From Mucilaginibacter aquatilis (GTDB taxonomy: Bacteria; Bacteroidota; Bacteroidia; Sphingobacteriales; Sphingobacteriaceae): 64,000 bases of DNA. The position numbers and the translations under genes were made by a program. The notes beneath the pieces are model-generated. The model worked only from the letters and a program-made list of their open reading frames with translations. It was not told the origin of the DNA and made no database searches. The DNA is taken from assembly GCF_009755275.1 (NCBI RefSeq), contig NZ_WQLA01000004.1, positions 62,001 to 126,000 of the forward strand, read 5' to 3'. Position 1 is the first letter of the stretch. Each line of letters opens with the position of its first letter. This document shows, piece after piece, positions 1-64,000 of this stretch.

Positions 1-473
1 ATTTTGTCGGCTTCATCAAGTACGAGTACCTGTAATGGCTTGGTAACAATGTGCCCGGCAAGATAAAGATCCATAAATCTACCAGGTGTAGCTACAATTA
101 TATCAACGCCCTTTTTTATGTTTTCTATCTGGGTTTTAGGTCCCAAGCCTCCATATAGAATAACGGTACGCAAATCGGTATTGGCAGCAAAGCTGCGTAT
201 GTTCTCCTCAATTTGCATAGCAAGCTCACGGGTTGGAGCTAAAATTAGTGCACGTGCATCGTTACCCTGTGCATACTTTAACTTCATAATTATTGGCAAC
301 ACATAGGCGGCAGTTTTACCTGTACCCGTTTGCGCAATGCCCATCACGTCCTGACCGTTTAAAATAGGCGGAAAAGCTTTTTCCTGTATCGGTGTGGTTT
401 CGGTATAGCCGGCATCAGCAACAGCATTTAATATCTGCCGGTTAAATTTAAAATCATCGAAAGGTACGCCCAT
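1..473 (-). CDS. DEAD-box RNA helicase, N-terminal part (cut by window edge)
   Basis: ATP-dependent RNA helicase of the DEAD-box family (RhlE/CsdA-like), a cytoplasmic enzyme that remodels RNA structure in ribosome assembly or mRNA turnover. The visible 157 residues show the Q motif (PIQEKAFPPI), Walker A AQTGTGKT, motif Ia PTRELA, motif Ib TPGR and, at the very window edge, motif II DEAD. The second RecA domain lies outside the window. The start chosen is the ATG at 473 (protein begins MGVPFDDFKFN); an in-frame TGA lies upstream and the only other candidates are CTG/TTG codons. The family is certain; the subfamily cannot be told from this half. Confidence 0.93.
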   Translation of the reverse strand, partial: MGVPFDDFKFNRQILNAVADAGYTETTPIQEKAFPPILNGQDVMGIAQTGTGKTAAYVLPIIMKLKYAQGNDARALILAPTRELAMQIEENIRSFAANTDLRTVILYGGLGPKTQIENIKKGVDIIVATPGRFMDLYLAGHIVTKPLQVLVLDEADK

Positions 474-595
474 AGCGGGCAAAGATACGCTTTTAGTGAA
501 GAAGTGGGAAAGTACTTGCTTACTGAGTTGGTCGTCAAGCAGTCATTTTACTGGCAAAAGCATTAGCTTTTATTATATGGAACAAGTATTTGCTC

Positions 596-629
596 AAAAA
601 AAGCCCGGGGCCCTACCAAAGCCCCAGGC
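596..629 (-). terminator. Rho-independent terminator after the DUF4142 gene
   Basis: Read on the minus strand: GCCTGGGGC, a 9-nt loop, GCCCCGGGC (9-bp stem with one G-U pair), then a run of seven T. It starts 16 bases past the stop of the DUF4142 gene and insulates it from the helicase. Confidence 0.85.
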
Positions 630-645
630 AAATCAACAATTATTA

Positions 646-1173
646 TTATTGTGCGTTTACGGTGGTGTTCAATTGGCGTGCTTCCTCTAAATGAGCTTTT
701 AGCGTAGGCAGTTTTTCGCGTGCAAAGTTTTTCAGGTCGTCATCTTCAACGTTGTTTGAAGCCTGTTCAAATAAGTTTACTTGCTCCTCGTGCGATTGTA
801 CCATTAACGTAGCGAAGCCTTTATCAAACGCAACACCGGTTAATGGCATTAAACTGTTTAATTTTGTTTGATGTTTTTCAAGTAGTTGCGTTGGTACAGT
901 GAAACCTTCGTTATTAGCCAAGGTAGTTAACTGAGTACTTGCTGTAGTGTGATCATTAACCATGTGATGACCGTAATTTTTCACCTGCTGGCTTACACCT
1001 TTTTGCTCCGCCATGGCACCAGCCTGAATTTCGAGCATGTTACCACTTGCTGCCTCATTTACAAAAAGCTGGTTCTGCATTTTCATGGCATCATCATCGT
1101 CATCATCAGAGCATGCTGAGAATGTGAAAACGCTTAACGCAAGCATTATTACTAAAATAAATTTGTTTTTCAT
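646..1173 (-). CDS. DUF4142 family lipoprotein
   Basis: A 175-residue exported lipoprotein. The signal peptide ends in the lipobox FSAC (Cys21), followed by Ser and six Asp; an acidic run straight after the lipid Cys is the known surface-export signal of Bacteroidota lipoproteins, so it probably faces outward. The mature part is a helical bundle of the DUF4142 (ferritin-like fold) type, with the typical stretch on keeping a His-rich pair (GHHMVNDH, about residues 68-75) and a later HEEQ. Proteins of this family are common in soil Bacteroidota and often stress-linked, but no reaction is established. It is a single-gene unit: its own terminator lies downstream and the spacer upstream is shared with dihydroorotase. 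Confidence 0.85.
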   Translation of the reverse strand: MKNKFILVIMLALSVFTFSACSDDDDDDAMKMQNQLFVNEAASGNMLEIQAGAMAEQKGVSQQVKNYGHHMVNDHTTASTQLTTLANNEGFTVPTQLLEKHQTKLNSLMPLTGVAFDKGFATLMVQSHEEQVNLFEQASNNVEDDDLKNFAREKLPTLKAHLEEARQLNTTVNAQ

Positions 1174-1237
1174 ATTGATTAATTATCTTACTCAATAAGC
1201 AATAAACGCAATTGATGTTTCCGTGCAATGGGCTTTC

Positions 1238-1272
1238 GGGTATTTATCGGGTAAGTATGGGTATTAATACCC
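1238..1272. promoter_or_regulatory. Helically phased GGGTA repeats plus palindrome
   Basis: In the 186-bp divergent spacer between the DUF4142 and dihydroorotase genes, GGGTA occurs at 1238, 1249 and 1259, spaced 11 and 10 bp (about one helical turn). The last copy is half of a perfect 14-bp palindrome GGGTATTAATACCC (1259-1272). This looks like an operator for a direct-repeat-binding regulator; the regulator is unknown. Confidence 0.4.
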
Positions 1273-1359
1273 TTCGGCCTGTCAAATAATTAAACAATAA
1301 CATTCTTACGCATTCAAACTTTTAAGCAATAAATATCCAAATCTGCATACCTTTACCAC

Positions 1360-2694
1360 ATGTCATCTATTCTCATAAAATCTGCTACCGTAGTTAACGA
1401 AGGCCAAAAGTTTGTTGCCGATGTTTTAGTAAAAAATGGCTTGATAGAGCGGATAGACCATAACATTGACGCTCATGCCGATGAATTAATTTACGCTGAA
1501 GGGCTGCACCTGCTCCCCGGCGCAATTGATGACCAGGTACACTTTCGTGAGCCTGGTTTAACGCATAAAGCTAACATATACACGGAGGCGCGCGCAGCGG
1601 TAGCCGGTGGCATTACATCTTTTATGGAAATGCCCAACACCGTACCTAACACACTAACCCAGCAGCTTTTACAAGATAAATATGACATCGCCGCGCAAAA
1701 CTCGCTCGCTAATTATTCCTTTTATATGGGAGCATCTAACGATAATATTGAAGAAGTTTTGCGTACTGATGCTCGCAATGTTTGTGGCATTAAGGTATTT
1801 ATGGGTTCATCAACGGGTAATATGCTGGTTGACAATCCGCGAACTTTGGAGAACCTTTTCTCACAATCACCTATGCTTATCGCTACCCACTGCGAGGATG
1901 AGCAAACCATAAAAAACAACCTTGCACACTATAAAGAATTAATGGGCGATGACATTACTATTGATTATCATCCAAAAATTCGTAACACCGAAGCTTGCTA
2001 CTTATCGTCATCTATGGCTGTTGAACTGGCAAAAAAACATGGTGCGCGATTGCACATTCTTCACATCTCTACCGCAAAGGAAACCGAGCTTTTTGATAAT
2101 AATATCCCGTTAAAAGACAAGAAGATTACAGCTGAAGCCTGCGTGCATCATCTATGGTTTAGCGATGCTGATTACGCTACTAAAGGTAACCTAATAAAAT
2201 GGAATCCGGCAGTTAAGACCGCTGAAGATCGTGACGGCATTTTAAAAGCTGTATTAGATGGACGCATAGACGTTATTGCAACCGACCACGCCCCACACAC
2301 AATTGAGGAAAAAGCACAGCCTTATTTACAAGCGCCATCGGGCGGGCCGCTGGTACAGCATGCCTTACCGGCTTTGCTAGCCTTGCACCAGCAAGGCAAA
2401 ATAACACTTGAACAAATTGCTGAGAAAACCGCGCATAACGTAGCCACCTGTTTCCAAATTGAAAAGCGTGGATTTATACGCGAAGGCTACTGGGCCGACT
2501 TAGTATTAACCGACCTTAATAAGCCTTGGGAGGTAACCAGGCAAAACACTTTATATAAATGTGGCTGGAGCCCTTTTGAAGGCACTACATTTCCGGCTAG
2601 TATTACTCATACTATAGTATCGGGCAACTTAATTTATAAACACGGTAACTTTAACGAGACAATAAAAGGTAAACGCTTAACATTTAACCGATAA
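1360..2694 (+). CDS. pyrC: Dihydroorotase (PyrC, long form)
   Basis: Cytoplasmic amidohydrolase that interconverts carbamoyl-aspartate and dihydroorotate in pyrimidine synthesis. Length 444 residues, normal for the class I family. Visible marks: the metal motif region DDQVHFREPG (residues 57-66), ATHCED, the HGARLHILHIS strand, and the signature ATDHAPH near residue 310. The usual first metal pair HxH appears as QxH (Gln59, His61). Because the rest is intact and pyrC is not duplicated in view, I keep the dihydroorotase call; an allantoinase or hydantoinase-like relative is the alternative. Start ATG at 1360. A TACCTTTA sequence at 1348 resembles a -7 element but lacks a -33 partner. Confidence 0.87.
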   Translation: MSSILIKSATVVNEGQKFVADVLVKNGLIERIDHNIDAHADELIYAEGLHLLPGAIDDQVHFREPGLTHKANIYTEARAAVAGGITSFMEMPNTVPNTLTQQLLQDKYDIAAQNSLANYSFYMGASNDNIEEVLRTDARNVCGIKVFMGSSTGNMLVDNPRTLENLFSQSPMLIATHCEDEQTIKNNLAHYKELMGDDITIDYHPKIRNTEACYLSSSMAVELAKKHGARLHILHISTAKETELFDNNIPLKDKKITAEACVHHLWFSDADYATKGNLIKWNPAVKTAEDRDGILKAVLDGRIDVIATDHAPHTIEEKAQPYLQAPSGGPLVQHALPALLALHQQGKITLEQIAEKTAHNVATCFQIEKRGFIREGYWADLVLTDLNKPWEVTRQNTLYKCGWSPFEGTTFPASITHTIVSGNLIYKHGNFNETIKGKRLTFNR

Positions 2695-2739
2695 TTAGTA
2701 TTTTCAAAGACTATTCAACGTTAACAACCTTCTGATTCA

Positions 2740-3747
2740 ATGTACAATCGTCGTAAATTTGTTAAGCTTTCGGCCGTAGGGGCATCAGTGTCTCTCCTAT
2801 CAAAAAATGTAGCCGGAAACGCAAAACCGGTTTCTAAAGCTAATAGCCTGCCCATAGTAATATCAACCTGGGGTTTTGGTGTACAGGCAAACCAGGAAGC
2901 CTGGAAAACCCTGGCAAAAGGCGGACGTGCTGTTGATGCCGTTGAGGCTGGTGTAAAAATTCCCGAAGCTGATTTAACGAATCATACTGTGGGCCGGTCG
3001 GGTTACCCCGACCGTGATGGACACGTTACACTTGATGCCTGTATTATGGATGAGAAAGGCAACTGCGGATCGGTTGCAGCCATGGAGTACATTGCTCACC
3101 CAATAAGTATTGCGCGGCTGGTAATGGAAAAAACGCCGCACGTAATGCTGGTTGGCGAAGGTGCCACGCAATTTGCTGTTGAACAAGGCTTTAAAAAAGA
3201 AAAGCTGCTGCTGGAAAGTTCTGAAAAGGCATGGAAAGAGTGGCTTAAGAAAGCCGAATATAAACCAACAATAAACATCGAGAACAAAAAGGGCCTACCT
3301 GGTAACGAGTATAATCATGATACTATTGGCATGCTGGCTATTGATGCTCAAGGCAATATATCTGGAGCGTGCACTACCAGCGGTATGGCTTTTAAAATGC
3401 ACGGCCGCGTGGGCGATAGCCCTATTATAGGCGCTGGCTTATACGTTGACAATGAGGTTGGCGGGGCAACTGCTACAGGTGTAGGCGAAGAAGTGATACG
3501 CAACGTAGGGAGCTTTTTAGTGGTTGAGCTTATGCGCCAGGGTTACGCACCCGAAGCTGCGTGTAAAGAAGCCGTGATGCGCATTGTAAAAAAGAAGCCT
3601 GAAATTGCCAAGGAAATACAGGTTGGGTTTTTAGCTATCAATAAAAAAGGTGAGTATGGCGCTTTTGCGCTCCAGAAAGGATTCAACTTTGCGGTGTGCA
3701 ACAAGGACAAACAAGATTTGTTAATTGACGGGAAAAGTTATTATTAA
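2740..3747 (+). CDS. Exported N4-(beta-N-acetylglucosaminyl)-L-asparaginase
   Basis: Ntn-hydrolase that cleaves the bond between GlcNAc and asparagine in N-linked glycopeptide remnants. It opens with a twin-arginine motif (NRRKFVK) and a hydrophobic stretch, so it should be folded first and exported by Tat to the periplasm. The autoprocessing site is the HDTIG motif with Thr195 as predicted nucleophile, followed by the conserved CTTSGMAFK and GRVGDSPIIGAG segments that bind the substrate. Length 335 residues matches the family. It lies 45 bp after pyrC, probably read through from it, and 89 bp before cutC. A role in salvaging host or environmental glycoprotein fragments is inferred. Confidence 0.9.
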   Translation: MYNRRKFVKLSAVGASVSLLSKNVAGNAKPVSKANSLPIVISTWGFGVQANQEAWKTLAKGGRAVDAVEAGVKIPEADLTNHTVGRSGYPDRDGHVTLDACIMDEKGNCGSVAAMEYIAHPISIARLVMEKTPHVMLVGEGATQFAVEQGFKKEKLLLESSEKAWKEWLKKAEYKPTINIENKKGLPGNEYNHDTIGMLAIDAQGNISGACTTSGMAFKMHGRVGDSPIIGAGLYVDNEVGGATATGVGEEVIRNVGSFLVVELMRQGYAPEAACKEAVMRIVKKKPEIAKEIQVGFLAINKKGEYGAFALQKGFNFAVCNKDKQDLLIDGKSYY

Positions 3748-3783
3748 CTTACGCTTATAATATTAACATTTACGCTATATTTA

Positions 3784-3805
3784 ACTTATTAGTATATTAA
3801 TAAGT
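3784..3805. promoter_or_regulatory. AT-rich dyad upstream of cutC
   Basis: Perfect inverted repeat ACTTATTA, 6-nt centre GTATAT, TAATAAGT, ending 31 bp before the cutC start codon in an 89-bp spacer. Could be an operator or a weak mRNA hairpin; there is no T run, so it is not an intrinsic terminator. Confidence 0.35.
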
Positions 3806-3836
3806 AACAGCCTATATATCTTTTCGTCAATTTTAT

Positions 3837-4625
3837 ATGAATATTGCTCTTGAGGTTTGCGCTAACTCTGTAGAATCAGCCATTGCTGCCGAAAAGGGCG
3901 GCGCCACACGTATCGAATTATGTGACAACCTTCATGAAGGCGGCACAACGCCATCCTACGGACAAATAAAAGTTACTTTAAATAAAGTTAATATACCTGT
4001 ACATGTACTGCTCAGGCCGCGTACCGGCGACTTTTTATACTCTGCTGCAGAGTATGAGGTGATGAAAGAAAATTTAAAGATGGCTGCTCAACTAGGCGCG
4101 CATGCTATAGTAACCGGCATGCTGCACCCCAACGGAACCATTGATAAAGTGAGGTGTAAAGAGCTGGTACAAATGGCAAAAGATGCAGGCATGAAAGCAA
4201 CTTTTCACCGCGCTTTTGATCTTTGCGCAGATATGTTTCAGGCATTGGAAGAAATTATTGAAATGGGGTATGATTGTATACTTACCTCAGGCAGTAAAAC
4301 AACTGCAATTGAAGGCGCCAGTAAGATAGCTCAACTCATACAAAAAGCAAACGGGCGTATATGCATAATGCCCGGCGGCGGTGTGAGCGAATATAATGTG
4401 AATGACCTGGTGCACTTTACCGGTGCCACAGAAATTCATTCATCGGCACGCAAAATTCGTAAAACGGGCATGCTTTATATGAATGAAAATATATTGTTAG
4501 GACGTAGCGTAGGCAAAGATTACGATATAGACGAAACCGATGCAGGCCGCGTACGCTCGATAATTGAAAAAGCTAACGAACCATACCCCTTGCTAAAAGA
4601 TACTCAGGGGCAGTATGAGGCCTAA
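3837..4625 (+). CDS. cutC: CutC family protein
   Basis: A 262-residue TIM-barrel protein of the CutC family, named for copper homeostasis in E. coli although a direct copper role is disputed. Family marks are the opening MNIALEVCANSVESA, GGATRIELCDNL, the HVLLRPRTGDF strand, ATFHRAFD and the end motif IMPGGGV. No signal peptide, so cytoplasmic. Its last 33 bases overlap the 3' end of the convergent gene on the other strand, with no room for a terminator between them. Confidence 0.92.
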   Translation: MNIALEVCANSVESAIAAEKGGATRIELCDNLHEGGTTPSYGQIKVTLNKVNIPVHVLLRPRTGDFLYSAAEYEVMKENLKMAAQLGAHAIVTGMLHPNGTIDKVRCKELVQMAKDAGMKATFHRAFDLCADMFQALEEIIEMGYDCILTSGSKTTAIEGASKIAQLIQKANGRICIMPGGGVSEYNVNDLVHFTGATEIHSSARKIRKTGMLYMNENILLGRSVGKDYDIDETDAGRVRSIIEKANEPYPLLKDTQGQYEA

Positions 4626-7427
4626 CCTATTACGACCGTTTCCTCCAAACAAATCTTCATCCATCAAACGCGTATACCGCAGGCCAAATGTTATGGAGCT
4701 TTGATTAAACCATTGGGTATCAAAATATAGCTCTGCTCCTGCCGATTTAAAATCTGCTTTAAACGTTGTGCCGTTTCGGTAAAAATCAGTACCACGGGTG
4801 TAGTCATAAAATACACTTCCGCGCAGGCGCATAACGTATAATAAGTTTCCAAAGCCTGCATCAGGGTACGCTACCGGGAAATGATAGCTTATTCCGGCTT
4901 TGTATAAACGATATAAGTTATCAGCTGTATAACCGCGCGAAAACGGCAACTGATTAGAGAAAAAGCTGTAAGCCCTATCTCGGCGCTGATGAGCTGCATT
5001 AATTACAATACTGTGCGTTGGTAGTATACCAGGAAAATAAAAAGTACCGGATGCTAACCATTGATGCGCACTTAAGCTGTTTATAGTATTACGATAGCTC
5101 AGCGTTACACTTTGCGCAAGCCGCGGATTTATTAGTTGATAGGGCTTGGCAATTTGATTGTTGAAAGTGAATGAATTATTTAAGTAAGTATAATTAGGAA
5201 GTGAACTTCTGAATGCCTGTTGTTTAACATCATTCATACTTAAATTAACGCTGCTTGTGAAGGTAAGGCGCGTATAGTTTCTGCCACCGGCAAAAAGCAG
5301 TGGCACCTGAATGCCGGTTTGCAACCTTGTCTCGTTCCAGTTTACTTCAACTACATTGCGGTTGGCGTCAAAGCCGTAGTCGCGCCGGTCTAGCGTGTAA
5401 TCAACCCTGCCAAACAGGTAAGGAAAAAAGGCGCCATAAGTAGTATTAAAACTTAATTGTTTATATCCTTCATTACGGTTATAACCAAAGGAAAGCTCAG
5501 TTTGCAGGGTATTCAAAATATTCTCTCCCATTAAAGATATACTGTAATCAGGGTCATCAATATTAGGAACCAGACTATGGAAGTTAAACGGATGAGTAAA
5601 CTTCGGATACTTTTTTGCAGGCGTGTCAGCTGGAGCCGCCGATGTAATCAAGTTACTGGCCGGTTCATTTTTCAGTGATGCAATATTGAAATCAGGTAAC
5701 TGCGATATTTCGGTAAATGGTTTCAAATAAAGATCTTTTTTATCTGCCTGGTGCAATTGATAACCAAATGCACTAAAACTCACCCACCCTACTTTATTTG
5801 TGCTTACAGCAGGCTGATAGTTGCCAATGTAATTACTAAGAGAGTCGCCTTGCAATTCATATACTTTACGGTCGGGTATGCTGATGGCAAACAGTTTGTC
5901 GTTAATGCCCGATGTTCCTGTGAAGTAAACTGTATCGCGCTGCAACACCGGAAATGCTTTCGGCGCTATGCCTTCGGGTGTAAGTTCGGTTAACTTTCCG
6001 CTTTCAACGTCAACTAACGCAATACTCATATTGCCCGATGTTTTACGGATAGCTGCAATAATCGAACTTTCAGAATAAAACTTGGGGTAAGTATAAAATA
6101 GCCCATTAGGATTGGGTACTTCTTTAATTAATACACCGTTAGCAGCATTTAATATATGTAAGGCATACTTGCCCGATGGCTGCACATCAACTGCAACAAT
6201 GCGGCTGTTATCAGCATTAAAGGCCGGAGCAAAATACTTGGTTTTATGAGTAACATTTTGCTGATAGCCGGTTGCCACGTCAACTATTTTAAGCTCATTA
6301 TATTCACGGTAGGTCCAGCGCGGATCAGGACGACGCGATGCATAAACAATCTTACCGTTGTTATACGTAAAGTAACCATCAACGGTAAAGTCCGATAGTC
6401 GTATTTTTCTTTCTTGGTCGCCTCGCCTTTCAACAAAGGTTGCCCGTTGCTTGTACGACGATTTCCGGTAGATAATAGTGCTGTCATCTACATAGGCAGG
6501 AAATTCCTGATTGCCGATAAAATGCTGATTGCTTTTGTATCGTGAGGCGCCTTTTTTTAATTCGGGACCTACCAGCTGCTGTTTGAAATAATTAAGCGCT
6601 GCGGTGCGATAGTCAGCGTAATTTTTGCCTGTGTAACGTTTTAATGCGCTTTGAAAAGGATAAACAAGTGTACGGTAAGCTGCTGCATCTCCATGAATTT
6701 TGCGCCAAACATCATCACCGTAAGTGTTTCTTCCGTAAGCAATCATCATATACCCTAACGGATACCAGTCGGGCACAAAGTCTAGATATGATCCGTTACG
6801 AAGCTTCATCCAGCTATAGTCTTTTCCGGCCGCCCATAAACTTCGATAGCCGTTGAAAAAGTAAGGTAGGCGGCCCCGTCCCTGGTTGGTTAAGTAGGTT
6901 TCATTATAAACGGCATCGCCCTCGGCAAACCAGTTTGGTACGGCAATACCATATCCCAAGGCCTGCCCGCCTTCTCCAAAAACAGCTTTTAAAAAAGCGG
7001 TTAATCCTACGTTGGAGTTATTGAATTGCTGAACGTGCCTGAATTCATGTATAGCCAGCTGATCGCCCACAGGTAAGCTACCTAATGAGAAACTGTTTTG
7101 TGCCGGTACAAGGTAAAACTCGCTTCTGAACGGTGCCAAACCAACGTAACCATTAGTAGTAATTAGCTGGTTTTGCAATACGATGTTTACTTTACGCTGC
7201 TTAAAGCCTATGGTTGGTTGGGTACTATGTTTGACATGATCAATTATGCCCGCTAACCGCCTTGCAATTGAATCCATACCCAACGGATATATTACCCTTG
7301 CCGCTGAATCATTGAGCTGATTCCATTTAAGTGAAGGTGGATTTCCGCCAAATTGCTGTGCATTTGCTCCCAACGCCATCAACACCAATGCTGCTATAAA
7401 TACACCACAAAACTTAGCCTTAATCAT
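4593..7427 (-). CDS. Exported metallopeptidase-like / beta-propeller / outer-membrane barrel protein
   Basis: A 944-residue protein with a Sec signal peptide (cleavage near ANAQ, residue 23). Residues about 30-290 contain HEFRH (127-131), a zinc HExxH motif, and Glu169 in NWFAEGDA 38 residues later, the layout of gluzincin (peptidase MA-like) metallopeptidases. Residues about 290-590 hold repeated short strands of the TolB/WD40-like propeller type (for example KIVYASRRPD, ISIALVDVESGKL-like blades). Residues about 600-944 are alternating aromatic strands ending in Phe, as in outer-membrane beta-barrels. I infer a surface-anchored peptidase whose barrel sits in the outer membrane. The substrate is unknown. 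It is transcribed alone, divergent from hscA and convergent with cutC. Confidence 0.7.
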   Translation of the reverse strand: MIKAKFCGVFIAALVLMALGANAQQFGGNPPSLKWNQLNDSAARVIYPLGMDSIARRLAGIIDHVKHSTQPTIGFKQRKVNIVLQNQLITTNGYVGLAPFRSEFYLVPAQNSFSLGSLPVGDQLAIHEFRHVQQFNNSNVGLTAFLKAVFGEGGQALGYGIAVPNWFAEGDAVYNETYLTNQGRGRLPYFFNGYRSLWAAGKDYSWMKLRNGSYLDFVPDWYPLGYMMIAYGRNTYGDDVWRKIHGDAAAYRTLVYPFQSALKRYTGKNYADYRTAALNYFKQQLVGPELKKGASRYKSNQHFIGNQEFPAYVDDSTIIYRKSSYKQRATFVERRGDQERKIRLSDFTVDGYFTYNNGKIVYASRRPDPRWTYREYNELKIVDVATGYQQNVTHKTKYFAPAFNADNSRIVAVDVQPSGKYALHILNAANGVLIKEVPNPNGLFYTYPKFYSESSIIAAIRKTSGNMSIALVDVESGKLTELTPEGIAPKAFPVLQRDTVYFTGTSGINDKLFAISIPDRKVYELQGDSLSNYIGNYQPAVSTNKVGWVSFSAFGYQLHQADKKDLYLKPFTEISQLPDFNIASLKNEPASNLITSAAPADTPAKKYPKFTHPFNFHSLVPNIDDPDYSISLMGENILNTLQTELSFGYNRNEGYKQLSFNTTYGAFFPYLFGRVDYTLDRRDYGFDANRNVVEVNWNETRLQTGIQVPLLFAGGRNYTRLTFTSSVNLSMNDVKQQAFRSSLPNYTYLNNSFTFNNQIAKPYQLINPRLAQSVTLSYRNTINSLSAHQWLASGTFYFPGILPTHSIVINAAHQRRDRAYSFFSNQLPFSRGYTADNLYRLYKAGISYHFPVAYPDAGFGNLLYVMRLRGSVFYDYTRGTDFYRNGTTFKADFKSAGAELYFDTQWFNQSSITFGLRYTRLMDEDLFGGNGRNRLGLILPLSIF

Positions 7428-7509
7428 TATGCGATGAAATTAATGAGAAATACGCATTAACGCAATGATTTATATAGGCAAAATAGGAGTCAACAATGTA
7501 TGGTTGCAG

Positions 7510-7526
7510 TTGAGTACTTTACTCAA
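7510..7526. promoter_or_regulatory. Perfect dyad TTGAGTA-CTT-TACTCAA
   Basis: Seven-bp arms with a 3-nt centre in the 195-bp divergent spacer between the metallopeptidase-barrel gene and hscA, 83 bp upstream of the former and 96 bp upstream of the latter. A related dyad lies at 11163-11184. Likely a protein-binding site. Confidence 0.4.
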
Positions 7527-7594
7527 TCATAGTATATACTTACATGCTGCAAAGCAATTCACACAAGTATGACAAGCCTTAAGCTAAAACTAGC

Positions 7595-7602
7595 TACATT
7601 TG
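7595..7602 (+). promoter_or_regulatory. Candidate -7 element of hscA
   Basis: TACATTTG matches the Bacteroidota TAnnTTTG element exactly and lies 20 bp before the hscA ATG. No TTTG is found at the usual 19-20 bp upstream spacing, so the call is tentative. Confidence 0.4.
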
Positions 7603-7622
7603 CCGCTTGTTAAGCAAGTATT

Positions 7623-9482
7623 ATGGCTAAAGTTTCCATCAACCTGGCAACGGGTTCATTGCAAAAGGAAGAAATTATTGTAGGAATTGATTTAGGTACC
7701 ACCAACTCGCTGGTAGCATTCATCAACCCCGAAAAAAACCCGCAGGTTATAAATGACGCAGGCAAGGGAGTGTTAGTGCCTTCGGTTGTGCATTTTGATA
7801 CCACAGGCACCATTACTGTAGGTAACGAGGCCAAAAATTACCTGGTTACAGACCCGCAAAACACTATATTTTCAGTTAAGCGTTTGCTGGGCCGCTCCTA
7901 TGGAGATATTGAAAATTACAAAGATTTTTTCTCATATAAAGTAATTGATGACAACACAGAAAGCCTTGTTAAGGTTAAAGTAGGCGATCGCTTTTACACC
8001 CCTATCGAACTATCTGGCTTAATATTAAAGGAACTGAAAGAGCGTGCAGAACACGCCCTAAAAACGCCTGTTAACCGCGCGGTGATTACCGTTCCTGCTT
8101 ACTTTAATGATTCGCAACGCCAAGCCACACGCGATGCTGGCAAACTTGCCGGGTTAGACGTTTTACGTATTGTAAATGAACCTACTGCCGCCAGCTTAGC
8201 CTACGGTATAGGGCTTAAGGCCGACGAAACTAAAACCATTGCAGTATACGATTTAGGCGGTGGCACATTTGACGTGTCTATACTGCAAATACAAAACGGC
8301 ATATTTGAGGTGTTAGCTACTAACGGCGACACCTTTTTGGGCGGAGATGATTTTGACCGGGCTATACTTGAATATTGGATTGAAAAAAACCAGTTGAACC
8401 GTACAGAACTTGCTGATAACCGCGAGTTGATGCAGCAGCTGCGCTTAAAGGCCGAAGAAGCTAAAAAAGCGTTTGCACATCAAAGCCTGTTTAATGAAAA
8501 AATTAGCGATATATGGTGTACGCTAGACCGCACTACATTTGAAGAACTGATTGCCCCTAAAGTTGAGCAAACCATTAAAGCCTGTACCAATGCGCTTACA
8601 GATGCAGGCTTAAGCATCAACGATATTGACGAGGTTATTATGGTTGGCGGATCTACCCGCACCGCTTTAGTTAAACGCCGCGTTGGCGATTACTTTGGCA
8701 AAACACCGCATGATGATGTGAACCCTGATGAGGTAGTTGCCCTTGGTGCTTCAATACAAGCCGACATTTTAGCAGGTAACCGTAAAGACATTTTACTGCT
8801 TGATGTAACCCCTCTATCATTGGGCATTGAAACTATGGGCGGTTTAATGGATGTGATTATTCCGCGTAATTCAAAGGTACCTACTAAAGCAGGCAGGCAG
8901 TACACTACCTCTGTCGATGGACAGGTGAATATGAAAATTTCTGTTTACCAGGGTGAACGTGATTTAGTTAAAGAAAACCGCAAACTGGCTGAATTTGATT
9001 TGAAAGGAATACCGGCTATGCCTGCAGGTTTCCCTAAAGTTGATATCAACTTTTTACTTAACGCCGATGGCATATTGAAAGTGCAAGCCATTGAATTACG
9101 CTCTGGTACTAAGCAGGAAGTTGACGTGAAGCCTGCTTACGGTATTACCGATGACCAGGTTGAACAAATGCTTATGGACAGCATTACGCATGCTAAAGAC
9201 GATGTGGCTCAACGTATGCTGATTGAAGCGCGTACCGAAGGTGAACAAATGGTTTATACCACTGAACGCTTCATAGAAAAGCACGGTGCACTACTAAGCG
9301 TTGCTGAAGTTAGCGGTACACACCAATATGTTGAGGCTTTGAAAGCTGCACTTACCAGCGGTGATAAAGACCTCATCCACAAAAAAATTGACGAGCTCAA
9401 TGAACTTACCCGCCCTTATGCCGAACGCGTGATGGACCAGGCTATTGCAACAGCCATGAAGGGTAAGAGTGTTGATGAATAA
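7623..9482 (+). CDS. hscA: HscA, Hsp70 chaperone for Fe-S cluster assembly
   Basis: Cytoplasmic Hsp70 of 619 residues. The ATPase domain (about 18-390) shows IVGIDLGTTNSLVA, YDLGGGTFDVSIL and VGGSTR; the substrate-binding domain follows with PLSLGIETMGG. The short N-terminal extension ending QKEEIIVGIDLG, the total length (E. coli HscA 616) and the absence of a long C-terminal lid tail ending EEVD-like favour HscA over DnaK. HscA helps move Fe-S clusters from the IscU scaffold to targets. No isc/suf, hscB or grpE gene is beside it, so it is an orphan copy. A strong terminator follows. Confidence 0.82.
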   Translation: MAKVSINLATGSLQKEEIIVGIDLGTTNSLVAFINPEKNPQVINDAGKGVLVPSVVHFDTTGTITVGNEAKNYLVTDPQNTIFSVKRLLGRSYGDIENYKDFFSYKVIDDNTESLVKVKVGDRFYTPIELSGLILKELKERAEHALKTPVNRAVITVPAYFNDSQRQATRDAGKLAGLDVLRIVNEPTAASLAYGIGLKADETKTIAVYDLGGGTFDVSILQIQNGIFEVLATNGDTFLGGDDFDRAILEYWIEKNQLNRTELADNRELMQQLRLKAEEAKKAFAHQSLFNEKISDIWCTLDRTTFEELIAPKVEQTIKACTNALTDAGLSINDIDEVIMVGGSTRTALVKRRVGDYFGKTPHDDVNPDEVVALGASIQADILAGNRKDILLLDVTPLSLGIETMGGLMDVIIPRNSKVPTKAGRQYTTSVDGQVNMKISVYQGERDLVKENRKLAEFDLKGIPAMPAGFPKVDINFLLNADGILKVQAIELRSGTKQEVDVKPAYGITDDQVEQMLMDSITHAKDDVAQRMLIEARTEGEQMVYTTERFIEKHGALLSVAEVSGTHQYVEALKAALTSGDKDLIHKKIDELNELTRPYAERVMDQAIATAMKGKSVDE

Positions 9483-9490
9483 TATTAAGT

Positions 9491-9523
9491 AAAGCGTGCA
9501 CATAAACGAGTGTGTGCGCTTTT
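9491..9523 (+). terminator. Terminator between hscA and the convergent WG gene
   Basis: AAAGCGTGCAC, 10-nt loop, GTGTGCGCTTT (11-bp stem with two G-U pairs) followed by a short T run. It begins 8 bases after the hscA stop; its 3' end overlaps the stop codon of the minus-strand gene. Confidence 0.75.
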
Positions 9524-10151
9524 ACATCAAATCAAATTCTGATTTCCAACCAATTTGCTTTTGTATTTGTTCGAATGTAAAGATTCCCATTTTGAGTATC
9601 TGGCCTCTTTTATTAATGTAGCCTGCTTGCTTGCAATGAATTGTATAGTGCTTATCGCCATCATTAGCATGGCTTTCGCCGCCCCATAACACTTCTTCAC
9701 ATGCCTTTCCAACAATGGCTTTGCCTTTATAAAAACTTGTAACAGCTTCAAACTGGGGTTCAATAACAACTTGTCCCTTTTCATTGGCAAAGCCGATAAG
9801 TCCTTTGTTGTCAACTGTGCGTATCAAATTTTCGCGCAGTTCATCAGGTGATGGCTCGCCCTTACTTGTGTTATAAACTTCAAATAACACTTTTTCTCTC
9901 CTGTCAATAGCATACCAGCCATGTTTTTTTCTGAACCCTACTACAGCAAAGTGTTTAAAGCTATTTGTAAAGCAAAATGAATACTTGGCGGTGTCGAGTT
10001 TGAGAACCGTATCACCTTTAGCATTTACAAAAGCGTATCCATACCTATTTTTAAAAGTAGTGTCTTCACGTGATGTAAGCACATCCATTTTAGGCTGTGC
10101 AATTGCAATTGAACAGACAAAGCAAAAAAGCACTACGGCTAAATATTTCAT
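9522..10151 (-). CDS. Secreted WG-repeat-like protein
   Basis: A 209-residue protein with a signal peptide (MKYLAVVLFCFVCSIAIAQ). The mature part contains degenerate WG (KWG) repeats: RYGYAFVNAKGDTV, KHGWYAIDRREKV, NKGLIGFANEKGQVVIEPQFEAV and AGYINKRGQIL. WG repeats form beta structures and their function is unknown. I chose the ATG at 10151 over a start 15 codons upstream because it begins the signal peptide directly. Stand-alone gene, convergent with hscA. Confidence 0.75.
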   Translation of the reverse strand: MKYLAVVLFCFVCSIAIAQPKMDVLTSREDTTFKNRYGYAFVNAKGDTVLKLDTAKYSFCFTNSFKHFAVVGFRKKHGWYAIDRREKVLFEVYNTSKGEPSPDELRENLIRTVDNKGLIGFANEKGQVVIEPQFEAVTSFYKGKAIVGKACEEVLWGGESHANDGDKHYTIHCKQAGYINKRGQILKMGIFTFEQIQKQIGWKSEFDLM

Positions 10152-10220
10152 TGTTGTACCGTTAAGTTTATTAATAAAACTAAAACTGCAAATCAATTAT
10201 TCATTAAACTAACTATTTGC

Positions 10221-10325
10221 TTAACGCAGCCTATTCGCCTTTTTACCTACAACAGCTGCAATAAGTAAGATAACCGTTGAGGAAACTATTATAAATGCAA
10301 ACATCAAATTGAATCCGAAGCCCAT
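10221..10325 (-). CDS. Small single-pass membrane protein (34 aa), putative
   Basis: An ATG-started frame of 34 codons plus TAA, 26 bp downstream of the exonuclease III stop on the same strand. It opens MGFGFN, has a hydrophobic helix of about 20 residues (LMFAFIIVSSTVILLIAAVV) and ends in a basic tail GKKANRLR, the usual positive-inside design of small bacterial membrane proteins. No family is recognised. Either a real microprotein co-transcribed with xth or chance; the clean hydrophobic-then-basic pattern favours the first. Confidence 0.42.
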   Translation of the reverse strand: MGFGFNLMFAFIIVSSTVILLIAAVVGKKANRLR

Positions 10326-10351
10326 TAAGTTGACAGTTGCTTATATTGCAT

Positions 10352-11122
10352 TTATTTCAGCTCAATCCAAACGGGTGCATGATCGCTGGTTTTTTCCCAG
10401 CCGCGTACATGCTTGTCAACACCTGCCGCTTTCAGTTTATCTGATACTTTCGGATTAAGTAAAAAATGGTCAATACGCAAACCGGCGTTACGTCCGTATG
10501 CATTGCGAAAATAATCCCAAAATGTATAAATGGTTTCTTCAGGATATAGCTTACGTATGGCATCTGTCCACCCCTGTGCAACAAGGTTTTGGAATGCCTC
10601 ACGTGTTTCAGGACGGAACAAGGCATCATCCAACCAACGTTCGGGCTTGTAAACATCCTGCTCGGTTGGCATCACGTTAAAGTCTCCTGTAAGTATAACA
10701 GGCATATCCAGTTCAACTAGGCGTGCTGCGTGTTTCTGCAGCCGCTCAAACCAGCTTAATTTGTAATCAAATTTTGGTCCCGGTGCCGGGTTTCCGTTAG
10801 GAAGGTATAGTCCGCCTATTATTACATCGTTAACCATAGCCTCAATGTAGCGGCTTTGTATATCGTCATCGTCACCCGGAAGGCCTCGTTGTAACTCCTT
10901 TATCTCCATGCCGCGGGCTAAGATGGCAACACCGTTCCAGCTTTTTTGCCCGTGCCAAATGGCATTGTACCCTGCATCCTTAATGGCTTCTTCGGGAAAC
11001 TTTTCCTGTGGCGCCTTAAGCTCTTGCAAACAAACTACATCGGGCTGCGCCTCGGCCAGCCAGCGAAGTAAAACCGGCAGTCGGCCGTTTACGCCGTTGA
11101 CATTATAAGTGGCAATTTTCAT
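10352..11122 (-). CDS. xth: Exodeoxyribonuclease III (AP endonuclease)
   Basis: Cytoplasmic Mg-dependent DNA repair nuclease of the EEP fold that cuts at abasic sites and trims 3' ends. All catalytic motifs are visible in 256 residues: YNVNG (Asn near 8), CLQELK (Glu35), LTGDFNV (Asp and Asn), RIDHFL and the final SDHAPVWIE His. Length is standard. It starts at the ATG at 11122 and may be co-transcribed with the small membrane peptide downstream. Confidence 0.95.
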   Translation of the reverse strand: MKIATYNVNGVNGRLPVLLRWLAEAQPDVVCLQELKAPQEKFPEEAIKDAGYNAIWHGQKSWNGVAILARGMEIKELQRGLPGDDDDIQSRYIEAMVNDVIIGGLYLPNGNPAPGPKFDYKLSWFERLQKHAARLVELDMPVILTGDFNVMPTEQDVYKPERWLDDALFRPETREAFQNLVAQGWTDAIRKLYPEETIYTFWDYFRNAYGRNAGLRIDHFLLNPKVSDKLKAAGVDKHVRGWEKTSDHAPVWIELK

Positions 11123-11162
11123 ATTGTAATAATAACATAAAACATTACAATTTGTGGGAGTT

Positions 11163-11184
11163 GATTGAGTAAATACACTCAGTC
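11163..11184. promoter_or_regulatory. Dyad GATTGAGT-N6-ACTCAGTC
   Basis: Eight-bp arms with one G-T pair around AAATAC, 41 bp upstream of xth in the 437-bp divergent spacer that also carries the susA promoter region. It resembles the dyad at 7510-7526 (shared TTGAGTA ... ACTCA), but the spacing differs by one base. Confidence 0.35.
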
Positions 11185-11191
11185 ATTTATT

Positions 11192-11208
11192 TGAACAGTG
11201 GTTGTTCA
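11192..11208. promoter_or_regulatory. Palindrome TGAACA-N5-TGTTCA
   Basis: Six-bp perfect arms around GTGGT in the 437-bp xth/susA spacer. Possible operator for xth or for the starch locus. The rest of this spacer is AT-rich with no gene. Confidence 0.35.
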
Positions 11209-11326
11209 CACTAAGCCTGTTACTATGTTATCTAGGGATTTATCATCATGATTTAGTGAACATACTGCATGTAAAGTTAATTACGTTCAAAATGAGGTTA
11301 AATTTTACAGGTCCGTAATCTAATTA

Positions 11327-11339
11327 TAACACTGTGTTA
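11327..11339. promoter_or_regulatory. Palindrome TAACAC-T-GTGTTA
   Basis: Perfect 13-bp palindrome about 220 bp before the susA start. A weak -7-like TACTTTG lies downstream at 11418, without a well-spaced -33 element. Candidate activator site of the starch locus. Confidence 0.3.
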
Positions 11340-11559
11340 CAGATATTTAAATTGCAAATTCCGTAAATTAATTTTAAAAACCACGGCAGCTTAATTCTTT
11401 TTTGCTGTTTCTGACTTTACTTTGTATTGCTGCAACGATTATTACTCAAAATCGTAAACAGCCATAAACCAATTATACACTTAGTTGAAATTCCGGTATC
11501 AGTAATTTGGATGTGCCGTGTTTTTTGACTGGAAAATAAAAACTATTAACTGACCTTAA

Positions 11560-13407
11560 ATGAGAAGAATTGTACTCTCGCTATTTTTTGTTCTTTCTGT
11601 TTTACTTAGCCAGGCAGCTGAAATAACCAGAGTTGAGCCATCATCATGGTGGACCGGCATGGTTAACAAGCAGCTTCAAATAATGGTTTATGGCAAACAG
11701 ATTGGGTTAAGCCGGTTAATTGTAAATTATTCAGGTGTAACTGTAAAAGAAGTTGCCCATACTGATAATCCAAATTATCTATTTGTTTATTTGAACATTG
11801 CGGATAACACCAAACCGGGCAACGTTAAGCTACAATTTAGACAAGGCAACAAAACGCTTACGCATAACTTTCCGTTGCTTGCACGTACAGCTACAGAAGG
11901 TGCAGCAGGTTTTAGTCAGGCCGATGTTATGTATCTGATAACTCCCGATCGTTTTGCAAATGCCAATGCGGCTAATGATGATTTAGATGGCGTTAAAGTA
12001 AATCGCGAAGACCCAAATGCACGCCATGGCGGTGATTTGGCCGGCATTGCTAAAAACATCAACTACATAAAAGATTTAGGCTTTACAACGGTATGGTTAA
12101 ACCCCGTACAGGAAAACCGCATGCCTGGTGGCTCCTATCACGGCTACGCCATCACCGACTTTTATAATATTGATCCGCGTTTTGGCACTAACAGTGAATT
12201 CAAAACCTTGACGGCTAACATGCACAAAAACGGCTTGAAGGTGGTAATGGATATGATTTTTAACCACTGCGGAAGCTCACATTGGTGGATGAATGACTTG
12301 CCTTCAAAGGACTGGATTAATAATAACTCTGGCAAATATGTACAAACCAACCATGCTAAGTACACTTTGATGGACCCACACGCTGCTGCCATCGATAAAG
12401 ATATTTTGATTAAAGGCTGGTTTGTTAAGGAGATGCCAGATTTAAATCAACGCAACAGGCACCTGGCTACTTATTTAATACAAAACAGCATATGGTGGAT
12501 CGAATTTGCATGTATAGACGGTATACGCCAGGATACATATCCCTACCCCGACTATAAGTTTATGGCCCGCTGGTGCCGCGAGGTACAAGCCGAATATCCG
12601 CAGTTTAACATCGTAGGCGAATCATGGTATGGCCGGTCATCGGCATCATCTTGGTGGCAACAAGGCTCTGTATTGAATAAGCAAGGCAAAACCGGGCTTA
12701 AAACTGTAATGGATTTTCCGCTTACTTTCATAACCTCAGGCGCTTTTGATTATCACAAAGATGATCGCACAGGTGAAGGAAGTCCTTTTTACAGCATATA
12801 CGAAGAGCTTGCTCAAGACTTTATGTTTCCTGACCAAAGCAACATTCTTACATTTTTAGATAACCACGATTTAGACCGCTTTGCCCGTGCAGACGACCAG
12901 GATCTTCGCCGCTATAAACAAGCGCTAGCCTTTTTACTAACCACAAGGGGTATTCCGCAAATTTACTATGGTACCGAAATTTTAATGGACGGTAAAAAAG
13001 CTAAAAGCGATGGCTACGTGCGTACCGACTTCCCTGGTGGCTGGAGCGGTGATAAAAATAATGCGTTTACCCCCGATGGCCGTAGTGATAAGCAAAACGA
13101 GGCCTGGAGTTACTTGCAAAAATTGCTTAAATGGCGTAAACAAAATGCGGCAATAGCAAACGGAAAGCTTGTACACTATGTCCCTGACGAAACCGGCGTG
13201 TATGTTTATGCACGTATAAGTGGCAAAAAAACTGTTTTGGTTATGCTAAATGGTAATAACTCAACCCGCCAAGTACCTATGGATAGGTATAAGCAAGTAG
13301 CCGGCAACCGAACGGAAGGCCTTGATATAATCACAGGCAATAAATTCAATATCACCAAGAGCATATCTGTGCCGGCCAGAGGGCAATTTATATTAGAATT
13401 AAATTAA
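11560..13407 (+). CDS. susA: SusA-like GH13 alpha-amylase / neopullulanase
   Basis: Periplasmic or surface glycoside hydrolase that cuts alpha-1,4 links in maltodextrins or cyclodextrins. Signal peptide residues 1-19; an N-terminal cyclomaltodextrinase-type Ig domain (about 20-110); the GH13 barrel with the nucleophile Asp325 (GIRQDTYPY), acid/base Glu354 (IVGESWY) and transition-state Asp437 (FLDNHDLDRF); and a C-terminal beta domain from about 530. Length 615 matches SusA of Bacteroides. It is the first gene of the starch locus and is separated from susC by 161 bp. Confidence 0.92.
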   Translation: MRRIVLSLFFVLSVLLSQAAEITRVEPSSWWTGMVNKQLQIMVYGKQIGLSRLIVNYSGVTVKEVAHTDNPNYLFVYLNIADNTKPGNVKLQFRQGNKTLTHNFPLLARTATEGAAGFSQADVMYLITPDRFANANAANDDLDGVKVNREDPNARHGGDLAGIAKNINYIKDLGFTTVWLNPVQENRMPGGSYHGYAITDFYNIDPRFGTNSEFKTLTANMHKNGLKVVMDMIFNHCGSSHWWMNDLPSKDWINNNSGKYVQTNHAKYTLMDPHAAAIDKDILIKGWFVKEMPDLNQRNRHLATYLIQNSIWWIEFACIDGIRQDTYPYPDYKFMARWCREVQAEYPQFNIVGESWYGRSSASSWWQQGSVLNKQGKTGLKTVMDFPLTFITSGAFDYHKDDRTGEGSPFYSIYEELAQDFMFPDQSNILTFLDNHDLDRFARADDQDLRRYKQALAFLLTTRGIPQIYYGTEILMDGKKAKSDGYVRTDFPGGWSGDKNNAFTPDGRSDKQNEAWSYLQKLLKWRKQNAAIANGKLVHYVPDETGVYVYARISGKKTVLVMLNGNNSTRQVPMDRYKQVAGNRTEGLDIITGNKFNITKSISVPARGQFILELN

Positions 13408-13488
13408 TCAATTATCCCCAATATGCATAGCAAATAACTGTACCTCAAACCTAACCAACCTAAACAAAAAACAATCGCAGTTTATGCA

Positions 13489-13507
13489 GGTAAGGCTTTG
13501 CCCTACC
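13489..13507 (+). other. Short hairpin in the susA-susC gap
   Basis: GGTAAGGC, loop TTT, GCCCTACC (8-bp stem with one mismatch) within the 161-bp gap, no T run after it. Perhaps an mRNA-processing or stability element that lets susC be expressed at a different level from susA; otherwise I see nothing in the gap. Confidence 0.25.
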
Positions 13508-13568
13508 CCATTATTTCAAACCAATTTTATTTAACCAACAAGGTTTTACAGCAAAAAACAAAAGTTGT

Positions 13569-16500
13569 ATGAGGAAGAACTATCTCAAAAATTATGCAAT
13601 GTTGTGCCTGCTGCTCTTTATTTCGAGCTTTGCATTCGCACAAACCGGGGGCATAACCGGTAAAGTAATCGACGAAAAAGGCGAAGCTTTGCCTGGTGTA
13701 AGTGTTGTTATCACTGGCACTACTCAAGGCACCGTTACCGGCCCCGACGGTGTTTACCGGATAAGTAATTTAAAAACCGGCAGCTACACTGTAGCAGCGC
13801 AATTTATAGGCTACGAAAAAATAAGTAAAGCTGTTACTGTAAGCGCCACAGCTATGGCAACTGCCAATTTCCAACTAGCGCCCGATAACAAGGCTTTGGG
13901 GGAAGTAGTAGTTATAGGTTACGGTACGCAAAACCGTAAAGAAGTAACAGGTGCAATATCAACCGTTTCATCAAAAGATTTTCAAAAGGGTACTACAACC
14001 ACACCTGCGGAATTGATTCAAGGTAAAATTGCTGGTGTATCAGTTAGTACCAACAGCGGCCAGCCGGGTGCAGGCGCTACTATACGTATACGTCAGGGTG
14101 CTTCGCTAAACGCCAGCAACGATCCTTTGATTGTAATTGATGGTGTACCAGTGAGTAACAATGCCATTTCGGGTGCTTCAAACCCATTGGCGTTGATCAA
14201 TCCTGATGACATTGAAACATTTACCGTATTAAAAGATGCCTCGTCAACCGCTATTTACGGTTCAAGGGCATCAAATGGTGTAATTTTAATTACTACAAAA
14301 AAAGGCACTGCCGGTACACCACAGTTTACCTTTTCAACCAAAAATGCCATAGCATCAATGCGTAATAAAATTGACGTATTATCGGCTGATGAAGTACGCA
14401 ACTATATTCGTAATTATGATGCTGCAAATGGTACCAACCGCTCATCATTTTTGGGTAATGCCAATACCGACTGGCAAAACGAAATCTATCAAAAAGCTTT
14501 TACATCTGATAATAACTTTAGTGTATCAGGCACTACCCACAAACTTCCTTACCGTGTTTCGGTTGGATATTTAGATGCTAACGGTTTACTTAAAACCGAC
14601 CGTTTGCAGCGTACCACTGCAGCAATTCGTTTAAGTCCTAAGTTTTTCAATGACGCCTTAAAACTTGATTTTAACGTAAACGGAACTTATGCTAAAAGCC
14701 GTTTTGGCAATCAGGATGCCATTGGTGCATCAATTGCATTTGACCCTACGCAACCTGTTTACAAAACCGGCAGCCCTTTTAACGGCTATAACGAGTGGTA
14801 TAACACAACTGCTGATGGCACTGTGGTGCTTAACCCTAACGCACCACGCAACCCGGTAGCACTGTTAAATGATAAATCAGACATATACAATGCCTACCGC
14901 AGCTTCGGTAATTTCACTGCCGACTATCGTTTTCCTTTCTTAACCGGCTTAAGGGCTAATTTGAATTTAGGTTACGATTTATCAAAAAGTGGTGGCAGCG
15001 TATTTGTTCCTGCTACAGCGGCCCAAGCCTATGCTAATGCCGGATCTAGCTACCAGTCACATCAAAAAAATTACAACACAACCGGCGAGTTTTATTTAAA
15101 CTATGTAACCGATCTTAAATCAATTAAAAGCAATATCAATGCAACTGCCGGTTATGGTTACTACGATTTCCGTACGGTAAACCGCAATTATCCTCGCTAC
15201 AACGCAGCGGGTGGCTTGTTAGCCGGTTCAACCCCTGTGTTTGCCTTTGATGTTCCGCAATACACGCTCGAATCATACTACGGACGTTTAATCTACACTT
15301 TTGACACCAAATACATATTTGCAGGTTCAATTCGTACAGATGGTGTTTCTCGCTTTTCACCAACCGAGCGTTGGGGTGTATTTCCGTCGGCTGCCTTTAC
15401 CTGGCGCATTAGTGACGAGGACTTCCTGAAAACTTCAAAAACTGTATCTGATTTAAAACTACGCGTGAGCTACGGTATAACCGGTCAGCAGGATTTGGGT
15501 AACGATTACCTGTACCGCTATTTGCCTACCTACTTTGTGAGTAACAACGACTCTAAATACCAGTTTGGCAACCAGTTTTATAATATGTATACCCCATCAT
15601 TCTATGATTCAAACTTAAGATGGGAAACAACAGCTACTACCAACGTTGGCTTCGACTTTGGATTCCTGAACCAGCGTATAAGCGGTAGCGTTGATGCCTA
15701 TTATAAAAACACTAAAGACCTGTTATCATACATATTCCTGCCTGCAGGTACCAACTTTACCAACGGTTTGGTTACCAACGTAGGTAACATGGTAAACCGT
15801 GGTATTGAATTGAACTTAAACTTTGTTCCGGTAAAAACTCAGGACATTAACTGGACAGTGAACTACAACATTGCTTACAATCATAACAAAATCACCAACC
15901 TTTCTGCCACAGGTGTAAATGACAGCTCGGTAGGTAATGCAGTAGGCGGTATTACAGGTGGTACAGGTACAAATGTGCAAATACAATCCGTAGGTTATTC
16001 GCCAAATGCATTTTATGTATACCAACAGGTTTATGATCAAAAAACAGGCAAGCCGCTACAAGGCGTATTTGTTGATCAAAACAAAGATGGTGTAATCAAC
16101 AACAGCGATTTATATCATTACAAATCGCCTTTCCCTAAATACATTATGGGTTTCAGCACCAACTTTAACTATAAAAAATGGTCGGCCTCTACTGTATTAC
16201 GTGCAAACATTGGCAATTACATGTATAACAACGTTGCATCCAATCTTGGCACTCAAAATACCATCATTAGCACTGCAGGCAACTTAAATAATAATGCCAG
16301 CCGCGATTTGCTTAATACCGGCTTTACCAACAGCACTTATCTGTCAGATTATTACGTACAAAACGCATCATTCCTGCGCATGGATAACGTTGGGCTTAAC
16401 TACAATTTTGGTAATATTTTTAAAGGACGCGGCTTAAAGCTAAATGTTGGCGCCAACGTGCAAAACGTATTCGTGCTAACCAAGTATAAAGGTCTTGACC

Positions 16501-16580
16501 CTGAAATATCAGGTGGTATAGATAACAAATTTTATCCTCGCCCGCGCACTTATACCTTGAGTTTAAACCTTGGCTTTTAA
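13569..16580 (+). CDS. susC: SusC-like TonB-dependent outer-membrane transporter
   Basis: A 1003-residue TonB-dependent porin for oligosaccharide import. Order: signal peptide (to about residue 25, ending FAFAQ), a carboxypeptidase-regulatory-like domain (ITGKVIDEKGEALPGVSVV), the TonB box region EVVVIGYGTQ, the plug with DPLIVIDGVPV and YGSRASNGVILITTK, then the 22-strand barrel ending in NLGF. It works with SusD, which lids the barrel. Located between the GH13 enzyme and SusD; the substrate is therefore inferred to be starch-derived maltooligosaccharide. Confidence 0.95.
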   Translation: MRKNYLKNYAMLCLLLFISSFAFAQTGGITGKVIDEKGEALPGVSVVITGTTQGTVTGPDGVYRISNLKTGSYTVAAQFIGYEKISKAVTVSATAMATANFQLAPDNKALGEVVVIGYGTQNRKEVTGAISTVSSKDFQKGTTTTPAELIQGKIAGVSVSTNSGQPGAGATIRIRQGASLNASNDPLIVIDGVPVSNNAISGASNPLALINPDDIETFTVLKDASSTAIYGSRASNGVILITTKKGTAGTPQFTFSTKNAIASMRNKIDVLSADEVRNYIRNYDAANGTNRSSFLGNANTDWQNEIYQKAFTSDNNFSVSGTTHKLPYRVSVGYLDANGLLKTDRLQRTTAAIRLSPKFFNDALKLDFNVNGTYAKSRFGNQDAIGASIAFDPTQPVYKTGSPFNGYNEWYNTTADGTVVLNPNAPRNPVALLNDKSDIYNAYRSFGNFTADYRFPFLTGLRANLNLGYDLSKSGGSVFVPATAAQAYANAGSSYQSHQKNYNTTGEFYLNYVTDLKSIKSNINATAGYGYYDFRTVNRNYPRYNAAGGLLAGSTPVFAFDVPQYTLESYYGRLIYTFDTKYIFAGSIRTDGVSRFSPTERWGVFPSAAFTWRISDEDFLKTSKTVSDLKLRVSYGITGQQDLGNDYLYRYLPTYFVSNNDSKYQFGNQFYNMYTPSFYDSNLRWETTATTNVGFDFGFLNQRISGSVDAYYKNTKDLLSYIFLPAGTNFTNGLVTNVGNMVNRGIELNLNFVPVKTQDINWTVNYNIAYNHNKITNLSATGVNDSSVGNAVGGITGGTGTNVQIQSVGYSPNAFYVYQQVYDQKTGKPLQGVFVDQNKDGVINNSDLYHYKSPFPKYIMGFSTNFNYKKWSASTVLRANIGNYMYNNVASNLGTQNTIISTAGNLNNNASRDLLNTGFTNSTYLSDYYVQNASFLRMDNVGLNYNFGNIFKGRGLKLNVGANVQNVFVLTKYKGLDPEISGGIDNKFYPRPRTYTLSLNLGF

Positions 16581-16605
16581 CCCATAAAAGAAGAGAAGAG
16601 AAGAA

Positions 16606-18198
16606 ATGAAAAAGAATATATGGAAAAATCTGGGTATTGCTGTTATAGTTTCAGCTGCCTTGGTATCCTGCAAAAAAGATTTAGACCGTACACCTACCAA
16701 TGCTACTACAGCTGATGATGTGTACGCTACCCCAATAGGCTACAAGCAATCGCTTGCAAAGGTGTACGGCGCGTTTGCTTTAACCAGTAGCGTAGGTGCC
16801 GATAAATCAGATTTAGGCGGTATTGATGCCGGTACGTCTGACTTTATCCGCTTATACTGGAGTGCCCAGGAATGGACCACTGAAGAAGCTATTTGTGCAT
16901 GGAATAATACAGATGTACCTGATTTCCATAACCTGAACTGGGGACCTAATAACACCTTGCTAAATGGTTTGTACAACCGTTGTATTTATCAAATTACGGT
17001 AGCCAATGCTTTCATTCGCGAATCTACAGATGAAAAGCTGGCCAACCGAGGCATTACCGGTGCCGATGCTGATAACGCACGTAAATACCGCGCCGAAGCG
17101 CGTTTCTTACGGGCTTATCAATACTGGGTATTGATGGATTTATTTGGCAATCCGCCTTATGTTGATGAAACAACACCTATTGGCAAATACCTGCCTGAGC
17201 AAATTACACGTGCCCGGTTATTTGCCTACATAGAGTCAGAATTGAAAGGTATTGAAAGTTCACTGGCAGCACCACGCCAAAACGAATACGGCAGGGCTGA
17301 TCAGGCTGCCGCCTGGGCATTGCTTGCACGTATGTATTTGAATGCTGAAGTGTATTTAGGTAATGGAAATGCAAAATATGGCGATGCTATAACTTACGCC
17401 AATAAGGTAATTGGTGCAGGTTACACCCTAATGCCAAGCTACCAACGATTGTTTATAGCCGATAACAACCTCAATAACACCGAAACCATTTTATCGGTAA
17501 ACTATGATGGTGTTAACACCCAAAACTACGGCGGTACTACTTATATCATCAATGCGGCAATAAACTCAGATATGAACCCGGCTAGCTTTGGTGTACCAAG
17601 TGGTGGCTGGGGCGGTAACCGCAGTACGCGCAATTTACCTTTGCTATTTACCGACCGTACCGGTACTACAGACAAACGCGCTTTGTTTTACGGCAATAAC
17701 CAGGAGGTTAACAATGTAAATGATTTTACACAAGGTTTAGCCGTAACCAAGTTTAAAAACACTTTACAAAACGGTACAGCAGCACCATCAACCGGTGGCA
17801 CTTACTGCTCAACCGACTTCCCATTATTCCGCCTGGCCGAAATGTATTTGATTTATGCTGAAGCGACACTACGTGGTGGCGCGGGTGGTAACGCAGCAAC
17901 TGCGCTACAGTATATAAACGCTTTACGTACACGTGCTTATAGCGGCACACCTGCAGGTAACCTTACTTCAATAAACTTAAACAGCATACTTGATGAGCGT
18001 GGGCGTGAGTTGTACTGGGAAGGTTTCCGTCGTACCGATTTAATTCGTTATGGCCTGTTTACCTCGGGCACATACTTATGGCCATGGAAAGGCGGCATAC
18101 GTGACGGCCGTGGTGTTGAATCATTCCGCACCCTTTTCCCAATACCAAGCAGCGATTTAAACAACAACCCTAATTTGAAACAAAACACAGGTTATTAA
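16606..18198 (+). CDS. susD: SusD-like surface glycan-binding lipoprotein
   Basis: A 530-residue RagB/SusD lipoprotein: signal peptide with lipobox VSC then KKDLDRTP. TPR-like helices with RAEARFLRAYQYWVLMDLFGNPPYVDE (characteristic SusD core, cited in part), and the C-terminal RGRELYWEGFRRTDLIRYG motif. It captures oligosaccharide at the surface and closes over SusC. It lies 25 bp after susC in the same operon. Confidence 0.95.
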   Translation: MKKNIWKNLGIAVIVSAALVSCKKDLDRTPTNATTADDVYATPIGYKQSLAKVYGAFALTSSVGADKSDLGGIDAGTSDFIRLYWSAQEWTTEEAICAWNNTDVPDFHNLNWGPNNTLLNGLYNRCIYQITVANAFIRESTDEKLANRGITGADADNARKYRAEARFLRAYQYWVLMDLFGNPPYVDETTPIGKYLPEQITRARLFAYIESELKGIESSLAAPRQNEYGRADQAAAWALLARMYLNAEVYLGNGNAKYGDAITYANKVIGAGYTLMPSYQRLFIADNNLNNTETILSVNYDGVNTQNYGGTTYIINAAINSDMNPASFGVPSGGWGGNRSTRNLPLLFTDRTGTTDKRALFYGNNQEVNNVNDFTQGLAVTKFKNTLQNGTAAPSTGGTYCSTDFPLFRLAEMYLIYAEATLRGGAGGNAATALQYINALRTRAYSGTPAGNLTSINLNSILDERGRELYWEGFRRTDLIRYGLFTSGTYLWPWKGGIRDGRGVESFRTLFPIPSSDLNNNPNLKQNTGY

Positions 18199-18218
18199 TA
18201 AGCATCAGCATAATTATT

Positions 18219-18965
18219 ATGAAGAAGATATTTTTTTCATTGATGGCAGCGGGCAGTGTAATGCTGCTCATGCTTGCATCCTGCAAAAAGGATGAAACAA
18301 AGGTTTATTCCTCATTAGGTAATGCAGGTAATTTAACCGCCTCAACCACTACACCTGCCCTGTCAAAGCCAACTGCAGAGAACACTGCCGTAACCTTTAA
18401 CTGGCCGGCAACCCCGGTAAGCGGTTCGGCAGGTAATGTTACCTATACCCTGCAGGTTGATAAAAAAGGCAACAATTTTAAACTTCCACGCGAGATAGCA
18501 GCAGCAGGTACCACCACCGCAGTAAAAGTTGGCGATTTGAACAAAGCCCTGCTTAACCTTGGCCTTGTGATTGATGCACAGGCACAAGTTGAAGTAAGGT
18601 TAAAATCAAGCATTGCTCCAAATACCGATGCAGCTTATTCAAACGCAGTAACGCTTACCGTAATTCCATACTCGGCTGCGGGCTTTGTGTACCTGCCGGG
18701 TGCATACCAGGGCTGGTCGCCGGCTACAGCACCAAAGCTGGAATCACCTTTGGATAACAAGGTTTACGATGGTGTTGTAACCGTACCGTCAACGGTAACC
18801 AATTTTGAATTCAAGGTAGCTACCAAACCCAACTGGGATGAAAGCTTTGGCGGTGCAAGCGGACAATTAAGTGCAAGCGGCGCAAACCTTGTCTTTCCGG
18901 GAACGGGTACGTTTAAGCTTCATGTAGATCTTAACTCCTTTACTTACACCATAACTAAACAATAA
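18219..18965 (+). CDS. susE: SusE-like starch-binding lipoprotein
   Basis: A 248-residue surface lipoprotein (lipobox LASC, then KKDETK). The N-terminal SusE domain (about 30-150) is an Ig-like fold; the C-terminal part carries a starch-binding module with the aromatic platform motif LPGAYQGWSPATAP, typical of SusE/SusF carbohydrate-binding domains. Shorter than Bacteroides SusE (about 390), consistent with one binding module instead of two. It helps hold starch at the cell surface for SusCD. Confidence 0.88.
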   Translation: MKKIFFSLMAAGSVMLLMLASCKKDETKVYSSLGNAGNLTASTTTPALSKPTAENTAVTFNWPATPVSGSAGNVTYTLQVDKKGNNFKLPREIAAAGTTTAVKVGDLNKALLNLGLVIDAQAQVEVRLKSSIAPNTDAAYSNAVTLTVIPYSAAGFVYLPGAYQGWSPATAPKLESPLDNKVYDGVVTVPSTVTNFEFKVATKPNWDESFGGASGQLSASGANLVFPGTGTFKLHVDLNSFTYTITKQ

Positions 18966-18969
18966 TGCT

Positions 18970-18995
18970 ACGGGCAGTGCACCAACACTGCCCGT
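18970..18995 (+). other. Perfect 10-bp hairpin between susE and GH31
   Basis: ACGGGCAGTG, loop CACCAA, CACTGCCCGT, only 4 bases after the susE stop. GC-rich and perfect, but followed by AATTCAAAAA and not by a T run, so it is more likely an mRNA 3'-end stabiliser or partial attenuator than a terminator. Confidence 0.6.
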
Positions 18996-19017
18996 AATTC
19001 AAAAACCTGTTAAATAC

Positions 19018-21483
19018 ATGAAGATATTGAACAAAGTGCTCCCGCTAGCTATTTTAACAGTGTGTACAGCTGGTATAAGTTATGCACAAAACGTAGCTGT
19101 TAAAAGTGCAGGCAACGTGAGTAACGTGCAAATAAGCGGACAGCAGGTTAAATTAACCACGCAAAACGCATTTGCCGAAATAACGGTTTACAGCCCTTCG
19201 GTAATACGTTTGCGTATGGATAAGCAACCATTACAACCCGATTTTTCGTACGCTGTAATTACCAAGCCACAACCTAGCAAGGTTACTATCAATCAGGATG
19301 AGAATCTAATTAACATTGAAACAGATTCGGTTAAACTTGTGATTAGTAAAAAGCCTTACAGCGCTACCTTCTATACGCTGGATGGTAACATCATAAGCCA
19401 GGATGAAAAAGGAATGACTACATCATGGGTTAATGAATCGGTTACCACGTACAAGCACATGCAGGATGGTGAACGCTTTGTAGGCTTAGGAGAAAAGACC
19501 GGCAATCTTGATCGCAAAGGTAGCGGTTATACCAACTGGAACTCTGATACATTTGGATACCGCACCGACCAGGATCCTATTTATTCCACTATTCCGTTTT
19601 ACATCGGCATACACCATAAGTTAAATTACGGTATTTTTCTTGACAACACGTTTCAAAGCGATTTCAACTTTGGCGCAAGCAACAACCGCTTTTCTTCTTT
19701 TGGTGCCCGTGGTGGCGAAATGAACTACTACTTCATCTACCACAAACACGTTGCTGATATTATAAGCTCCTATACCAATTTAACCGGCCGCATGAAAATG
19801 CCTCCTATGTGGAGCCTGGGCTATCAGCAAAACCGGTACAGCTACTACCCCGATACAGAGGTGTACCGCATTGCACAAACGCTACGCGAAAAGAAAATAC
19901 CTGCAGATGGAATAACACTCGACATTCATTATATGGATAAATACAAAGTGTTTACCTGGGATAGAAATCGGTTTCCTGACCCGGCAAAGTTAACAGCTAA
20001 ACTGAAAGACATGGGTTTGCATTTAACACTTATTGTTGACCCCGGTGTTAAGACAGAAGCGGACTACCCAGTGTATGAAGACGGCGTTAAAAACAACATA
20101 TTTATAAAGTACGCCGACAGCACAAATTATACCGGACAGGTTTGGCCAGGCTGGTGTCACTTCCCTGATTTTACATCAGACAAAGGACGTACCTGGTGGC
20201 ATGGACAGGTAAAAAAGTATGCCGACGTAGGTGTTGATGGTATTTGGAACGACATGAACGAGATTGCAACATGGGGCCAAAAAATACCCGATAACGTGTT
20301 GTTCAATTATGAGGGTAAAAACGTATCTCACCTGCAGGGGCACAATGTTTACGGCATGGAAATGGCTCGCGCCAGTTACGAGGGCTATCTGAAAGCTAAT
20401 GGCAACAAACGTCCGTTTATGTTAACGCGTGCCGGTTATGCAGGATTGCAACGCTACACTGCAATTTGGACAGGTGACAACCGGGCCGAGGAAGACCATA
20501 TGTTGTTAGGCGTACGCTTGCTAAGTAGCCTTGGCTTAAGCGGCGTTGCCTTTACCGGTATGGATATTGGCGGCTTTACCGGCAACCCTAATGTAGCGCT
20601 TTATTCCCGTTGGATGCAAATAGGCGCATTTAGTCCGTACTTCCGTAATCATACAGCTGTAAATACCAAGTCAGCCGAACCGTGGGCCTTTGGTGAGGAA
20701 GCGCTGGAGATTTCACGCAACTTTATAAACCTGCGTTACCGGTTGTTGCCATACCTGTATTCAACATTTTACCAAGCAACGCAAAGCGGCAACCCCGTGG
20801 TACGCTCATTGGCAATAGACTATACCTTCGATCCGAAGATTTATGAAACACAATTTCAAAATCAATATGGCTTTGGTAACAGTTTTATGGTTGCTCCTTT
20901 TGGAGGCGCTGATAGCTTCGGAGCAGTATACTTTCCTGAGGGTAACTGGTATAACCTGTATAATGATGAACGCATAAGCGGTAAACAGGAAAAGCTGACC
21001 AGAATTACTGTTACGAAACTTCCGGTTTTTGTGAAAGAAAGCAGTATAATTCCTATGCAATCGCTTATACAAAGCACTGCCGAAAAACCTACCGATACAC
21101 TTACCCTACATATTTATAAAGGTAACCGCAACAACAACTTTGTGTATTATGAAGATGATGGCGAAAGCTATGACTACGAAAAAGGATCTTTCTATAAAAG
21201 GCTAATAACCTACAATGCATCGTTAAAACAAGTTGTAATTAATGAAGCAGAAGGCAACCGTGCGTCAAAGTTTAGATACATAGAAATACAACTGCACGGA
21301 TTTGATGGAGTTGAAAAACTTAGCCTGAACGGGAAATCTTTAAAACCTAAAAAAGAATTTGTGTCACTTTTAATGCCTATCTCTACATTTGATCCGCAGG
21401 GAACGGATAATGTTGCAGAGGGAAGTAGTGTGCAAAGCTTAATTATTGATAATAATAAAGGCCGTATTGTACTAAGTTATTAA
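19018..21483 (+). CDS. GH31 alpha-glucosidase
   Basis: Exported 821-residue alpha-glucosidase that releases glucose from maltooligosaccharides, the SusB-like step of the locus. Signal peptide ends SYAQ (about residue 24). N-terminal galactose-mutarotase-like domain, then the barrel with the nucleophile Asp412 in GIWNDMNE and acid/base Asp487 in WTGDNRAEED, and a C-terminal beta region with DUF5110-type strands (YEDDGESYDYEKG). Last gene of the starch operon, closed by a strong terminator 16 bp after the stop. Confidence 0.95.
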   Translation: MKILNKVLPLAILTVCTAGISYAQNVAVKSAGNVSNVQISGQQVKLTTQNAFAEITVYSPSVIRLRMDKQPLQPDFSYAVITKPQPSKVTINQDENLINIETDSVKLVISKKPYSATFYTLDGNIISQDEKGMTTSWVNESVTTYKHMQDGERFVGLGEKTGNLDRKGSGYTNWNSDTFGYRTDQDPIYSTIPFYIGIHHKLNYGIFLDNTFQSDFNFGASNNRFSSFGARGGEMNYYFIYHKHVADIISSYTNLTGRMKMPPMWSLGYQQNRYSYYPDTEVYRIAQTLREKKIPADGITLDIHYMDKYKVFTWDRNRFPDPAKLTAKLKDMGLHLTLIVDPGVKTEADYPVYEDGVKNNIFIKYADSTNYTGQVWPGWCHFPDFTSDKGRTWWHGQVKKYADVGVDGIWNDMNEIATWGQKIPDNVLFNYEGKNVSHLQGHNVYGMEMARASYEGYLKANGNKRPFMLTRAGYAGLQRYTAIWTGDNRAEEDHMLLGVRLLSSLGLSGVAFTGMDIGGFTGNPNVALYSRWMQIGAFSPYFRNHTAVNTKSAEPWAFGEEALEISRNFINLRYRLLPYLYSTFYQATQSGNPVVRSLAIDYTFDPKIYETQFQNQYGFGNSFMVAPFGGADSFGAVYFPEGNWYNLYNDERISGKQEKLTRITVTKLPVFVKESSIIPMQSLIQSTAEKPTDTLTLHIYKGNRNNNFVYYEDDGESYDYEKGSFYKRLITYNASLKQVVINEAEGNRASKFRYIEIQLHGFDGVEKLSLNGKSLKPKKEFVSLLMPISTFDPQGTDNVAEGSSVQSLIIDNNKGRIVLSY

Positions 21484-21498
21484 CGAATTAATGCTAAT

Positions 21499-21534
21499 AA
21501 AAGCCCTGCTGCAAAAGTTTGCAGCGGGGCTTTT
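21499..21534 (+). terminator. Strong terminator of the starch operon
   Basis: AAAAGCCCTGCTGCAAA, loop AG, TTTGCAGCGGGGCTTTT: a 17-bp stem with one imperfect pair and a flanking A run/T run, so it may act in both directions. It ends 3 bp before the -33 element of the next gene. Confidence 0.92.
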
Positions 21535-21537
21535 GCA

Positions 21538-21569
21538 TTTGGTATAATAAGTTCTTACCCATACTTTTG
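21538..21569 (+). promoter_or_regulatory. Bacteroidota promoter of the SusR-like gene
   Basis: TTTG (21538-21541), 20-bp spacer, TACTTTTG (21562-21569), an exact fit to the TTTG-N19/20-TAnnTTTG consensus. The ATG follows 3 bases later, so the predicted transcription start falls at or next to the start codon (leaderless or nearly so). Confidence 0.7.
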
Positions 21570-21572
21570 CGC

Positions 21573-23195
21573 ATGTTTAACAGGTACGTATTAAGTTTAC
21601 TTTGCTGGACGCTTGTAACGCTTGCTTTGCCGCAAATTAACATTGCGCAAAGTAAAGCGCCACTTATTGAGAGGCTTAAACAGGAAATTGCAAATAAGAA
21701 AAAATACGACCGGCAGAAAGAAGCCCTCATCGGCTCTTTGAAAAAACAACTTCAAAATACAGCTAAAACAAATACAGGAAGATCACTACAAATATGTGAT
21801 GCTATATATGAGCTATACAGGTCGTATCAGTACGACTCAGCTTATGTATATGCCAATAAGTTTTTGCAGCTAAGTGAGGCGGCAAACCGCAAAGACCTTA
21901 TTCACGAGGCTAAACTTAAAATTGCTTTTATTCTGTTATCTTCAGGCCTGTTTAAAGAAACGTTTGACAACCTTAAATCTGTTAACGCAAAACTATTAAC
22001 CGATAGCGCCAGGTTTGAATATTATTCACTTTTAACGCGGGCAAACTACGATTTAGCTGCCTTCAACAGCGACACGCATTACTCACCCGGCTACAACACA
22101 TCTGCCAACAAGTTTATTGATTCGGCTATAGCCTTAAGTAAACCTGGTTCATACGACTTTGAATACCTTTCGGGCTATAAAGCTTTGAAAAACAACGAGC
22201 GCGAATTAGCAGAAGCCACGTTTAATGCTTTACTAAAACAAAAACTCACACAGCATCAGTATGCCATTGCAACGTCAACCCTAAGCAACCTGTACGTTAA
22301 CAACAATCCTCAAAAACGCACAGAACTACTGATAAATGCTGCGATAGGTGACATTAAATCATCAACCAAAGAAACGGTGGCTTTGCTATGGTTGTCTGAA
22401 CAGCTTTACAAAGATGGTAACAGTAAAGATGCTTATGACTTTTTGCAACAGGCCATGGTCGATGCCGAATTTTACGGCGCACGGCTACGCCAGCTTCAAA
22501 TAAGTACTGTACTGCCTATAGTAGCAGCTCAGCAGCTTAACTACTCGGAAACAGAACGCACGCGGTTCTTAACTTATCTTTTAATACTGACAGTGTTGGC
22601 AGCAGTTGTTATTGTAATAACCATTTTGCTATTCAAACAGTACAAGGCCCTTCAATTACAGGAAAAGGTTATTGAAGACAAGAATGCAGAGCTTAAGTCA
22701 ATCAACAGTAAGTTACTGGAGGATGCAAAGATTAAGGAGGATTACATAGGCTATTTTTTTGACTCAATATCAAGTTATATTTCCAAATTGGAAAAGCTTA
22801 AACATTCGGTTGATACTAAGCTTACCCTTAAAAAGTATGATGATATAAGGTCAACCATAAACGATATTAACATCAAGAAAGAACGCGAACGACTATTTTA
22901 TACCTTCGACCATGTTTTCTTAAAGATATTCCCAAACTTTATTAGCTCATTTAATGCGCTGTTTGAAGAAAAAGATCAGATTTGGCCGCGTGAACATGAG
23001 GCGCTAACCACAGATTTAAGAATTTTTGCTTTAATGCGTTTAGGTATTACTGATGTGCAGGCGGTTGCCAATATTTTGGAATACACTGAGAAAACGATTT
23101 ATGTGTATAAAATGCGTATTAAGGCGAAAGCAAAAATTCATGGCGATGAGTTTGACCATCACATTATGAGCATTAAAGCTGTCAAAAACGTCTAA
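21573..23195 (+). CDS. susR: SusR-type membrane-spanning transcription regulator
   Basis: A 540-residue regulator with a signal peptide (MFNRYVLSLLCW...), a periplasmic helical-repeat (TPR-like) sensor region to about residue 330, one membrane helix (about 332-354, LLILTVLAAVVIVITILLF), a coiled coil (IEDKNAELKSIN) and a cytoplasmic C-terminal LuxR-like helix-turn-helix (DVQAVANILEYTEKTIYVYKMRIKAKA, cited in part, about 495-525). This is the layout of SusR (DUF6377 family), which senses maltose outside the cytoplasm and turns on sus genes. Its position right after the starch operon supports that role. Start at 21573 begins the signal peptide; a start 18 codons upstream would overlap the terminator. 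Confidence 0.82.
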   Translation: MFNRYVLSLLCWTLVTLALPQINIAQSKAPLIERLKQEIANKKKYDRQKEALIGSLKKQLQNTAKTNTGRSLQICDAIYELYRSYQYDSAYVYANKFLQLSEAANRKDLIHEAKLKIAFILLSSGLFKETFDNLKSVNAKLLTDSARFEYYSLLTRANYDLAAFNSDTHYSPGYNTSANKFIDSAIALSKPGSYDFEYLSGYKALKNNERELAEATFNALLKQKLTQHQYAIATSTLSNLYVNNNPQKRTELLINAAIGDIKSSTKETVALLWLSEQLYKDGNSKDAYDFLQQAMVDAEFYGARLRQLQISTVLPIVAAQQLNYSETERTRFLTYLLILTVLAAVVIVITILLFKQYKALQLQEKVIEDKNAELKSINSKLLEDAKIKEDYIGYFFDSISSYISKLEKLKHSVDTKLTLKKYDDIRSTINDINIKKERERLFYTFDHVFLKIFPNFISSFNALFEEKDQIWPREHEALTTDLRIFALMRLGITDVQAVANILEYTEKTIYVYKMRIKAKAKIHGDEFDHHIMSIKAVKNV

Positions 23196-23205
23196 TATCA
23201 ATCCC

Positions 23206-24399
23206 ATGAATTTTGATTTACACAAGCTTTATCAAATTGGCCAAAAACCGGTAAAAAAAATCATCGGCTTAATGTCCGGAACCTCTTTTGACGGTTTGGA
23301 TATTGCGTTATGCGAATTTAGCGGTAGTGGCTTAACTACGAAGGTTAAAGTAAGCAACTTCATTACTAAAGGCTACGAGCCGGCCTTTAAAGAGGATTTA
23401 AAGTCTGTATTCGCCAAAAAAACCGTTGACTTAGAAAAACTTACATTGCTCAACGCTTTTATAGGCAACTATCATGCTAAGCTTATTAATGAGGCTTTAA
23501 AAGAATGGAAGGTTGGAAATGATTCCATTGATTTAATTGCCAGTCATGGCCAAACAATTTTTCATGCTCCTAAACACACCCACCCTAATAGTATATACGG
23601 CAATGCCACTTTGCAAATTGGTGATGCCGATCATATTGCCGTTTCAACAGAGATAATTACGTTAGGCGATTTCAGGCAAAAGCACATAGCAGCCGGTGGC
23701 GAAGGCGCCCCTCTAGCCGTTTATGGTGATTTACTTATTTTTTCTGACGATACAGAAAATCGTATAATGCTCAACATTGGTGGCATATCAAACTTTTCCT
23801 TTCTCCCTGCTGGAAAACCTGAGCGTTTCTTTTCTACAGATGTAGGTCCGGGTAATACCATGATTGATCAGTTTGTGCAAGCTCACTACCCAAGCATGTA
23901 TTATGATGACGATTCACGTTTGGGGTTGAGCGGAAAAGTAAATGAGCAACTGTTGAATTCGTTATTGAACCACGACTTTTTTGCTGCCGAGTTTCCTAAA
24001 ACTACAGGTCCTGAGCTTTTTAATGAAGCTTACTTGCAAAACGCAAAAGATCAAAGCGGCGTAGGGAAATTAACTAATGAGGACGTTATTGCAACGCTTA
24101 CACATTTCTCAGCACACGGAATAATTAATGCTATTGAGAAAGCAACGGGCAATGTAAACGACTTTCAAATTTATTTAAGTGGCGGCGGCATGTACAACAA
24201 ACTACTGGTATCGTTGATCGAAAAACGTCTCAATAAACAAATGAAGTCAACTGCTGATTTGGGCATACACCCTGATGCTAAAGAAGCGGTACTGTTTGCG
24301 TTACTTGCAAACGAAGCTGTATCGGGAAATTTAAGTAGCATGAAACTGGCAAACGGCATTCCCAACGTGAGTATGGGCAAAATTAGTTTCCCTCATTAA
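23206..24399 (+). CDS. anmK: Anhydro-N-acetylmuramic acid kinase
   Basis: Cytoplasmic kinase that cleaves the 1,6-anhydro ring and phosphorylates anhydro-MurNAc, giving MurNAc-6-phosphate in cell-wall recycling. Family marks: GLMSGTSFDGLDIAL (about residues 24-38), ASHGQTIFHAP, NIGGISNF, the phosphate loop DVGPGNTMID and the late LSGGGMYN. Length 397, normal for Bacteroidota. It begins 10 bp after the SusR-like gene and is probably co-transcribed with it. No MurQ etherase is in the window. Confidence 0.94.
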   Translation: MNFDLHKLYQIGQKPVKKIIGLMSGTSFDGLDIALCEFSGSGLTTKVKVSNFITKGYEPAFKEDLKSVFAKKTVDLEKLTLLNAFIGNYHAKLINEALKEWKVGNDSIDLIASHGQTIFHAPKHTHPNSIYGNATLQIGDADHIAVSTEIITLGDFRQKHIAAGGEGAPLAVYGDLLIFSDDTENRIMLNIGGISNFSFLPAGKPERFFSTDVGPGNTMIDQFVQAHYPSMYYDDDSRLGLSGKVNEQLLNSLLNHDFFAAEFPKTTGPELFNEAYLQNAKDQSGVGKLTNEDVIATLTHFSAHGIINAIEKATGNVNDFQIYLSGGGMYNKLLVSLIEKRLNKQMKSTADLGIHPDAKEAVLFALLANEAVSGNLSSMKLANGIPNVSMGKISFPH

Positions 24400-24517
24400 C
24401 ATAAATGTGTTAATATGCATTTTGAATTTAATATAATGTTACGCGAGTTTTAATTTTCGCTGTAGCTAAATCCTTTTTTCTTCTATTCTGTTATAGCCAT
24501 AATTCAATAATCTAATT

Positions 24518-25252
24518 ATGGCGCGCAAATTATTTCTTATCAATTGTATTTTTGCCTACCTCCTACTATCAAACAGCACTGCTAAAGCCCAACAATCTGT
24601 TGATCTTATAATGGACAACTTTACAAGTTCTGTTATATCACAAACCAATACGCTTCTAGCTAATTCAGCAATTGAAAGTTCAATGCGTAATGCCCGAAAG
24701 GGAAAATCAGCTAAGGCATTAGCAACAAAGGTGAATTTTAACTATACGCCAAATAAAGCCTTACAGCAAAAGGTAGTTCAGCAACTTGGAGATAACCTAA
24801 AAGCGCGCAACGCCGCAGCCGGACAGGCATTTTTCAATGCCTTGGGTCCAGGAAAGGCCGATTATAACCAACTATTTGCTCAAATGGTTCAACAGTCAGG
24901 ATTACCGGCCAATAATGCCGCAACTGCACTGGCAGCCTATCTAGAAGTTGGTTATGTTGTTGTAAATAACGTTCAAAACACAACCAGCATAACTGCCGAG
25001 GTTGACAAAGCACTACAACGCCAAACAACAGCGCTGTTAAGTCAAAACAAACGTTTAACAACACCAACGGCAATTTCGCGCCTTGGAGAGGAATTAAAAC
25101 TACAGGCAGTGGTACTTTACTTAGGTTGGCAAAGCGCCTTACAGGGTGGCCAGTCTGCACAATTTAGCTCGGGTATTGATCAGCAATTCAAATCCATGGG
25201 TCTTGATTTGACCAAAGTTAAATTGACGTCCAAAGGCCTTGTGAAAAAGTAA
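24518..25252 (+). CDS. Secreted protein of unknown function (DUF6683-like)
   Basis: A 244-residue protein with a signal peptide ending AKAQQ. The mature part is helical and rich in Gln, Ala and Asn, with a motif FNYTP near residue 75, LGPGKADYNQLFAQMV, AATALAAYLEVGYVVVNNVQ and a C-terminal LDLTKVKLTSKG. This pattern resembles the DUF6683 family of Sphingobacteria, but I recognise it only loosely. No catalytic residues, lipobox or membrane helix stand out. It is a single gene between anmK (118 bp upstream) and the hybrid kinase (193 bp downstream). Confidence 0.6.
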   Translation: MARKLFLINCIFAYLLLSNSTAKAQQSVDLIMDNFTSSVISQTNTLLANSAIESSMRNARKGKSAKALATKVNFNYTPNKALQQKVVQQLGDNLKARNAAAGQAFFNALGPGKADYNQLFAQMVQQSGLPANNAATALAAYLEVGYVVVNNVQNTTSITAEVDKALQRQTTALLSQNKRLTTPTAISRLGEELKLQAVVLYLGWQSALQGGQSAQFSSGIDQQFKSMGLDLTKVKLTSKGLVKK

Positions 25253-25445
25253 GAGTGTCAAAATTTAATAAATAATTCAACCACCTAACTAGTAGTAAAA
25301 TTAAGTGTAAACGTAAAAAACATGCTGCTAATAGTATGGACACCTCTGCAGCCATCCGCTTTATGGCAACTATAATTTATACTTAAAAAGATTACCTTTA
25401 CGCATCAACCCTCGTACATTATAGCCGACGGTACACAATTTTTTG

Positions 25446-28400
25446 ATGGAGCAAAGTATTAACGAGAGCACGGAACAATTTCTTTCCGGTGGAGGAGAAA
25501 TGGGTAAACTAATCCGTAGCATGGATTGGTCGAAAACAGCACTTGGGCCGGTAGAGTCATGGCCACAAAGTTTAAAAACATCGGTAAGCCTTTGTTTATC
25601 TTCCACATTTCCAATTTTAATAGCCTGGGGTCCCGAAACTATTCAAATTTACAATGATAGTTACCGCCCTATTTGCGGTGCCAAACACCCCGAATCAATG
25701 GGTCAAAACTTCAGAATTTGCTGGGAAACCGCTTTACCTGTTGTGGGTGATGCCTTTAGCCGGGGCGAACAAGGCGAGGGCACTTATATTAACGATCAGC
25801 GGATGTTTTTAGACAGGTATGGATACCTGGAAGAATCATGGATGACGTTTTCATTTGCACCTATACGTGATGAATCAGGTGGCGTGGGCGGCATCTTCCA
25901 CCCTATTACCGAAACCACGGTAAAAATGCTTAGTGGTAGACGTACGCAAACCCTGAGAGAGTTAGGCGCAGCCTTAGGCAAAGCCAAAAATATGCAGGAT
26001 GTTAATGCCATAACGTCCGACAAAGAAAGCGACTACCAACTTGATATACCTTTTTTAATGGTATATCAGTTAGACCATTCTACCAATACAGCACACTTAA
26101 CTTCTGCTGCCGGGGTATCAAGTGCACCTCAGCTTGCTCCTTCCGTAATTTCATTAAATGATGTGAACGGCACGTGGCCCTTGCACAAAGCAAAAGCATC
26201 AGGGCAGATTGAACAGGTGAGTAATCTCACCGCTATTTTTGGTGATTATAGCTGCGAGCCTTACCCCGAGACACCTCAGAATGCTATGATTCTTCCGCTT
26301 AAAATAAGCGGACAGGACGACCTGTATGGTTTCATTGTAGCCGGTGTAAGCGCGCGCAGGGCTGTTGATGCTGATTATGTAAACTTCTACGAGCAATTAT
26401 TAAACACTTACAATACCGCAATTTCTAACGTTTATGCTTATGAGCAGGAGCAAAAGCGTGCTGAAGCTCTTGCCGAAATAGACAAATCAAAAACTGCGTT
26501 TTTTAGCAACGTAAGTCACGAGTTTCGTACTCCGCTTACCTTGATGCTGGGCCCGCTTGAAGATTTATTGGCTAAACCCTCGTTAGGTGCCGATGTTAAA
26601 GCGCCGCTTGAGTCAACTCACCGTAACGCACTGAGGCTGCTAAAGTTAGTTAATAACCTGCTTGATTACAGCCGCGTTGAAGCTGGACGAGCGCAAGCCG
26701 CTTACCAGGAATTAGATTTGGCTGAGCTGACAACTGACCTTGCAAGCAGCTTCAGATCTATAATCGAAAAGGCGGGCATGGCGTTAGCAGTAGATGCCAA
26801 ACCGCTGAAAAGCGCAATGTATGTTGACCGGCAAATGTGGGAGAAGATTGTGCTCAATCTCTTGTCAAACGCTTTTAAATACACCCTCGCCGGCTCCATT
26901 ACGGTTGCACTTAAACAAGAAGGTTCATTTGCTGTATTAAGCGTCACCGATACAGGCGTTGGCATCCCTGCAAAAGAGCTGCCTCACATGTTCGAGCGTT
27001 TTCACCGTGTTGAAAATTCAGCCGGGCGTACCCATGAAGGTACAGGTATTGGGTTATCACTGGTGCATGAGCTTGTACACTTGCATGGTGGAGAAATTAC
27101 GGTTGAGAGTGTTGAAGGTGAAGGCAGTACTTTTACTGTACGGATACCTACAGGAAAAGCGCATCTACCTCAAGACCGTGTTTTAGACTCGGCCAAAGAA
27201 ACAGATTCAACTGCTTTAAAAGGGGCATTTTTACAGGAGGCTTTTAGCTTGTTACAGGAATCTACCCAAGCCCAATACAGGGCCGGAGATGACGTTGCGG
27301 CCGGAGATGTGACAGCACATCAGGATTTTTCGATAAGTAAAGATACCGTTATACTTATTGTTGATGATAATGCCGACATGCGCGCTTATCTAACTCGTTT
27401 ACTGGAACCTTACTTTACCATTGCACTTGCCGTAAACGGCGCCGATGCATTGCAAAAAATCTACGAGCTAACCCCTGATTTGGTGTTAAGCGATATTATG
27501 ATGCCGGTTATGGACGGTAAAGCCATGCTCGAACATTTAAGAAATAAGGTAGAGACCTCGCGCCTGCCTGTAATATTCCTATCGGCCCGTGCTGGTGAAG
27601 AAGCCCGCATTGATGGCCTTGAAGCTGGAGCCGACGACTATTTGGTGAAACCATTCTCCGCAGCTGAGCTTTTAACTAAAATACGTGCGCAAATTAAAAT
27701 TAGTAAAACCCGCAATCATGCCGAACAGCAACTGCGTAACCTGTTAGTTGAAGCGCCCGTTGCCATTGCCATTTACCGTACGCCATGGCATGTAATTGAA
27801 TTTGCAAACAAACGTATGCTTGAGTACTGGGGACTCACTGCCGAACAAGCGTTTAATAAGCCTATACTCGAAGCTATTCCTGAACTTAAAGCACAGGGCT
27901 TTGGCAACATTATGGATGACGTTTACAAAACCGGCGAAAGGTTTGTGTCTTCAGAGGTTAGTCTTAGTTTTAACAAGCTTGGCCGTAAAGAAGATAGCTA
28001 TATAAACCTTACTATTGAGGCGCTTAAAGATGAACAGGCGAACATCACAGGGATGATTGTAGTGGCAGCTGATGTAACAGAACAGGTAGTTTCGCGTAGA
28101 GAGTTAGAAAAAACAACTGATACACTTAAACTTGCTTTAGATGCTTCAAGGCTTGGTACCTGGCGCACAGATTGGGGCACTGATAACCTTATTCTTTCGG
28201 ATATTGCAAGAAGTACGCAAAGCTTACCTGTTGATGAAACCATCAAGTTCAGTGAAGCTATGGAAATTGTGGCACCCGAACACAAAGCGCCGTTGTTGCA
28301 AGCTATTGAAAACGCAGTAAGCGCAAAAGGGCGCTTTAGTTATGACTATCAAATTTTGCCGCCGGGTGGCACGAGGCGCAAATGGCTCAACACAACAGGT

Positions 28401-29153
28401 AAGGTGGAATTGGACGATAATGAAAACGTCATTGGTGTAATAGGAACCATTTTAGATATAACCGAATCTAAAGAAGACAGCCAGCGTAAAGATGATTTTA
28501 TAGGAATGGTAAGCCATGAACTAAAAACACCTTTAACATCATTAAGCGGTTACTCGCAACTTTTACAGCTTCATGCCGGACGAAAAGACGATGTTTTTGC
28601 CAAAGAAAAATTGGTTAAAATATCGGCCCAGGTTAAGAAAATGAATAAGCTTATATCAGGCTTTTTAAATGTATCGCGCTTAGAAGCCGGCAAAATACAT
28701 TTGAACATGGAAAGCTTTGACCTTAGCAAGCTCGTAAGCGACACTGTTGAAGATGCTGAAAGTGCAACCGGATCACATGAGTTGATTTATGAATCGTCGG
28801 GGCAATTAACCGTTCAGGCCGATATTGACAAGATTGAGTCGGTAATCTTCAATTTAATCAGTAACGCTATAAAATATTCACCCCGTCAGCAACAAGTATT
28901 TATCAAATCGTATACTAAAGATAATTATGCGGTAGTTTCAGTTTCTGATAAAGGTATGGGCATTAAACCCGATGATCAGGAAAAATTGTTTGAGCGCTAC
29001 TATCGCGTGGAAAGCAATCAAATGCAACAGATTTCCGGTTTTGGTATAGGATTGTACTTAAGCGCCGAAATTGTAAAAAGGCATAAAGGCGAAATTTGGG
29101 TTGAAAGTGAACTCGGAAAAGGTTCAACATTCTTCTTTAAGTTACCATTGTAA
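25446..29153 (+). CDS. Double-kinase hybrid sensor (PAS-GAF-HK-REC-PAS-PAS-HK)
   Basis: A soluble 1235-residue sensor with no membrane helix. Order: a PAS-like domain with the GPVESWPQSLKT opening (about 10-160), a GAF-like region (about 165-330), a short coiled coil, HisKA with His358 (NVSHEFRTPLT), HATPase (GTGIGLSLV, about 455-575), a receiver with Asp683 (LSDIMMPVMDG), PAS (about 765-880), PAS (about 890-1005), a second HisKA with His1024 (MVSHELKTPLT) and a second HATPase (GFGIGLYLS). Two full kinases in one chain with the receiver between them is unusual. No output-domain gene is adjacent. The ATG at 25446 is used; a TTG precedes it. Confidence 0.9.
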   Translation: MEQSINESTEQFLSGGGEMGKLIRSMDWSKTALGPVESWPQSLKTSVSLCLSSTFPILIAWGPETIQIYNDSYRPICGAKHPESMGQNFRICWETALPVVGDAFSRGEQGEGTYINDQRMFLDRYGYLEESWMTFSFAPIRDESGGVGGIFHPITETTVKMLSGRRTQTLRELGAALGKAKNMQDVNAITSDKESDYQLDIPFLMVYQLDHSTNTAHLTSAAGVSSAPQLAPSVISLNDVNGTWPLHKAKASGQIEQVSNLTAIFGDYSCEPYPETPQNAMILPLKISGQDDLYGFIVAGVSARRAVDADYVNFYEQLLNTYNTAISNVYAYEQEQKRAEALAEIDKSKTAFFSNVSHEFRTPLTLMLGPLEDLLAKPSLGADVKAPLESTHRNALRLLKLVNNLLDYSRVEAGRAQAAYQELDLAELTTDLASSFRSIIEKAGMALAVDAKPLKSAMYVDRQMWEKIVLNLLSNAFKYTLAGSITVALKQEGSFAVLSVTDTGVGIPAKELPHMFERFHRVENSAGRTHEGTGIGLSLVHELVHLHGGEITVESVEGEGSTFTVRIPTGKAHLPQDRVLDSAKETDSTALKGAFLQEAFSLLQESTQAQYRAGDDVAAGDVTAHQDFSISKDTVILIVDDNADMRAYLTRLLEPYFTIALAVNGADALQKIYELTPDLVLSDIMMPVMDGKAMLEHLRNKVETSRLPVIFLSARAGEEARIDGLEAGADDYLVKPFSAAELLTKIRAQIKISKTRNHAEQQLRNLLVEAPVAIAIYRTPWHVIEFANKRMLEYWGLTAEQAFNKPILEAIPELKAQGFGNIMDDVYKTGERFVSSEVSLSFNKLGRKEDSYINLTIEALKDEQANITGMIVVAADVTEQVVSRRELEKTTDTLKLALDASRLGTWRTDWGTDNLILSDIARSTQSLPVDETIKFSEAMEIVAPEHKAPLLQAIENAVSAKGRFSYDYQILPPGGTRRKWLNTTGKVELDDNENVIGVIGTILDITESKEDSQRKDDFIGMVSHELKTPLTSLSGYSQLLQLHAGRKDDVFAKEKLVKISAQVKKMNKLISGFLNVSRLEAGKIHLNMESFDLSKLVSDTVEDAESATGSHELIYESSGQLTVQADIDKIESVIFNLISNAIKYSPRQQQVFIKSYTKDNYAVVSVSDKGMGIKPDDQEKLFERYYRVESNQMQQISGFGIGLYLSAEIVKRHKGEIWVESELGKGSTFFFKLPL

Positions 29154-29165
29154 ATGAAATACAAC

Positions 29166-29206
29166 AAAATGTAGCAGGCTAATCAAATCGACGCCTGCTG
29201 CATTTT
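29166..29206. terminator. Bidirectional terminator, hybrid kinase / msrA
   Basis: AAAATGTAGCAGGC, 13-nt loop, GCCTGCTGCATTTT: 14-bp stem with one G-U pair and A/T runs on both sides. It sits in the 58-bp gap between two convergent genes. Confidence 0.88.
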
Positions 29207-29211
29207 ATATA

Positions 29212-29700
29212 TTACAGCTTCCAGTCGGGCCGTTCAAAGTGGCAGGTATAGCCAAAAGGATATTTTTGCAAATAATCCTGATGTTCTTCCTCAGCCACCC
29301 AAAAATCACTTACAGGCACAACCTCGGTAACAACTTTGCCCGGCCATTTGCCTGATGCGTCAACATCTGCAATTACCTGTTCGGCTATAGCTTTCTGCTC
29401 CTCGTCAATATAAAAAATTGCCGAACGGTAAGACGTTCCTATATCGTTACCCTGCCTGTTACGGGTTGTTGGGTCATGTATCTGGAAGAAATATTCAAGA
29501 ATCATTCTATACGATATTACATCAGCGTCAAATGTAATTTCTATTCCTTCGGCATGAGTGCCATGATTACGGTATGTTGCGTTTGGCACATCGCCACCGG
29601 TATATCCAACAACCGTTTTAGTTACCCCAGGTTGTTGCCGTATCAGTTCCTCAACTCCCCAAAAGCAACCTCCAGCCAAAACAGCTTTTTGCGTATTCAT
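29212..29700 (-). CDS. msrA: Peptide-methionine (S)-S-oxide reductase MsrA
   Basis: Cytoplasmic repair enzyme that reduces methionine-S-sulfoxide in proteins. The catalytic motif GGCFWGVEE with Cys12 is near the N terminus, followed by VVGYTGG, HAEGIEI and the YRSAIFY signature. Length 162, a compact MsrA without a fused MsrB. It lies 49 bp after the DUF421 gene on the same strand and probably shares its transcript. Confidence 0.96.
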
Positions 29701-29749
29701 AATTATAATTTTATCTTATTGTTCAACTGTTGTGCCGCGTTATCATTTG

Positions 29750-30433
29750 TCATGAAATTCGGCGTGATTTCAAAGCAGGAACCCACTCATCTTTGTCACA
29801 TCTTTTGCATGTACCGCCATGTTGTCTTGTTTCAACGTTACCACAAAAGGTGCAAGCATATTCACCCTCTTTGTCTATTTTATTTGAGCGCAAACTGTAT
29901 GGTTTTGGTAAAACCGGTAATCCGGGCCTTACTTCCTCATCTTCAAAAAAGAAAAAGCTTACCTGTCCGTTTGTTTCCAGTAATGCGGTACGTACCTGCC
30001 CAACATGTTCAATGCTCTGATTTCTCATTTCAGCAAAAAATTCATCTTTGGCAAACGTATTATCAGTCTCCTCCTGCAGGGTAAACATTCCATCTTCGAT
30101 GATATACATTGGCTCGCCTTCCAAAATATTCTCAAAACGCTCGCTATTAGCCGCAATGTAAGTGAGTACTCGGTAAAACAATAAAATTATTCCAAACACC
30201 AACAATGAGGGCAGTATAGCTACATCTTTGGTGAACATGGGGTCACCGGCTGCCGATCCGAGCGCTATAATGATGGCTACCTCAAAAATGCTTAGCTGCC
30301 TAACCCCTTTTTTACCCGAGAGGCGTAAAAGAATTAAGATGAAGGCAAACATTACCATGGTGCGTATTACTATCTCAAGTGCATAGCTCCAGTCTAAATC
30401 ATTTAACAATAACGTATGCCAGTCAATATTCAT
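29750..30433 (-). CDS. DUF421 (YetF-like) membrane protein with C-terminal zinc ribbon
   Basis: A 227-residue protein. Three membrane helices (about 18-38, 48-66, 70-92) lead into the cytoplasmic DUF421 domain (ENILEGEPMYIIEDG), as in YetF. What is unusual is the C-terminal tail after a KPYSLRSNK linker: Cys194, Cys197, Cys209 and Cys212 form a CxxC-x11-CxxC zinc-ribbon pattern. YetF-type proteins are envelope proteins of unclear reaction. The gene precedes msrA, so a stress role is plausible. It diverges from the photoproduct-lyase-like cassette across 129 bp. Confidence 0.85.
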   Translation of the reverse strand: MNIDWHTLLLNDLDWSYALEIVIRTMVMFAFILILLRLSGKKGVRQLSIFEVAIIIALGSAAGDPMFTKDVAILPSLLVFGIILLFYRVLTYIAANSERFENILEGEPMYIIEDGMFTLQEETDNTFAKDEFFAEMRNQSIEHVGQVRTALLETNGQVSFFFFEDEEVRPGLPVLPKPYSLRSNKIDKEGEYACTFCGNVETRQHGGTCKRCDKDEWVPALKSRRIS

Positions 30434-30562
30434 CGTAATTAGTTAAGTTTCATATTAGTTAACAACAGCACTTTGGTTGCATTGTTGTTGCAACAAGCAA
30501 ATAGTTGTAACTATTATAGCGCAGCATGCCAACAATTTTCATACACCTAAGCTTTAGTATTT

Positions 30563-31639
30563 ATGCTTCACGAAAAAACCATAGATCAGCTATTAACCAT
30601 ACACGAAATATATCACGAACCTAACATACGTGAGTTTGCACGCGGCCGAGAAATTTTAGCTAAATACCCGGATGCGAAATTGATTGAAGTACCGGCTCAT
30701 AATAAAATTCCGGAACTGTTTGGCTTTGAAGGAGCGGTTGAAGACTGGCTGTGGAACAAAAAGAACGTTTTGATTTTGGGCAGTAAACACAGCTTGAGTG
30801 CAAGGCCCAACACCCGCAGCTCGCATTGGGTAGCGCCGTCGCAGTCAAACGGTTGTACTATGTCATGTTCTTATTGTTATGTGCCGCGCCGTAAGGGTTA
30901 TGCTAACCCCATAACCATATTTGTAAACATTGAAAAGATAATGGGGTACCTTGAGCGCCACGCTGCCCGGCAAGGTAAAAAACTTATACCCGACTTAACC
31001 GACCCTGAATACTGGGTATATGAAATTGGCGAAAATGGTGACTGCAGCGCCGATGCCGCCATTTGTGATAACGTGAAAGACCTCGTACAGCAGTTTCGCA
31101 GCATCCCAAATGCTAAACTTACGTTTGCAACCAAATTTGTAAACCGGCAAATGCTTGATTATGATCCGCAGCGCAAAACGCGTATACGCTTTAGCCTTAT
31201 GCCTCATCAAATGTCAAAGCTGGTTGATGTACGCACTACGCCTATAAGCGACCGTATTGCAGTAATGAACGATTTCAGAGAGGCCGGCTACGAAGTTAAC
31301 GTAAGTTTTGCACCTGTAATTTATTATGAGGGCTGGCTTGATGATTGGCGTAGATTGTTTGACGAGATGAACGACGTGCTGGACGATGAGACAAAGAAAA
31401 AACTAGTTACTGAAATAATTTTCCTTACACACAACGAACAACTGCATGATGTAAACATGAACTGGCATCCTAAAGCCGAAGAAGTGTTATGGCGACCGGA
31501 TATACAACAGGTTAAATATAGCCAAAGTGGCCAGCGCAATGTGCGGTATAAAAATAATACCAAACGTGAGTTGGTAAACGAGTTAGTAAATCTTTGTACC
31601 GAGATGATACCTTATTGCGGTATACGTTACGCATTTTAA
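30563..31639 (+). CDS. Spore-photoproduct-lyase-like radical SAM protein
   Basis: A 358-residue radical SAM enzyme of the SPL family. The cluster motif is Cys98-x3-Cys102-x2-Cys105 (CTMSCSYCYVP), the spacing used by spore photoproduct lyase. Cys161 in the context GDCSADA lines up with the hydrogen-donor Cys (context CTSD) of Bacillus SPL, so direct reversal of a thymine photoproduct is chemically possible. Bacteroidota do not sporulate, so the substrate is presumably UV-damaged DNA in vegetative cells, or something else. First gene of a tight cassette: the next ATG begins one base after its TAA. Confidence 0.88.
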   Translation: MLHEKTIDQLLTIHEIYHEPNIREFARGREILAKYPDAKLIEVPAHNKIPELFGFEGAVEDWLWNKKNVLILGSKHSLSARPNTRSSHWVAPSQSNGCTMSCSYCYVPRRKGYANPITIFVNIEKIMGYLERHAARQGKKLIPDLTDPEYWVYEIGENGDCSADAAICDNVKDLVQQFRSIPNAKLTFATKFVNRQMLDYDPQRKTRIRFSLMPHQMSKLVDVRTTPISDRIAVMNDFREAGYEVNVSFAPVIYYEGWLDDWRRLFDEMNDVLDDETKKKLVTEIIFLTHNEQLHDVNMNWHPKAEEVLWRPDIQQVKYSQSGQRNVRYKNNTKRELVNELVNLCTEMIPYCGIRYAF

Positions 31640-31640
31640 A

Positions 31641-32120
31641 ATGGATAAGCCAAGCTACCTCAATTTTGACATAAACAAGTATCACTGGAAAGCCGATATT
31701 GACTACAGGCTACACCCTGAACTTTACAAAGTTGGTAAGGGAGAACAAGGCGTGTTAATTTGTGAGCCATACAAAAGTGAAATTGGCAAATATTGGAGAT
31801 TTAAGGATCAGGACATTGCCAACGAAAGCAGCCAAAAGATATATCAAATGTTTAAGGAGTATGTTAACGTAAGCGATTTTGTTGGCGCCGACATGGCGCG
31901 AAAGTATTTACAAATGGGCTATACCCGTGCCAGGCGTTACGCCAACTACAAAGGGGGCCTGAAATATGATAAGCAAAACAATTACAAACAACTGGAACGC
32001 GGCACCGGTGAGAATGAAAAAGCTGCAGCCGCAAACATTTTCTACGAAAAATGGAAGCTGGCCGAAGCAAACGACAATTACGCCGCTATGAAAAAAAAAT
32101 GGAAGCATGAAAGGGGTTAA
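31641..32120 (+). CDS. DUF4385 family protein
   Basis: A 159-residue basic cytoplasmic protein of the DUF4385 family. Signature stretches are [31 protein letters not shown] and [23 protein letters not shown] (cited in part). No catalytic motif is known to me. The abundance of Lys, Arg and Tyr suggests nucleic-acid binding, but that is inference. It is translationally close to both neighbours (1 base after the SPL-like gene, 14-base overlap with the DUF2256 gene), which points to a shared process. Confidence 0.8.
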
Positions 32121-32259
32121 AAAGCAAAACCTACCAAGCAAAGTTTGTGCAGTATGCGGTAAACCATTTACCTGGCGAAAAAAGTGGGAACGGGTTTGGG
32201 AAGATGTCAAATATTGTTCAGACAGGTGTCGTGCCAATTCAAAAAAAGCAGTTGTTTAG
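32107..32259 (+). CDS. DUF2256 small zinc-finger protein (50 aa)
   Basis: Fifty residues, start ATG at 32107 inside the end of the DUF4385 gene, stop TAG at 32257. Pattern: [14 protein letters not shown], then [14 protein letters not shown], a CxxC-x19-CxxxC zinc site with the conserved WRKKW and W of DUF2256. In other bacteria DUF2256 genes often sit beside cryptochrome/photolyase genes, which fits its place behind a photoproduct-lyase-like enzyme. Function unknown; likely a nucleic-acid-binding partner. Confidence 0.85.
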
Positions 32260-32373
32260 TCTTATGCATATGTTGCTCACTACTATGTGATATTTATCGC
32301 TTTTGAAACGGTTTAAAGCTGTTTGAGCACCTTTTGACTTTGATTGCTTACAATTATTCCTCTTATTTGCAAA

Positions 32374-33120
32374 ATGGACGTAATCGAATTATTTGAAAAA
32401 GGCAGTGAGCTTGCATATAAGTCGTGCATTCCGCATGTGTCTGTCGATTGCGTTGTATTTGGATTTCATCAATCTTCGTTAAAAGTATTGTTGCTTAAAA
32501 TGAAGGGCTTTGATAAATGGGGGCTTCCAGGCGGTTACGTTAAAACAAACGAAGACCTTAACAACGCCGCTCACCGAATTTTAAAGGCCCGTACCGGTGC
32601 AACTGATTTATATCTCGAACAGTTCAATGTATTTGGCAACGTTGGCCGTTCCGAAGCTGATATGGCTCACTTGCCCCAAAGATTTTGGCAGCGTCAGCGT
32701 TTTGTTTCGGTTGGTTATTATGCATTGGTAAATTATGGCGAAATCACACCCGTTACCGATCGCATATCCGAGAGCTGCGAATGGCGCGATATAGACGATT
32801 TGCCCGAACTTATGATGGATCATAAAGAGATCATGAACAGTGCCCTTCATACTCTCAGGCGTAACATAAACTACACCCCTGTTGGTTTAAACCTGCTCCC
32901 GCGCGAGTTTACCATGCCTCAGTTACAGCGTTTATATGAAATCATTTTGGGTAAAGCGCTTCACCGCGGAAACTTTCAGCGTAAAATTCACAGTTTTAAT
33001 ATATTAAATAAGCTTGATGCTACGCCCAGCAAAAATGCACACCGCCCTCCTATTCTCTACAGCTTCAACACCGATCGCTACAATGAAGCTTTGCAAAACG
33101 GCCTAAAGCAAGATTGGTAG
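32374..33120 (+). CDS. Nudix-like transcription regulator (NrtR/AraR type)
   Basis: A 248-residue protein: an N-terminal Nudix fold (about 17-150) and a C-terminal winged helix (about 155-225, starting FTMPQLQRLYEIILGKAL). The Nudix box region WGLPGGYVKTNEDLNNAAHRILKART lacks the catalytic REuxEE glutamates (it reads HRILKART), so it should bind a small molecule and not hydrolyse it, as in the sugar-sensing Nudix regulators of Bacteroidota. It sits directly before the ten-gene oxidative operon and is its likely controller. Start at 32374; a start 10 codons upstream is possible but adds an unconserved tail. Confidence 0.85.
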   Translation: MDVIELFEKGSELAYKSCIPHVSVDCVVFGFHQSSLKVLLLKMKGFDKWGLPGGYVKTNEDLNNAAHRILKARTGATDLYLEQFNVFGNVGRSEADMAHLPQRFWQRQRFVSVGYYALVNYGEITPVTDRISESCEWRDIDDLPELMMDHKEIMNSALHTLRRNINYTPVGLNLLPREFTMPQLQRLYEIILGKALHRGNFQRKIHSFNILNKLDATPSKNAHRPPILYSFNTDRYNEALQNGLKQDW

Positions 33121-33165
33121 CCCTTTTAAAGTGAATTATATTCTTTGTAACAATCCGAAAATTAA

Positions 33166-33196
33166 TTTGCAAAAGTAATGCAGGCTTTTATCTTTG
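33166..33196 (+). promoter_or_regulatory. Consensus promoter of the oxidative operon
   Basis: TTTG (33166-33169), 19-bp spacer, TATCTTTG (33189-33196): an exact Bacteroidota promoter. Transcription should start near 33202, giving a leader of about 140 nt before the GMC gene. Confidence 0.8.
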
Positions 33197-33211
33197 TCTC
33201 TCAATGAGACA
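33195..33211 (+). promoter_or_regulatory. Operator-like dyad TGTCTC-N5-GAGACA
   Basis: Perfect 6-bp arms around TCAAT, overlapping the end of the -7 element and the expected transcription start. A repressor bound here would block transcription. The Nudix-like regulator encoded just upstream is the obvious candidate. Confidence 0.55.
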
Positions 33212-33342
33212 TACTACTTCATTGTAAAGTTTTTGAGGTTTTATGTATTGTAGTTCGTCGCAATAAATTATTTCGATAAATTGCATTGGGTAACTTACCA
33301 ATTTAATTACCAACACAACCAATTTTAGATTAACCTGCTTTT

Positions 33343-35022
33343 ATGGCAACCAATACTTACGATGCAATAGTTGTGGGCTCCGGTATTTCCGGCGGCTGGG
33401 CAGCTAAAGAACTGACCGAAAAAGGACTTAAAACCTTAATGCTTGAGCGCGGCCGGAACATTGAACACATTAAAGACTATGTGAACGCCAATACCGCCCC
33501 TTGGGAATTTGCACACCGGGGTAACGCTACCCAGCAAATGAAAAAGGATTACCCGGTTATTAAGCGCGATTACGTACTCAACGAAACCAATTTAGATTAT
33601 TGGGTTAACGAGCACGATAGCCCTTATATTGAGAAACAACGCTTTGACTGGTTCAGGGGTTACCATGTTGGCGGCCGCTCACTGATGTGGGGAAGGCAAT
33701 CATACCGCTGGCACGATACAGATTTTGAGGCCAACGCTAAAGATGGTATAGCAGTAGACTGGCCTATCCGTTACAAAGATTTAGCGCCATGGTACAGCTA
33801 TGTTGAACGCTTTGCTGGTATATCGGGTAATAAGGATGGTATTCCAATTTTACCGGATGGCGATTTTATGCCGCCTATGGAGCTCAACGTGGTTGAAAAA
33901 GATATCGCTGCCCGTATTAAAAGTTTATATAAAGGATCAAGGCATATGGTAATTGGCCGCGTGGCTAATATTACCAAGCCGCATGAAAACCGTACCAATT
34001 GCCAGTATCGTAATAAATGTTGGTTAGGCTGCCCGTTTGGTGCTTACTTCAGTACGCAATCATCTACCCTACCTGCAGCTATGCGTACGGGCAACTTAAC
34101 CCTGCGCCCGTGGAGTATTGTTACCCGTGTTTTATATGATAAAGACACAAAACTTGCTAAGGGAGTTGAGGTGCTTGATGCGGAAACCAATAAAACTTAC
34201 GAGTACTACGCCAAAGTTATCTTCCTTAATGCTTCAACAATCAATACTGCCGCCGTGCTTATGCGTTCGGCTAATGATGTATGGCCCGGAGGCTTAGGTA
34301 GCAGCAGCGGTCAGCTTGGTCATAATATTATGGACCATCACTTAAATGTAGGTGCATGGGGCCAGGTTGATGGTTATGAGGACAAATACACTTATGGCCG
34401 CAGAGCTAATGGTATTTACATTCCGCGTTACCGCAACCTTAACGGGGAAAAACGTGATTACATCCGCGGTTTTGGGTACCAGGGTTCGGCCTCACGCGAA
34501 CGTTGGAGCCGTAATATACCTGAGCTTAGCATCGGCGCTAAATTTAAAGATGAATTAAGCGAACCGGGAGGCTGGAGTATGGGTATAGGTGGGTTTGGAG
34601 AGGTACTTCCATACCATGAGAACCGTATGTGGCTTGATAAAACCACTAAGGATAAGTGGGGACTATCTGTACCGGTTATTGATGCTGTTGTACGCGATAA
34701 TGAAAACAAAATGCGTATTGACATGATGAACGATGCGGCCGAAATGCTTGAAGCAACGGGCGTTAAAAATGTAAACTCATACAATGATACAGCGGTATTA
34801 GGCCGTGGTATACATGAAATGGGTACTGCCCGCATGGGTCGTGATCCAAAAACATCGGTACTTAATGAGTTTAACCAGGTTTGGGATGCCAAAAATGTGT
34901 ACGTGACCGATGGTGCCGCCATGACTTCGGCAGCATGCCAAAATCCGTCACTTACTTATATGGCACTAACTGCCCGTGCGGCAGATCATGCAGTTTCTGA
35001 ATTGAAGAAAATGAATATCTAA
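33343..35022 (+). CDS. GMC-type FAD dehydrogenase, large subunit (glycoside/sugar oxidising)
   Basis: A 559-residue flavoenzyme of the GMC family. FAD-binding GSGISGGWAAKEL is at the N terminus; the catalytic region has GIHEMGTARMG and the C-terminal QNPSLTYMALT with the active-site Asn. Cys220, Cys226 and Cys230 (C-x5-C-x3-C) match the iron-sulfur site of FAD glucose dehydrogenase catalytic subunits. It has no signal peptide; in such complexes the Tat-bearing small subunit carries it across. It probably oxidises a hydroxyl (C3 of a glycoside, by analogy with glucoside 3-dehydrogenase) and passes electrons to cytochrome c. First gene of the operon. Confidence 0.88.
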   Translation: MATNTYDAIVVGSGISGGWAAKELTEKGLKTLMLERGRNIEHIKDYVNANTAPWEFAHRGNATQQMKKDYPVIKRDYVLNETNLDYWVNEHDSPYIEKQRFDWFRGYHVGGRSLMWGRQSYRWHDTDFEANAKDGIAVDWPIRYKDLAPWYSYVERFAGISGNKDGIPILPDGDFMPPMELNVVEKDIAARIKSLYKGSRHMVIGRVANITKPHENRTNCQYRNKCWLGCPFGAYFSTQSSTLPAAMRTGNLTLRPWSIVTRVLYDKDTKLAKGVEVLDAETNKTYEYYAKVIFLNASTINTAAVLMRSANDVWPGGLGSSSGQLGHNIMDHHLNVGAWGQVDGYEDKYTYGRRANGIYIPRYRNLNGEKRDYIRGFGYQGSASRERWSRNIPELSIGAKFKDELSEPGGWSMGIGGFGEVLPYHENRMWLDKTTKDKWGLSVPVIDAVVRDNENKMRIDMMNDAAEMLEATGVKNVNSYNDTAVLGRGIHEMGTARMGRDPKTSVLNEFNQVWDAKNVYVTDGAAMTSAACQNPSLTYMALTARAADHAVSELKKMNI

Positions 35023-35045
35023 TACCTACCTCACAAAGCCTTAAA

Positions 35046-36476
35046 ATGGAAGAGAATTCAGATCAAAAAAATGCTCAAACCTCACGGCGCAATTTTTTAA
35101 AAACCGGTGCTGTAGCAGCTGCCGGGTTTATGATTGTTCCACGCTATGTGTTGGGCGGAAAGGGTTTTACTGCTCCTAGCGACAGATTGATTATTGCCGG
35201 CATTGGTGCCGGTGGCAAGGGCGAAACCGATATTGCCAATTTTTATAAAAGTGGCAAGGCCGAAATTGGATACCTGTGTGATGTTGACGACCGGAGGGCA
35301 GCCAACTCTGTAAAGAATTTTCCGAAAGCAAAATATTATAAAGATTGGCGCGAGCTTTTTGATAAAGAGCACAAGCATATTGACGCAGTATCAGTAGCTA
35401 CGCCCGACCATAACCACGCCATTATTACCTATCATGCTATGCAGCTAGGCAAGCATGTGTATGTTGAAAAGCCTTTAACCCATGATATTTGGGAGGCCCG
35501 TATGCTCACCGAAGCTGCCAAAAAATACAAGGTTGTTACGCAAATGGGTAATCAGGGTGCCTCAAATGATGGTACCAGGCTATTATCAGAGTGGTATGAC
35601 GCCGGTTTGATTGGCGACGTGCACACCGTTTATTGCTGGACTAATCGCCCGGTATGGCCGCAGGGTATTTCTTGGCCGGGAACAGGCGCAACCATACCAA
35701 AAGAATTAAACTGGGATTTATGGCTGGGAACGGCACCTTATAAAACATATGTAGATAAACTGGCACCTTTCAACTGGCGCGGCTGGTGGGATTACGGCAC
35801 CGGAGCACTAGGCGATATGGGTTGTCACCTTATCGAAGCTCCTTTCCGTGCCTTGGGTTTACAATATGTTAAATCAGTACAAGCCAGTGTAGGCAGTGTT
35901 TATGTGGATGAATTTAAGAAAGGTGTATTTCCTGAAAGTTGTCCGCCATCAAGCCATGTGACGCTTACATTTCCTAAAACCAATAAAACCAAAGGTGAAG
36001 TTGCACTTCACTGGATGGATGGCGGTATACAACCTGAACGCCCTGATGAATTAGGCCCTAACGAAAAATGGGGTGGCGAAGACGGTAATGGCACCTTGTT
36101 TATAGGTACTAAAGGTAAAATGTATGCCAGCACTTATTCAACAGCTCCAACCCTGCTTCCAAAATCATTAACCGAACAAGCAAAAGCGCCGCAAAAATGG
36201 GCCCGCGTACCAGGCGGATCGAACGGCCACTATACACAGTGGGTGGAAGCCTGCCTTGCCGGCTATGGTAAAAAAGAACTAAGCTCACCTTTTGAGGTTG
36301 CTGGTCCGCTTACTGAGGCCTTGCTTATGGCCAACCTGGCGGTACGCGGGCATGATTTACCCGGAGGCCAGTTCAAGTATGAGTGGGACAACAAGGCCAT
36401 GAAGGTTAGCAACTTCAACGAGGTTAACCAATTTGTGAAACGCAACTACCGCAATGGTTGGGAATTAGAAGCATAA
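35046..36476 (+). CDS. Tat-exported Gfo/Idh/MocA oxidoreductase
   Basis: A 476-residue NAD(P)-dependent sugar oxidoreductase with the Tat signal SRRNFLKTGAVAAAGF. The Rossmann domain has an altered glycine motif GIGAGGKGETD, and the catalytic-lysine motif is VEKPL (about residue 144). The C-terminal domain contains the WDYGTGALGDMGCH stretch typical of Bacteroidota secreted members. As in glucose-fructose oxidoreductase, the nicotinamide cofactor would have to be bound before export, so it may act as a closed-cycle epimerase or transhydrogenase on keto-sugars. It lies between the two dehydrogenase subunit genes, 23 bp after the first. Confidence 0.88.
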   Translation: MEENSDQKNAQTSRRNFLKTGAVAAAGFMIVPRYVLGGKGFTAPSDRLIIAGIGAGGKGETDIANFYKSGKAEIGYLCDVDDRRAANSVKNFPKAKYYKDWRELFDKEHKHIDAVSVATPDHNHAIITYHAMQLGKHVYVEKPLTHDIWEARMLTEAAKKYKVVTQMGNQGASNDGTRLLSEWYDAGLIGDVHTVYCWTNRPVWPQGISWPGTGATIPKELNWDLWLGTAPYKTYVDKLAPFNWRGWWDYGTGALGDMGCHLIEAPFRALGLQYVKSVQASVGSVYVDEFKKGVFPESCPPSSHVTLTFPKTNKTKGEVALHWMDGGIQPERPDELGPNEKWGGEDGNGTLFIGTKGKMYASTYSTAPTLLPKSLTEQAKAPQKWARVPGGSNGHYTQWVEACLAGYGKKELSSPFEVAGPLTEALLMANLAVRGHDLPGGQFKYEWDNKAMKVSNFNEVNQFVKRNYRNGWELEA

Positions 36477-36502
36477 CTATCGGATTATATAAGACATATT
36501 TT

Positions 36503-37075
36503 ATGAACAGACGAGAAGCTTTAAACCGTGTAGCCTTACTGGTAGGCGGTTCAGTTATAGGAGCCGATTTCTTTTTATCGGGTTGCAAATCCGGGAGTTC
36601 GGTTGATACCGAAGATCTATTCAATCAGCAAACGCAGGCATTCTTAAACGAAGTAGCCGACACCATATTACCGCGCACTCAAACACCGGGAGCCAAAGAT
36701 GCCAACGTAGGTAACTTTATGGCCGTAATGGTACGCGACTGCTATGCCGATGACGATCAAAAAGTATTTAAGAAAGGCATTAAGCAGTTAGAAGACGCTT
36801 GCGATAAGAAATTCAAAGTTGGCTTCATGGAGGCAACAGTTGAGCAACGCACGCAATTGCTTACCGACCTTGATAAAGAACAGGCTGCATATAGCAAAAC
36901 AAAAGAGAAAGAAGCGCCAAACCATTACTTTACGATGGTTAAACAGCTTACCCTTTTGGGTTACTTTACCTCAGAGATTGGCTGTACAAAAGCGCAGCGC
37001 TACTTGCCGGTACCAGGCAAATATGATGGTAACTACCCGTATAAAAAAGGTGATAAAGCCTGGGCGCTAGCCTAA
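36503..37075 (+). CDS. Gluconate 2-dehydrogenase subunit 3-like small subunit (Tat)
   Basis: A 190-residue protein with a twin-arginine start (MNRREALNRV) and a Cys in LSGCKSG that may be a lipobox. The mature part belongs to the gluconate 2-dehydrogenase subunit 3 family, with FLNEVADTILPRTQTPGAKDANV as its marker (cited in part). In known FAD dehydrogenase complexes this gamma subunit chaperones the flavin subunit and exports it by Tat. The ATG at 36503 is chosen because it begins the RR motif; the longer frame upstream overlaps the previous gene. Confidence 0.88.
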   Translation: MNRREALNRVALLVGGSVIGADFFLSGCKSGSSVDTEDLFNQQTQAFLNEVADTILPRTQTPGAKDANVGNFMAVMVRDCYADDDQKVFKKGIKQLEDACDKKFKVGFMEATVEQRTQLLTDLDKEQAAYSKTKEKEAPNHYFTMVKQLTLLGYFTSEIGCTKAQRYLPVPGKYDGNYPYKKGDKAWALA

Positions 37076-37093
37076 ATAATATAAACATCTACT

Positions 37094-38245
37094 ATGAAAT
37101 TAAGATTAGGAATGATAGGCGGAGGCCAGGGCGCATTTATTGGTGCCGTTCACCGCATAGCCTCCCGTATCGATGATGAATACGAACTGGTTTGCGGTGC
37201 TTTCAGCAGTAATGCCGAACGCTCTAAAGCCAGCGGCATTGTGCTGGGTATTGATGAAGGCCGCGCTTATGCCAGTTATATTGAGTTAATTGAAAAAGAG
37301 AGTAAATTAACTGCTCATGAACGCGCACAGGTAATCAGCATAGTAACTCCAAATCATGTTCATTTTGAGCCTGCAAAACTTGCGCTCGAAAACGGCTTTC
37401 ATGTAATACTTGATAAGCCGATGACGCTTACACTTGAGGAAGCAAAGGAGTTAAAAGAAATTTCTGACAGAACAGGTAACCTGCTTTGTCTTACCCATAC
37501 CTACACCGGCTATCCAATGGTAAAACAAGCACGCGATTTAATTGCCGCTAATCACATAGGTAAAGTAAGAAAGGTATATGCAAAGTATCCGCAAGGCTGG
37601 TTGAGTTCTTTGGCCGAAGCTACTGATAATAAACAGGCATCTTGGCGCACAGATCCGTCACAGAGCGGCATTGCTGGTGCCATGGGTGATATTGGCACAC
37701 ACGCATTTAACCTTATTGAGTATGTAACGGGCTTATCTGTAAGTCATTTATGTGCCGATATTAATGTTGTAGTTCCCGGACGACGCCTTGATGACGATGG
37801 TGCCGTGTTGCTGCGTTTTGATGGCGGCGCCAGTGGAGTTTTAGTAGCCACCCAGGTAGCTGCAGGAGCCGAAAACAATGTACAGATAGGTGTTTATGGC
37901 GAAACCGGCGGCATAGAATGGCAACAGGATGATTTGAACTCACTTATTGTTAGATACACCGACAAGCCGGCCGAGATATGGCGCACTGGCGGCGGTTACA
38001 CATCAACCGCGGCTATGTTTAACACACGCACTCCGGCCGGTCACCCTGAAGGATACCTTGAAGCATTTGCCAACATTTACCGCAATTTTGCTTTAACTAT
38101 TAAAGCTATTGGTAACGGCGAACAACCTTCGGCTCAAATGCTAGACTATCCGGGCTTGAACGAGGGTGTAAGGGGTATGGCATTTATTGAGAATGTGATT
38201 GCTTCAGGAAAATCAGAACAGAAGTGGACACCATTTACCATCTAA
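37094..38245 (+). CDS. Cytosolic Gfo/Idh/MocA oxidoreductase
   Basis: A 383-residue oxidoreductase without a signal peptide. Nucleotide-binding GMIGGGQGAFIGAVHR, catalytic-lysine motif LDKPMTL (about residue 126) and GAMGDIGTHAFNL carrying the Asp-x3-His catalytic pair. Family members reduce or oxidise sugars and inositols with NAD(P). In this operon it could reduce imported 3-keto sugar back to a normal hexose in the cytoplasm, as ThuB-type enzymes are thought to do. Gap to the next gene is 6 bp. Confidence 0.88.
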   Translation: MKLRLGMIGGGQGAFIGAVHRIASRIDDEYELVCGAFSSNAERSKASGIVLGIDEGRAYASYIELIEKESKLTAHERAQVISIVTPNHVHFEPAKLALENGFHVILDKPMTLTLEEAKELKEISDRTGNLLCLTHTYTGYPMVKQARDLIAANHIGKVRKVYAKYPQGWLSSLAEATDNKQASWRTDPSQSGIAGAMGDIGTHAFNLIEYVTGLSVSHLCADINVVVPGRRLDDDGAVLLRFDGGASGVLVATQVAAGAENNVQIGVYGETGGIEWQQDDLNSLIVRYTDKPAEIWRTGGGYTSTAAMFNTRTPAGHPEGYLEAFANIYRNFALTIKAIGNGEQPSAQMLDYPGLNEGVRGMAFIENVIASGKSEQKWTPFTI

Positions 38246-38251
38246 ATATCT

Positions 38252-39307
38252 ATGTTAACAATTAAAGGACCAGCCATATTCATTGCACAATTTATTGGCA
38301 ACGATGCGCCGTTTAATGATTTGAAATCAATAGCGCAGTGGGCTTCCTCATTAGGATATAAAGGACTGCAGTTGCCAACCGGCGATGCACGTTTTATTGA
38401 CCTGCAAAAAGCTTCCGAAAGTAAAACTTACGCTGACGAGGTAAAAGGCATTGTGAATGAAGCAGGTTTGGAAATCACAGAACTTTCTACTCATACGCAA
38501 GGACAGTTAGTGGCTGTCAATCCGGTTTATAACGAATTGTTCAACGCCTTTGCCCCTGCCCACTTGCACAATGATTTTAAAGCAAGGCAGGAATGGGCTG
38601 TACAGCAAGTAAAACACGCTGCAAAAGCATCACAAAATTTAGGATTGCAGGCAAGTGTAACCTTTAGTGGTGCACTTGCATGGCCATTTGTTTATCCATG
38701 GCCGCAGCGCCCGGCCAATTTAGTCGCAGACGCATTCGACGAATTAGGCAAGCGTTGGAAACCCATTCTGGATTTTTATGACGAATGCGGCATTGACCTT
38801 TGTTACGAACTACATGCCGGTGAAGATCTTCATGATGGCGTTACATTTGAAATGTTTCTTGACCGCGTAGGTCAGCACAAACGGGCCAACCTGCTTTATG
38901 ATCCATCTCATTTTGTACTGCAATGCCTCGATTACTTAGCGCATATTGATATATACCACGAGCGCATTAAAATGATGCACGTAAAAGATGCGGAGTTTAA
39001 CCCTACAGGTAAACAAGGCGTTTACGGAGGCTATCAAAACTGGGTTGACCGGGCTGGTCGTTTCCGTTCATTGGGAGACGGTAAGGTTGATTTCAAAGCG
39101 ATTTTTAGCAAAATGGCACAATATGATTTTCCGGGCTGGGCAGTATTAGAATGGGAATGCGCCCTTAAACACCCAGAAGATGGCGCGCGTGAAGGAGCAA
39201 AGTTCATTGCCGACCATATCATACGCGTAACCGACCATGCATTTGATGACTTCGTATCGTCAGGCGGTAACCCCACACTTAACAACAACTTATTAGGAAT
39301 ACAATAA
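38252..39307 (+). CDS. Cytosolic TIM-barrel sugar isomerase/epimerase (AP_endonuc_2 family)
   Basis: A 351-residue protein without signal peptide. Metal-ligand motifs of the xylose-isomerase-like family are visible: CYELHAGED, LLYDPSHFV, MMHVKDAEF and VLEWECAL, giving the usual Glu, Asp/His, His and Glu set. Such enzymes isomerise or epimerise keto-sugars. It follows the cytosolic Gfo/Idh gene by 6 bp, suggesting the two act in sequence on the same substrate inside the cell. Confidence 0.85.
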   Translation: MLTIKGPAIFIAQFIGNDAPFNDLKSIAQWASSLGYKGLQLPTGDARFIDLQKASESKTYADEVKGIVNEAGLEITELSTHTQGQLVAVNPVYNELFNAFAPAHLHNDFKARQEWAVQQVKHAAKASQNLGLQASVTFSGALAWPFVYPWPQRPANLVADAFDELGKRWKPILDFYDECGIDLCYELHAGEDLHDGVTFEMFLDRVGQHKRANLLYDPSHFVLQCLDYLAHIDIYHERIKMMHVKDAEFNPTGKQGVYGGYQNWVDRAGRFRSLGDGKVDFKAIFSKMAQYDFPGWAVLEWECALKHPEDGAREGAKFIADHIIRVTDHAFDDFVSSGGNPTLNNNLLGIQ

Positions 39308-39313
39308 TCTATC

Positions 39314-39763
39314 ATGAAAAAAACGTTTTTTTCTTTTGCCATTGCTTCAGTTTGTTTGGTTGCAGTTTCATGCGGCGGCTCAACATCGGGCGATAAAATT
39401 AGCACCGATACCACTCACGGAACCGACCAAAACGCCGTTGCGCAAAACCCTAACGCCGCACAAGATACCGCGGGCAGCATTGGTACCGAAAACACAGCTA
39501 CAAGTGTGGCTACTAACTCTAAAGGTGCAAGCCTTATTGCATCATCAGATTGTTTAAGCTGCCACAAGGAACACGATAAACTGGTTGGACCATCATACGC
39601 CGAGGTTGCTGCAAAGTACACCAATGCCGATATTGATAAGCTGGCCGACAAGATAATCAAAGGTGGTTCGGGAAGTTTTGGTGAAGTACCTATGTCACCC
39701 CACCCGGCTGTTTCTGTTGACGATGCCAAAGAAATGGTTAAATATATTCTTATGGTTAAGTAG
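39314..39763 (+). CDS. Class I cytochrome c lipoprotein
   Basis: A 149-residue lipoprotein: signal peptide with lipobox VSC (Cys20), a Ser/Thr/Asn/Ala-rich flexible linker (about 21-75) and a small mono-haem cytochrome c domain with CLSCH (haem attachment) and a methionine ligand in VPMSPHP. It is the natural electron acceptor for the GMC dehydrogenase complex and would pass electrons to the terminal oxidase. The long linker would let the haem domain reach from the membrane. Confidence 0.92.
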   Translation: MKKTFFSFAIASVCLVAVSCGGSTSGDKISTDTTHGTDQNAVAQNPNAAQDTAGSIGTENTATSVATNSKGASLIASSDCLSCHKEHDKLVGPSYAEVAAKYTNADIDKLADKIIKGGSGSFGEVPMSPHPAVSVDDAKEMVKYILMVK

Positions 39764-39774
39764 TAGCACTTTAT

Positions 39775-41028
39775 ATGGACAATAAGATTAGAATCCAGCT
39801 TTCGGTAATGATGTTCCTTCAATTTTTTATTTGGGGAGCATGGTTTGTAACGCTTGGTACCTATTTGCTTACCGACTTAAAAACCAATGCTACCGAAGTT
39901 GGCGTAGCTTATCTTACCCAATCAATTGGAGCTATTGTTGCGCCGTTTATTATAGGCTTAATTGCCGACAAGTATTTTCCGGCCCAAAAAATACTGGGTG
40001 TACTGCATGTAATTGGCGCAGTAATGCTTTGGTTTTGCGGTACTGCACCTAACTTCAACGCGTTCTATCCGTATGTTTTGATTTATATGATCATTTACAT
40101 GCCAACGCTGGCGCTGGTTAACTCGATATCATTCCGTCAAATGACTGATCCAAGCAAGCAGTTCCCTCCCATCAGGTTCTTAGGAACTTTAGGCTGGATT
40201 ATTGCCGGCTTTGCCATTGGTTGGTTGAACTGGGAAAAAAGTGGTTCGCTTGATCTCACCTTTAAAACCGCTGCAGCAGCTTCCCTCCTGCTTGGTTTAT
40301 TCAGTTTTACGTTACCAGCAACGCCTCCTCTAAAAAAAGGAAGCAAAACATCTGTCAGAGACATATTAGGCCTGGATGCTATTGGCTTGCTTAGAAACTC
40401 TTCTTACCGCATTTTCTTTTTAGCATCTGTAGCTATATGTGTACCCCTTGCTTTCTATTACAATTTTACTAACCCGTTTTTAAATGAGGTAGGCATGAAT
40501 GGTGCCGCAGGTAAGCAAGCTTTTGGTCAGGTATCGGAGTTAGTATTTATGGCCTTAATGCCTTTGTTTTTTAAACGCTTAGGTGTTAAAAAAATGCTGG
40601 CTGTTGGTATGCTGGCCTGGGTATTGCGCTATGCGCTTTTTGCTTACGGTGATACCGGCGCTAATTACTGGATGTTGATAGGCGGTATTGTTATGCACGG
40701 AATCTGTTATGACTTTTTCTTTGTAACCGGTCAGATTTATACCGATGAGTTAGCAGGAGAACAATTTAAAAGTGCAGCCCAAGGTTTTATAACACTTGCC
40801 ACCTATGGTGTAGGTATGCTCATTGGCTTTACCATATCAGGGCCAATTGTTGATGCACACCAAACAACCGGAGGATTACATGACTGGCAACAAATATGGT
40901 TGATACCTGCCGCTATTGCCGCAGTTGTACTAATACTGTTCCTGCTATTGTTTAAAGACCGTAACAGAGGTGTACAATTAGAGTCGCCGGCGCCTGACAA
41001 GTTCATGCCTGCAACCGATGCTATTTAA
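39775..41028 (+). CDS. MFS transporter, NupG/XapB-like nucleoside:H+ symporter family
   Basis: A 417-residue inner-membrane transporter with about twelve hydrophobic helices. The start QLSVMMFLQFFIWGAWFVTLGTYL and the RFLGTLGWI and GQIYTDELA stretches are typical of the nucleoside-H+ symporter family. In this operon of sugar enzymes its cargo is more probably the keto-sugar or related product made in the periplasm than a nucleoside, an inference from context only. Confidence 0.85.
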   Translation: MDNKIRIQLSVMMFLQFFIWGAWFVTLGTYLLTDLKTNATEVGVAYLTQSIGAIVAPFIIGLIADKYFPAQKILGVLHVIGAVMLWFCGTAPNFNAFYPYVLIYMIIYMPTLALVNSISFRQMTDPSKQFPPIRFLGTLGWIIAGFAIGWLNWEKSGSLDLTFKTAAAASLLLGLFSFTLPATPPLKKGSKTSVRDILGLDAIGLLRNSSYRIFFLASVAICVPLAFYYNFTNPFLNEVGMNGAAGKQAFGQVSELVFMALMPLFFKRLGVKKMLAVGMLAWVLRYALFAYGDTGANYWMLIGGIVMHGICYDFFFVTGQIYTDELAGEQFKSAAQGFITLATYGVGMLIGFTISGPIVDAHQTTGGLHDWQQIWLIPAAIAAVVLILFLLLFKDRNRGVQLESPAPDKFMPATDAI

Positions 41029-41058
41029 ACTTATATCCAATTATAAAGTCAATATAAT

Positions 41059-41943
41059 ATGAGTACAGATCGCCGTTCGGCTATTAAAAATATTGTTGCC
41101 GGTACTGCCGCGCTATCAACAATTGGAGCATTTGCCAATATGGATGCCGTTGCTCAGCCTTTACAAAAAAACATGCCGCTTAAAGGAAACATTAATCACT
41201 CAGCATGCCGCTGGTGTTACCAAGACATACCGCTTGATAAGCTATGTATTGAAGGCAAAAGAATAGGCCTAAGTGCCATTGATTTGGTTGGCCCCAAAGA
41301 ATGGGACACGCTTAAAGCACATGGTATACACTCATCAATGTGTAATGGCGCCGAAATTAATTTAGTGGACGGCTTTAACGATAAACAGTTCCACGCCCGC
41401 CTTATTAAACAATACAGTGAAATGATTCCGCTGGTGGCAAAAGCAGGTTATACTAATCTTATTTGCTTTAGTGGTAACAAACGCAACAAGAGCGACGAAG
41501 AAGGCTGGGCAAACTGTGCAGAAGGTTTAAAACAACTGATGCCGTTAGCCGAAAAGCATAAAGTGGTTTTGGTGATGGAATTGCTAAACAGCAAACTTAA
41601 TCATCAGGATTATCAGGCCGACCGTACCTGGTGGGGTGCCGAGCTTTGTAAAAAAGTGGGTTCGGAAAGCTTTAAGCTACTTTACGACATTTATCACATG
41701 CAAATTGATGAAGGCGACGTAATTACAAACATTAAACAATACCATCCATATATCGCGCATTATCATACCGGTGGTGTACCCGGCCGTCATGAAATTGATG
41801 AAACACAAGAGTTGTTTTATCCGGCTATTATGAATGCCATTGTGGCAACAGGCTTTAAAGGGTATGTAGCACAAGAGTTTGTGCCTACAGGCGATAACAA
41901 ATTGAAATCATTGCAAAAGTGCGTTCAAATTTGTGACGTATAG
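41059..41943 (+). CDS. Tat-exported TIM-barrel isomerase, hydroxypyruvate isomerase-like
   Basis: A 294-residue protein with a Tat-like start (TDRRSAIKN followed by a hydrophobic run to about residue 33). The barrel carries VMELLNS, LLYDIYHMQI, HYHTGGVPGRHE and VAQEFVPT, the metal ligands of the Hyi/xylose-isomerase-like family. Its export indicates that an isomerisation takes place in the periplasm, which is uncommon because canonical members are cytosolic. It lies 30 bp after the transporter gene and 24 bp before a second exported barrel. Confidence 0.85.
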   Translation: MSTDRRSAIKNIVAGTAALSTIGAFANMDAVAQPLQKNMPLKGNINHSACRWCYQDIPLDKLCIEGKRIGLSAIDLVGPKEWDTLKAHGIHSSMCNGAEINLVDGFNDKQFHARLIKQYSEMIPLVAKAGYTNLICFSGNKRNKSDEEGWANCAEGLKQLMPLAEKHKVVLVMELLNSKLNHQDYQADRTWWGAELCKKVGSESFKLLYDIYHMQIDEGDVITNIKQYHPYIAHYHTGGVPGRHEIDETQELFYPAIMNAIVATGFKGYVAQEFVPTGDNKLKSLQKCVQICDV

Positions 41944-41967
41944 CATGATGCTTTATTTGAATTAAAC

Positions 41968-42840
41968 ATGACCAATAGAAGAACATTTATAGCACAAGCC
42001 GGCTTAATAAGTGCAGGGCTTGCATTAGCGCCTGAGTTACTAATGGCTAAAACTAATAAGGTTGCCGGGCTGCAACTATATACTCTACGTGCCCAATTAC
42101 CAAAGGATGTTAAAGGTGTTATAGCAAAAGTAGCCCAAGCAGGTTATAAAGAGGTAGAGGTTTACGGCTACAGTAAGCAAAATGGATTTTGGGGCTTGTC
42201 GCCGGTAGAGTTTAAAGCTTTGCTGACGCAACACGGACTCACCTCTCCAAGCGGCCATTATGGTATGGATAAGCTTTTAGAAACCGGCAGTATGGATGAA
42301 GTAAACGATGCTATAGCGGCAGCTAAAGTGTTAGGACATAAATATGTTACCATGCCTTACATCAATATTAAGTTTCGCAAAACTGCTGCCGATATTAAAA
42401 GCATTGTAACGAAGGTGAACACTGCAGCCGCGCATATTAAAAAAGCGGGCCTTAAAATGGCTTACCATAACCATGATTTTGAATTGATATCTGTTGAGGG
42501 TGTGACTTTGTATGAGGAACTATTAAAAGGCACACAACCAGGTATGCTCGATTTTGAAATGGATTTATACTGGGTTGTGCGTGCCGGTAACGATCCTGTT
42601 AACTGGTTTAAAAAATATCCGGGCCGTTTTAGTATGGTGCACGTAAAGGATATGGACAAACAGGACAACAAGCTCAACACCGAGGTTGGTTCAGGTTCTG
42701 TAGACTTTAAGCAAATATTTGCAAATGCAAAATTAGGAGGCATAAAGCATTACATTGTGGAACAGGAAAACTTCAAGATTGACCCTTATGTAAGCATTGC
42801 TCAAAGCAGTAAATATCTATTAAACAATCTTTTAAGCTAA
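41968..42840 (+). CDS. Tat-exported TIM-barrel sugar isomerase/epimerase
   Basis: A 290-residue protein with the twin-arginine start TNRRTFIAQAGLISAG. Barrel motifs: GLQLYTLR, MAYHNHDFEL, LDFEMDLYW, MVHVKDMDK and YIVEQENF, which supply the metal ligands. It is similar in fold but not close in sequence to the preceding exported barrel, so the two probably catalyse different steps (for example an isomerisation and an epimerisation of a 3-keto sugar). Seven bp before the DUF1080 gene. Confidence 0.86.
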   Translation: MTNRRTFIAQAGLISAGLALAPELLMAKTNKVAGLQLYTLRAQLPKDVKGVIAKVAQAGYKEVEVYGYSKQNGFWGLSPVEFKALLTQHGLTSPSGHYGMDKLLETGSMDEVNDAIAAAKVLGHKYVTMPYINIKFRKTAADIKSIVTKVNTAAAHIKKAGLKMAYHNHDFELISVEGVTLYEELLKGTQPGMLDFEMDLYWVVRAGNDPVNWFKKYPGRFSMVHVKDMDKQDNKLNTEVGSGSVDFKQIFANAKLGGIKHYIVEQENFKIDPYVSIAQSSKYLLNNLLS

Positions 42841-42847
42841 TTTCAGT

Positions 42848-43630
42848 ATGAAACTATCATATTTTGTGATGCTACTTACAACCTCTACCCTTTCTTTAAA
42901 AGTTTGCGGGCAACAGCAGGCCAAACCTCAAGATACAGAGTCATGGACGCCCGTACCGCCAAAGGTTGAAGTTGGTAAAGCAACGCCAATGCTTCCACCT
43001 CCTTCAGATGCTATTATACTATTTAATGGCAAGGGTTTGGATGAATGGGTATCAAATGCTGACAGAAGTCAACCTGCCGCATGGAAAGTTCAAGGCGATG
43101 CAATGGTAGTTGACAAATCGAAAGGGAACATAGAGACCAAACGCTCATTTGGCAGTTACCAGCTACATATTGAGTGGAAAATTCCTGCCAATATTACAGG
43201 CGAAGGCCAGACCCGTGGCAATAGCGGTGTTTTTCTGGCATCGTTAGGTAAAGGCGACCCTGGTTATGAGCTACAGGTTTTAGATTCTTACGAAAACAAG
43301 ACCTACGTAAATGGTATGGCCGGCAGTATTTACAAGCAATTTGCACCGCTGGCAAATGCTGCGCGCAAACCCGGTGAATGGCAAACCTATGATGTTTCCT
43401 GGAGTGCTCCTGTATTTAACGAAGACGGAACTATTAAACAACCGGCAAGTGTAACTGTTATTTGGAACGGAGTTGTTGTACAAAACAACACAGTGCTGCT
43501 TGGACCAACACAATACATTGGTAAGGCGTCATATTCGATAAAGCACGGTAAAAGTCCAATAAAGTTACAGGCGCACGGCGATAAAAGCGAGCCTATCAGC
43601 TTTAGAAATATTTGGATAAGAGAAATTTAA
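42848..43630 (+). CDS. DUF1080 protein, 3-keto-disaccharide hydrolase type
   Basis: A 260-residue exported protein; the N-terminal signal ends near VCGQQ. The DUF1080 jelly-roll starts at about residue 55 (IILFNGKGLDEW) and shows GSYQLHIEWKIP, GNSGVFLAS and YELQVLDSYEN. Members of this family cleave 3-keto-glycosides, and they occur with GMC and Gfo/Idh dehydrogenases. Here it would split the oxidised glycoside in the periplasm. Last gene of the operon, followed by two hairpins. Confidence 0.87.
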   Translation: MKLSYFVMLLTTSTLSLKVCGQQQAKPQDTESWTPVPPKVEVGKATPMLPPPSDAIILFNGKGLDEWVSNADRSQPAAWKVQGDAMVVDKSKGNIETKRSFGSYQLHIEWKIPANITGEGQTRGNSGVFLASLGKGDPGYELQVLDSYENKTYVNGMAGSIYKQFAPLANAARKPGEWQTYDVSWSAPVFNEDGTIKQPASVTVIWNGVVVQNNTVLLGPTQYIGKASYSIKHGKSPIKLQAHGDKSEPISFRNIWIREI

Positions 43631-43650
43631 TAAGCTGATGTATAACTCTT

Positions 43651-43684
43651 AAATACAGCGAAGAATGTTCTCGTCGCTGTATTT
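43651..43684 (+). other. Perfect 11-bp hairpin after the oxidative operon
   Basis: AAATACAGCGA, 12-nt loop, TCGCTGTATTT, 20 bases past the DUF1080 stop and just before the terminator. No T run follows it, so it is more likely a 3'-end stabiliser. Confidence 0.6.
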
Positions 43685-43691
43685 GAAAAAG

Positions 43692-43722
43692 AAAAGCGGA
43701 TTACAAATAGTAATCCGCTTTT
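43692..43722. terminator. Bidirectional terminator, oxidative operon / GFOR-like gene
   Basis: AAAAGCGGATTA, loop CAAATAG, TAATCCGCTTTT: a perfect 12-bp stem with A and T runs. It serves the plus-strand operon and, 3 bases after its stop codon, the convergent minus-strand gene. Confidence 0.92.
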
Positions 43723-43725
43723 CTT

Positions 43726-45063
43726 TCATAGCTCAGGCTCCGGACCGCGCCAGGTATTTTTGCTTCCCAAGCCTTTAATCTTTATCGGCTTACCTTCTTT
43801 AGCCGATTGATAAATTGCCTCCATCAAGATATGGTCTTGCAGGCCTTCTTCGCCGGGTGTAAACGGTTTCTTATTTTTCAATATACAGTCTGAAAAATGA
43901 TCCATTTCTGCTCCAAACTGGTCAATTTCGGCTATGCCCAGGTCTTCCTGGCGCTCAAGCATACCATCGGCACGTGCGGTTTTTAACTTTTGCCCTTTGT
44001 AAGCATATGCTTTATCTAAATGTAGCCATCCCTTTTGGCAATTAACTCTGTAGTGTCTGCTTTCATGCACATCGTAATGCGTGGTACAGCTTGCATAAAT
44101 GCCATTGGCAAAACGCATCTGCCACGATACCATTTCTTCAACTTCGGCAAAAAGTGGATTGCCGGGTGTACTATAACTATATGCAAATACCTCTTCCGGT
44201 TCTGCATCCAAAATAAAGCGAGTGGTGTTGAGGCAGTACAAACCAATATCGGGTAATGCTCCGCCCCCGGCCAGTGCCTTTTTATGTCGCCAATGATCAA
44301 CGTTGGCCGTGCTTTGAGAGTTTGATGCCTCAACATACTTTACTAAACCAAATTCTTTTGCTGTTAAAATTTCGCGCAGCTTACGGTTATGCGGCTGATA
44401 GTGTATACGATAAGCAATCATCAGTTTAACACCTGCTTTGTTACACGCAGCAATCATATCGCGGCATTCATCAGCGGTATTAGCCATTGGCTTTTCACAT
44501 AATATGTGTTTACCGGCTTTTGCTCCTCTAATAACAAATTCCTTATGCAATCCGTTTGGCAATACAATGTATATTACATCAACATCTTTATTGTCCTTTA
44601 AACGGTCGTAGTTTTTATAGTCGTAACAGTTTTCAGGACTGATGCCGTATTGCTGAGCCACCTTCTTCATCTTATCAGGACTAGCGCTTACTAAAGCCGC
44701 AAGCTTTGATTTTTTGCAATTGTTAAGAGCCGGAAGCAACTCCTCCAGGGATAGATGTCCCAACCCAACTATGGCATAGCCAATGCGCCTGTCGGGAGGT
44801 AGCGGTGTAGGTGTTGGTGCCGATTTCTGATCTGCGTCAGATTTCCACTGCTCCAACACAATCGGTTCCTCCAAACTGGGTGGAATATTAGCCGGTGGCG
44901 ACAAAGCTTTTTTATTCGTGGATTGCGCATAGGCATTGTTATCAACCAATCCATTTAAAGCTACAGCGCCTGCAGCACCTGCTATTATTGATTTGCCGGA
45001 TAGGGACAAAAACTGTTTGCGACTTATACCATCAGGCTGAACTTCGGTTTCCTTGTTATTCAT
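43726..45063 (-). CDS. Exported GFOR-like Gfo/Idh/MocA oxidoreductase
   Basis: A 445-residue oxidoreductase with an RK-variant Tat-like start (SRKQFLSLSGKSIIAG) and a Pro-rich linker (about 75-92, APTPTPLPPDRR) before the Rossmann motif YAIVGLGHLSLEEL. The catalytic-lysine motif is CEKPMANT, and AYRIHYQPHN and LPDIGLYCLN follow. This matches the glucose-fructose oxidoreductase branch, in which the cofactor is carried through Tat. Last gene of the minus-strand SusCD block, 137 bp after the esterase gene. Confidence 0.87.
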   Translation of the reverse strand: MNNKETEVQPDGISRKQFLSLSGKSIIAGAAGAVALNGLVDNNAYAQSTNKKALSPPANIPPSLEEPIVLEQWKSDADQKSAPTPTPLPPDRRIGYAIVGLGHLSLEELLPALNNCKKSKLAALVSASPDKMKKVAQQYGISPENCYDYKNYDRLKDNKDVDVIYIVLPNGLHKEFVIRGAKAGKHILCEKPMANTADECRDMIAACNKAGVKLMIAYRIHYQPHNRKLREILTAKEFGLVKYVEASNSQSTANVDHWRHKKALAGGGALPDIGLYCLNTTRFILDAEPEEVFAYSYSTPGNPLFAEVEEMVSWQMRFANGIYASCTTHYDVHESRHYRVNCQKGWLHLDKAYAYKGQKLKTARADGMLERQEDLGIAEIDQFGAEMDHFSDCILKNKKPFTPGEEGLQDHILMEAIYQSAKEGKPIKIKGLGSKNTWRGPEPEL

Positions 45064-45200
45064 GCGATATTTGTTAAACGTAGCAGCTCCAAGCCAGTAC
45101 AGAATTTAGTCACAGCCTGGGTACTAGTACGCTTTTGTATCAACTGTATTTCAGCACGAATTGTTCGCAACTGAGCTGGCAAAGTTCAAGTCTTCGGAAA

Positions 45201-46433
45201 TTATTTTTGGTAGTGATAATTGGCAAACTCAATAAATCTCTCCCAATCATAAACGTTAAGGTCATGCTTGCCCGTGCGGAAATGATAGCCAATAGTTGAC
45301 TTGATGATAGGTGAATTTACAGCAGGAGGCTGTGGCGGTAGTGCTGTGTTTGATTTGTATAAATTGTATACTGGTAAAGCGTTTATAAGTGCAAGGTATG
45401 ATCCTCTCGGGTCGGCCCACCGGTCTTCAGTTGCATTGGTAGTATAAACCGGCCTGGGAGCAATAAGAGAAATTAACATATGTTGATCAACAGGCAGCTC
45501 ATTCACCTTTGTGCTGTAATCTTTGTAGGTATCGGCAAACCAATAGCCAAACTGTTTAGTAACCAAACTTATTGTTTCGCCATACTGCCTGCGTGCCAAT
45601 GAAGCTCCCGTACTACCCGAACAACTGCTGAATATTAAAGCAAAACGCTGGTCGAGCGCACCTGCCCACAACGAAGTTTTTCCTCCTCTAGAATGGCCAA
45701 CCAAGGCAACCTTTTTTGCATCAATGTCTTTGTCAGTTTCCAGGTAATCCATTACTCTGCTGGCGGCCCAGGCCCAGGCACCAATAGCTTTCATACCGTT
45801 CTTTTGGTTCAACAGCTCTGGGTATAGTTTATCAAGCACGCCGTGTTGGTAGCTATCTTTCCTGTCGGGTGCCGCATCACCTACATGAAATGCTGCAATG
45901 GCGTAACCCTTTTCAATTAAAAGCTCGGCAGGCCAAAACGTGCTTTTTACGGCGCGCAATGGGTCGGTATTACGCTTGCTACGGTTATTAATCAACAAAA
46001 ATAAGGGCGAAGGCTTATTACGTTTGTTTGGCACAAACATTACAACTGGAATGCCTATTGTATTTCCCTTATTCCAGATGTGAACGATGATTTCCTTTGA
46101 ACTTGCAAGCCCGTTCATAGCTGTGTCTGTAGTTTTAGTAACCTCAAACCTAATGCTGTCAAAACGTGATGGTGTTTGGCCATAAACATTATTTTTGAAC
46201 AGTTCTATTATCTCCGCCCGTCTTGATTTCTCCCACATTGCCTTATTTTTCACGGGTAGACCTGTGGTGGTAACTAAAGGATCGGGCAAAATATATTTAG
46301 GAACGGCTTCCTCGTCGTAATTTACTATTTCGCCCATAAACTTATCTGTTTTTTGAGCGTACGTACTGTTGCCAAATAGAACCAGCAAGCAAACAGCAAT
46401 TTTAAGCGTTGATGTGATTTGAAAGGTTTTCAT
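45201..46433 (-). CDS. CE15-like glucuronoyl esterase
   Basis: A 410-residue secreted alpha/beta hydrolase (signal peptide ending TYAQ). Serine nucleophile Ser248 is in GHSRGGKTSLWAGALD; then SSCSGSTGASLARR, the IAPRPVYTTNATEDRWADP stretch and the catalytic His region YHFRTGKHDLN. This is the bacterial CE15 pattern; CE15 enzymes cut ester bonds between glucuronic acid and lignin alcohols or other groups. An acetyl-xylan-type esterase is the alternative. Upstream lies an intrinsic terminator, so it may be expressed at a lower level than the SusCD genes. Confidence 0.82.
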   Translation of the reverse strand: MKTFQITSTLKIAVCLLVLFGNSTYAQKTDKFMGEIVNYDEEAVPKYILPDPLVTTTGLPVKNKAMWEKSRRAEIIELFKNNVYGQTPSRFDSIRFEVTKTTDTAMNGLASSKEIIVHIWNKGNTIGIPVVMFVPNKRNKPSPLFLLINNRSKRNTDPLRAVKSTFWPAELLIEKGYAIAAFHVGDAAPDRKDSYQHGVLDKLYPELLNQKNGMKAIGAWAWAASRVMDYLETDKDIDAKKVALVGHSRGGKTSLWAGALDQRFALIFSSCSGSTGASLARRQYGETISLVTKQFGYWFADTYKDYSTKVNELPVDQHMLISLIAPRPVYTTNATEDRWADPRGSYLALINALPVYNLYKSNTALPPQPPAVNSPIIKSTIGYHFRTGKHDLNVYDWERFIEFANYHYQK

Positions 46434-46448
46434 TTTAAGGTTTTACTT

Positions 46449-46494
46449 AAAAAGCGCTTTATGTAAGCTTGTAAGCAAACACAAAACGCTTTTT
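46449..46494 (-). terminator. Internal terminator/attenuator between DUF4832 and CE15 genes
   Basis: On the minus strand: AAAAAGCGTTTT, 22-nt loop, AAAGCGCTTTTT (12-bp stem with one G-U pair and terminal T run); the loop holds a small GCTT/AAGC hairpin. It lies in the 79-bp gap between two genes of the same direction. Confidence 0.65.
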
Positions 46495-46512
46495 ATCATC
46501 AGTAAATTAGGT

Positions 46513-48072
46513 TTATTTTATTTGAACGTTCATAAGTTTTAACCAGCCGGCAGTAGTCATATCACCGTTTACAGCAAGCCGTATACCTGGCTGGTTCTCT
46601 TTTTGAGCATCAATAATAGCAACTGCCCAAGTGTAAGTTCCGGCAGGTAAATCGGCCTTGGCTTTCAGCTCATACCTTGCAGGCGTGCCTTTAAGCCAGG
46701 TAGATGGTTCGGCTTTCTCATCAACAAATACCTTTTTTACTGCGCCCGCAGCATCAAGTAATGCAAAGGCAACTTTGTACTTATAATTCCATTGCGGAAT
46801 ATTGTTAGGAAAATAGCCCCACCCCATATTACGCCAGCGGTGAGTAATAGTGCCTTCTTCGCCGCTTTTTAAAGTCTCGGGCAAGTAAACCTGGTCAGGG
46901 TATAAACGGTAGCCGCCTTCGGTTGTAAACCTCTGCACTAATGAGAATGACTTGGTAAACCAGCTATCAATTTCACCTACACGAAAATCCATCATGTTAA
47001 CAGCAGCTTCGGCGGATGCATCAAACTCGCCCTGACGAACGTCTTCCGGATGGTTTTCCCGGTATTTCCCACTAGGATCCGTCCAGTAACGGTGGGTACC
47101 TGTAGTTATCCAGCCGCCTTCCATAATAACCGGGCGTTTAAAGTTCCAGGTTTTGGTAAACTGCTTCTCCCAGCTTTGGTAGTAGTCTGTCATACCAAAC
47201 GCATCTTGCCGTAGGCTGTAGCCCTTATTAATGGCTTTAACCAGTAACCTATCGCTGTTTGCATTTGCAGCCCCCCAACTTGCAGGGTGACCAACCAAAC
47301 GGTGATAGTTAATAACCAAAGGCACCTTTGTAAATTGCTGACTGTACAAATCAGTAACCCAATCAAAAACCTCTTCTTTAAGCTTCTCTGTGTTTGGGGT
47401 AACAGCTGCACCAATTTGTTCGTAAACCACATTGTGCGCTTCGCCCCATTTGCCCAAGCCGTAAGCATCAATAAATGATGTTTTCTTAGGATCATTAAAG
47501 TCCTTAGCAAGCTCGGTTATAAATTTTGCGTAATACTGTTTAAAAACAGCATCCTGCGGGTACGGCGTTCGGCGCGCAGGGAACGATGCATTTTCAAGAT
47601 AGAATTTGGCACCAGCATCAAACACGAATTGAGGAGTATTCAAGCCCTGGTCGCGGCCATCAACTACAATACGAAAGGCTATTGGCAGGCCTCTGTCTTC
47701 AGCGCCCTTTATAAGTTTTCCTAAGGCCGAATTCGGATCGCGCCAAGCGTATACGCCATCGGCTGGGTTAAGTTTAGCCCAGCTTGTACGTATATAGCAA
47801 GCCGATGCGTAATCAGATGCCTTTACTGATTTTCCTAAATCAGGAACATAAAAGTTCAGATCCCAATAATTAGCATTGTCGGCACCGGCATACATTACCC
47901 AACCGTTAAGCGGGTTACGAAACACGGTGCTGCGGTTATAATTGGGTTTTACCAGTGTACCTGATATGGGTTTAGCGTCGTTATCTGAATCTTTTTTGCA
48001 CGCTAATGCTGCTACACATAATAAGGCGGTAGTGAGTTTTAAAAGCATTAGATTATAACTTGATTTTATCAT
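46513..48072 (-). CDS. DUF4832-type lipoprotein, putative TIM-barrel glycosidase
   Basis: A 519-residue lipoprotein (lipobox ALAC, then KKDSDNDAK, an acidic surface-export-like start). The middle resembles a glycosidase-like barrel: NPLNGWVMYAG, YIRTSWAKLNPADGVYAW, AYGLGKWGEAHN (a possible acid/base Glu) and PVIMEGGW (a possible nucleophile Glu). The C-terminal beta domain (THRWRNMGWGYFPNNIPQW) is of the DUF4832 type. No family-level activity is established, so it is an unclassified candidate glycosidase of the SusCD block. Confidence 0.7.
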   Translation of the reverse strand: MIKSSYNLMLLKLTTALLCVAALACKKDSDNDAKPISGTLVKPNYNRSTVFRNPLNGWVMYAGADNANYWDLNFYVPDLGKSVKASDYASACYIRTSWAKLNPADGVYAWRDPNSALGKLIKGAEDRGLPIAFRIVVDGRDQGLNTPQFVFDAGAKFYLENASFPARRTPYPQDAVFKQYYAKFITELAKDFNDPKKTSFIDAYGLGKWGEAHNVVYEQIGAAVTPNTEKLKEEVFDWVTDLYSQQFTKVPLVINYHRLVGHPASWGAANANSDRLLVKAINKGYSLRQDAFGMTDYYQSWEKQFTKTWNFKRPVIMEGGWITTGTHRYWTDPSGKYRENHPEDVRQGEFDASAEAAVNMMDFRVGEIDSWFTKSFSLVQRFTTEGGYRLYPDQVYLPETLKSGEEGTITHRWRNMGWGYFPNNIPQWNYKYKVAFALLDAAGAVKKVFVDEKAEPSTWLKGTPARYELKAKADLPAGTYTWAVAIIDAQKENQPGIRLAVNGDMTTAGWLKLMNVQIK

Positions 48073-48113
48073 TTTGAGTATCGTATTTAAGTATAAATCA
48101 CACTTAATTTTCC

Positions 48114-49310
48114 TTATCTCCTGTCTGCCAGTATGGTCATGTTACGCAGGTCGAAAATTATGATATTAGTACCCGATGGAATGGTATAATAAGAGTTGCG
48201 TTGCGCACTGGAATTACCTCCCGCTAACGGAGCTACCGTACCCACGCTCAAGGCTAGTTCCTGCGAAGTTCCGGTTGAAGTTAACGGACAGCTGAATGCG
48301 TACGCCAAATTTTTATTATTATCATTACCGCCATATACTATAAACTTGGTTTTGCCCACACGGCCGCCGGTGTACACCAAAATCTGCGGATCGGCCACAC
48401 TCACCTGGCAATCCATTTTTATAGGTACTAAAAAACTATTTATTTGTCCGTGCATCCATAGCTCATTAACAGTGGTGCTGATAGGCGTAGCTGCATTGCC
48501 CCACTGTACAATTTTTGGCTGCAAGGCTTTTGCAGGTGAATAAATGGTTGCTGTAGCTTTAAGTAAGTTAACTACCACCCTGTATTCGCCCGCTGTTTCA
48601 ATTTTCCAACCAAATGGGGTTTCGCTTAAGTTTGTACCAACTGTGGTACCATCTTTAAGTGTGCTGCTACCATCGGTAGCTGTTATATAGTTTGTTTTAC
48701 CATTTGTTTCCACCGGAATTTGTAGTTCGCCAGGTTGCAGGTTTAATACAAATGCGTATTGATTTAAATCCTCAATGGTTTTTTGCATTTCAACACGGTT
48801 GTTACCGGGCACAGCGGTTCCGCCTACAGATACCTTTTTAGGTAACACATTTATCCTCACCGTACGCACTTCAGGTGCTTCAAAAGTAGCCCCGCCTTCC
48901 CATTGAGCCACTACCCTAAATTCGAGCGTGAATGGCTTGTTGGTAGCAACCTTCCATTTTTGGTTTGCCCAGTTCAACAGTTGCGCCGAGGTGAAACTTT
49001 TGGTAAAAACACCATCATCCTCATAGGTCATAATAGCGGTTGACGAACCGAAGTTATTACCAAGTACATCGAGCTTGGTAATGTAAGTGACCATGTGATC
49101 GTCTGACTGATTACGGGCCTTATCCCAATTGAATGTCAGTATATCTTTACCCGGATCGTTCTCGTCTAGCGTTATATTCTCTGATGAAACCTTAAGTTCC
49201 AATGTCTCCTGAACCTTTTCAATGTCATTTATTTCGTGCTTACATGCCGTTAGGCAGGCAATCATGAATAAAAGGCTCCACGAGTTAAATAAATATTTAA
49301 CTTTTTTCAT
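48114..49310 (-). CDS. SusE/SusF-like surface lipoprotein
   Basis: A 398-residue lipoprotein (lipobox LTAC, then KHEIND). The N-terminal SusE domain has FNWDKARNQSDDHMVTYITKLDVLGNNF; an Ig-like and a second beta module follow (GGTAVPGNNRVEMQKT, then WGNAATPISTTV). It should bind glycan at the surface for the partner SusCD pair. The binding-site aromatics cannot be assigned from sequence alone. Located 62 bp after susD. Confidence 0.78.
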   Translation of the reverse strand: MKKVKYLFNSWSLLFMIACLTACKHEINDIEKVQETLELKVSSENITLDENDPGKDILTFNWDKARNQSDDHMVTYITKLDVLGNNFGSSTAIMTYEDDGVFTKSFTSAQLLNWANQKWKVATNKPFTLEFRVVAQWEGGATFEAPEVRTVRINVLPKKVSVGGTAVPGNNRVEMQKTIEDLNQYAFVLNLQPGELQIPVETNGKTNYITATDGSSTLKDGTTVGTNLSETPFGWKIETAGEYRVVVNLLKATATIYSPAKALQPKIVQWGNAATPISTTVNELWMHGQINSFLVPIKMDCQVSVADPQILVYTGGRVGKTKFIVYGGNDNNKNLAYAFSCPLTSTGTSQELALSVGTVAPLAGGNSSAQRNSYYTIPSGTNIIIFDLRNMTILADRR

Positions 49311-49372
49311 GCAGTTAATGCTTAAATTAATTATTGTGATTGGTTTTTAATATCAGTATACCATGACCTACT

Positions 49373-51019
49373 CTACCTACCATAGCCTGGGTTTTGCGGA
49401 AAAGGAGCATCGCGGTTGGCATCAATTATGGTTTGTGGTATTGGCCACAATATATTGTTTGATGTTATTTTATCGCGGATGGCGCCATTGTATGCTTTTA
49501 CCCTATCAACCAATTTGTTAGTACGTACAAGTGTAAATCTGCGGCTCTCCTCACCTGCCAGTTCACGGATGCGTTCATCAAGTAAAAAATCCATGTTCAT
49601 CTGTGCACCTGTAACGGTTGAAGCGCCTGCTCTTTTACGTACCTCATTCACGGCATCAGCTGCTTTTTGCGGATTGTTTTGCCCCAGGCAAGCTTCAGCA
49701 AGCAGCAAATAGGTCTCTGCTAAACGAAACTTCATGCGATCTTTATAGCTGCCGGTTAAGCTTAAGTTTTCGGCACGACCGTAAAAGAATTTGGTTATAG
49801 TTGGGAACAAGCTTTTGGTAGAAAACCAGGTTTGCTCGGTTATACTGGCTTTTTTACCATTTAAAGCAGCATCATTTGGGTTGTTATAGTACCAGTTGCG
49901 TTTAATATTGTAATTAGAATTACGAATATCTGAGGCCTCAAAAATACCTGCCACATTACCAGATGCATTGGTGCCATTAGTACCTACCCACCATTTCATC
50001 GGTACCAATTGAGCTAAACCACGGCCACCTAATGTGTCGGCCAAAACGAAGCCGCTAATGTCGGGGTATTTTGGAATCCAGGCGCGGCGGGTCCAATCGT
50101 CGGAGTTTGTACCACCACCAATAGCATTAAATTCAAACTGCAGCACCCAAATGCTTTCGCGGTTACCGTTCTTTAATCTGTTTTGATTGTTCTCTACAAA
50201 CAAGTCACTGAATACATCTCCGGGCTTGTCTTTACCTGCACCAAAACGAGTTTTCATGAGGCTGTAGTTGCCGCTGTTTATAACTGAAAGTGCTGCTTGT
50301 TCAGCCAGCTGGTACTCGCCCTGCATGAGGTACATTTCGCTTAGCAGGTGATTGGCAGCCCATTTAGTAACCTTACCTTCTTTAACCTGATCAGGATTTG
50401 CCGGCAGGTTCTCTGCTGCAAACTTCAAATCATCAACAATATGACCTATCACTTCAGCTTTCGGCGTGCGTGTAAAGTTCAGCTTAAAATCATATAGAAT
50501 GGTTTCAACATAAGGTACATCACCATAAAGGTAAACCAGCGTGCGGTAAGCATAAGCTCTAAAAAATTTTGCCTCGGCCTGGAAGCGTACCTTATCAGAG
50601 GGCGAATCCCAGTTGGTGTTTTTTTCTGAATACACCAGCATTAAGTTGGCCGATGAAATTAAGCTGTAAGCCCAATTCCAATATGAACCAACAAAGCGTT
50701 CGGCCGGTGTGAGTGTTAAGTTTGCAAATGCCATTAATGAGGCATCGCTGTTTATTACGTCGGCAATATCAGTTGCGGCCTGTAAGGCTTCATAAGGGCA
50801 TGCACCATTATGTAGAAAGGCGCCGCCCTCACCAAAAGTGTTATATTCTGACCGGGTTAGTGCGTACAAACCTGCACTACCTACCTCAAAACCATATGTA
50901 CTTGTAAATGTATTTGTTGGAGCTAGTTCAGTTTTCAGCTCCTCATCTAAAAATTTTTTACACCCGCCTAATGAGATGAGCACAATAAGCGTAAAGCTTG
51001 CTTTTATAAATTTATTCAT
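49373..51019 (-). CDS. SusD-like glycan-binding lipoprotein (second locus)
   Basis: A 548-residue RagB/SusD lipoprotein: lipobox GGC (Cys20), then KKFLDEELKT. SusD core motifs AEAKFFRAYAYRTLVYLYGDVPYVE (cited in part) and the C-terminal LLDERIRELAGEESRRFTLVRT. It pairs with the SusC protein encoded 18 bp upstream to bind and import an oligosaccharide of the second locus. Confidence 0.95.
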   Translation of the reverse strand: MNKFIKASFTLIVLISLGGCKKFLDEELKTELAPTNTFTSTYGFEVGSAGLYALTRSEYNTFGEGGAFLHNGACPYEALQAATDIADVINSDASLMAFANLTLTPAERFVGSYWNWAYSLISSANLMLVYSEKNTNWDSPSDKVRFQAEAKFFRAYAYRTLVYLYGDVPYVETILYDFKLNFTRTPKAEVIGHIVDDLKFAAENLPANPDQVKEGKVTKWAANHLLSEMYLMQGEYQLAEQAALSVINSGNYSLMKTRFGAGKDKPGDVFSDLFVENNQNRLKNGNRESIWVLQFEFNAIGGGTNSDDWTRRAWIPKYPDISGFVLADTLGGRGLAQLVPMKWWVGTNGTNASGNVAGIFEASDIRNSNYNIKRNWYYNNPNDAALNGKKASITEQTWFSTKSLFPTITKFFYGRAENLSLTGSYKDRMKFRLAETYLLLAEACLGQNNPQKAADAVNEVRKRAGASTVTGAQMNMDFLLDERIRELAGEESRRFTLVRTNKLVDRVKAYNGAIRDKITSNNILWPIPQTIIDANRDAPFPQNPGYGR

Positions 51020-51037
51020 GTTACGTGTGTTTTGCCG

Positions 51038-54000
51038 TTAAAAATTTACGTTTAAACCAAACATCAGTAATCGTGCGGTTGGATATGAGGCCATCCAGGT
51101 ATTGTCATAATTGAGTACCTGCCTAATGTTAGAGAAAGTGTAAAGGTTGTTTACACTCAGATTAGTTTCGATACCACTTACGCCTAGTTTTTTCACAATA
51201 TTTTGAGGTATGCGGTACCCAAACGTTATGTTTTTAACTTGAACATAGTTTACCTTTTTGTAGAAACCGTGACCAAAGCCGTTATTGTACCCCGGAGATA
51301 CAATGGTTGCACCTGGGTTTTCAGGAGTCCAGTAATTAGCATTATGCACGTAATTGGTTATTCCAAATGTCCACGACCCTAGGTTGGCCATGTTATCATC
51401 ACGCCATACACCAAAGGTTCCGGTGAGCAAGGCTGATAAATAGAAGTCTTTGTAAGTGAACCTGTTTGCTAACGATGCCGTGTAGCGGGGCATTCTTGAG
51501 CCGATTATCTTACGGTCGGCGGCGTTAATAAAACCATTACCATCAACATCCTCTAACTTGGCCGAACCGGGAGCAGCACCGGTTTGTGCTTCACGCTGAC
51601 TGCCATTTGCATCGGTATAAAAATACTGGTCGCCACGCTGCCATATGCCAACCATGTTATAATCGTAAAATACACGTAGCGGCTTTCCTATAAACCAGTT
51701 ATTATTTATGTCATCAAGCCCATCGCCACGCAACTCTATAATTTTGTCCCGGTCAAATGAAAAAACAGCAGTTGTGTTCCACTTGAAATTTTTGTTGTTG
51801 ATGTTTGTCGTATTTAAGGTTAGCTCTAAACCCTGGTTTTGGGTTTCGCCAACGTTGTCCCATATACGGCTGTAGCCGTTCATGATGGGCACTGTACGGG
51901 TCATCAACAAATCTTTTGTGCGCGAACGGTAAAAGTCTAGGCTACCGCTTACACGGTTGTTGAATAGTTGAAAATCAACACCAATATTTCCTGTATAAGT
52001 GGTTTCCCATTTCAGGTTAGGGTTACCCACACCATCGCCTGCAAGATACGCGGTGTTAACGGCGGTACCGCCATCGCCCCAGATGTATTTAACGTTTGAA
52101 TACAAACGATCAAGCGTGCGGTAAGGCGTAATAGCTTGGTTACCATTAGCACCATATGAAAGGCGTAATTTTAACATGTTTAGCCAGCTAACCTTATTCT
52201 TCAAAAAGCTTTCCTCGCCAATGTGCCAGGCTAATGCAGCTGATGGGAAAAACGCGTATTTATTGTTAACCCCGAATACTGAAGCACCATCAGAACGACC
52301 TGTAAGTGTGGCTATATACTTTCCTCTAAATGAATAATTTAGTCGCCCCATGTATGAAAGCAATGCAGTTTCAGACAAGCTTGAGGTATTAGATATATTA
52401 CGCGCAGCTGTGTTCATCATAAAATAGCTCGTTTCGTCGGTTACGAAGCCTTCGCCAGTTTGTGATGAGCCTGTACTTTTGGTTTGCTGCATACTGAAAA
52501 GTCCGGTGGCATCAAAGCGGTGCTCACCTACCTGGCGTTCATATTTCAGTATGTTCTCCCAGGTGTAATCATTATAATGATTGTTGCTGATGGTTGCCCG
52601 CCCGCCTACTAAGCCGGCCTGCTCCCGACCGTCGAAGGTATCGCGGCCATAATATGTTCCTGTAAAACCGCTACGGTAATTAAAACCGTAATTTGACCGG
52701 AACGACAAGCCTTTAACCGGTAGCAAAATATTTGCGTAGCCTGAAAGGAAGAAATTACGGTTAATCCGGTCCTGATCGGCATTCACATTACGCATCGGAT
52801 TTACTATCAGTGAGTATTCCATTGGTTCGGGAATATAATAACCCGATGCATCTATGTACTTACCATAGGGACTTTGCTTAATAGCATGCTCGATGTTAGG
52901 TTGCACACCGCCATCGCTACGCTGGGTAAACTGTGTACCAATGCCAATGGTAAGCCATTTGTTAAAAGTTTGATCAATGTTGGCTGTGATGTTGATACGG
53001 GTAAGTTTAGAATTGTAAACAACCCCATCTTGCTTTAAAGCAGCCGCCGAAGCCAAATATTTGGTACTCTCGGTACCACCCGAGATGCTTAATTGATGAT
53101 CGGTAGTGATAGCCCGCCGGAAAATGTAGCTCTGCCAGTCGTTAGTGATGCCTTTTAAATAGTTATCACGCTCCGACACTGATATTATTCCACCTGCAAT
53201 TGGGTCAAGCGCATCACCACTGTAATTTTCCCTCAAACGGCCAATATCCTGCTGAAAACGAATAAACTCATTTGGTCCCATCACGTCTATGCGCTGCATA
53301 GGCTCGGCCACACCTACCTGGCCACGGTATGTAACCTGCGGCTTACCAACCATACCACGTTTAGTTTGAATGAGGATTACCCCGTTTGAGCCGCGAGAGC
53401 CATAGATGGCTACTGCTGAGGCGTCTTTTAACACCGTTATGTTTTCTACGTTGTTCGGATCAATATCCACCAATGAGCCGCTGTATGGAATATTGTCTAA
53501 TACAATTAAGGGTGAATTATTGGCAGAAAGCGAGTTTTCACCGCGTATAAGTAACGACTGATCCTGACCCGGAGCTGCATTTGTAGTGGTAATGTTAAAA
53601 CCTGCAACCTGACCAACTAACCTATCCATTAGGTTTGGAGTAGATACCAGGCTTAACTGCTCTTTACCTACCACAGCTAAACCGCCGGTAAGGTCTTTCT
53701 TTTTGGCCGAGCCATAGCCTACAACAACCATTTGGTCGAGCACTTTATCACCGGCCATAGTTACATTTACTACACCCGACGATCCTACTTTTACCTCCTG
53801 GGCATCGAAACCAACATAGGTAAAAACTAATGTGGCACCCGCAGGAGCTTGTAGAGTGTAGTGGCCATCGGCATCTGTTTGGGTACCGTTATTGCTTCCC
53901 TTAACAATAACTGATACGCCAATTAACGCTGCTTTGCCCGAATCAGTAACCTTACCTGTAACTTTGATGTTATTTTGTGCAAAGCCATAACCGGCCGCCA

Positions 54001-54058
54001 GCATTAGCATAATGAGCATAAGCCAGCTTTTAAGTTCTTTGTATAATTCTTTTCTCAT
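51038..54058 (-). CDS. SusC-like TonB-dependent transporter (second locus)
   Basis: A 1006-residue TonB-dependent transporter. Signal peptide to about residue 27 (ending GFAQ), carboxypeptidase-regulatory-like domain (VTGKVTDSGKAALIGVSVIVKG), TonB box region DQMVVVGYGSAKKKDLTGG, plug with SPLIVLDNIPYSG and YGSRGSNGVILIQTK, and the barrel ending GLNVNF. It is the first gene of a minus-strand block. The 516-bp spacer upstream carries direct and inverted repeats but no consensus promoter that I can see. Confidence 0.95.
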   Translation of the reverse strand: MRKELYKELKSWLMLIMLMLAAGYGFAQNNIKVTGKVTDSGKAALIGVSVIVKGSNNGTQTDADGHYTLQAPAGATLVFTYVGFDAQEVKVGSSGVVNVTMAGDKVLDQMVVVGYGSAKKKDLTGGLAVVGKEQLSLVSTPNLMDRLVGQVAGFNITTTNAAPGQDQSLLIRGENSLSANNSPLIVLDNIPYSGSLVDIDPNNVENITVLKDASAVAIYGSRGSNGVILIQTKRGMVGKPQVTYRGQVGVAEPMQRIDVMGPNEFIRFQQDIGRLRENYSGDALDPIAGGIISVSERDNYLKGITNDWQSYIFRRAITTDHQLSISGGTESTKYLASAAALKQDGVVYNSKLTRINITANIDQTFNKWLTIGIGTQFTQRSDGGVQPNIEHAIKQSPYGKYIDASGYYIPEPMEYSLIVNPMRNVNADQDRINRNFFLSGYANILLPVKGLSFRSNYGFNYRSGFTGTYYGRDTFDGREQAGLVGGRATISNNHYNDYTWENILKYERQVGEHRFDATGLFSMQQTKSTGSSQTGEGFVTDETSYFMMNTAARNISNTSSLSETALLSYMGRLNYSFRGKYIATLTGRSDGASVFGVNNKYAFFPSAALAWHIGEESFLKNKVSWLNMLKLRLSYGANGNQAITPYRTLDRLYSNVKYIWGDGGTAVNTAYLAGDGVGNPNLKWETTYTGNIGVDFQLFNNRVSGSLDFYRSRTKDLLMTRTVPIMNGYSRIWDNVGETQNQGLELTLNTTNINNKNFKWNTTAVFSFDRDKIIELRGDGLDDINNNWFIGKPLRVFYDYNMVGIWQRGDQYFYTDANGSQREAQTGAAPGSAKLEDVDGNGFINAADRKIIGSRMPRYTASLANRFTYKDFYLSALLTGTFGVWRDDNMANLGSWTFGITNYVHNANYWTPENPGATIVSPGYNNGFGHGFYKKVNYVQVKNITFGYRIPQNIVKKLGVSGIETNLSVNNLYTFSNIRQVLNYDNTWMASYPTARLLMFGLNVNF

Positions 54059-54098
54059 TAAGGAGTTTTTTGGGATTTGTGTGATTATTTTGTGTTTG

Positions 54099-54114
54099 CC
54101 TCACAGAAGTGAGG
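54099..54114 (-). other. Small leader hairpin before susC (second locus)
   Basis: CCTCAC, AGAA, GTGAGG: a 6-bp stem with a tetraloop, 40 bp upstream of the SusC start codon. Probably in the mRNA leader. Confidence 0.35.
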
Positions 54115-54192
54115 AATTGTAACTATCCGTAATCGGGTGGTTTTTTTAACATTTGGAATACTAAAATTTGAACAATAGAATTGCTTACCGCC

Positions 54193-54211
54193 TGAAAAGC
54201 AGTGAAAAGCA
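54193..54211. promoter_or_regulatory. Phased direct repeat TGAAAAGCA x2
   Basis: Two identical 9-bp copies (54193-54201 and 54203-54211), exactly 10 bp apart, 135 bp upstream of susC. Direct repeats one helical turn apart are typical activator sites. Confidence 0.4.
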
Positions 54212-54280
54212 CTACCCCGCATTACGGCCGGGTGATTCAATACATAGCAGTGATTAGGGTTTTGCAGCCCTCGGGATCAA

Positions 54281-54360
54281 GAAGGTTTTTGATTGCAGCA
54301 ACAATGTTCATGTGACGTTGCCCGCAAATAATCCAGATGAGATGGTTTAAAAAAACCTTC
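54281..54360. other. Inverted repeat enclosing 60 nt, possible structured RNA
   Basis: GAAGGTTTTT (54281-54290) and AAAAACCTTC (54351-54360) are perfect 10-bp arms around 60 bases that hold a GCAAC/GTTGC inner hairpin. In the 516-bp spacer between GH36 and SusC genes. Could be a small RNA or leader structure. Confidence 0.3.
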
Positions 54361-54486
54361 GGAGTGATGACGTAAAAAAATTTCTGTCATAATTTAAAAT
54401 GGTTGTTTGGTTTACAATTATTAACTGGTGAAGCAAATTTGTTGAGTATAAGCTCACCATAAGCCCCATAAATCAACCATTTAGGG

Positions 54487-54518
54487 GGTACTTTTTCGCC
54501 AAATGGCAAAAAAGTACC
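54487..54518. repeat. Near-perfect 14-bp hairpin, repeat-like
   Basis: GGTACTTTTTCGCC, AAAT, GGCAAAAAAGTACC: 14-bp stem with one imperfect pair (G-U when read on the minus strand) and a 4-nt loop, 56 bp past the GH36 stop. Long, symmetrical stems of this kind in spacers are often dispersed repeats; it may also end the GH36 transcript. Confidence 0.5.
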
Positions 54519-54574
54519 TTGTTTTAATGTTTTTAAGTTAGATATAATTCCATGCTAACATTTTGTTATACAAA

Positions 54575-56731
54575 TCATTGAGCAGTAATTTCAACAATTG
54601 AACTTGTTAACGCCTTTAAATGCCAACTATTTAAGTCGAGTCCTACTTTCATTAAAAAATCACCGGTGTATACACGGCCGTTATCAGGCAAGATAGGCTT
54701 GGCTCCTGTCATTACATTTATTTCTTCCACCTTGTACTTTTTGGCAGTGTCAAGTCCTTGTAGTTTCACACGGTTAACTGTTTCTCGCTCGCGGATGTTG
54801 AGATTGTAGTTAAATACAACAGCTTTGGCTTTAGCACTATCAACATACATTAATACAGCGCGGCTTTCTTCATAAGGTGATATAAGGCGATATAAATCTC
54901 CGTACCATATTACGTTGCTTAAGCGTTTATAGTTTTTGATAGCCTGCTTGCTAAATGCCAGTTCATCGGGTGTCATTTTTTTGACATCGATGTCATACCC
55001 CAACTTGCCCATCATAGCTACATCGGTACGAAATTTGAGTGGCTGCTTTCCCCACGATGTAACATGACTTGCAACCACGTTGGCCGGGTAAAAATTGCTG
55101 TAACCCCATTGCATATAAACCCGCTCTAACGGATCGGTGTTATCACTGGCCCAAAACTCGGTAAAGTATTTAAGTGCTTCGTAATCTATACGGCTTCCTC
55201 CGCCCGAGCATAACATGATTGGTAAATGTGGGTGCTTAGCACGTAAACGCTCAAAAACCTTGTATAAATTTAGTACATAATCAACGTACAGGTTTGATTG
55301 CTTATCTTTTAAATACGGCGACCAGGTATTGGTCATTAAGCGGTTACAATCCCACTTAATAAATCCTAAACCAGGATTTTTACTAATCAGGTCATCCATG
55401 GTTTGGTACACAAAATTTGCCACCGTTGGGTTAGCTAAATCAAGCACCATTTGGTTGCGTTGCTCGTTTACAGCGCGGTTTGGTAACCGTAGTACCCAAT
55501 CAGGGTGCTTTTCGTAGAGTTCACTTTTGGGGTTCACCATTTCGGGCTCAATCCATATTCCAAACTTGGTGCCTTTGGCTTCGGCTTGTTTAATGAGATT
55601 GCCAATGCCGTTTGGTAGTTTAGATTTGGTAGGCTGCCAGTCTCCCAAACCAGCTTTATCATTACTACGTGGATATTTGTTACCAAACCAGCCATCGTCA
55701 AGCAAAAACAAGTCAACGCCAAGGTTTGCGGCATCATCAAACAAGCCACTAAGCTTTTGCTCGTCAAAGTTGAAAAAGGTGGTTTCCCAATTATTTAATA
55801 ACACAAGACGAGGTTTGTTACCGTCCATAACATCATAATTACGCGCCCATTTGTGCAAATTACGACTGGCCTGCCCTCTGCCGTTTGCCGAGTAAGTAAA
55901 AATAAACACTGGCGTTGTAAAAGTTTTACCCGCTGCCAAACGATAGGCTGATGCATAAGGGTTAATGCCCGATATTACCCGCAACGCGTTATTCTGATCT
56001 GTTTCGAAATGAAACTTGAAATTACCTGTCCAGGCAAGAGTTGCAGCAATTACTTCGCCGCTGGTTTCGTCAGACTGCTTACCCAACGATAGCATAAACA
56101 ACGGACTTTGGTACATAGCCGCACGCGTACCCAACTTGCTGTCAATTTCCTTAATTCCACTGGTTAGCTTTGATTCCTGCATCTTCATCTCGGCAGCCCA
56201 ATCGCCATGATATTGAGTTAGCCAGTACTCACGGGCATCAAAATTTAACATGGAAGAAGCATAATCATTTAAGGTAATCTCACCCTTCTCTCCGTTGATA
56301 ATTTCTGTCCAGCTTTTTATGACATCCTCTTTGGCAAATGCTTGGTAGTGCAGCTTAACCGTTAGCGGGTATTTTGGATCTTTAAGCGTTACAATTGTTT
56401 CGGTGCAGCCCGCTACTGGTTGTTGAGTATTTTGTTCGGTATACAACAACTCAAGTGATGGGTTTACATCTGTATGTGTTACACGGATGGCCGGTTGAAA
56501 TGAATCTTCCATTCCACCACATACGTATACTTCCTTGCCTTGTGGAAGCGTTGCGTTATCGGCCGGGTTTAACAGCTTTGCCCCCAAATAATTTTGGTAT
56601 ACCCTGCCGTTTTTGCCGACACTCAAAACCATTGAAACGTGGTCTGTTTCTATTGTTATACGTTTATTATTTTGCGCTTTTGTGACAGCGCAGATAGAAA
56701 GCAGTGCTACAATTGATATATACTTCTTCAT
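54575..56731 (-). CDS. GH36 alpha-galactosidase
   Basis: A 718-residue secreted alpha-galactosidase (signal peptide ending TKAQ). N-terminal beta-supersandwich, then the barrel with the nucleophile Asp461 in FIKWDCNR, the acid/base Asp530 in FWASDNTD, and the substrate motifs LDDGWFG and CSGGGSRID. The 69-residue gap between the two aspartates matches characterised GH36 enzymes. It removes alpha-galactose branches, as in galactomannan, raffinose-type or galactosyl side chains. Last of five glycosidase genes in one direction. Confidence 0.95.
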   Translation of the reverse strand: MKKYISIVALLSICAVTKAQNNKRITIETDHVSMVLSVGKNGRVYQNYLGAKLLNPADNATLPQGKEVYVCGGMEDSFQPAIRVTHTDVNPSLELLYTEQNTQQPVAGCTETIVTLKDPKYPLTVKLHYQAFAKEDVIKSWTEIINGEKGEITLNDYASSMLNFDAREYWLTQYHGDWAAEMKMQESKLTSGIKEIDSKLGTRAAMYQSPLFMLSLGKQSDETSGEVIAATLAWTGNFKFHFETDQNNALRVISGINPYASAYRLAAGKTFTTPVFIFTYSANGRGQASRNLHKWARNYDVMDGNKPRLVLLNNWETTFFNFDEQKLSGLFDDAANLGVDLFLLDDGWFGNKYPRSNDKAGLGDWQPTKSKLPNGIGNLIKQAEAKGTKFGIWIEPEMVNPKSELYEKHPDWVLRLPNRAVNEQRNQMVLDLANPTVANFVYQTMDDLISKNPGLGFIKWDCNRLMTNTWSPYLKDKQSNLYVDYVLNLYKVFERLRAKHPHLPIMLCSGGGSRIDYEALKYFTEFWASDNTDPLERVYMQWGYSNFYPANVVASHVTSWGKQPLKFRTDVAMMGKLGYDIDVKKMTPDELAFSKQAIKNYKRLSNVIWYGDLYRLISPYEESRAVLMYVDSAKAKAVVFNYNLNIRERETVNRVKLQGLDTAKKYKVEEINVMTGAKPILPDNGRVYTGDFLMKVGLDLNSWHLKALTSSIVEITAQ

Positions 56732-56748
56732 TAGGTATTTACTTAAAT

Positions 56749-59094
56749 TTATTTGGCTGTAAGACTTAATGATGCATCCTTAAGGCCGGCTGCCGAGGCA
56801 GTAAGTTTTACCTTGCCACCCTTACGTGTGCTGCGCAATACTACCAAACATTTGCCATCATTTACCTTCCTGTGGTTAGCTACAAAATGCTCATCGCTCA
56901 TACGATCGTTATTTGCTACTCCTGCTAACGTAGCTTCGCCCGAAAGTTTGAAATTTATGCTGTTGGTAGCTTCAGGTACAACCAATCCATTTTTATCAAC
57001 CACGGTTACCATTATATAAGCAAGATCGAGCCCGTTGGCATTAAAATGAGCAGAATCAGTTTCAAGAACAATACGCTCAGCCTTACCGGTGGTTTTGGCT
57101 TCGTCGGTTGCAATTTGTTTACCGTTTTTTCGGGCCACGGCTTTTATAGTGCCTGGCTCGTAATTAACTTCCCAGCTTATTTTATGCTTCGGAAAGTCTT
57201 TCATGTATTTCACACCTACCGACTTGTTGTTTACAAACAACTCCACCTCGTCACCGGTGGTAAAGGTGTAGAGGGTAAGTTTTTGGCCGGGCTTCCAGTT
57301 CCAGCTATCACTCATTTTAATAGTATTCATAAACACATCGTTCCACACACGCGACTCGCTTGCCGACGCATCAAACACAGCTACCTTTACCATTGGCTGC
57401 TCGCTATAAAGGCTTTGGATGTAGTATGTGATAGGTTTCCAGAAGTCACACCAGTCAATTAAGCCGTTCCACCCTTTTGACGGCCATTTGAATGATTCGC
57501 CAATATAATCTGTACCGCCCCAGTAAAACTGGCCGCAAGCATAACTATGATCATAATTGAAAAAGTTTTCGCCTCCGTTATCAGTGGTCATTTCGCTTTC
57601 GATGAATATAAGTTGTGGAAATTTCGGATGATCACGTTTGTAAAATCTTGACATGTAGTTGTCGCTCATTACGTCCATATGAAAAGCCATCGGCGCCGGG
57701 CTATCTTCATCACGCGAAGGGTAAAGCCCCGAGGTTACCTTGCGTGATGGGTCAGCCTGATGCGCAAATTCAACCATCTTGTTGAGCTGTAACACAAATG
57801 CCGAATCTTTGTATTCCTGCTTAACTGCAACTTCATTGCCCACGCTCCAAATAAACACACTTGGATGATTGCGGTCGCGCTTAATAAACCAGCCTAAATC
57901 GGGCTGCCAATGTTGTTTAAAGTCTTCACCTGGTCCGTAGTATTCACTGCTCCACTTATCAAAAGCCTCGTTAAATACCAATAAGCCCATTTCATCGCAC
58001 ATATCAAGCACCGATTTCGTATACGGATTATGTGCCAGCCTTATAGCATTAACACCCATTTTTTTGAGCCCAAGCAGGCGACGTTTATAACCCTTATCAA
58101 ATGCAGCTGCACCTAGCGGACCTAAATCATGGTGAATATTTACACCGTTTAAAAACACCTTTCTTCCATTAAGTAAAAAGCCCTGCTCTGGTGTGAAATC
58201 AATTGTACGGATACCAAAACGACTGGTATACTCATCGCTTTCATTACCGCCAATACTCACGTAGCTTTTCACAATGTAAATATTGGGCTTAAGTATATCC
58301 CAAATTTCGGGGTTTTGAATAGTAGTATGCTGCTGAAATCTATATGTCTCGCGCGCACGTAACGGAACTGTACTTAAAATTGATTGCACCTCTTTACCGC
58401 CAGGAGAAAGAATAACCGTTTTTAAGGTAGCGGTAATAGCACTATTAGCTGTGTTGCTTACCTCGGTTTGTACCGATACTTTTGCTTTACCATCTCCAAT
58501 AAAGGGTGTTGTTATGTAGGTACCATTTTCGGCTATGTGCAAAGGGTTTCTTATGTGCAGCCAAACATTACGATAGATGCCCTCACCCGTGTACCAGCGT
58601 GAACTTTGCTTGTAAGTGTTATCATACCTTACCGCTATAACGTTGTTTTGGCCTGGTATTACGTATTTAGTAACATCAAGGGTAAAGCCGGTGTAGCCGT
58701 TTAAATGTTTAATTAAATGCGTACCGTTAACCCAAACCTCGGCAGCGCGGTATACTCCCTCAAATTCAATGCTGATGATTTTGCCTTTAGCATTTGCAGG
58801 CATAAAAAGCAACTTACGGTACCAGCCGATATGCCGCGGACGGAAACCATTTTGCCGGGTACCGCTTACTGTGTCGAAACCACCTGCAATGCTGCCATCA
58901 TGAGGTAGGTGTACGGTTTGCCACTTTTTATCGTCAAATACTTTTTCTTTTGCTGCAGAGTTGTCGCCTATGTAAAACTTCCAATCGAAATTGATAAGAC
59001 TATCCTTGTGACTGGTTGTTTGAGCTGAAAGAATATGAACACCAACCGCAAATACAAGCGCCAGCGTAACTATAAATTTTGTATAAAATGTCAT
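56749..59094 (-). CDS. GH2 beta-galactosidase-like enzyme
   Basis: A 781-residue secreted GH2 enzyme. The ATG at 59094 starts a good signal peptide (MTFYTKFIVTLALVF..., ending LSAQ); a GTG four codons upstream touches the GH3 stop. Jelly-roll and Ig domains, then the barrel with acid/base Glu in WSVGNEV and the nucleophile Glu in FIESEMTT, and C-terminal DUF4982/Ig-type domains. Members of this type are exo-beta-galactosidases, though other beta-glycosides are possible. Spacing is 11 bp after the GH3 gene and 17 bp before GH36. Confidence 0.9.
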   Translation of the reverse strand: MTFYTKFIVTLALVFAVGVHILSAQTTSHKDSLINFDWKFYIGDNSAAKEKVFDDKKWQTVHLPHDGSIAGGFDTVSGTRQNGFRPRHIGWYRKLLFMPANAKGKIISIEFEGVYRAAEVWVNGTHLIKHLNGYTGFTLDVTKYVIPGQNNVIAVRYDNTYKQSSRWYTGEGIYRNVWLHIRNPLHIAENGTYITTPFIGDGKAKVSVQTEVSNTANSAITATLKTVILSPGGKEVQSILSTVPLRARETYRFQQHTTIQNPEIWDILKPNIYIVKSYVSIGGNESDEYTSRFGIRTIDFTPEQGFLLNGRKVFLNGVNIHHDLGPLGAAAFDKGYKRRLLGLKKMGVNAIRLAHNPYTKSVLDMCDEMGLLVFNEAFDKWSSEYYGPGEDFKQHWQPDLGWFIKRDRNHPSVFIWSVGNEVAVKQEYKDSAFVLQLNKMVEFAHQADPSRKVTSGLYPSRDEDSPAPMAFHMDVMSDNYMSRFYKRDHPKFPQLIFIESEMTTDNGGENFFNYDHSYACGQFYWGGTDYIGESFKWPSKGWNGLIDWCDFWKPITYYIQSLYSEQPMVKVAVFDASASESRVWNDVFMNTIKMSDSWNWKPGQKLTLYTFTTGDEVELFVNNKSVGVKYMKDFPKHKISWEVNYEPGTIKAVARKNGKQIATDEAKTTGKAERIVLETDSAHFNANGLDLAYIMVTVVDKNGLVVPEATNSINFKLSGEATLAGVANNDRMSDEHFVANHRKVNDGKCLVVLRSTRKGGKVKLTASAAGLKDASLSLTAK

Positions 59095-59105
59095 ATAGGG
59101 CTGCA

Positions 59106-61328
59106 CTATTTAAGTTCCATATCTGCTTGAAGCTCGAGTTTATCAGACGAGCCACCAATCATGATTTTAAATTTACCCGGCTCCGAATCCCATTTTAATT
59201 GTTGGTTGTAAAAAGCCAGCGTTTCATTACTTATGGTAAAGCTGATTGTTTTGGATTCGCCAGGGCTGAGGGCTACCTTTTGGAAGCCTTTAAGTTTTTT
59301 GGTTGGTTGCACAACTGATGCAACAGGGTCATGAACATATAACTGCACTACTTCTTCGCCCGCAGTTGTACCCGTATTAGTCAGGTTAAAAGAAGCGGTG
59401 ATTACTCCTTTTTTATCCATTGTAGTATTGCTAAGTTTTAGGTCGGCATACTTGTAAGTTGTATAGCTAAGTCCGTAACCAAATGCATAAAGCGGAGAAT
59501 TTGGAACATCGATGTAGCCAGTTTGATATTGAAATACATTAGCATTATACGGATGACCGGTTTTGTAATCATTATAGGTTAGTGGAATTTGGCCAACCGA
59601 ACGCGGGAAGGTAACCGGCAGCTTTCCGGATGGATTCATTTTGCCGGTAAGCACATCCGCAATGGCATTGCCAGCCTGGTCACCCAGGAACCATGCATAA
59701 ACCACTGCTTTTGCTTTATCAGCAATTTGGTTGAATGTAAGTGGCCTGCCTGCCATTAAAACAGCAACTACAGGTTTTCCGGTGGCTTGTACTGCGTTAA
59801 AAAGTTCGTTTTGTTTACCAGGCAAGCCTATGTCGGCCCTTGATCTTGATTCGCCGCTCATGTCATAGGCTTCACCTAAAGCCATAATAACCAGATCGGC
59901 ATCTTTGGCAATTTTTACTGCCTCAGCAATTCCGGTTGTATCATTGGTTTTGATGCTTGCACCTTTTACAAAGTTTATACGAACATTATTACCCAATTTT
60001 TGCTGTAAACCTTTCAATAATGTAACTACCCTGTCAGCATCATTTGCCCCGGCCCACGCACCCTGCATATCACGTTTTGAATCGCCCAGAGGGCCTATGA
60101 GCGCAATAGTTTTTACGCTTTGCTTAATTGGAAGAACAGCATCCTGATTTTTAAGAAGTACTATTGATTTTTGAGCAACCTTAAGCGTTGCGTTAACATG
60201 TTCAGGGTTATTCAGTTCCGCCTTCTCGCGTTCCTCGCTGCAAAACCGGTAAGGATCATCAAACAAACCAAGCTCAAACTTTTTGGCAAGAATGCGTTTC
60301 ACTGCATCATCAATTATTTTGACGCTTACTTTCTTCGAGCTGACCAAATCTTTTAAATGCTCAAGGTAGCTATAGCTCATCATGTCCATGTCGCAGCCCG
60401 AAAGAATCGCTTTCAAAGCAGCCTCCTTTTTATCGGCTACGTAACCCCATTTAATCATCTGATCTATAGACCCCCAGTCGCTAACAACAAACCCACTGTA
60501 ATTCCATTTTCCTTTGAGTATATCACGTTGGAGATAGTCACTCGCCGCAGCGGGCACGCCATTTAAGGTATTGAATGAGCTCATAAATGTTGCAGCACCG
60601 GCATCAACAGCTGCCTTAAATGGCGGCAGATAGGTTTCCCAAAGCTGATGATCGCTCATTTCAACATCATTATAGTCGCGCCCTGATGATACTGCACCAT
60701 AGGCAGCAAAATGTTTAGCGCAAGCCATAACTGCATCTAACCCACCCAGTTTTTTACCTTGAAAGCCAATGATACGCGCCTTAGCTATTTCGTTACCCAA
60801 ATAGGTGTCTTCACCTGCGCCTTCCATTATACGCCCCCAGCGCGGGTCACGGGCTATATCAACCATTGGTGCAAACGTCCAGTGTAAGCCCACAGCCGCA
60901 GCTTCTTTGGCTGCTATGTGTGCCGAAAGACCAATAAGATCCATATCCCAAGTTGCAGACTCGGCTAACGGAACAGGAAAAATAGTTTTGTAGCCATGTA
61001 TAACGTCCATACCAAACAGCAATGGAATTTTAAGACGCGATTGCATAGCTACCTCCTGCACCTGCCGGGTATTTTTAACACCTTGAACGTTAAGCATTGA
61101 ACCTACGCGGCCTAGCTTAATATCATTTAACATATTGGCGTTTTGCTTAACCAAAGGGCCTGTTACTTCCCTGCCCGAGTATTGGTTTAGCTGACCTATT
61201 TTTTCGTCAAGCGTCATCAAACGCATAACTGAATCAACCCGCTGATTAACAGATTTTCGTTGTGCAACTGCGCTTAGCTGTATACCGGCAAGCGCAAGGC
61301 TCAAAACGCCTATACCTAATTTGTGCAT
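59106..61328 (-). CDS. GH3 beta-glucosidase (BglX-like)
   Basis: A 740-residue secreted GH3 enzyme (signal peptide ending SAVAQ). The nucleophile is Asp284 in GFVVSDWGS; KHFAAYGA precedes it; the acid/base is probably Glu493 in MSGESRSRAD of the second domain. A C-terminal fibronectin-like domain ends the chain. Length and motifs match periplasmic beta-glucosidase BglX, which trims beta-linked glucose (or xylose) from oligosaccharide ends. Confidence 0.94.
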   Translation of the reverse strand: MHKLGIGVLSLALAGIQLSAVAQRKSVNQRVDSVMRLMTLDEKIGQLNQYSGREVTGPLVKQNANMLNDIKLGRVGSMLNVQGVKNTRQVQEVAMQSRLKIPLLFGMDVIHGYKTIFPVPLAESATWDMDLIGLSAHIAAKEAAAVGLHWTFAPMVDIARDPRWGRIMEGAGEDTYLGNEIAKARIIGFQGKKLGGLDAVMACAKHFAAYGAVSSGRDYNDVEMSDHQLWETYLPPFKAAVDAGAATFMSSFNTLNGVPAAASDYLQRDILKGKWNYSGFVVSDWGSIDQMIKWGYVADKKEAALKAILSGCDMDMMSYSYLEHLKDLVSSKKVSVKIIDDAVKRILAKKFELGLFDDPYRFCSEEREKAELNNPEHVNATLKVAQKSIVLLKNQDAVLPIKQSVKTIALIGPLGDSKRDMQGAWAGANDADRVVTLLKGLQQKLGNNVRINFVKGASIKTNDTTGIAEAVKIAKDADLVIMALGEAYDMSGESRSRADIGLPGKQNELFNAVQATGKPVVAVLMAGRPLTFNQIADKAKAVVYAWFLGDQAGNAIADVLTGKMNPSGKLPVTFPRSVGQIPLTYNDYKTGHPYNANVFQYQTGYIDVPNSPLYAFGYGLSYTTYKYADLKLSNTTMDKKGVITASFNLTNTGTTAGEEVVQLYVHDPVASVVQPTKKLKGFQKVALSPGESKTISFTISNETLAFYNQQLKWDSEPGKFKIMIGGSSDKLELQADMELK

Positions 61329-61339
61329 TAATAGTAAAT

Positions 61340-63127
61340 TTATTTGTTTTTCACTTGCAGCGGTTTGGCTTCAAGTTGTTTGTAATAATCATTCATAATA
61401 TACCAAGCCCTCTTTTTAAAGCCTTTGTCAGAAAGCAAACCTTTACGGTTCCACCCTTCCTGGCATTGTGCGTGCATACGCGCAGGACTTTTAAAATCGG
61501 CAAGTATCCACGGGCAAACGCCGCGTAAAAAAGAAATTTTATTGAACATATTAATGTTGTCTTTATAAAGCTGTTCCTGGTATTCTTCAGTCCATAAACC
61601 TGCCGTGTCTTTTGACCCGTGGTTGCCGTAGAGTGCTTCCGCACCAAACTCTGATATGATAAGAGGTTTGTTAAAATTACTTTTCCATTCAACGTTACCC
61701 GGTTCTGACGGCCATTTGGCATACCATCCCATGTACTTATTTGCTGCTAAAACATCTAAGCTTTCGCTTAAAGGGTCATCAATAAGTATTTGATTTCCAT
61801 TGTATTTGAAATGGTCAAATGCAGAAGAAATTAACCTTGTTGGATCAGCTTTGCGGGCATCAGATGCCATTTGCTTCAACACGCTGTTACGGTGCGGCGA
61901 TGGAGCCGTTTCGTTTGATAAACTCCAGATGACAATACCGCATCTATTTTTATCGCGAGCAATCATTTCTGCAAGCATGTGATTTGCCTTTTGCAAAATT
62001 TGAGGATTAGTGAATTGAATTCCTTGCCAAACCGGTATTTCTTCCCACATCATCAAGCCCATTTTTTCGGCTAGCCTAACGGTTTCTTCGCTTTGAGGGT
62101 AATGTGCCAGGCGAACAAAATTGCAGCCCAGTTCTTTTGCCCAGGTTAGCAACGTGCGTGCGTCAGCTTCTCCATAAGCGCGGCCGGAGCGTTGTGGCAT
62201 CTCCTCATGAAAACTTATGCCACGTAAAAAGACCGGCTTTTTATTTAGCAAAATATCGGTACCCTGTACTTCAATTGACCGAAAGCCAATTTCATCGGTA
62301 AGGGTATCTGCAGCATTGTAAACTTTAACTGTATAAAGCTTTGGGTTTTCTGGCGACCATAGTTTCAAGCTAACACTTGCAGTCAACGCTACTTTTCCGC
62401 TAGTATCAGTTGTGTAAGACTTTTTGAAGCCAGCTTCGGGTATCGCAACAATTACCTGTTGCTTTTTATGTTCAGAAGTTTGTACAAAGCCTTGTAATTC
62501 TTTGAGTGATCCCTTTTTTAATTGAATAAAAAAATCACTGATGTGATTAGCCGGTTTTTCATCAATCCATACGCCTCGTGTTATGCCGCCGTAATTCCAC
62601 CAATCAAATTTACGGGCGGGGATAGCATCCTCCTTCCGTTCGTTGTTTACTTTAACCACTAAAACATTATGCCCGGTTTTAATGGCTCTTGCGGCGTTTA
62701 AAGTAAAGGATGTAAAACCTCCTTCATGCTCGCCTAACTTAATGCCGTTCAAAAATATCTCCGATCGGTAACTAACTGCACCAAAACGAAGGAAAGTCTG
62801 TGCATTGGTTTGGGGTTTAAAGTCAAACTCACGTTTGTACCAAACAGTGCCTTCGTAGTACTTCAACTCCGGCCGTTGAGAGTTCCAATCACCGGGTACA
62901 TAAAGTGTTTGGCTGTTATCAAAAGAAAACTCTACGAAATCTGTTTTTGTCACGGGTCGTTTTTGCGTTGCTATATCATGAGCGTTTCCGCTACCATACC
63001 AGTCAACAATCACATTCCATTTCCCGTTTAAATTGAACGACTTACGTAATGTAGCCTGTGCTAAAACTTCAGAACTATTTACAAGTAATAAAGCAAGCGC
63101 AATGGTAAAAAAAATCTTTTTAGTCAT
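61340..63127 (-). CDS. GH2 beta-glucuronidase-like enzyme
   Basis: A 595-residue secreted GH2 enzyme (signal peptide ending VLAQ). The barrel has acid/base Glu406 (WSLSNETAP) and nucleophile Glu493 (ISEFGAEAL). Near the end, Asn560-Arg-Lys562-Gly matches the NxK motif that recognises the glucuronate carboxylate in beta-glucuronidases, and the length of about 600 is also that of beta-glucuronidase. I therefore prefer glucuronidase over galactosidase. The glucuronoyl esterase in the neighbouring SusCD block fits. Confidence 0.83.
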   Translation of the reverse strand: MTKKIFFTIALALLLVNSSEVLAQATLRKSFNLNGKWNVIVDWYGSGNAHDIATQKRPVTKTDFVEFSFDNSQTLYVPGDWNSQRPELKYYEGTVWYKREFDFKPQTNAQTFLRFGAVSYRSEIFLNGIKLGEHEGGFTSFTLNAARAIKTGHNVLVVKVNNERKEDAIPARKFDWWNYGGITRGVWIDEKPANHISDFFIQLKKGSLKELQGFVQTSEHKKQQVIVAIPEAGFKKSYTTDTSGKVALTASVSLKLWSPENPKLYTVKVYNAADTLTDEIGFRSIEVQGTDILLNKKPVFLRGISFHEEMPQRSGRAYGEADARTLLTWAKELGCNFVRLAHYPQSEETVRLAEKMGLMMWEEIPVWQGIQFTNPQILQKANHMLAEMIARDKNRCGIVIWSLSNETAPSPHRNSVLKQMASDARKADPTRLISSAFDHFKYNGNQILIDDPLSESLDVLAANKYMGWYAKWPSEPGNVEWKSNFNKPLIISEFGAEALYGNHGSKDTAGLWTEEYQEQLYKDNINMFNKISFLRGVCPWILADFKSPARMHAQCQEGWNRKGLLSDKGFKKRAWYIMNDYYKQLEAKPLQVKNK

Positions 63128-63130
63128 TCT

Positions 63131-64000
63131 TTATTTAGGTTTTATAACCTCAATGGGTGTTTGAGGATGTAAAACAGAATTTACCTTTTGGGTCAATATT
63201 GTTTTTGGGATCGTAACTTCCACTGTTTGCTTTATTTGCCTTGATGAACTACCGGCTTTTAAAGTATGTGCACCGGCTTCTGCCACCCATGCATTTTGAT
63301 TGTTGTCAAAAGAAGCAAAGACATTTACCGGCAGATTGAAAGTCACAACCTGCGACTGGCCCGGCTGCAGTAAATTGGTTTTGCAAAACGCCTTTAACTC
63401 CTGTACCGGCTTGTTAATAATTTCACCAGGGGCAGAAAGATATAATTGTACAACTTCCTTACCGGCAACATTACCTGTGTTGGTGACAGTTAAGCTTACC
63501 TTCAAATTATCTTTCACTACTGATGATGATACTTTGAGTGGCGAGAAACCAAAAGTTGTGTATGACAATCCATAGCCAAACTCATAAGCGGGCTTAACTT
63601 TCCAGGTGTCAAAATAACGGTAACCTACGTAAATGTCTTCCTGATGTATAACATCGGAAGGGTTATCATAAGGCAAACCCGGAAAGTTTGCAGATGAAGC
63701 AATATCATTATAGTTATCGGCAAAGGTATCGGGCAGTTTACCCGATGGAGTTACCTTTCCACTCAATAAATCGGCAATTGCATCACCGGCTTCCATGCCC
63801 GGTTGCCAGGCTAACAAAATAGCATCAGCCTTTTCGCGCCATCCTTTGGTATCAATAGGTCCGCAAAGGTTAAGAACAACAACCAGTTTTTTATTTTTAC
63901 GATGAAAGGCCTCGGCAGTACGTTCAATTAACGACAGCTCGGTAGGCTTCAGGTAGTAATCGTAGTCAAGGTCGCGGTCTTTTGTTTCGCCACTATTGCG
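63131..64000 (-). CDS. GH3 beta-glucosidase, C-terminal part (cut by window edge)
   Basis: The last 289 residues of a GH3 enzyme; the frame is open to the window end. Visible: RNSGETKDRD (probable acid/base Glu of the second domain), LVVVLNLCGPID, AWQPGMEAGDAIADLL, YEFGYGLSYTTF, and a fibronectin-like tail. The stop lies 3 bp before the GH2 start, so the genes are co-transcribed. The nucleophile domain lies outside the window, so substrate preference cannot be judged. Confidence 0.92.
   Translation of the reverse strand, partial: RNSGETKDRDLDYDYYLKPTELSLIERTAEAFHRKNKKLVVVLNLCGPIDTKGWREKADAILLAWQPGMEAGDAIADLLSGKVTPSGKLPDTFADNYNDIASSANFPGLPYDNPSDVIHQEDIYVGYRYFDTWKVKPAYEFGYGLSYTTFGFSPLKVSSSVVKDNLKVSLTVTNTGNVAGKEVVQLYLSAPGEIINKPVQELKAFCKTNLLQPGQSQVVTFNLPVNVFASFDNNQNAWVAEAGAHTLKAGSSSRQIKQTVEVTIPKTILTQKVNSVLHPQTPIEVIKPK

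Follow-up and report, generated by a model that had tools for sequence, protein, structure and literature searches.

A predicted zinc peptidase, TolB-like propeller, and Omp85-like barrel joined in a single chain encoded by Mucilaginibacter aquatilis

The window analyzed here, a 64,000-nucleotide stretch of the Mucilaginibacter aquatilis genome, carries on its reverse strand a gene of 944 codons plus a stop (positions 4593 to 7427), which reads from an ATG start as one uninterrupted open reading frame. The original prediction described its product as a 944-residue protein combining an HEFRH motif and a downstream glutamate (Glu169) with a TolB-like propeller and a C-terminal barrel, and we confirmed the residues, strand, and length. 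The closest homologues in named genomes are Mucilaginibacter proteins with 92% protein identity. A signal peptide (residues 1–24; positions 7356 to 7427, reverse strand, as for all features of this gene below) ends in GANA, immediately ahead of QQFGG, and lacks a lipobox cysteine; the mature start, AQ-x-FGGNPP, is conserved among homologues.

On its upstream side, the gene diverges from an Hsp70-type chaperone gene at position 7623. It lies tail-to-tail with a CutC-type gene ending at position 4625, and the two 3′ ends overlap by 33 bases (4593 to 4625). A scan of the upstream region with a simple Bacteroidota promoter consensus gave no decisive match, PADLOC gave no credible match to a defense function, and comparison of neighborhoods across families revealed no conserved operon partner. 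The hsp70, cutC, and asparaginase-like neighbors are conserved within Mucilaginibacter only; Chitinophagaceae copies have valS or ribosomal genes as neighbors, and other Sphingobacteriaceae copies have tgt, an lptF/G-like permease gene, and an EamA-like gene. Because the neighborhood is conserved only in close relatives and no partner is kept across families, it points to no substrate or pathway, and a function read from gene neighborhood was rejected. In several Chitinophagaceae (loci L053, L062, L072, L096, and L099), a gene for an exported protein of ∼1600 residues, which resembles a PKD-repeat surface protein, adjoins or lies near the gene on either strand. Elsewhere in the window, two SusC/SusD-like gene pairs (11560 to 18198, with a GH13-type amylase gene upstream, and 49373 to 54058, judged by size and order only) suggest polysaccharide utilization loci.

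The full chain was modeled with AlphaFold on a 54-sequence alignment, yielding a mean pLDDT of 87.6 and a pTM of 0.86. In this model the N-terminal domain (residues 25–295; 6543 to 7355) adopts a mixed fold in which HEFRH (residues 127–131; 7035 to 7049) lies on a helix spanning residues 120–136 and E169 (6921 to 6923), set within the sequence WFAEGDAV, lies on a long helix (165–179) that follows a helical hairpin. The domain thereby presents the HExxH helix and the glutamate on a following helix that characterize the gluzincins of clan MA. E169 is the predicted third zinc ligand because it is invariant and aligns with the glutamate of WLAEGTA in Peptidase_MA_2 relatives; it also opens a family signature, EGDAVxxETxxxxxGRGR (residues 169–186; 6870 to 6923), that is nearly invariant across the family. 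Modeled in isolation, the domain reached a pLDDT of 80.6, and its 50 best Foldseek matches in the PDB were mostly the peptidase domains of M9 collagenases G, H, and T together with M1 aminopeptidases, at modest scores (best E of 4.7e-4, TM of 0.4–0.5). The model and these matches support the gluzincin fold around HEFRH that the original prediction expected.

The central module (residues 303–575; 5703 to 6521) is modeled as a TolB-like β-propeller of six four-stranded blades (residues 306–570) and contains an invariant R370. The TolB model TIGR02800 matches residues 358–484 (E = 2.3e-5) at 23.5 bits, far under its equivalog cut-off of 343 bits, and TolB sequences in the PDB are matched both by the single sequence (E = 7e-7) and by a profile (E = 2e-18). 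A variable linker (residues 576–614; 5586 to 5702), with a mean pairwise identity of 0.18 and no invariant residue, leads to a C-terminal barrel (residues 615–944; 4596 to 5585) that ends in LPLSIF. Omp85 barrels have 16 strands, periplasmic N- and C-termini, and, linking strands 11 and 12, an L6 loop exposed to the exterior. The barrel of the window protein is likewise predicted to have 16 strands (residues 616–938), and a long loop (817–839) between strands 11 and 12 (806–816 and 840–853) carries the sequence SRGY (residues 830–833; 4929 to 4940) at the position of the (V/I)RG(F/Y) motif of L6. A Foldseek search of the PDB with the full model ranked TolB first and also found the BamA proteins of E. 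coli and F. johnsoniae. Peptidase-only and barrel-only profiles found no match among PDB sequences. No POTRA domain is present, residues 25–614 being taken up by peptidase, propeller, and linker. On these models, the division of the protein into a peptidase, a six-bladed propeller, and a 16-strand barrel is very probably correct, and the expectations that a barrel closes the chain and that it anchors the protein in the outer membrane are both borne out by the predicted Omp85-like fold.

Pfam gave no curated match to the 944-residue protein, neither for the peptidase nor for the barrel, and NCBIfam detected the propeller only. The Peptidase_MA_2 model (PF13485) scored one of 24 family members (E = 0.029) and did not match the window protein; neither PF01103 nor solved BamA matched the family barrel by sequence. 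The window group is too divergent for the Pfam Omp85 and Peptidase_MA_2 models, but Pfam assigns Peptidase_MA_2 and PD40 to longer proteins of 1029 to 1140 residues, plus Omp85 in one of them. Compared over its full length, the profile of the window family aligns with one group of these longer proteins, designated A4, across 897 columns (Prob 100, E = 4.3e-52). The peptidase alone aligns with Peptidase_MA_2 relatives with the zinc ligands aligned (Prob 99, E = 3e-18), and the barrel alone aligns with Omp85-containing relatives (Prob 46, E = 2e-4) with the RGY loop and a Phe-x-Asp strand in register. By sequence alone the link of the barrel to Omp85 is weak. The profile alignments as a whole indicate that the window family is homologous to the Peptidase_MA_2-PD40-Omp85 proteins and is not a one-off fusion. 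The longer proteins (∼1030–1140 residues) share the module order of the window protein and differ from it in carrying WxAEGTAQY..WDTHRD after the third ligand and in lacking EGDAVxxET and GRGR. A second protein of this kind, 1077 residues long, is encoded in the same genome outside the window (L171:546–3779; G000:C9, ∼200,045–203,278). Pfam finds Peptidase_MA_2 and PD40 in it, and it contains the motifs HELVH..PLWMIEGMAEY, LIRGYES, and FFDAG; against the window family profile its propeller alone aligns significantly, and its barrel is assigned from the RGY and FFDAG motifs only.

Conservation across the family centers on the putative active site. HEFRH and E169 are conserved beyond chance: no sequence departs from H127, E128, H131, or E169 in either a diverse alignment of 24 members (sharing 22–39% identity with the query) or a second alignment of 54. 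The residues invariant in the 24 diverse members include R130, G170, D171, A172, E176, G183, R184, G185, S213, Y222, and G225 in addition to these four, and 20 of 27 invariant residues fall within the catalytic core (residues 92–225). Mean pairwise identity is 0.45 in this core, compared with 0.25 in the propeller and 0.25 in the barrel. Among 151 distinct homologues, which were selected by the EG[D/I]A/GRG motif such that only the HExxH part of the tally is independent, HExxH lies 33–37 residues ahead of EG[D/I]A in 150; the sole exception, L086, is a frame-broken contig. A distant group (L141–L147) keeps HELVH, EGxAVxxE[T/S], and GRG in a looser form of the signature. Taken with L155–L156, this group (L141–L147 and L155–L156; ∼960–1010 residues) shows these motifs together with a PD40 propeller and comes from genomes of the phylum outside the class of the window organism; a protein of 1090–1140 residues matching the propeller profile is present in many of them as well. 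The L6 motif is strong in near relatives (R831 in 49/54 and G832 in 53/54) and partly lost in far ones, R831 being absent from 9 of the 24 diverse members. Because the catalytic site is the best conserved region of the chain, selection appears to keep the enzyme, and, judged from these alignments, the zinc peptidase is likely to be active.

Within the Sphingobacteriaceae, the protein occurs in 111 of 121 genomes, almost always in single copy. Across the class Bacteroidia, counted with a peptidase-only profile, it occurs in 72 of 396 genomes (E < 1e-65, one copy each), spanning 42 of 195 genera. The original prediction placed such a protein in every cell, which these class-wide counts show to be too broad, and since most sampled Bacteroidia genomes lack it, a universal housekeeping role is excluded. 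The Bacteroidia matches sit in reading frames of at least 906 residues, with the exception of one genome (G746; open frame of 279 residues), and the peptidase domain is essentially never found alone in these 72 genomes. Two families beyond the class, f19 and f24, likewise contain full-length members. A phylum-wide count of 345 of 392 genomes was rejected as a measure of distribution because many of its matches cover the propeller only. Far from the rarity that had been supposed, the chain thus belongs to a widespread single-copy family, with WD40-Omp85 relatives (PMC4104836) and a distant member in which Pfam recognizes Peptidase_MA_2, PD40, and Omp85 together. The family, which belongs to the Bacteroidota, is real, large, and well conserved, and the group of its relatives is known but without a described function.

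In the protein tree (window gene; L014–L015, L017–L030, and L091–L108), the copies from Mucilaginibacter and genus g3 nest among Chitinophagaceae copies, apart from those of other Sphingobacteriaceae. The latter are of a distant type, which shares ∼28% identity and has a spacing between the zinc ligands that is shorter by four residues. Two copies occur in one genome (G067). This placement suggests either replacement by transfer or an old duplication followed by loss.

Sixteen predicted strands and an SRGY loop between strands 11 and 12 place the N-terminal modules in the periplasm, and we regard a periplasmic position of peptidase and propeller as probable, by analogy with Omp85 topology and with PlpD, an enzyme-Omp85 protein whose enzyme domain was shown to remain periplasmic (PMC11116518). 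The original prediction instead implied a surface position, and in this reading the peptidase would be displayed on, or released from, the cell through the barrel in the manner of an autotransporter. In its favor, the protein is exported, and early work on PlpD, as cited in PMC4104836, proposed surface display or release for a comparable enzyme-Omp85 chain; nevertheless, the PlpD enzyme domain was later found in the periplasm only (PMC11116518), and a folded peptidase-propeller unit of ∼570 residues would need to pass through the barrel. Together with the predicted strand number and position of L6, these considerations make surface display decidedly unlikely.

We favor, with a probability of roughly 60%, an Omp85-anchored, periplasm-facing gluzincin (MA) zinc peptidase that would trim envelope proteins or remove them. 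The protein would be exported by Sec and its barrel inserted by BAM, serving mainly as an anchor, with the N-terminal modules standing where POTRA domains would otherwise be. Peptidase and propeller would hang beneath the outer membrane in the periplasm, the propeller perhaps acting as a substrate receptor or gate, and the zinc site would cut envelope proteins near the barrel, either outer-membrane or surface proteins that are misfolded or unassembled, or precursors destined for trimming. In tethered form, such an enzyme would parallel BepA and similar quality-control peptidases of the periplasm, although we give envelope protein quality control or processing as its actual job only an even chance. 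The main rival is an active barrel with the peptidase as its processing arm, namely a chimeric assembly or translocation machine in which the barrel inserts or moves substrates, the propeller takes the part of a receptor akin to BamB or TolB, and the peptidase trims whatever the barrel handles. Protein assembly or translocation is what most Omp85 barrels of known role carry out (BamA, TamA, and FhaC among them), and near relatives largely retain the RGY motif; a likeness to a BamA-BamB fusion has moreover been proposed for the WD40-Omp85 proteins (PMC4104836). Yet conservation in the barrel and propeller falls far below that of the peptidase site, the arginine of the RGY motif is not kept throughout the diverse members, the chain has no POTRA domain, and PlpD provides a case of an Omp85 barrel merely anchoring an enzyme (PMC11116518), all of which make this machine unlikely. 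In its boldest form, in which an Omp85 machine brings its own protease, substrates would be captured by the propeller and cut at the gluzincin site, and the barrel would insert or export the product, giving the Bacteroidota and their relatives a self-contained unit of their own for processing and assembly; this form, too, we consider unlikely to hold. A non-enzymatic scaffold, in which the peptidase fold would have been retained for binding while the chain organized the envelope through its TolB-like propeller, has some precedent in that the folds of the clan include dead members, and one Foldseek match was a TFIID complex entry (7edx). The invariance of all zinc ligands and of the catalytic glutamate, in the best conserved region of the chain, renders the scaffold very improbable.

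If the favored reading of a tethered periplasmic peptidase is true, the Bacteroidota, with their many large and complex outer-membrane proteins, gain a membrane-tethered enzyme for processing or quality control. PlpD is a case in which an Omp85 barrel has been shown to anchor a periplasmic enzyme, and a zinc peptidase would add proteolysis to what such barrels carry.

Among described proteins, the nearest likeness is to the WD40-Omp85 subfamily, in which a TolB-like propeller lies ahead of an Omp85 barrel and which was described among Omp85 proteins of unknown function (Heinz and Lithgow, 2014; PMC4104836). The same authors described the WD40, Metallo, and noNterm Omp85 subfamilies as non-POTRA and proposed that the WD40-Omp85 proteins resemble a fusion of BamA with BamB (PMC4104836). 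As in the window protein, the propeller is joined straight to the barrel without a POTRA domain. The window protein differs in that an intact gluzincin domain precedes the propeller, whereas the text on WD40-Omp85 proteins in PMC4104836 names the propeller and no peptidase. Going by its description, the published cluster likely includes the window family, which has the TolB-like propeller fused to an Omp85-like barrel. No report of a function for the WD40-Omp85 group after its description in 2014 turned up in literature searches, in agreement with the earlier statement that such a chain has no described function. BamP, from the BAM complex of F. johnsoniae, was considered as a relative and rejected, being a different protein restricted to the Flavobacteriaceae.

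The individual modules recall other systems. PlpD and the patatin-Omp85 proteins (type Vd-like) resemble the window protein in placing an N-terminal hydrolase on an Omp85 barrel, but PlpD carries a lipase rather than a peptidase, has one POTRA domain and no propeller, and forms a homodimer. TolB shares the six-bladed propeller with significant sequence similarity but is a soluble periplasmic protein without peptidase or barrel. The catalytic domains of M9 collagenases and M1 aminopeptidases are the closest solved folds, without a sequence match, and the window peptidase is set apart from them by the gap of 33–37 residues between HExxH and the third ligand, the invariant arginine in HExRH, and membrane anchoring. 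Finally, BepA (M48) is alike in proposed role only, as a zinc peptidase near outer-membrane protein assembly, a likeness that is conjecture; it belongs to another fold family and is soluble, whereas the enzyme described here would be tethered to the outer membrane through its C-terminal barrel.
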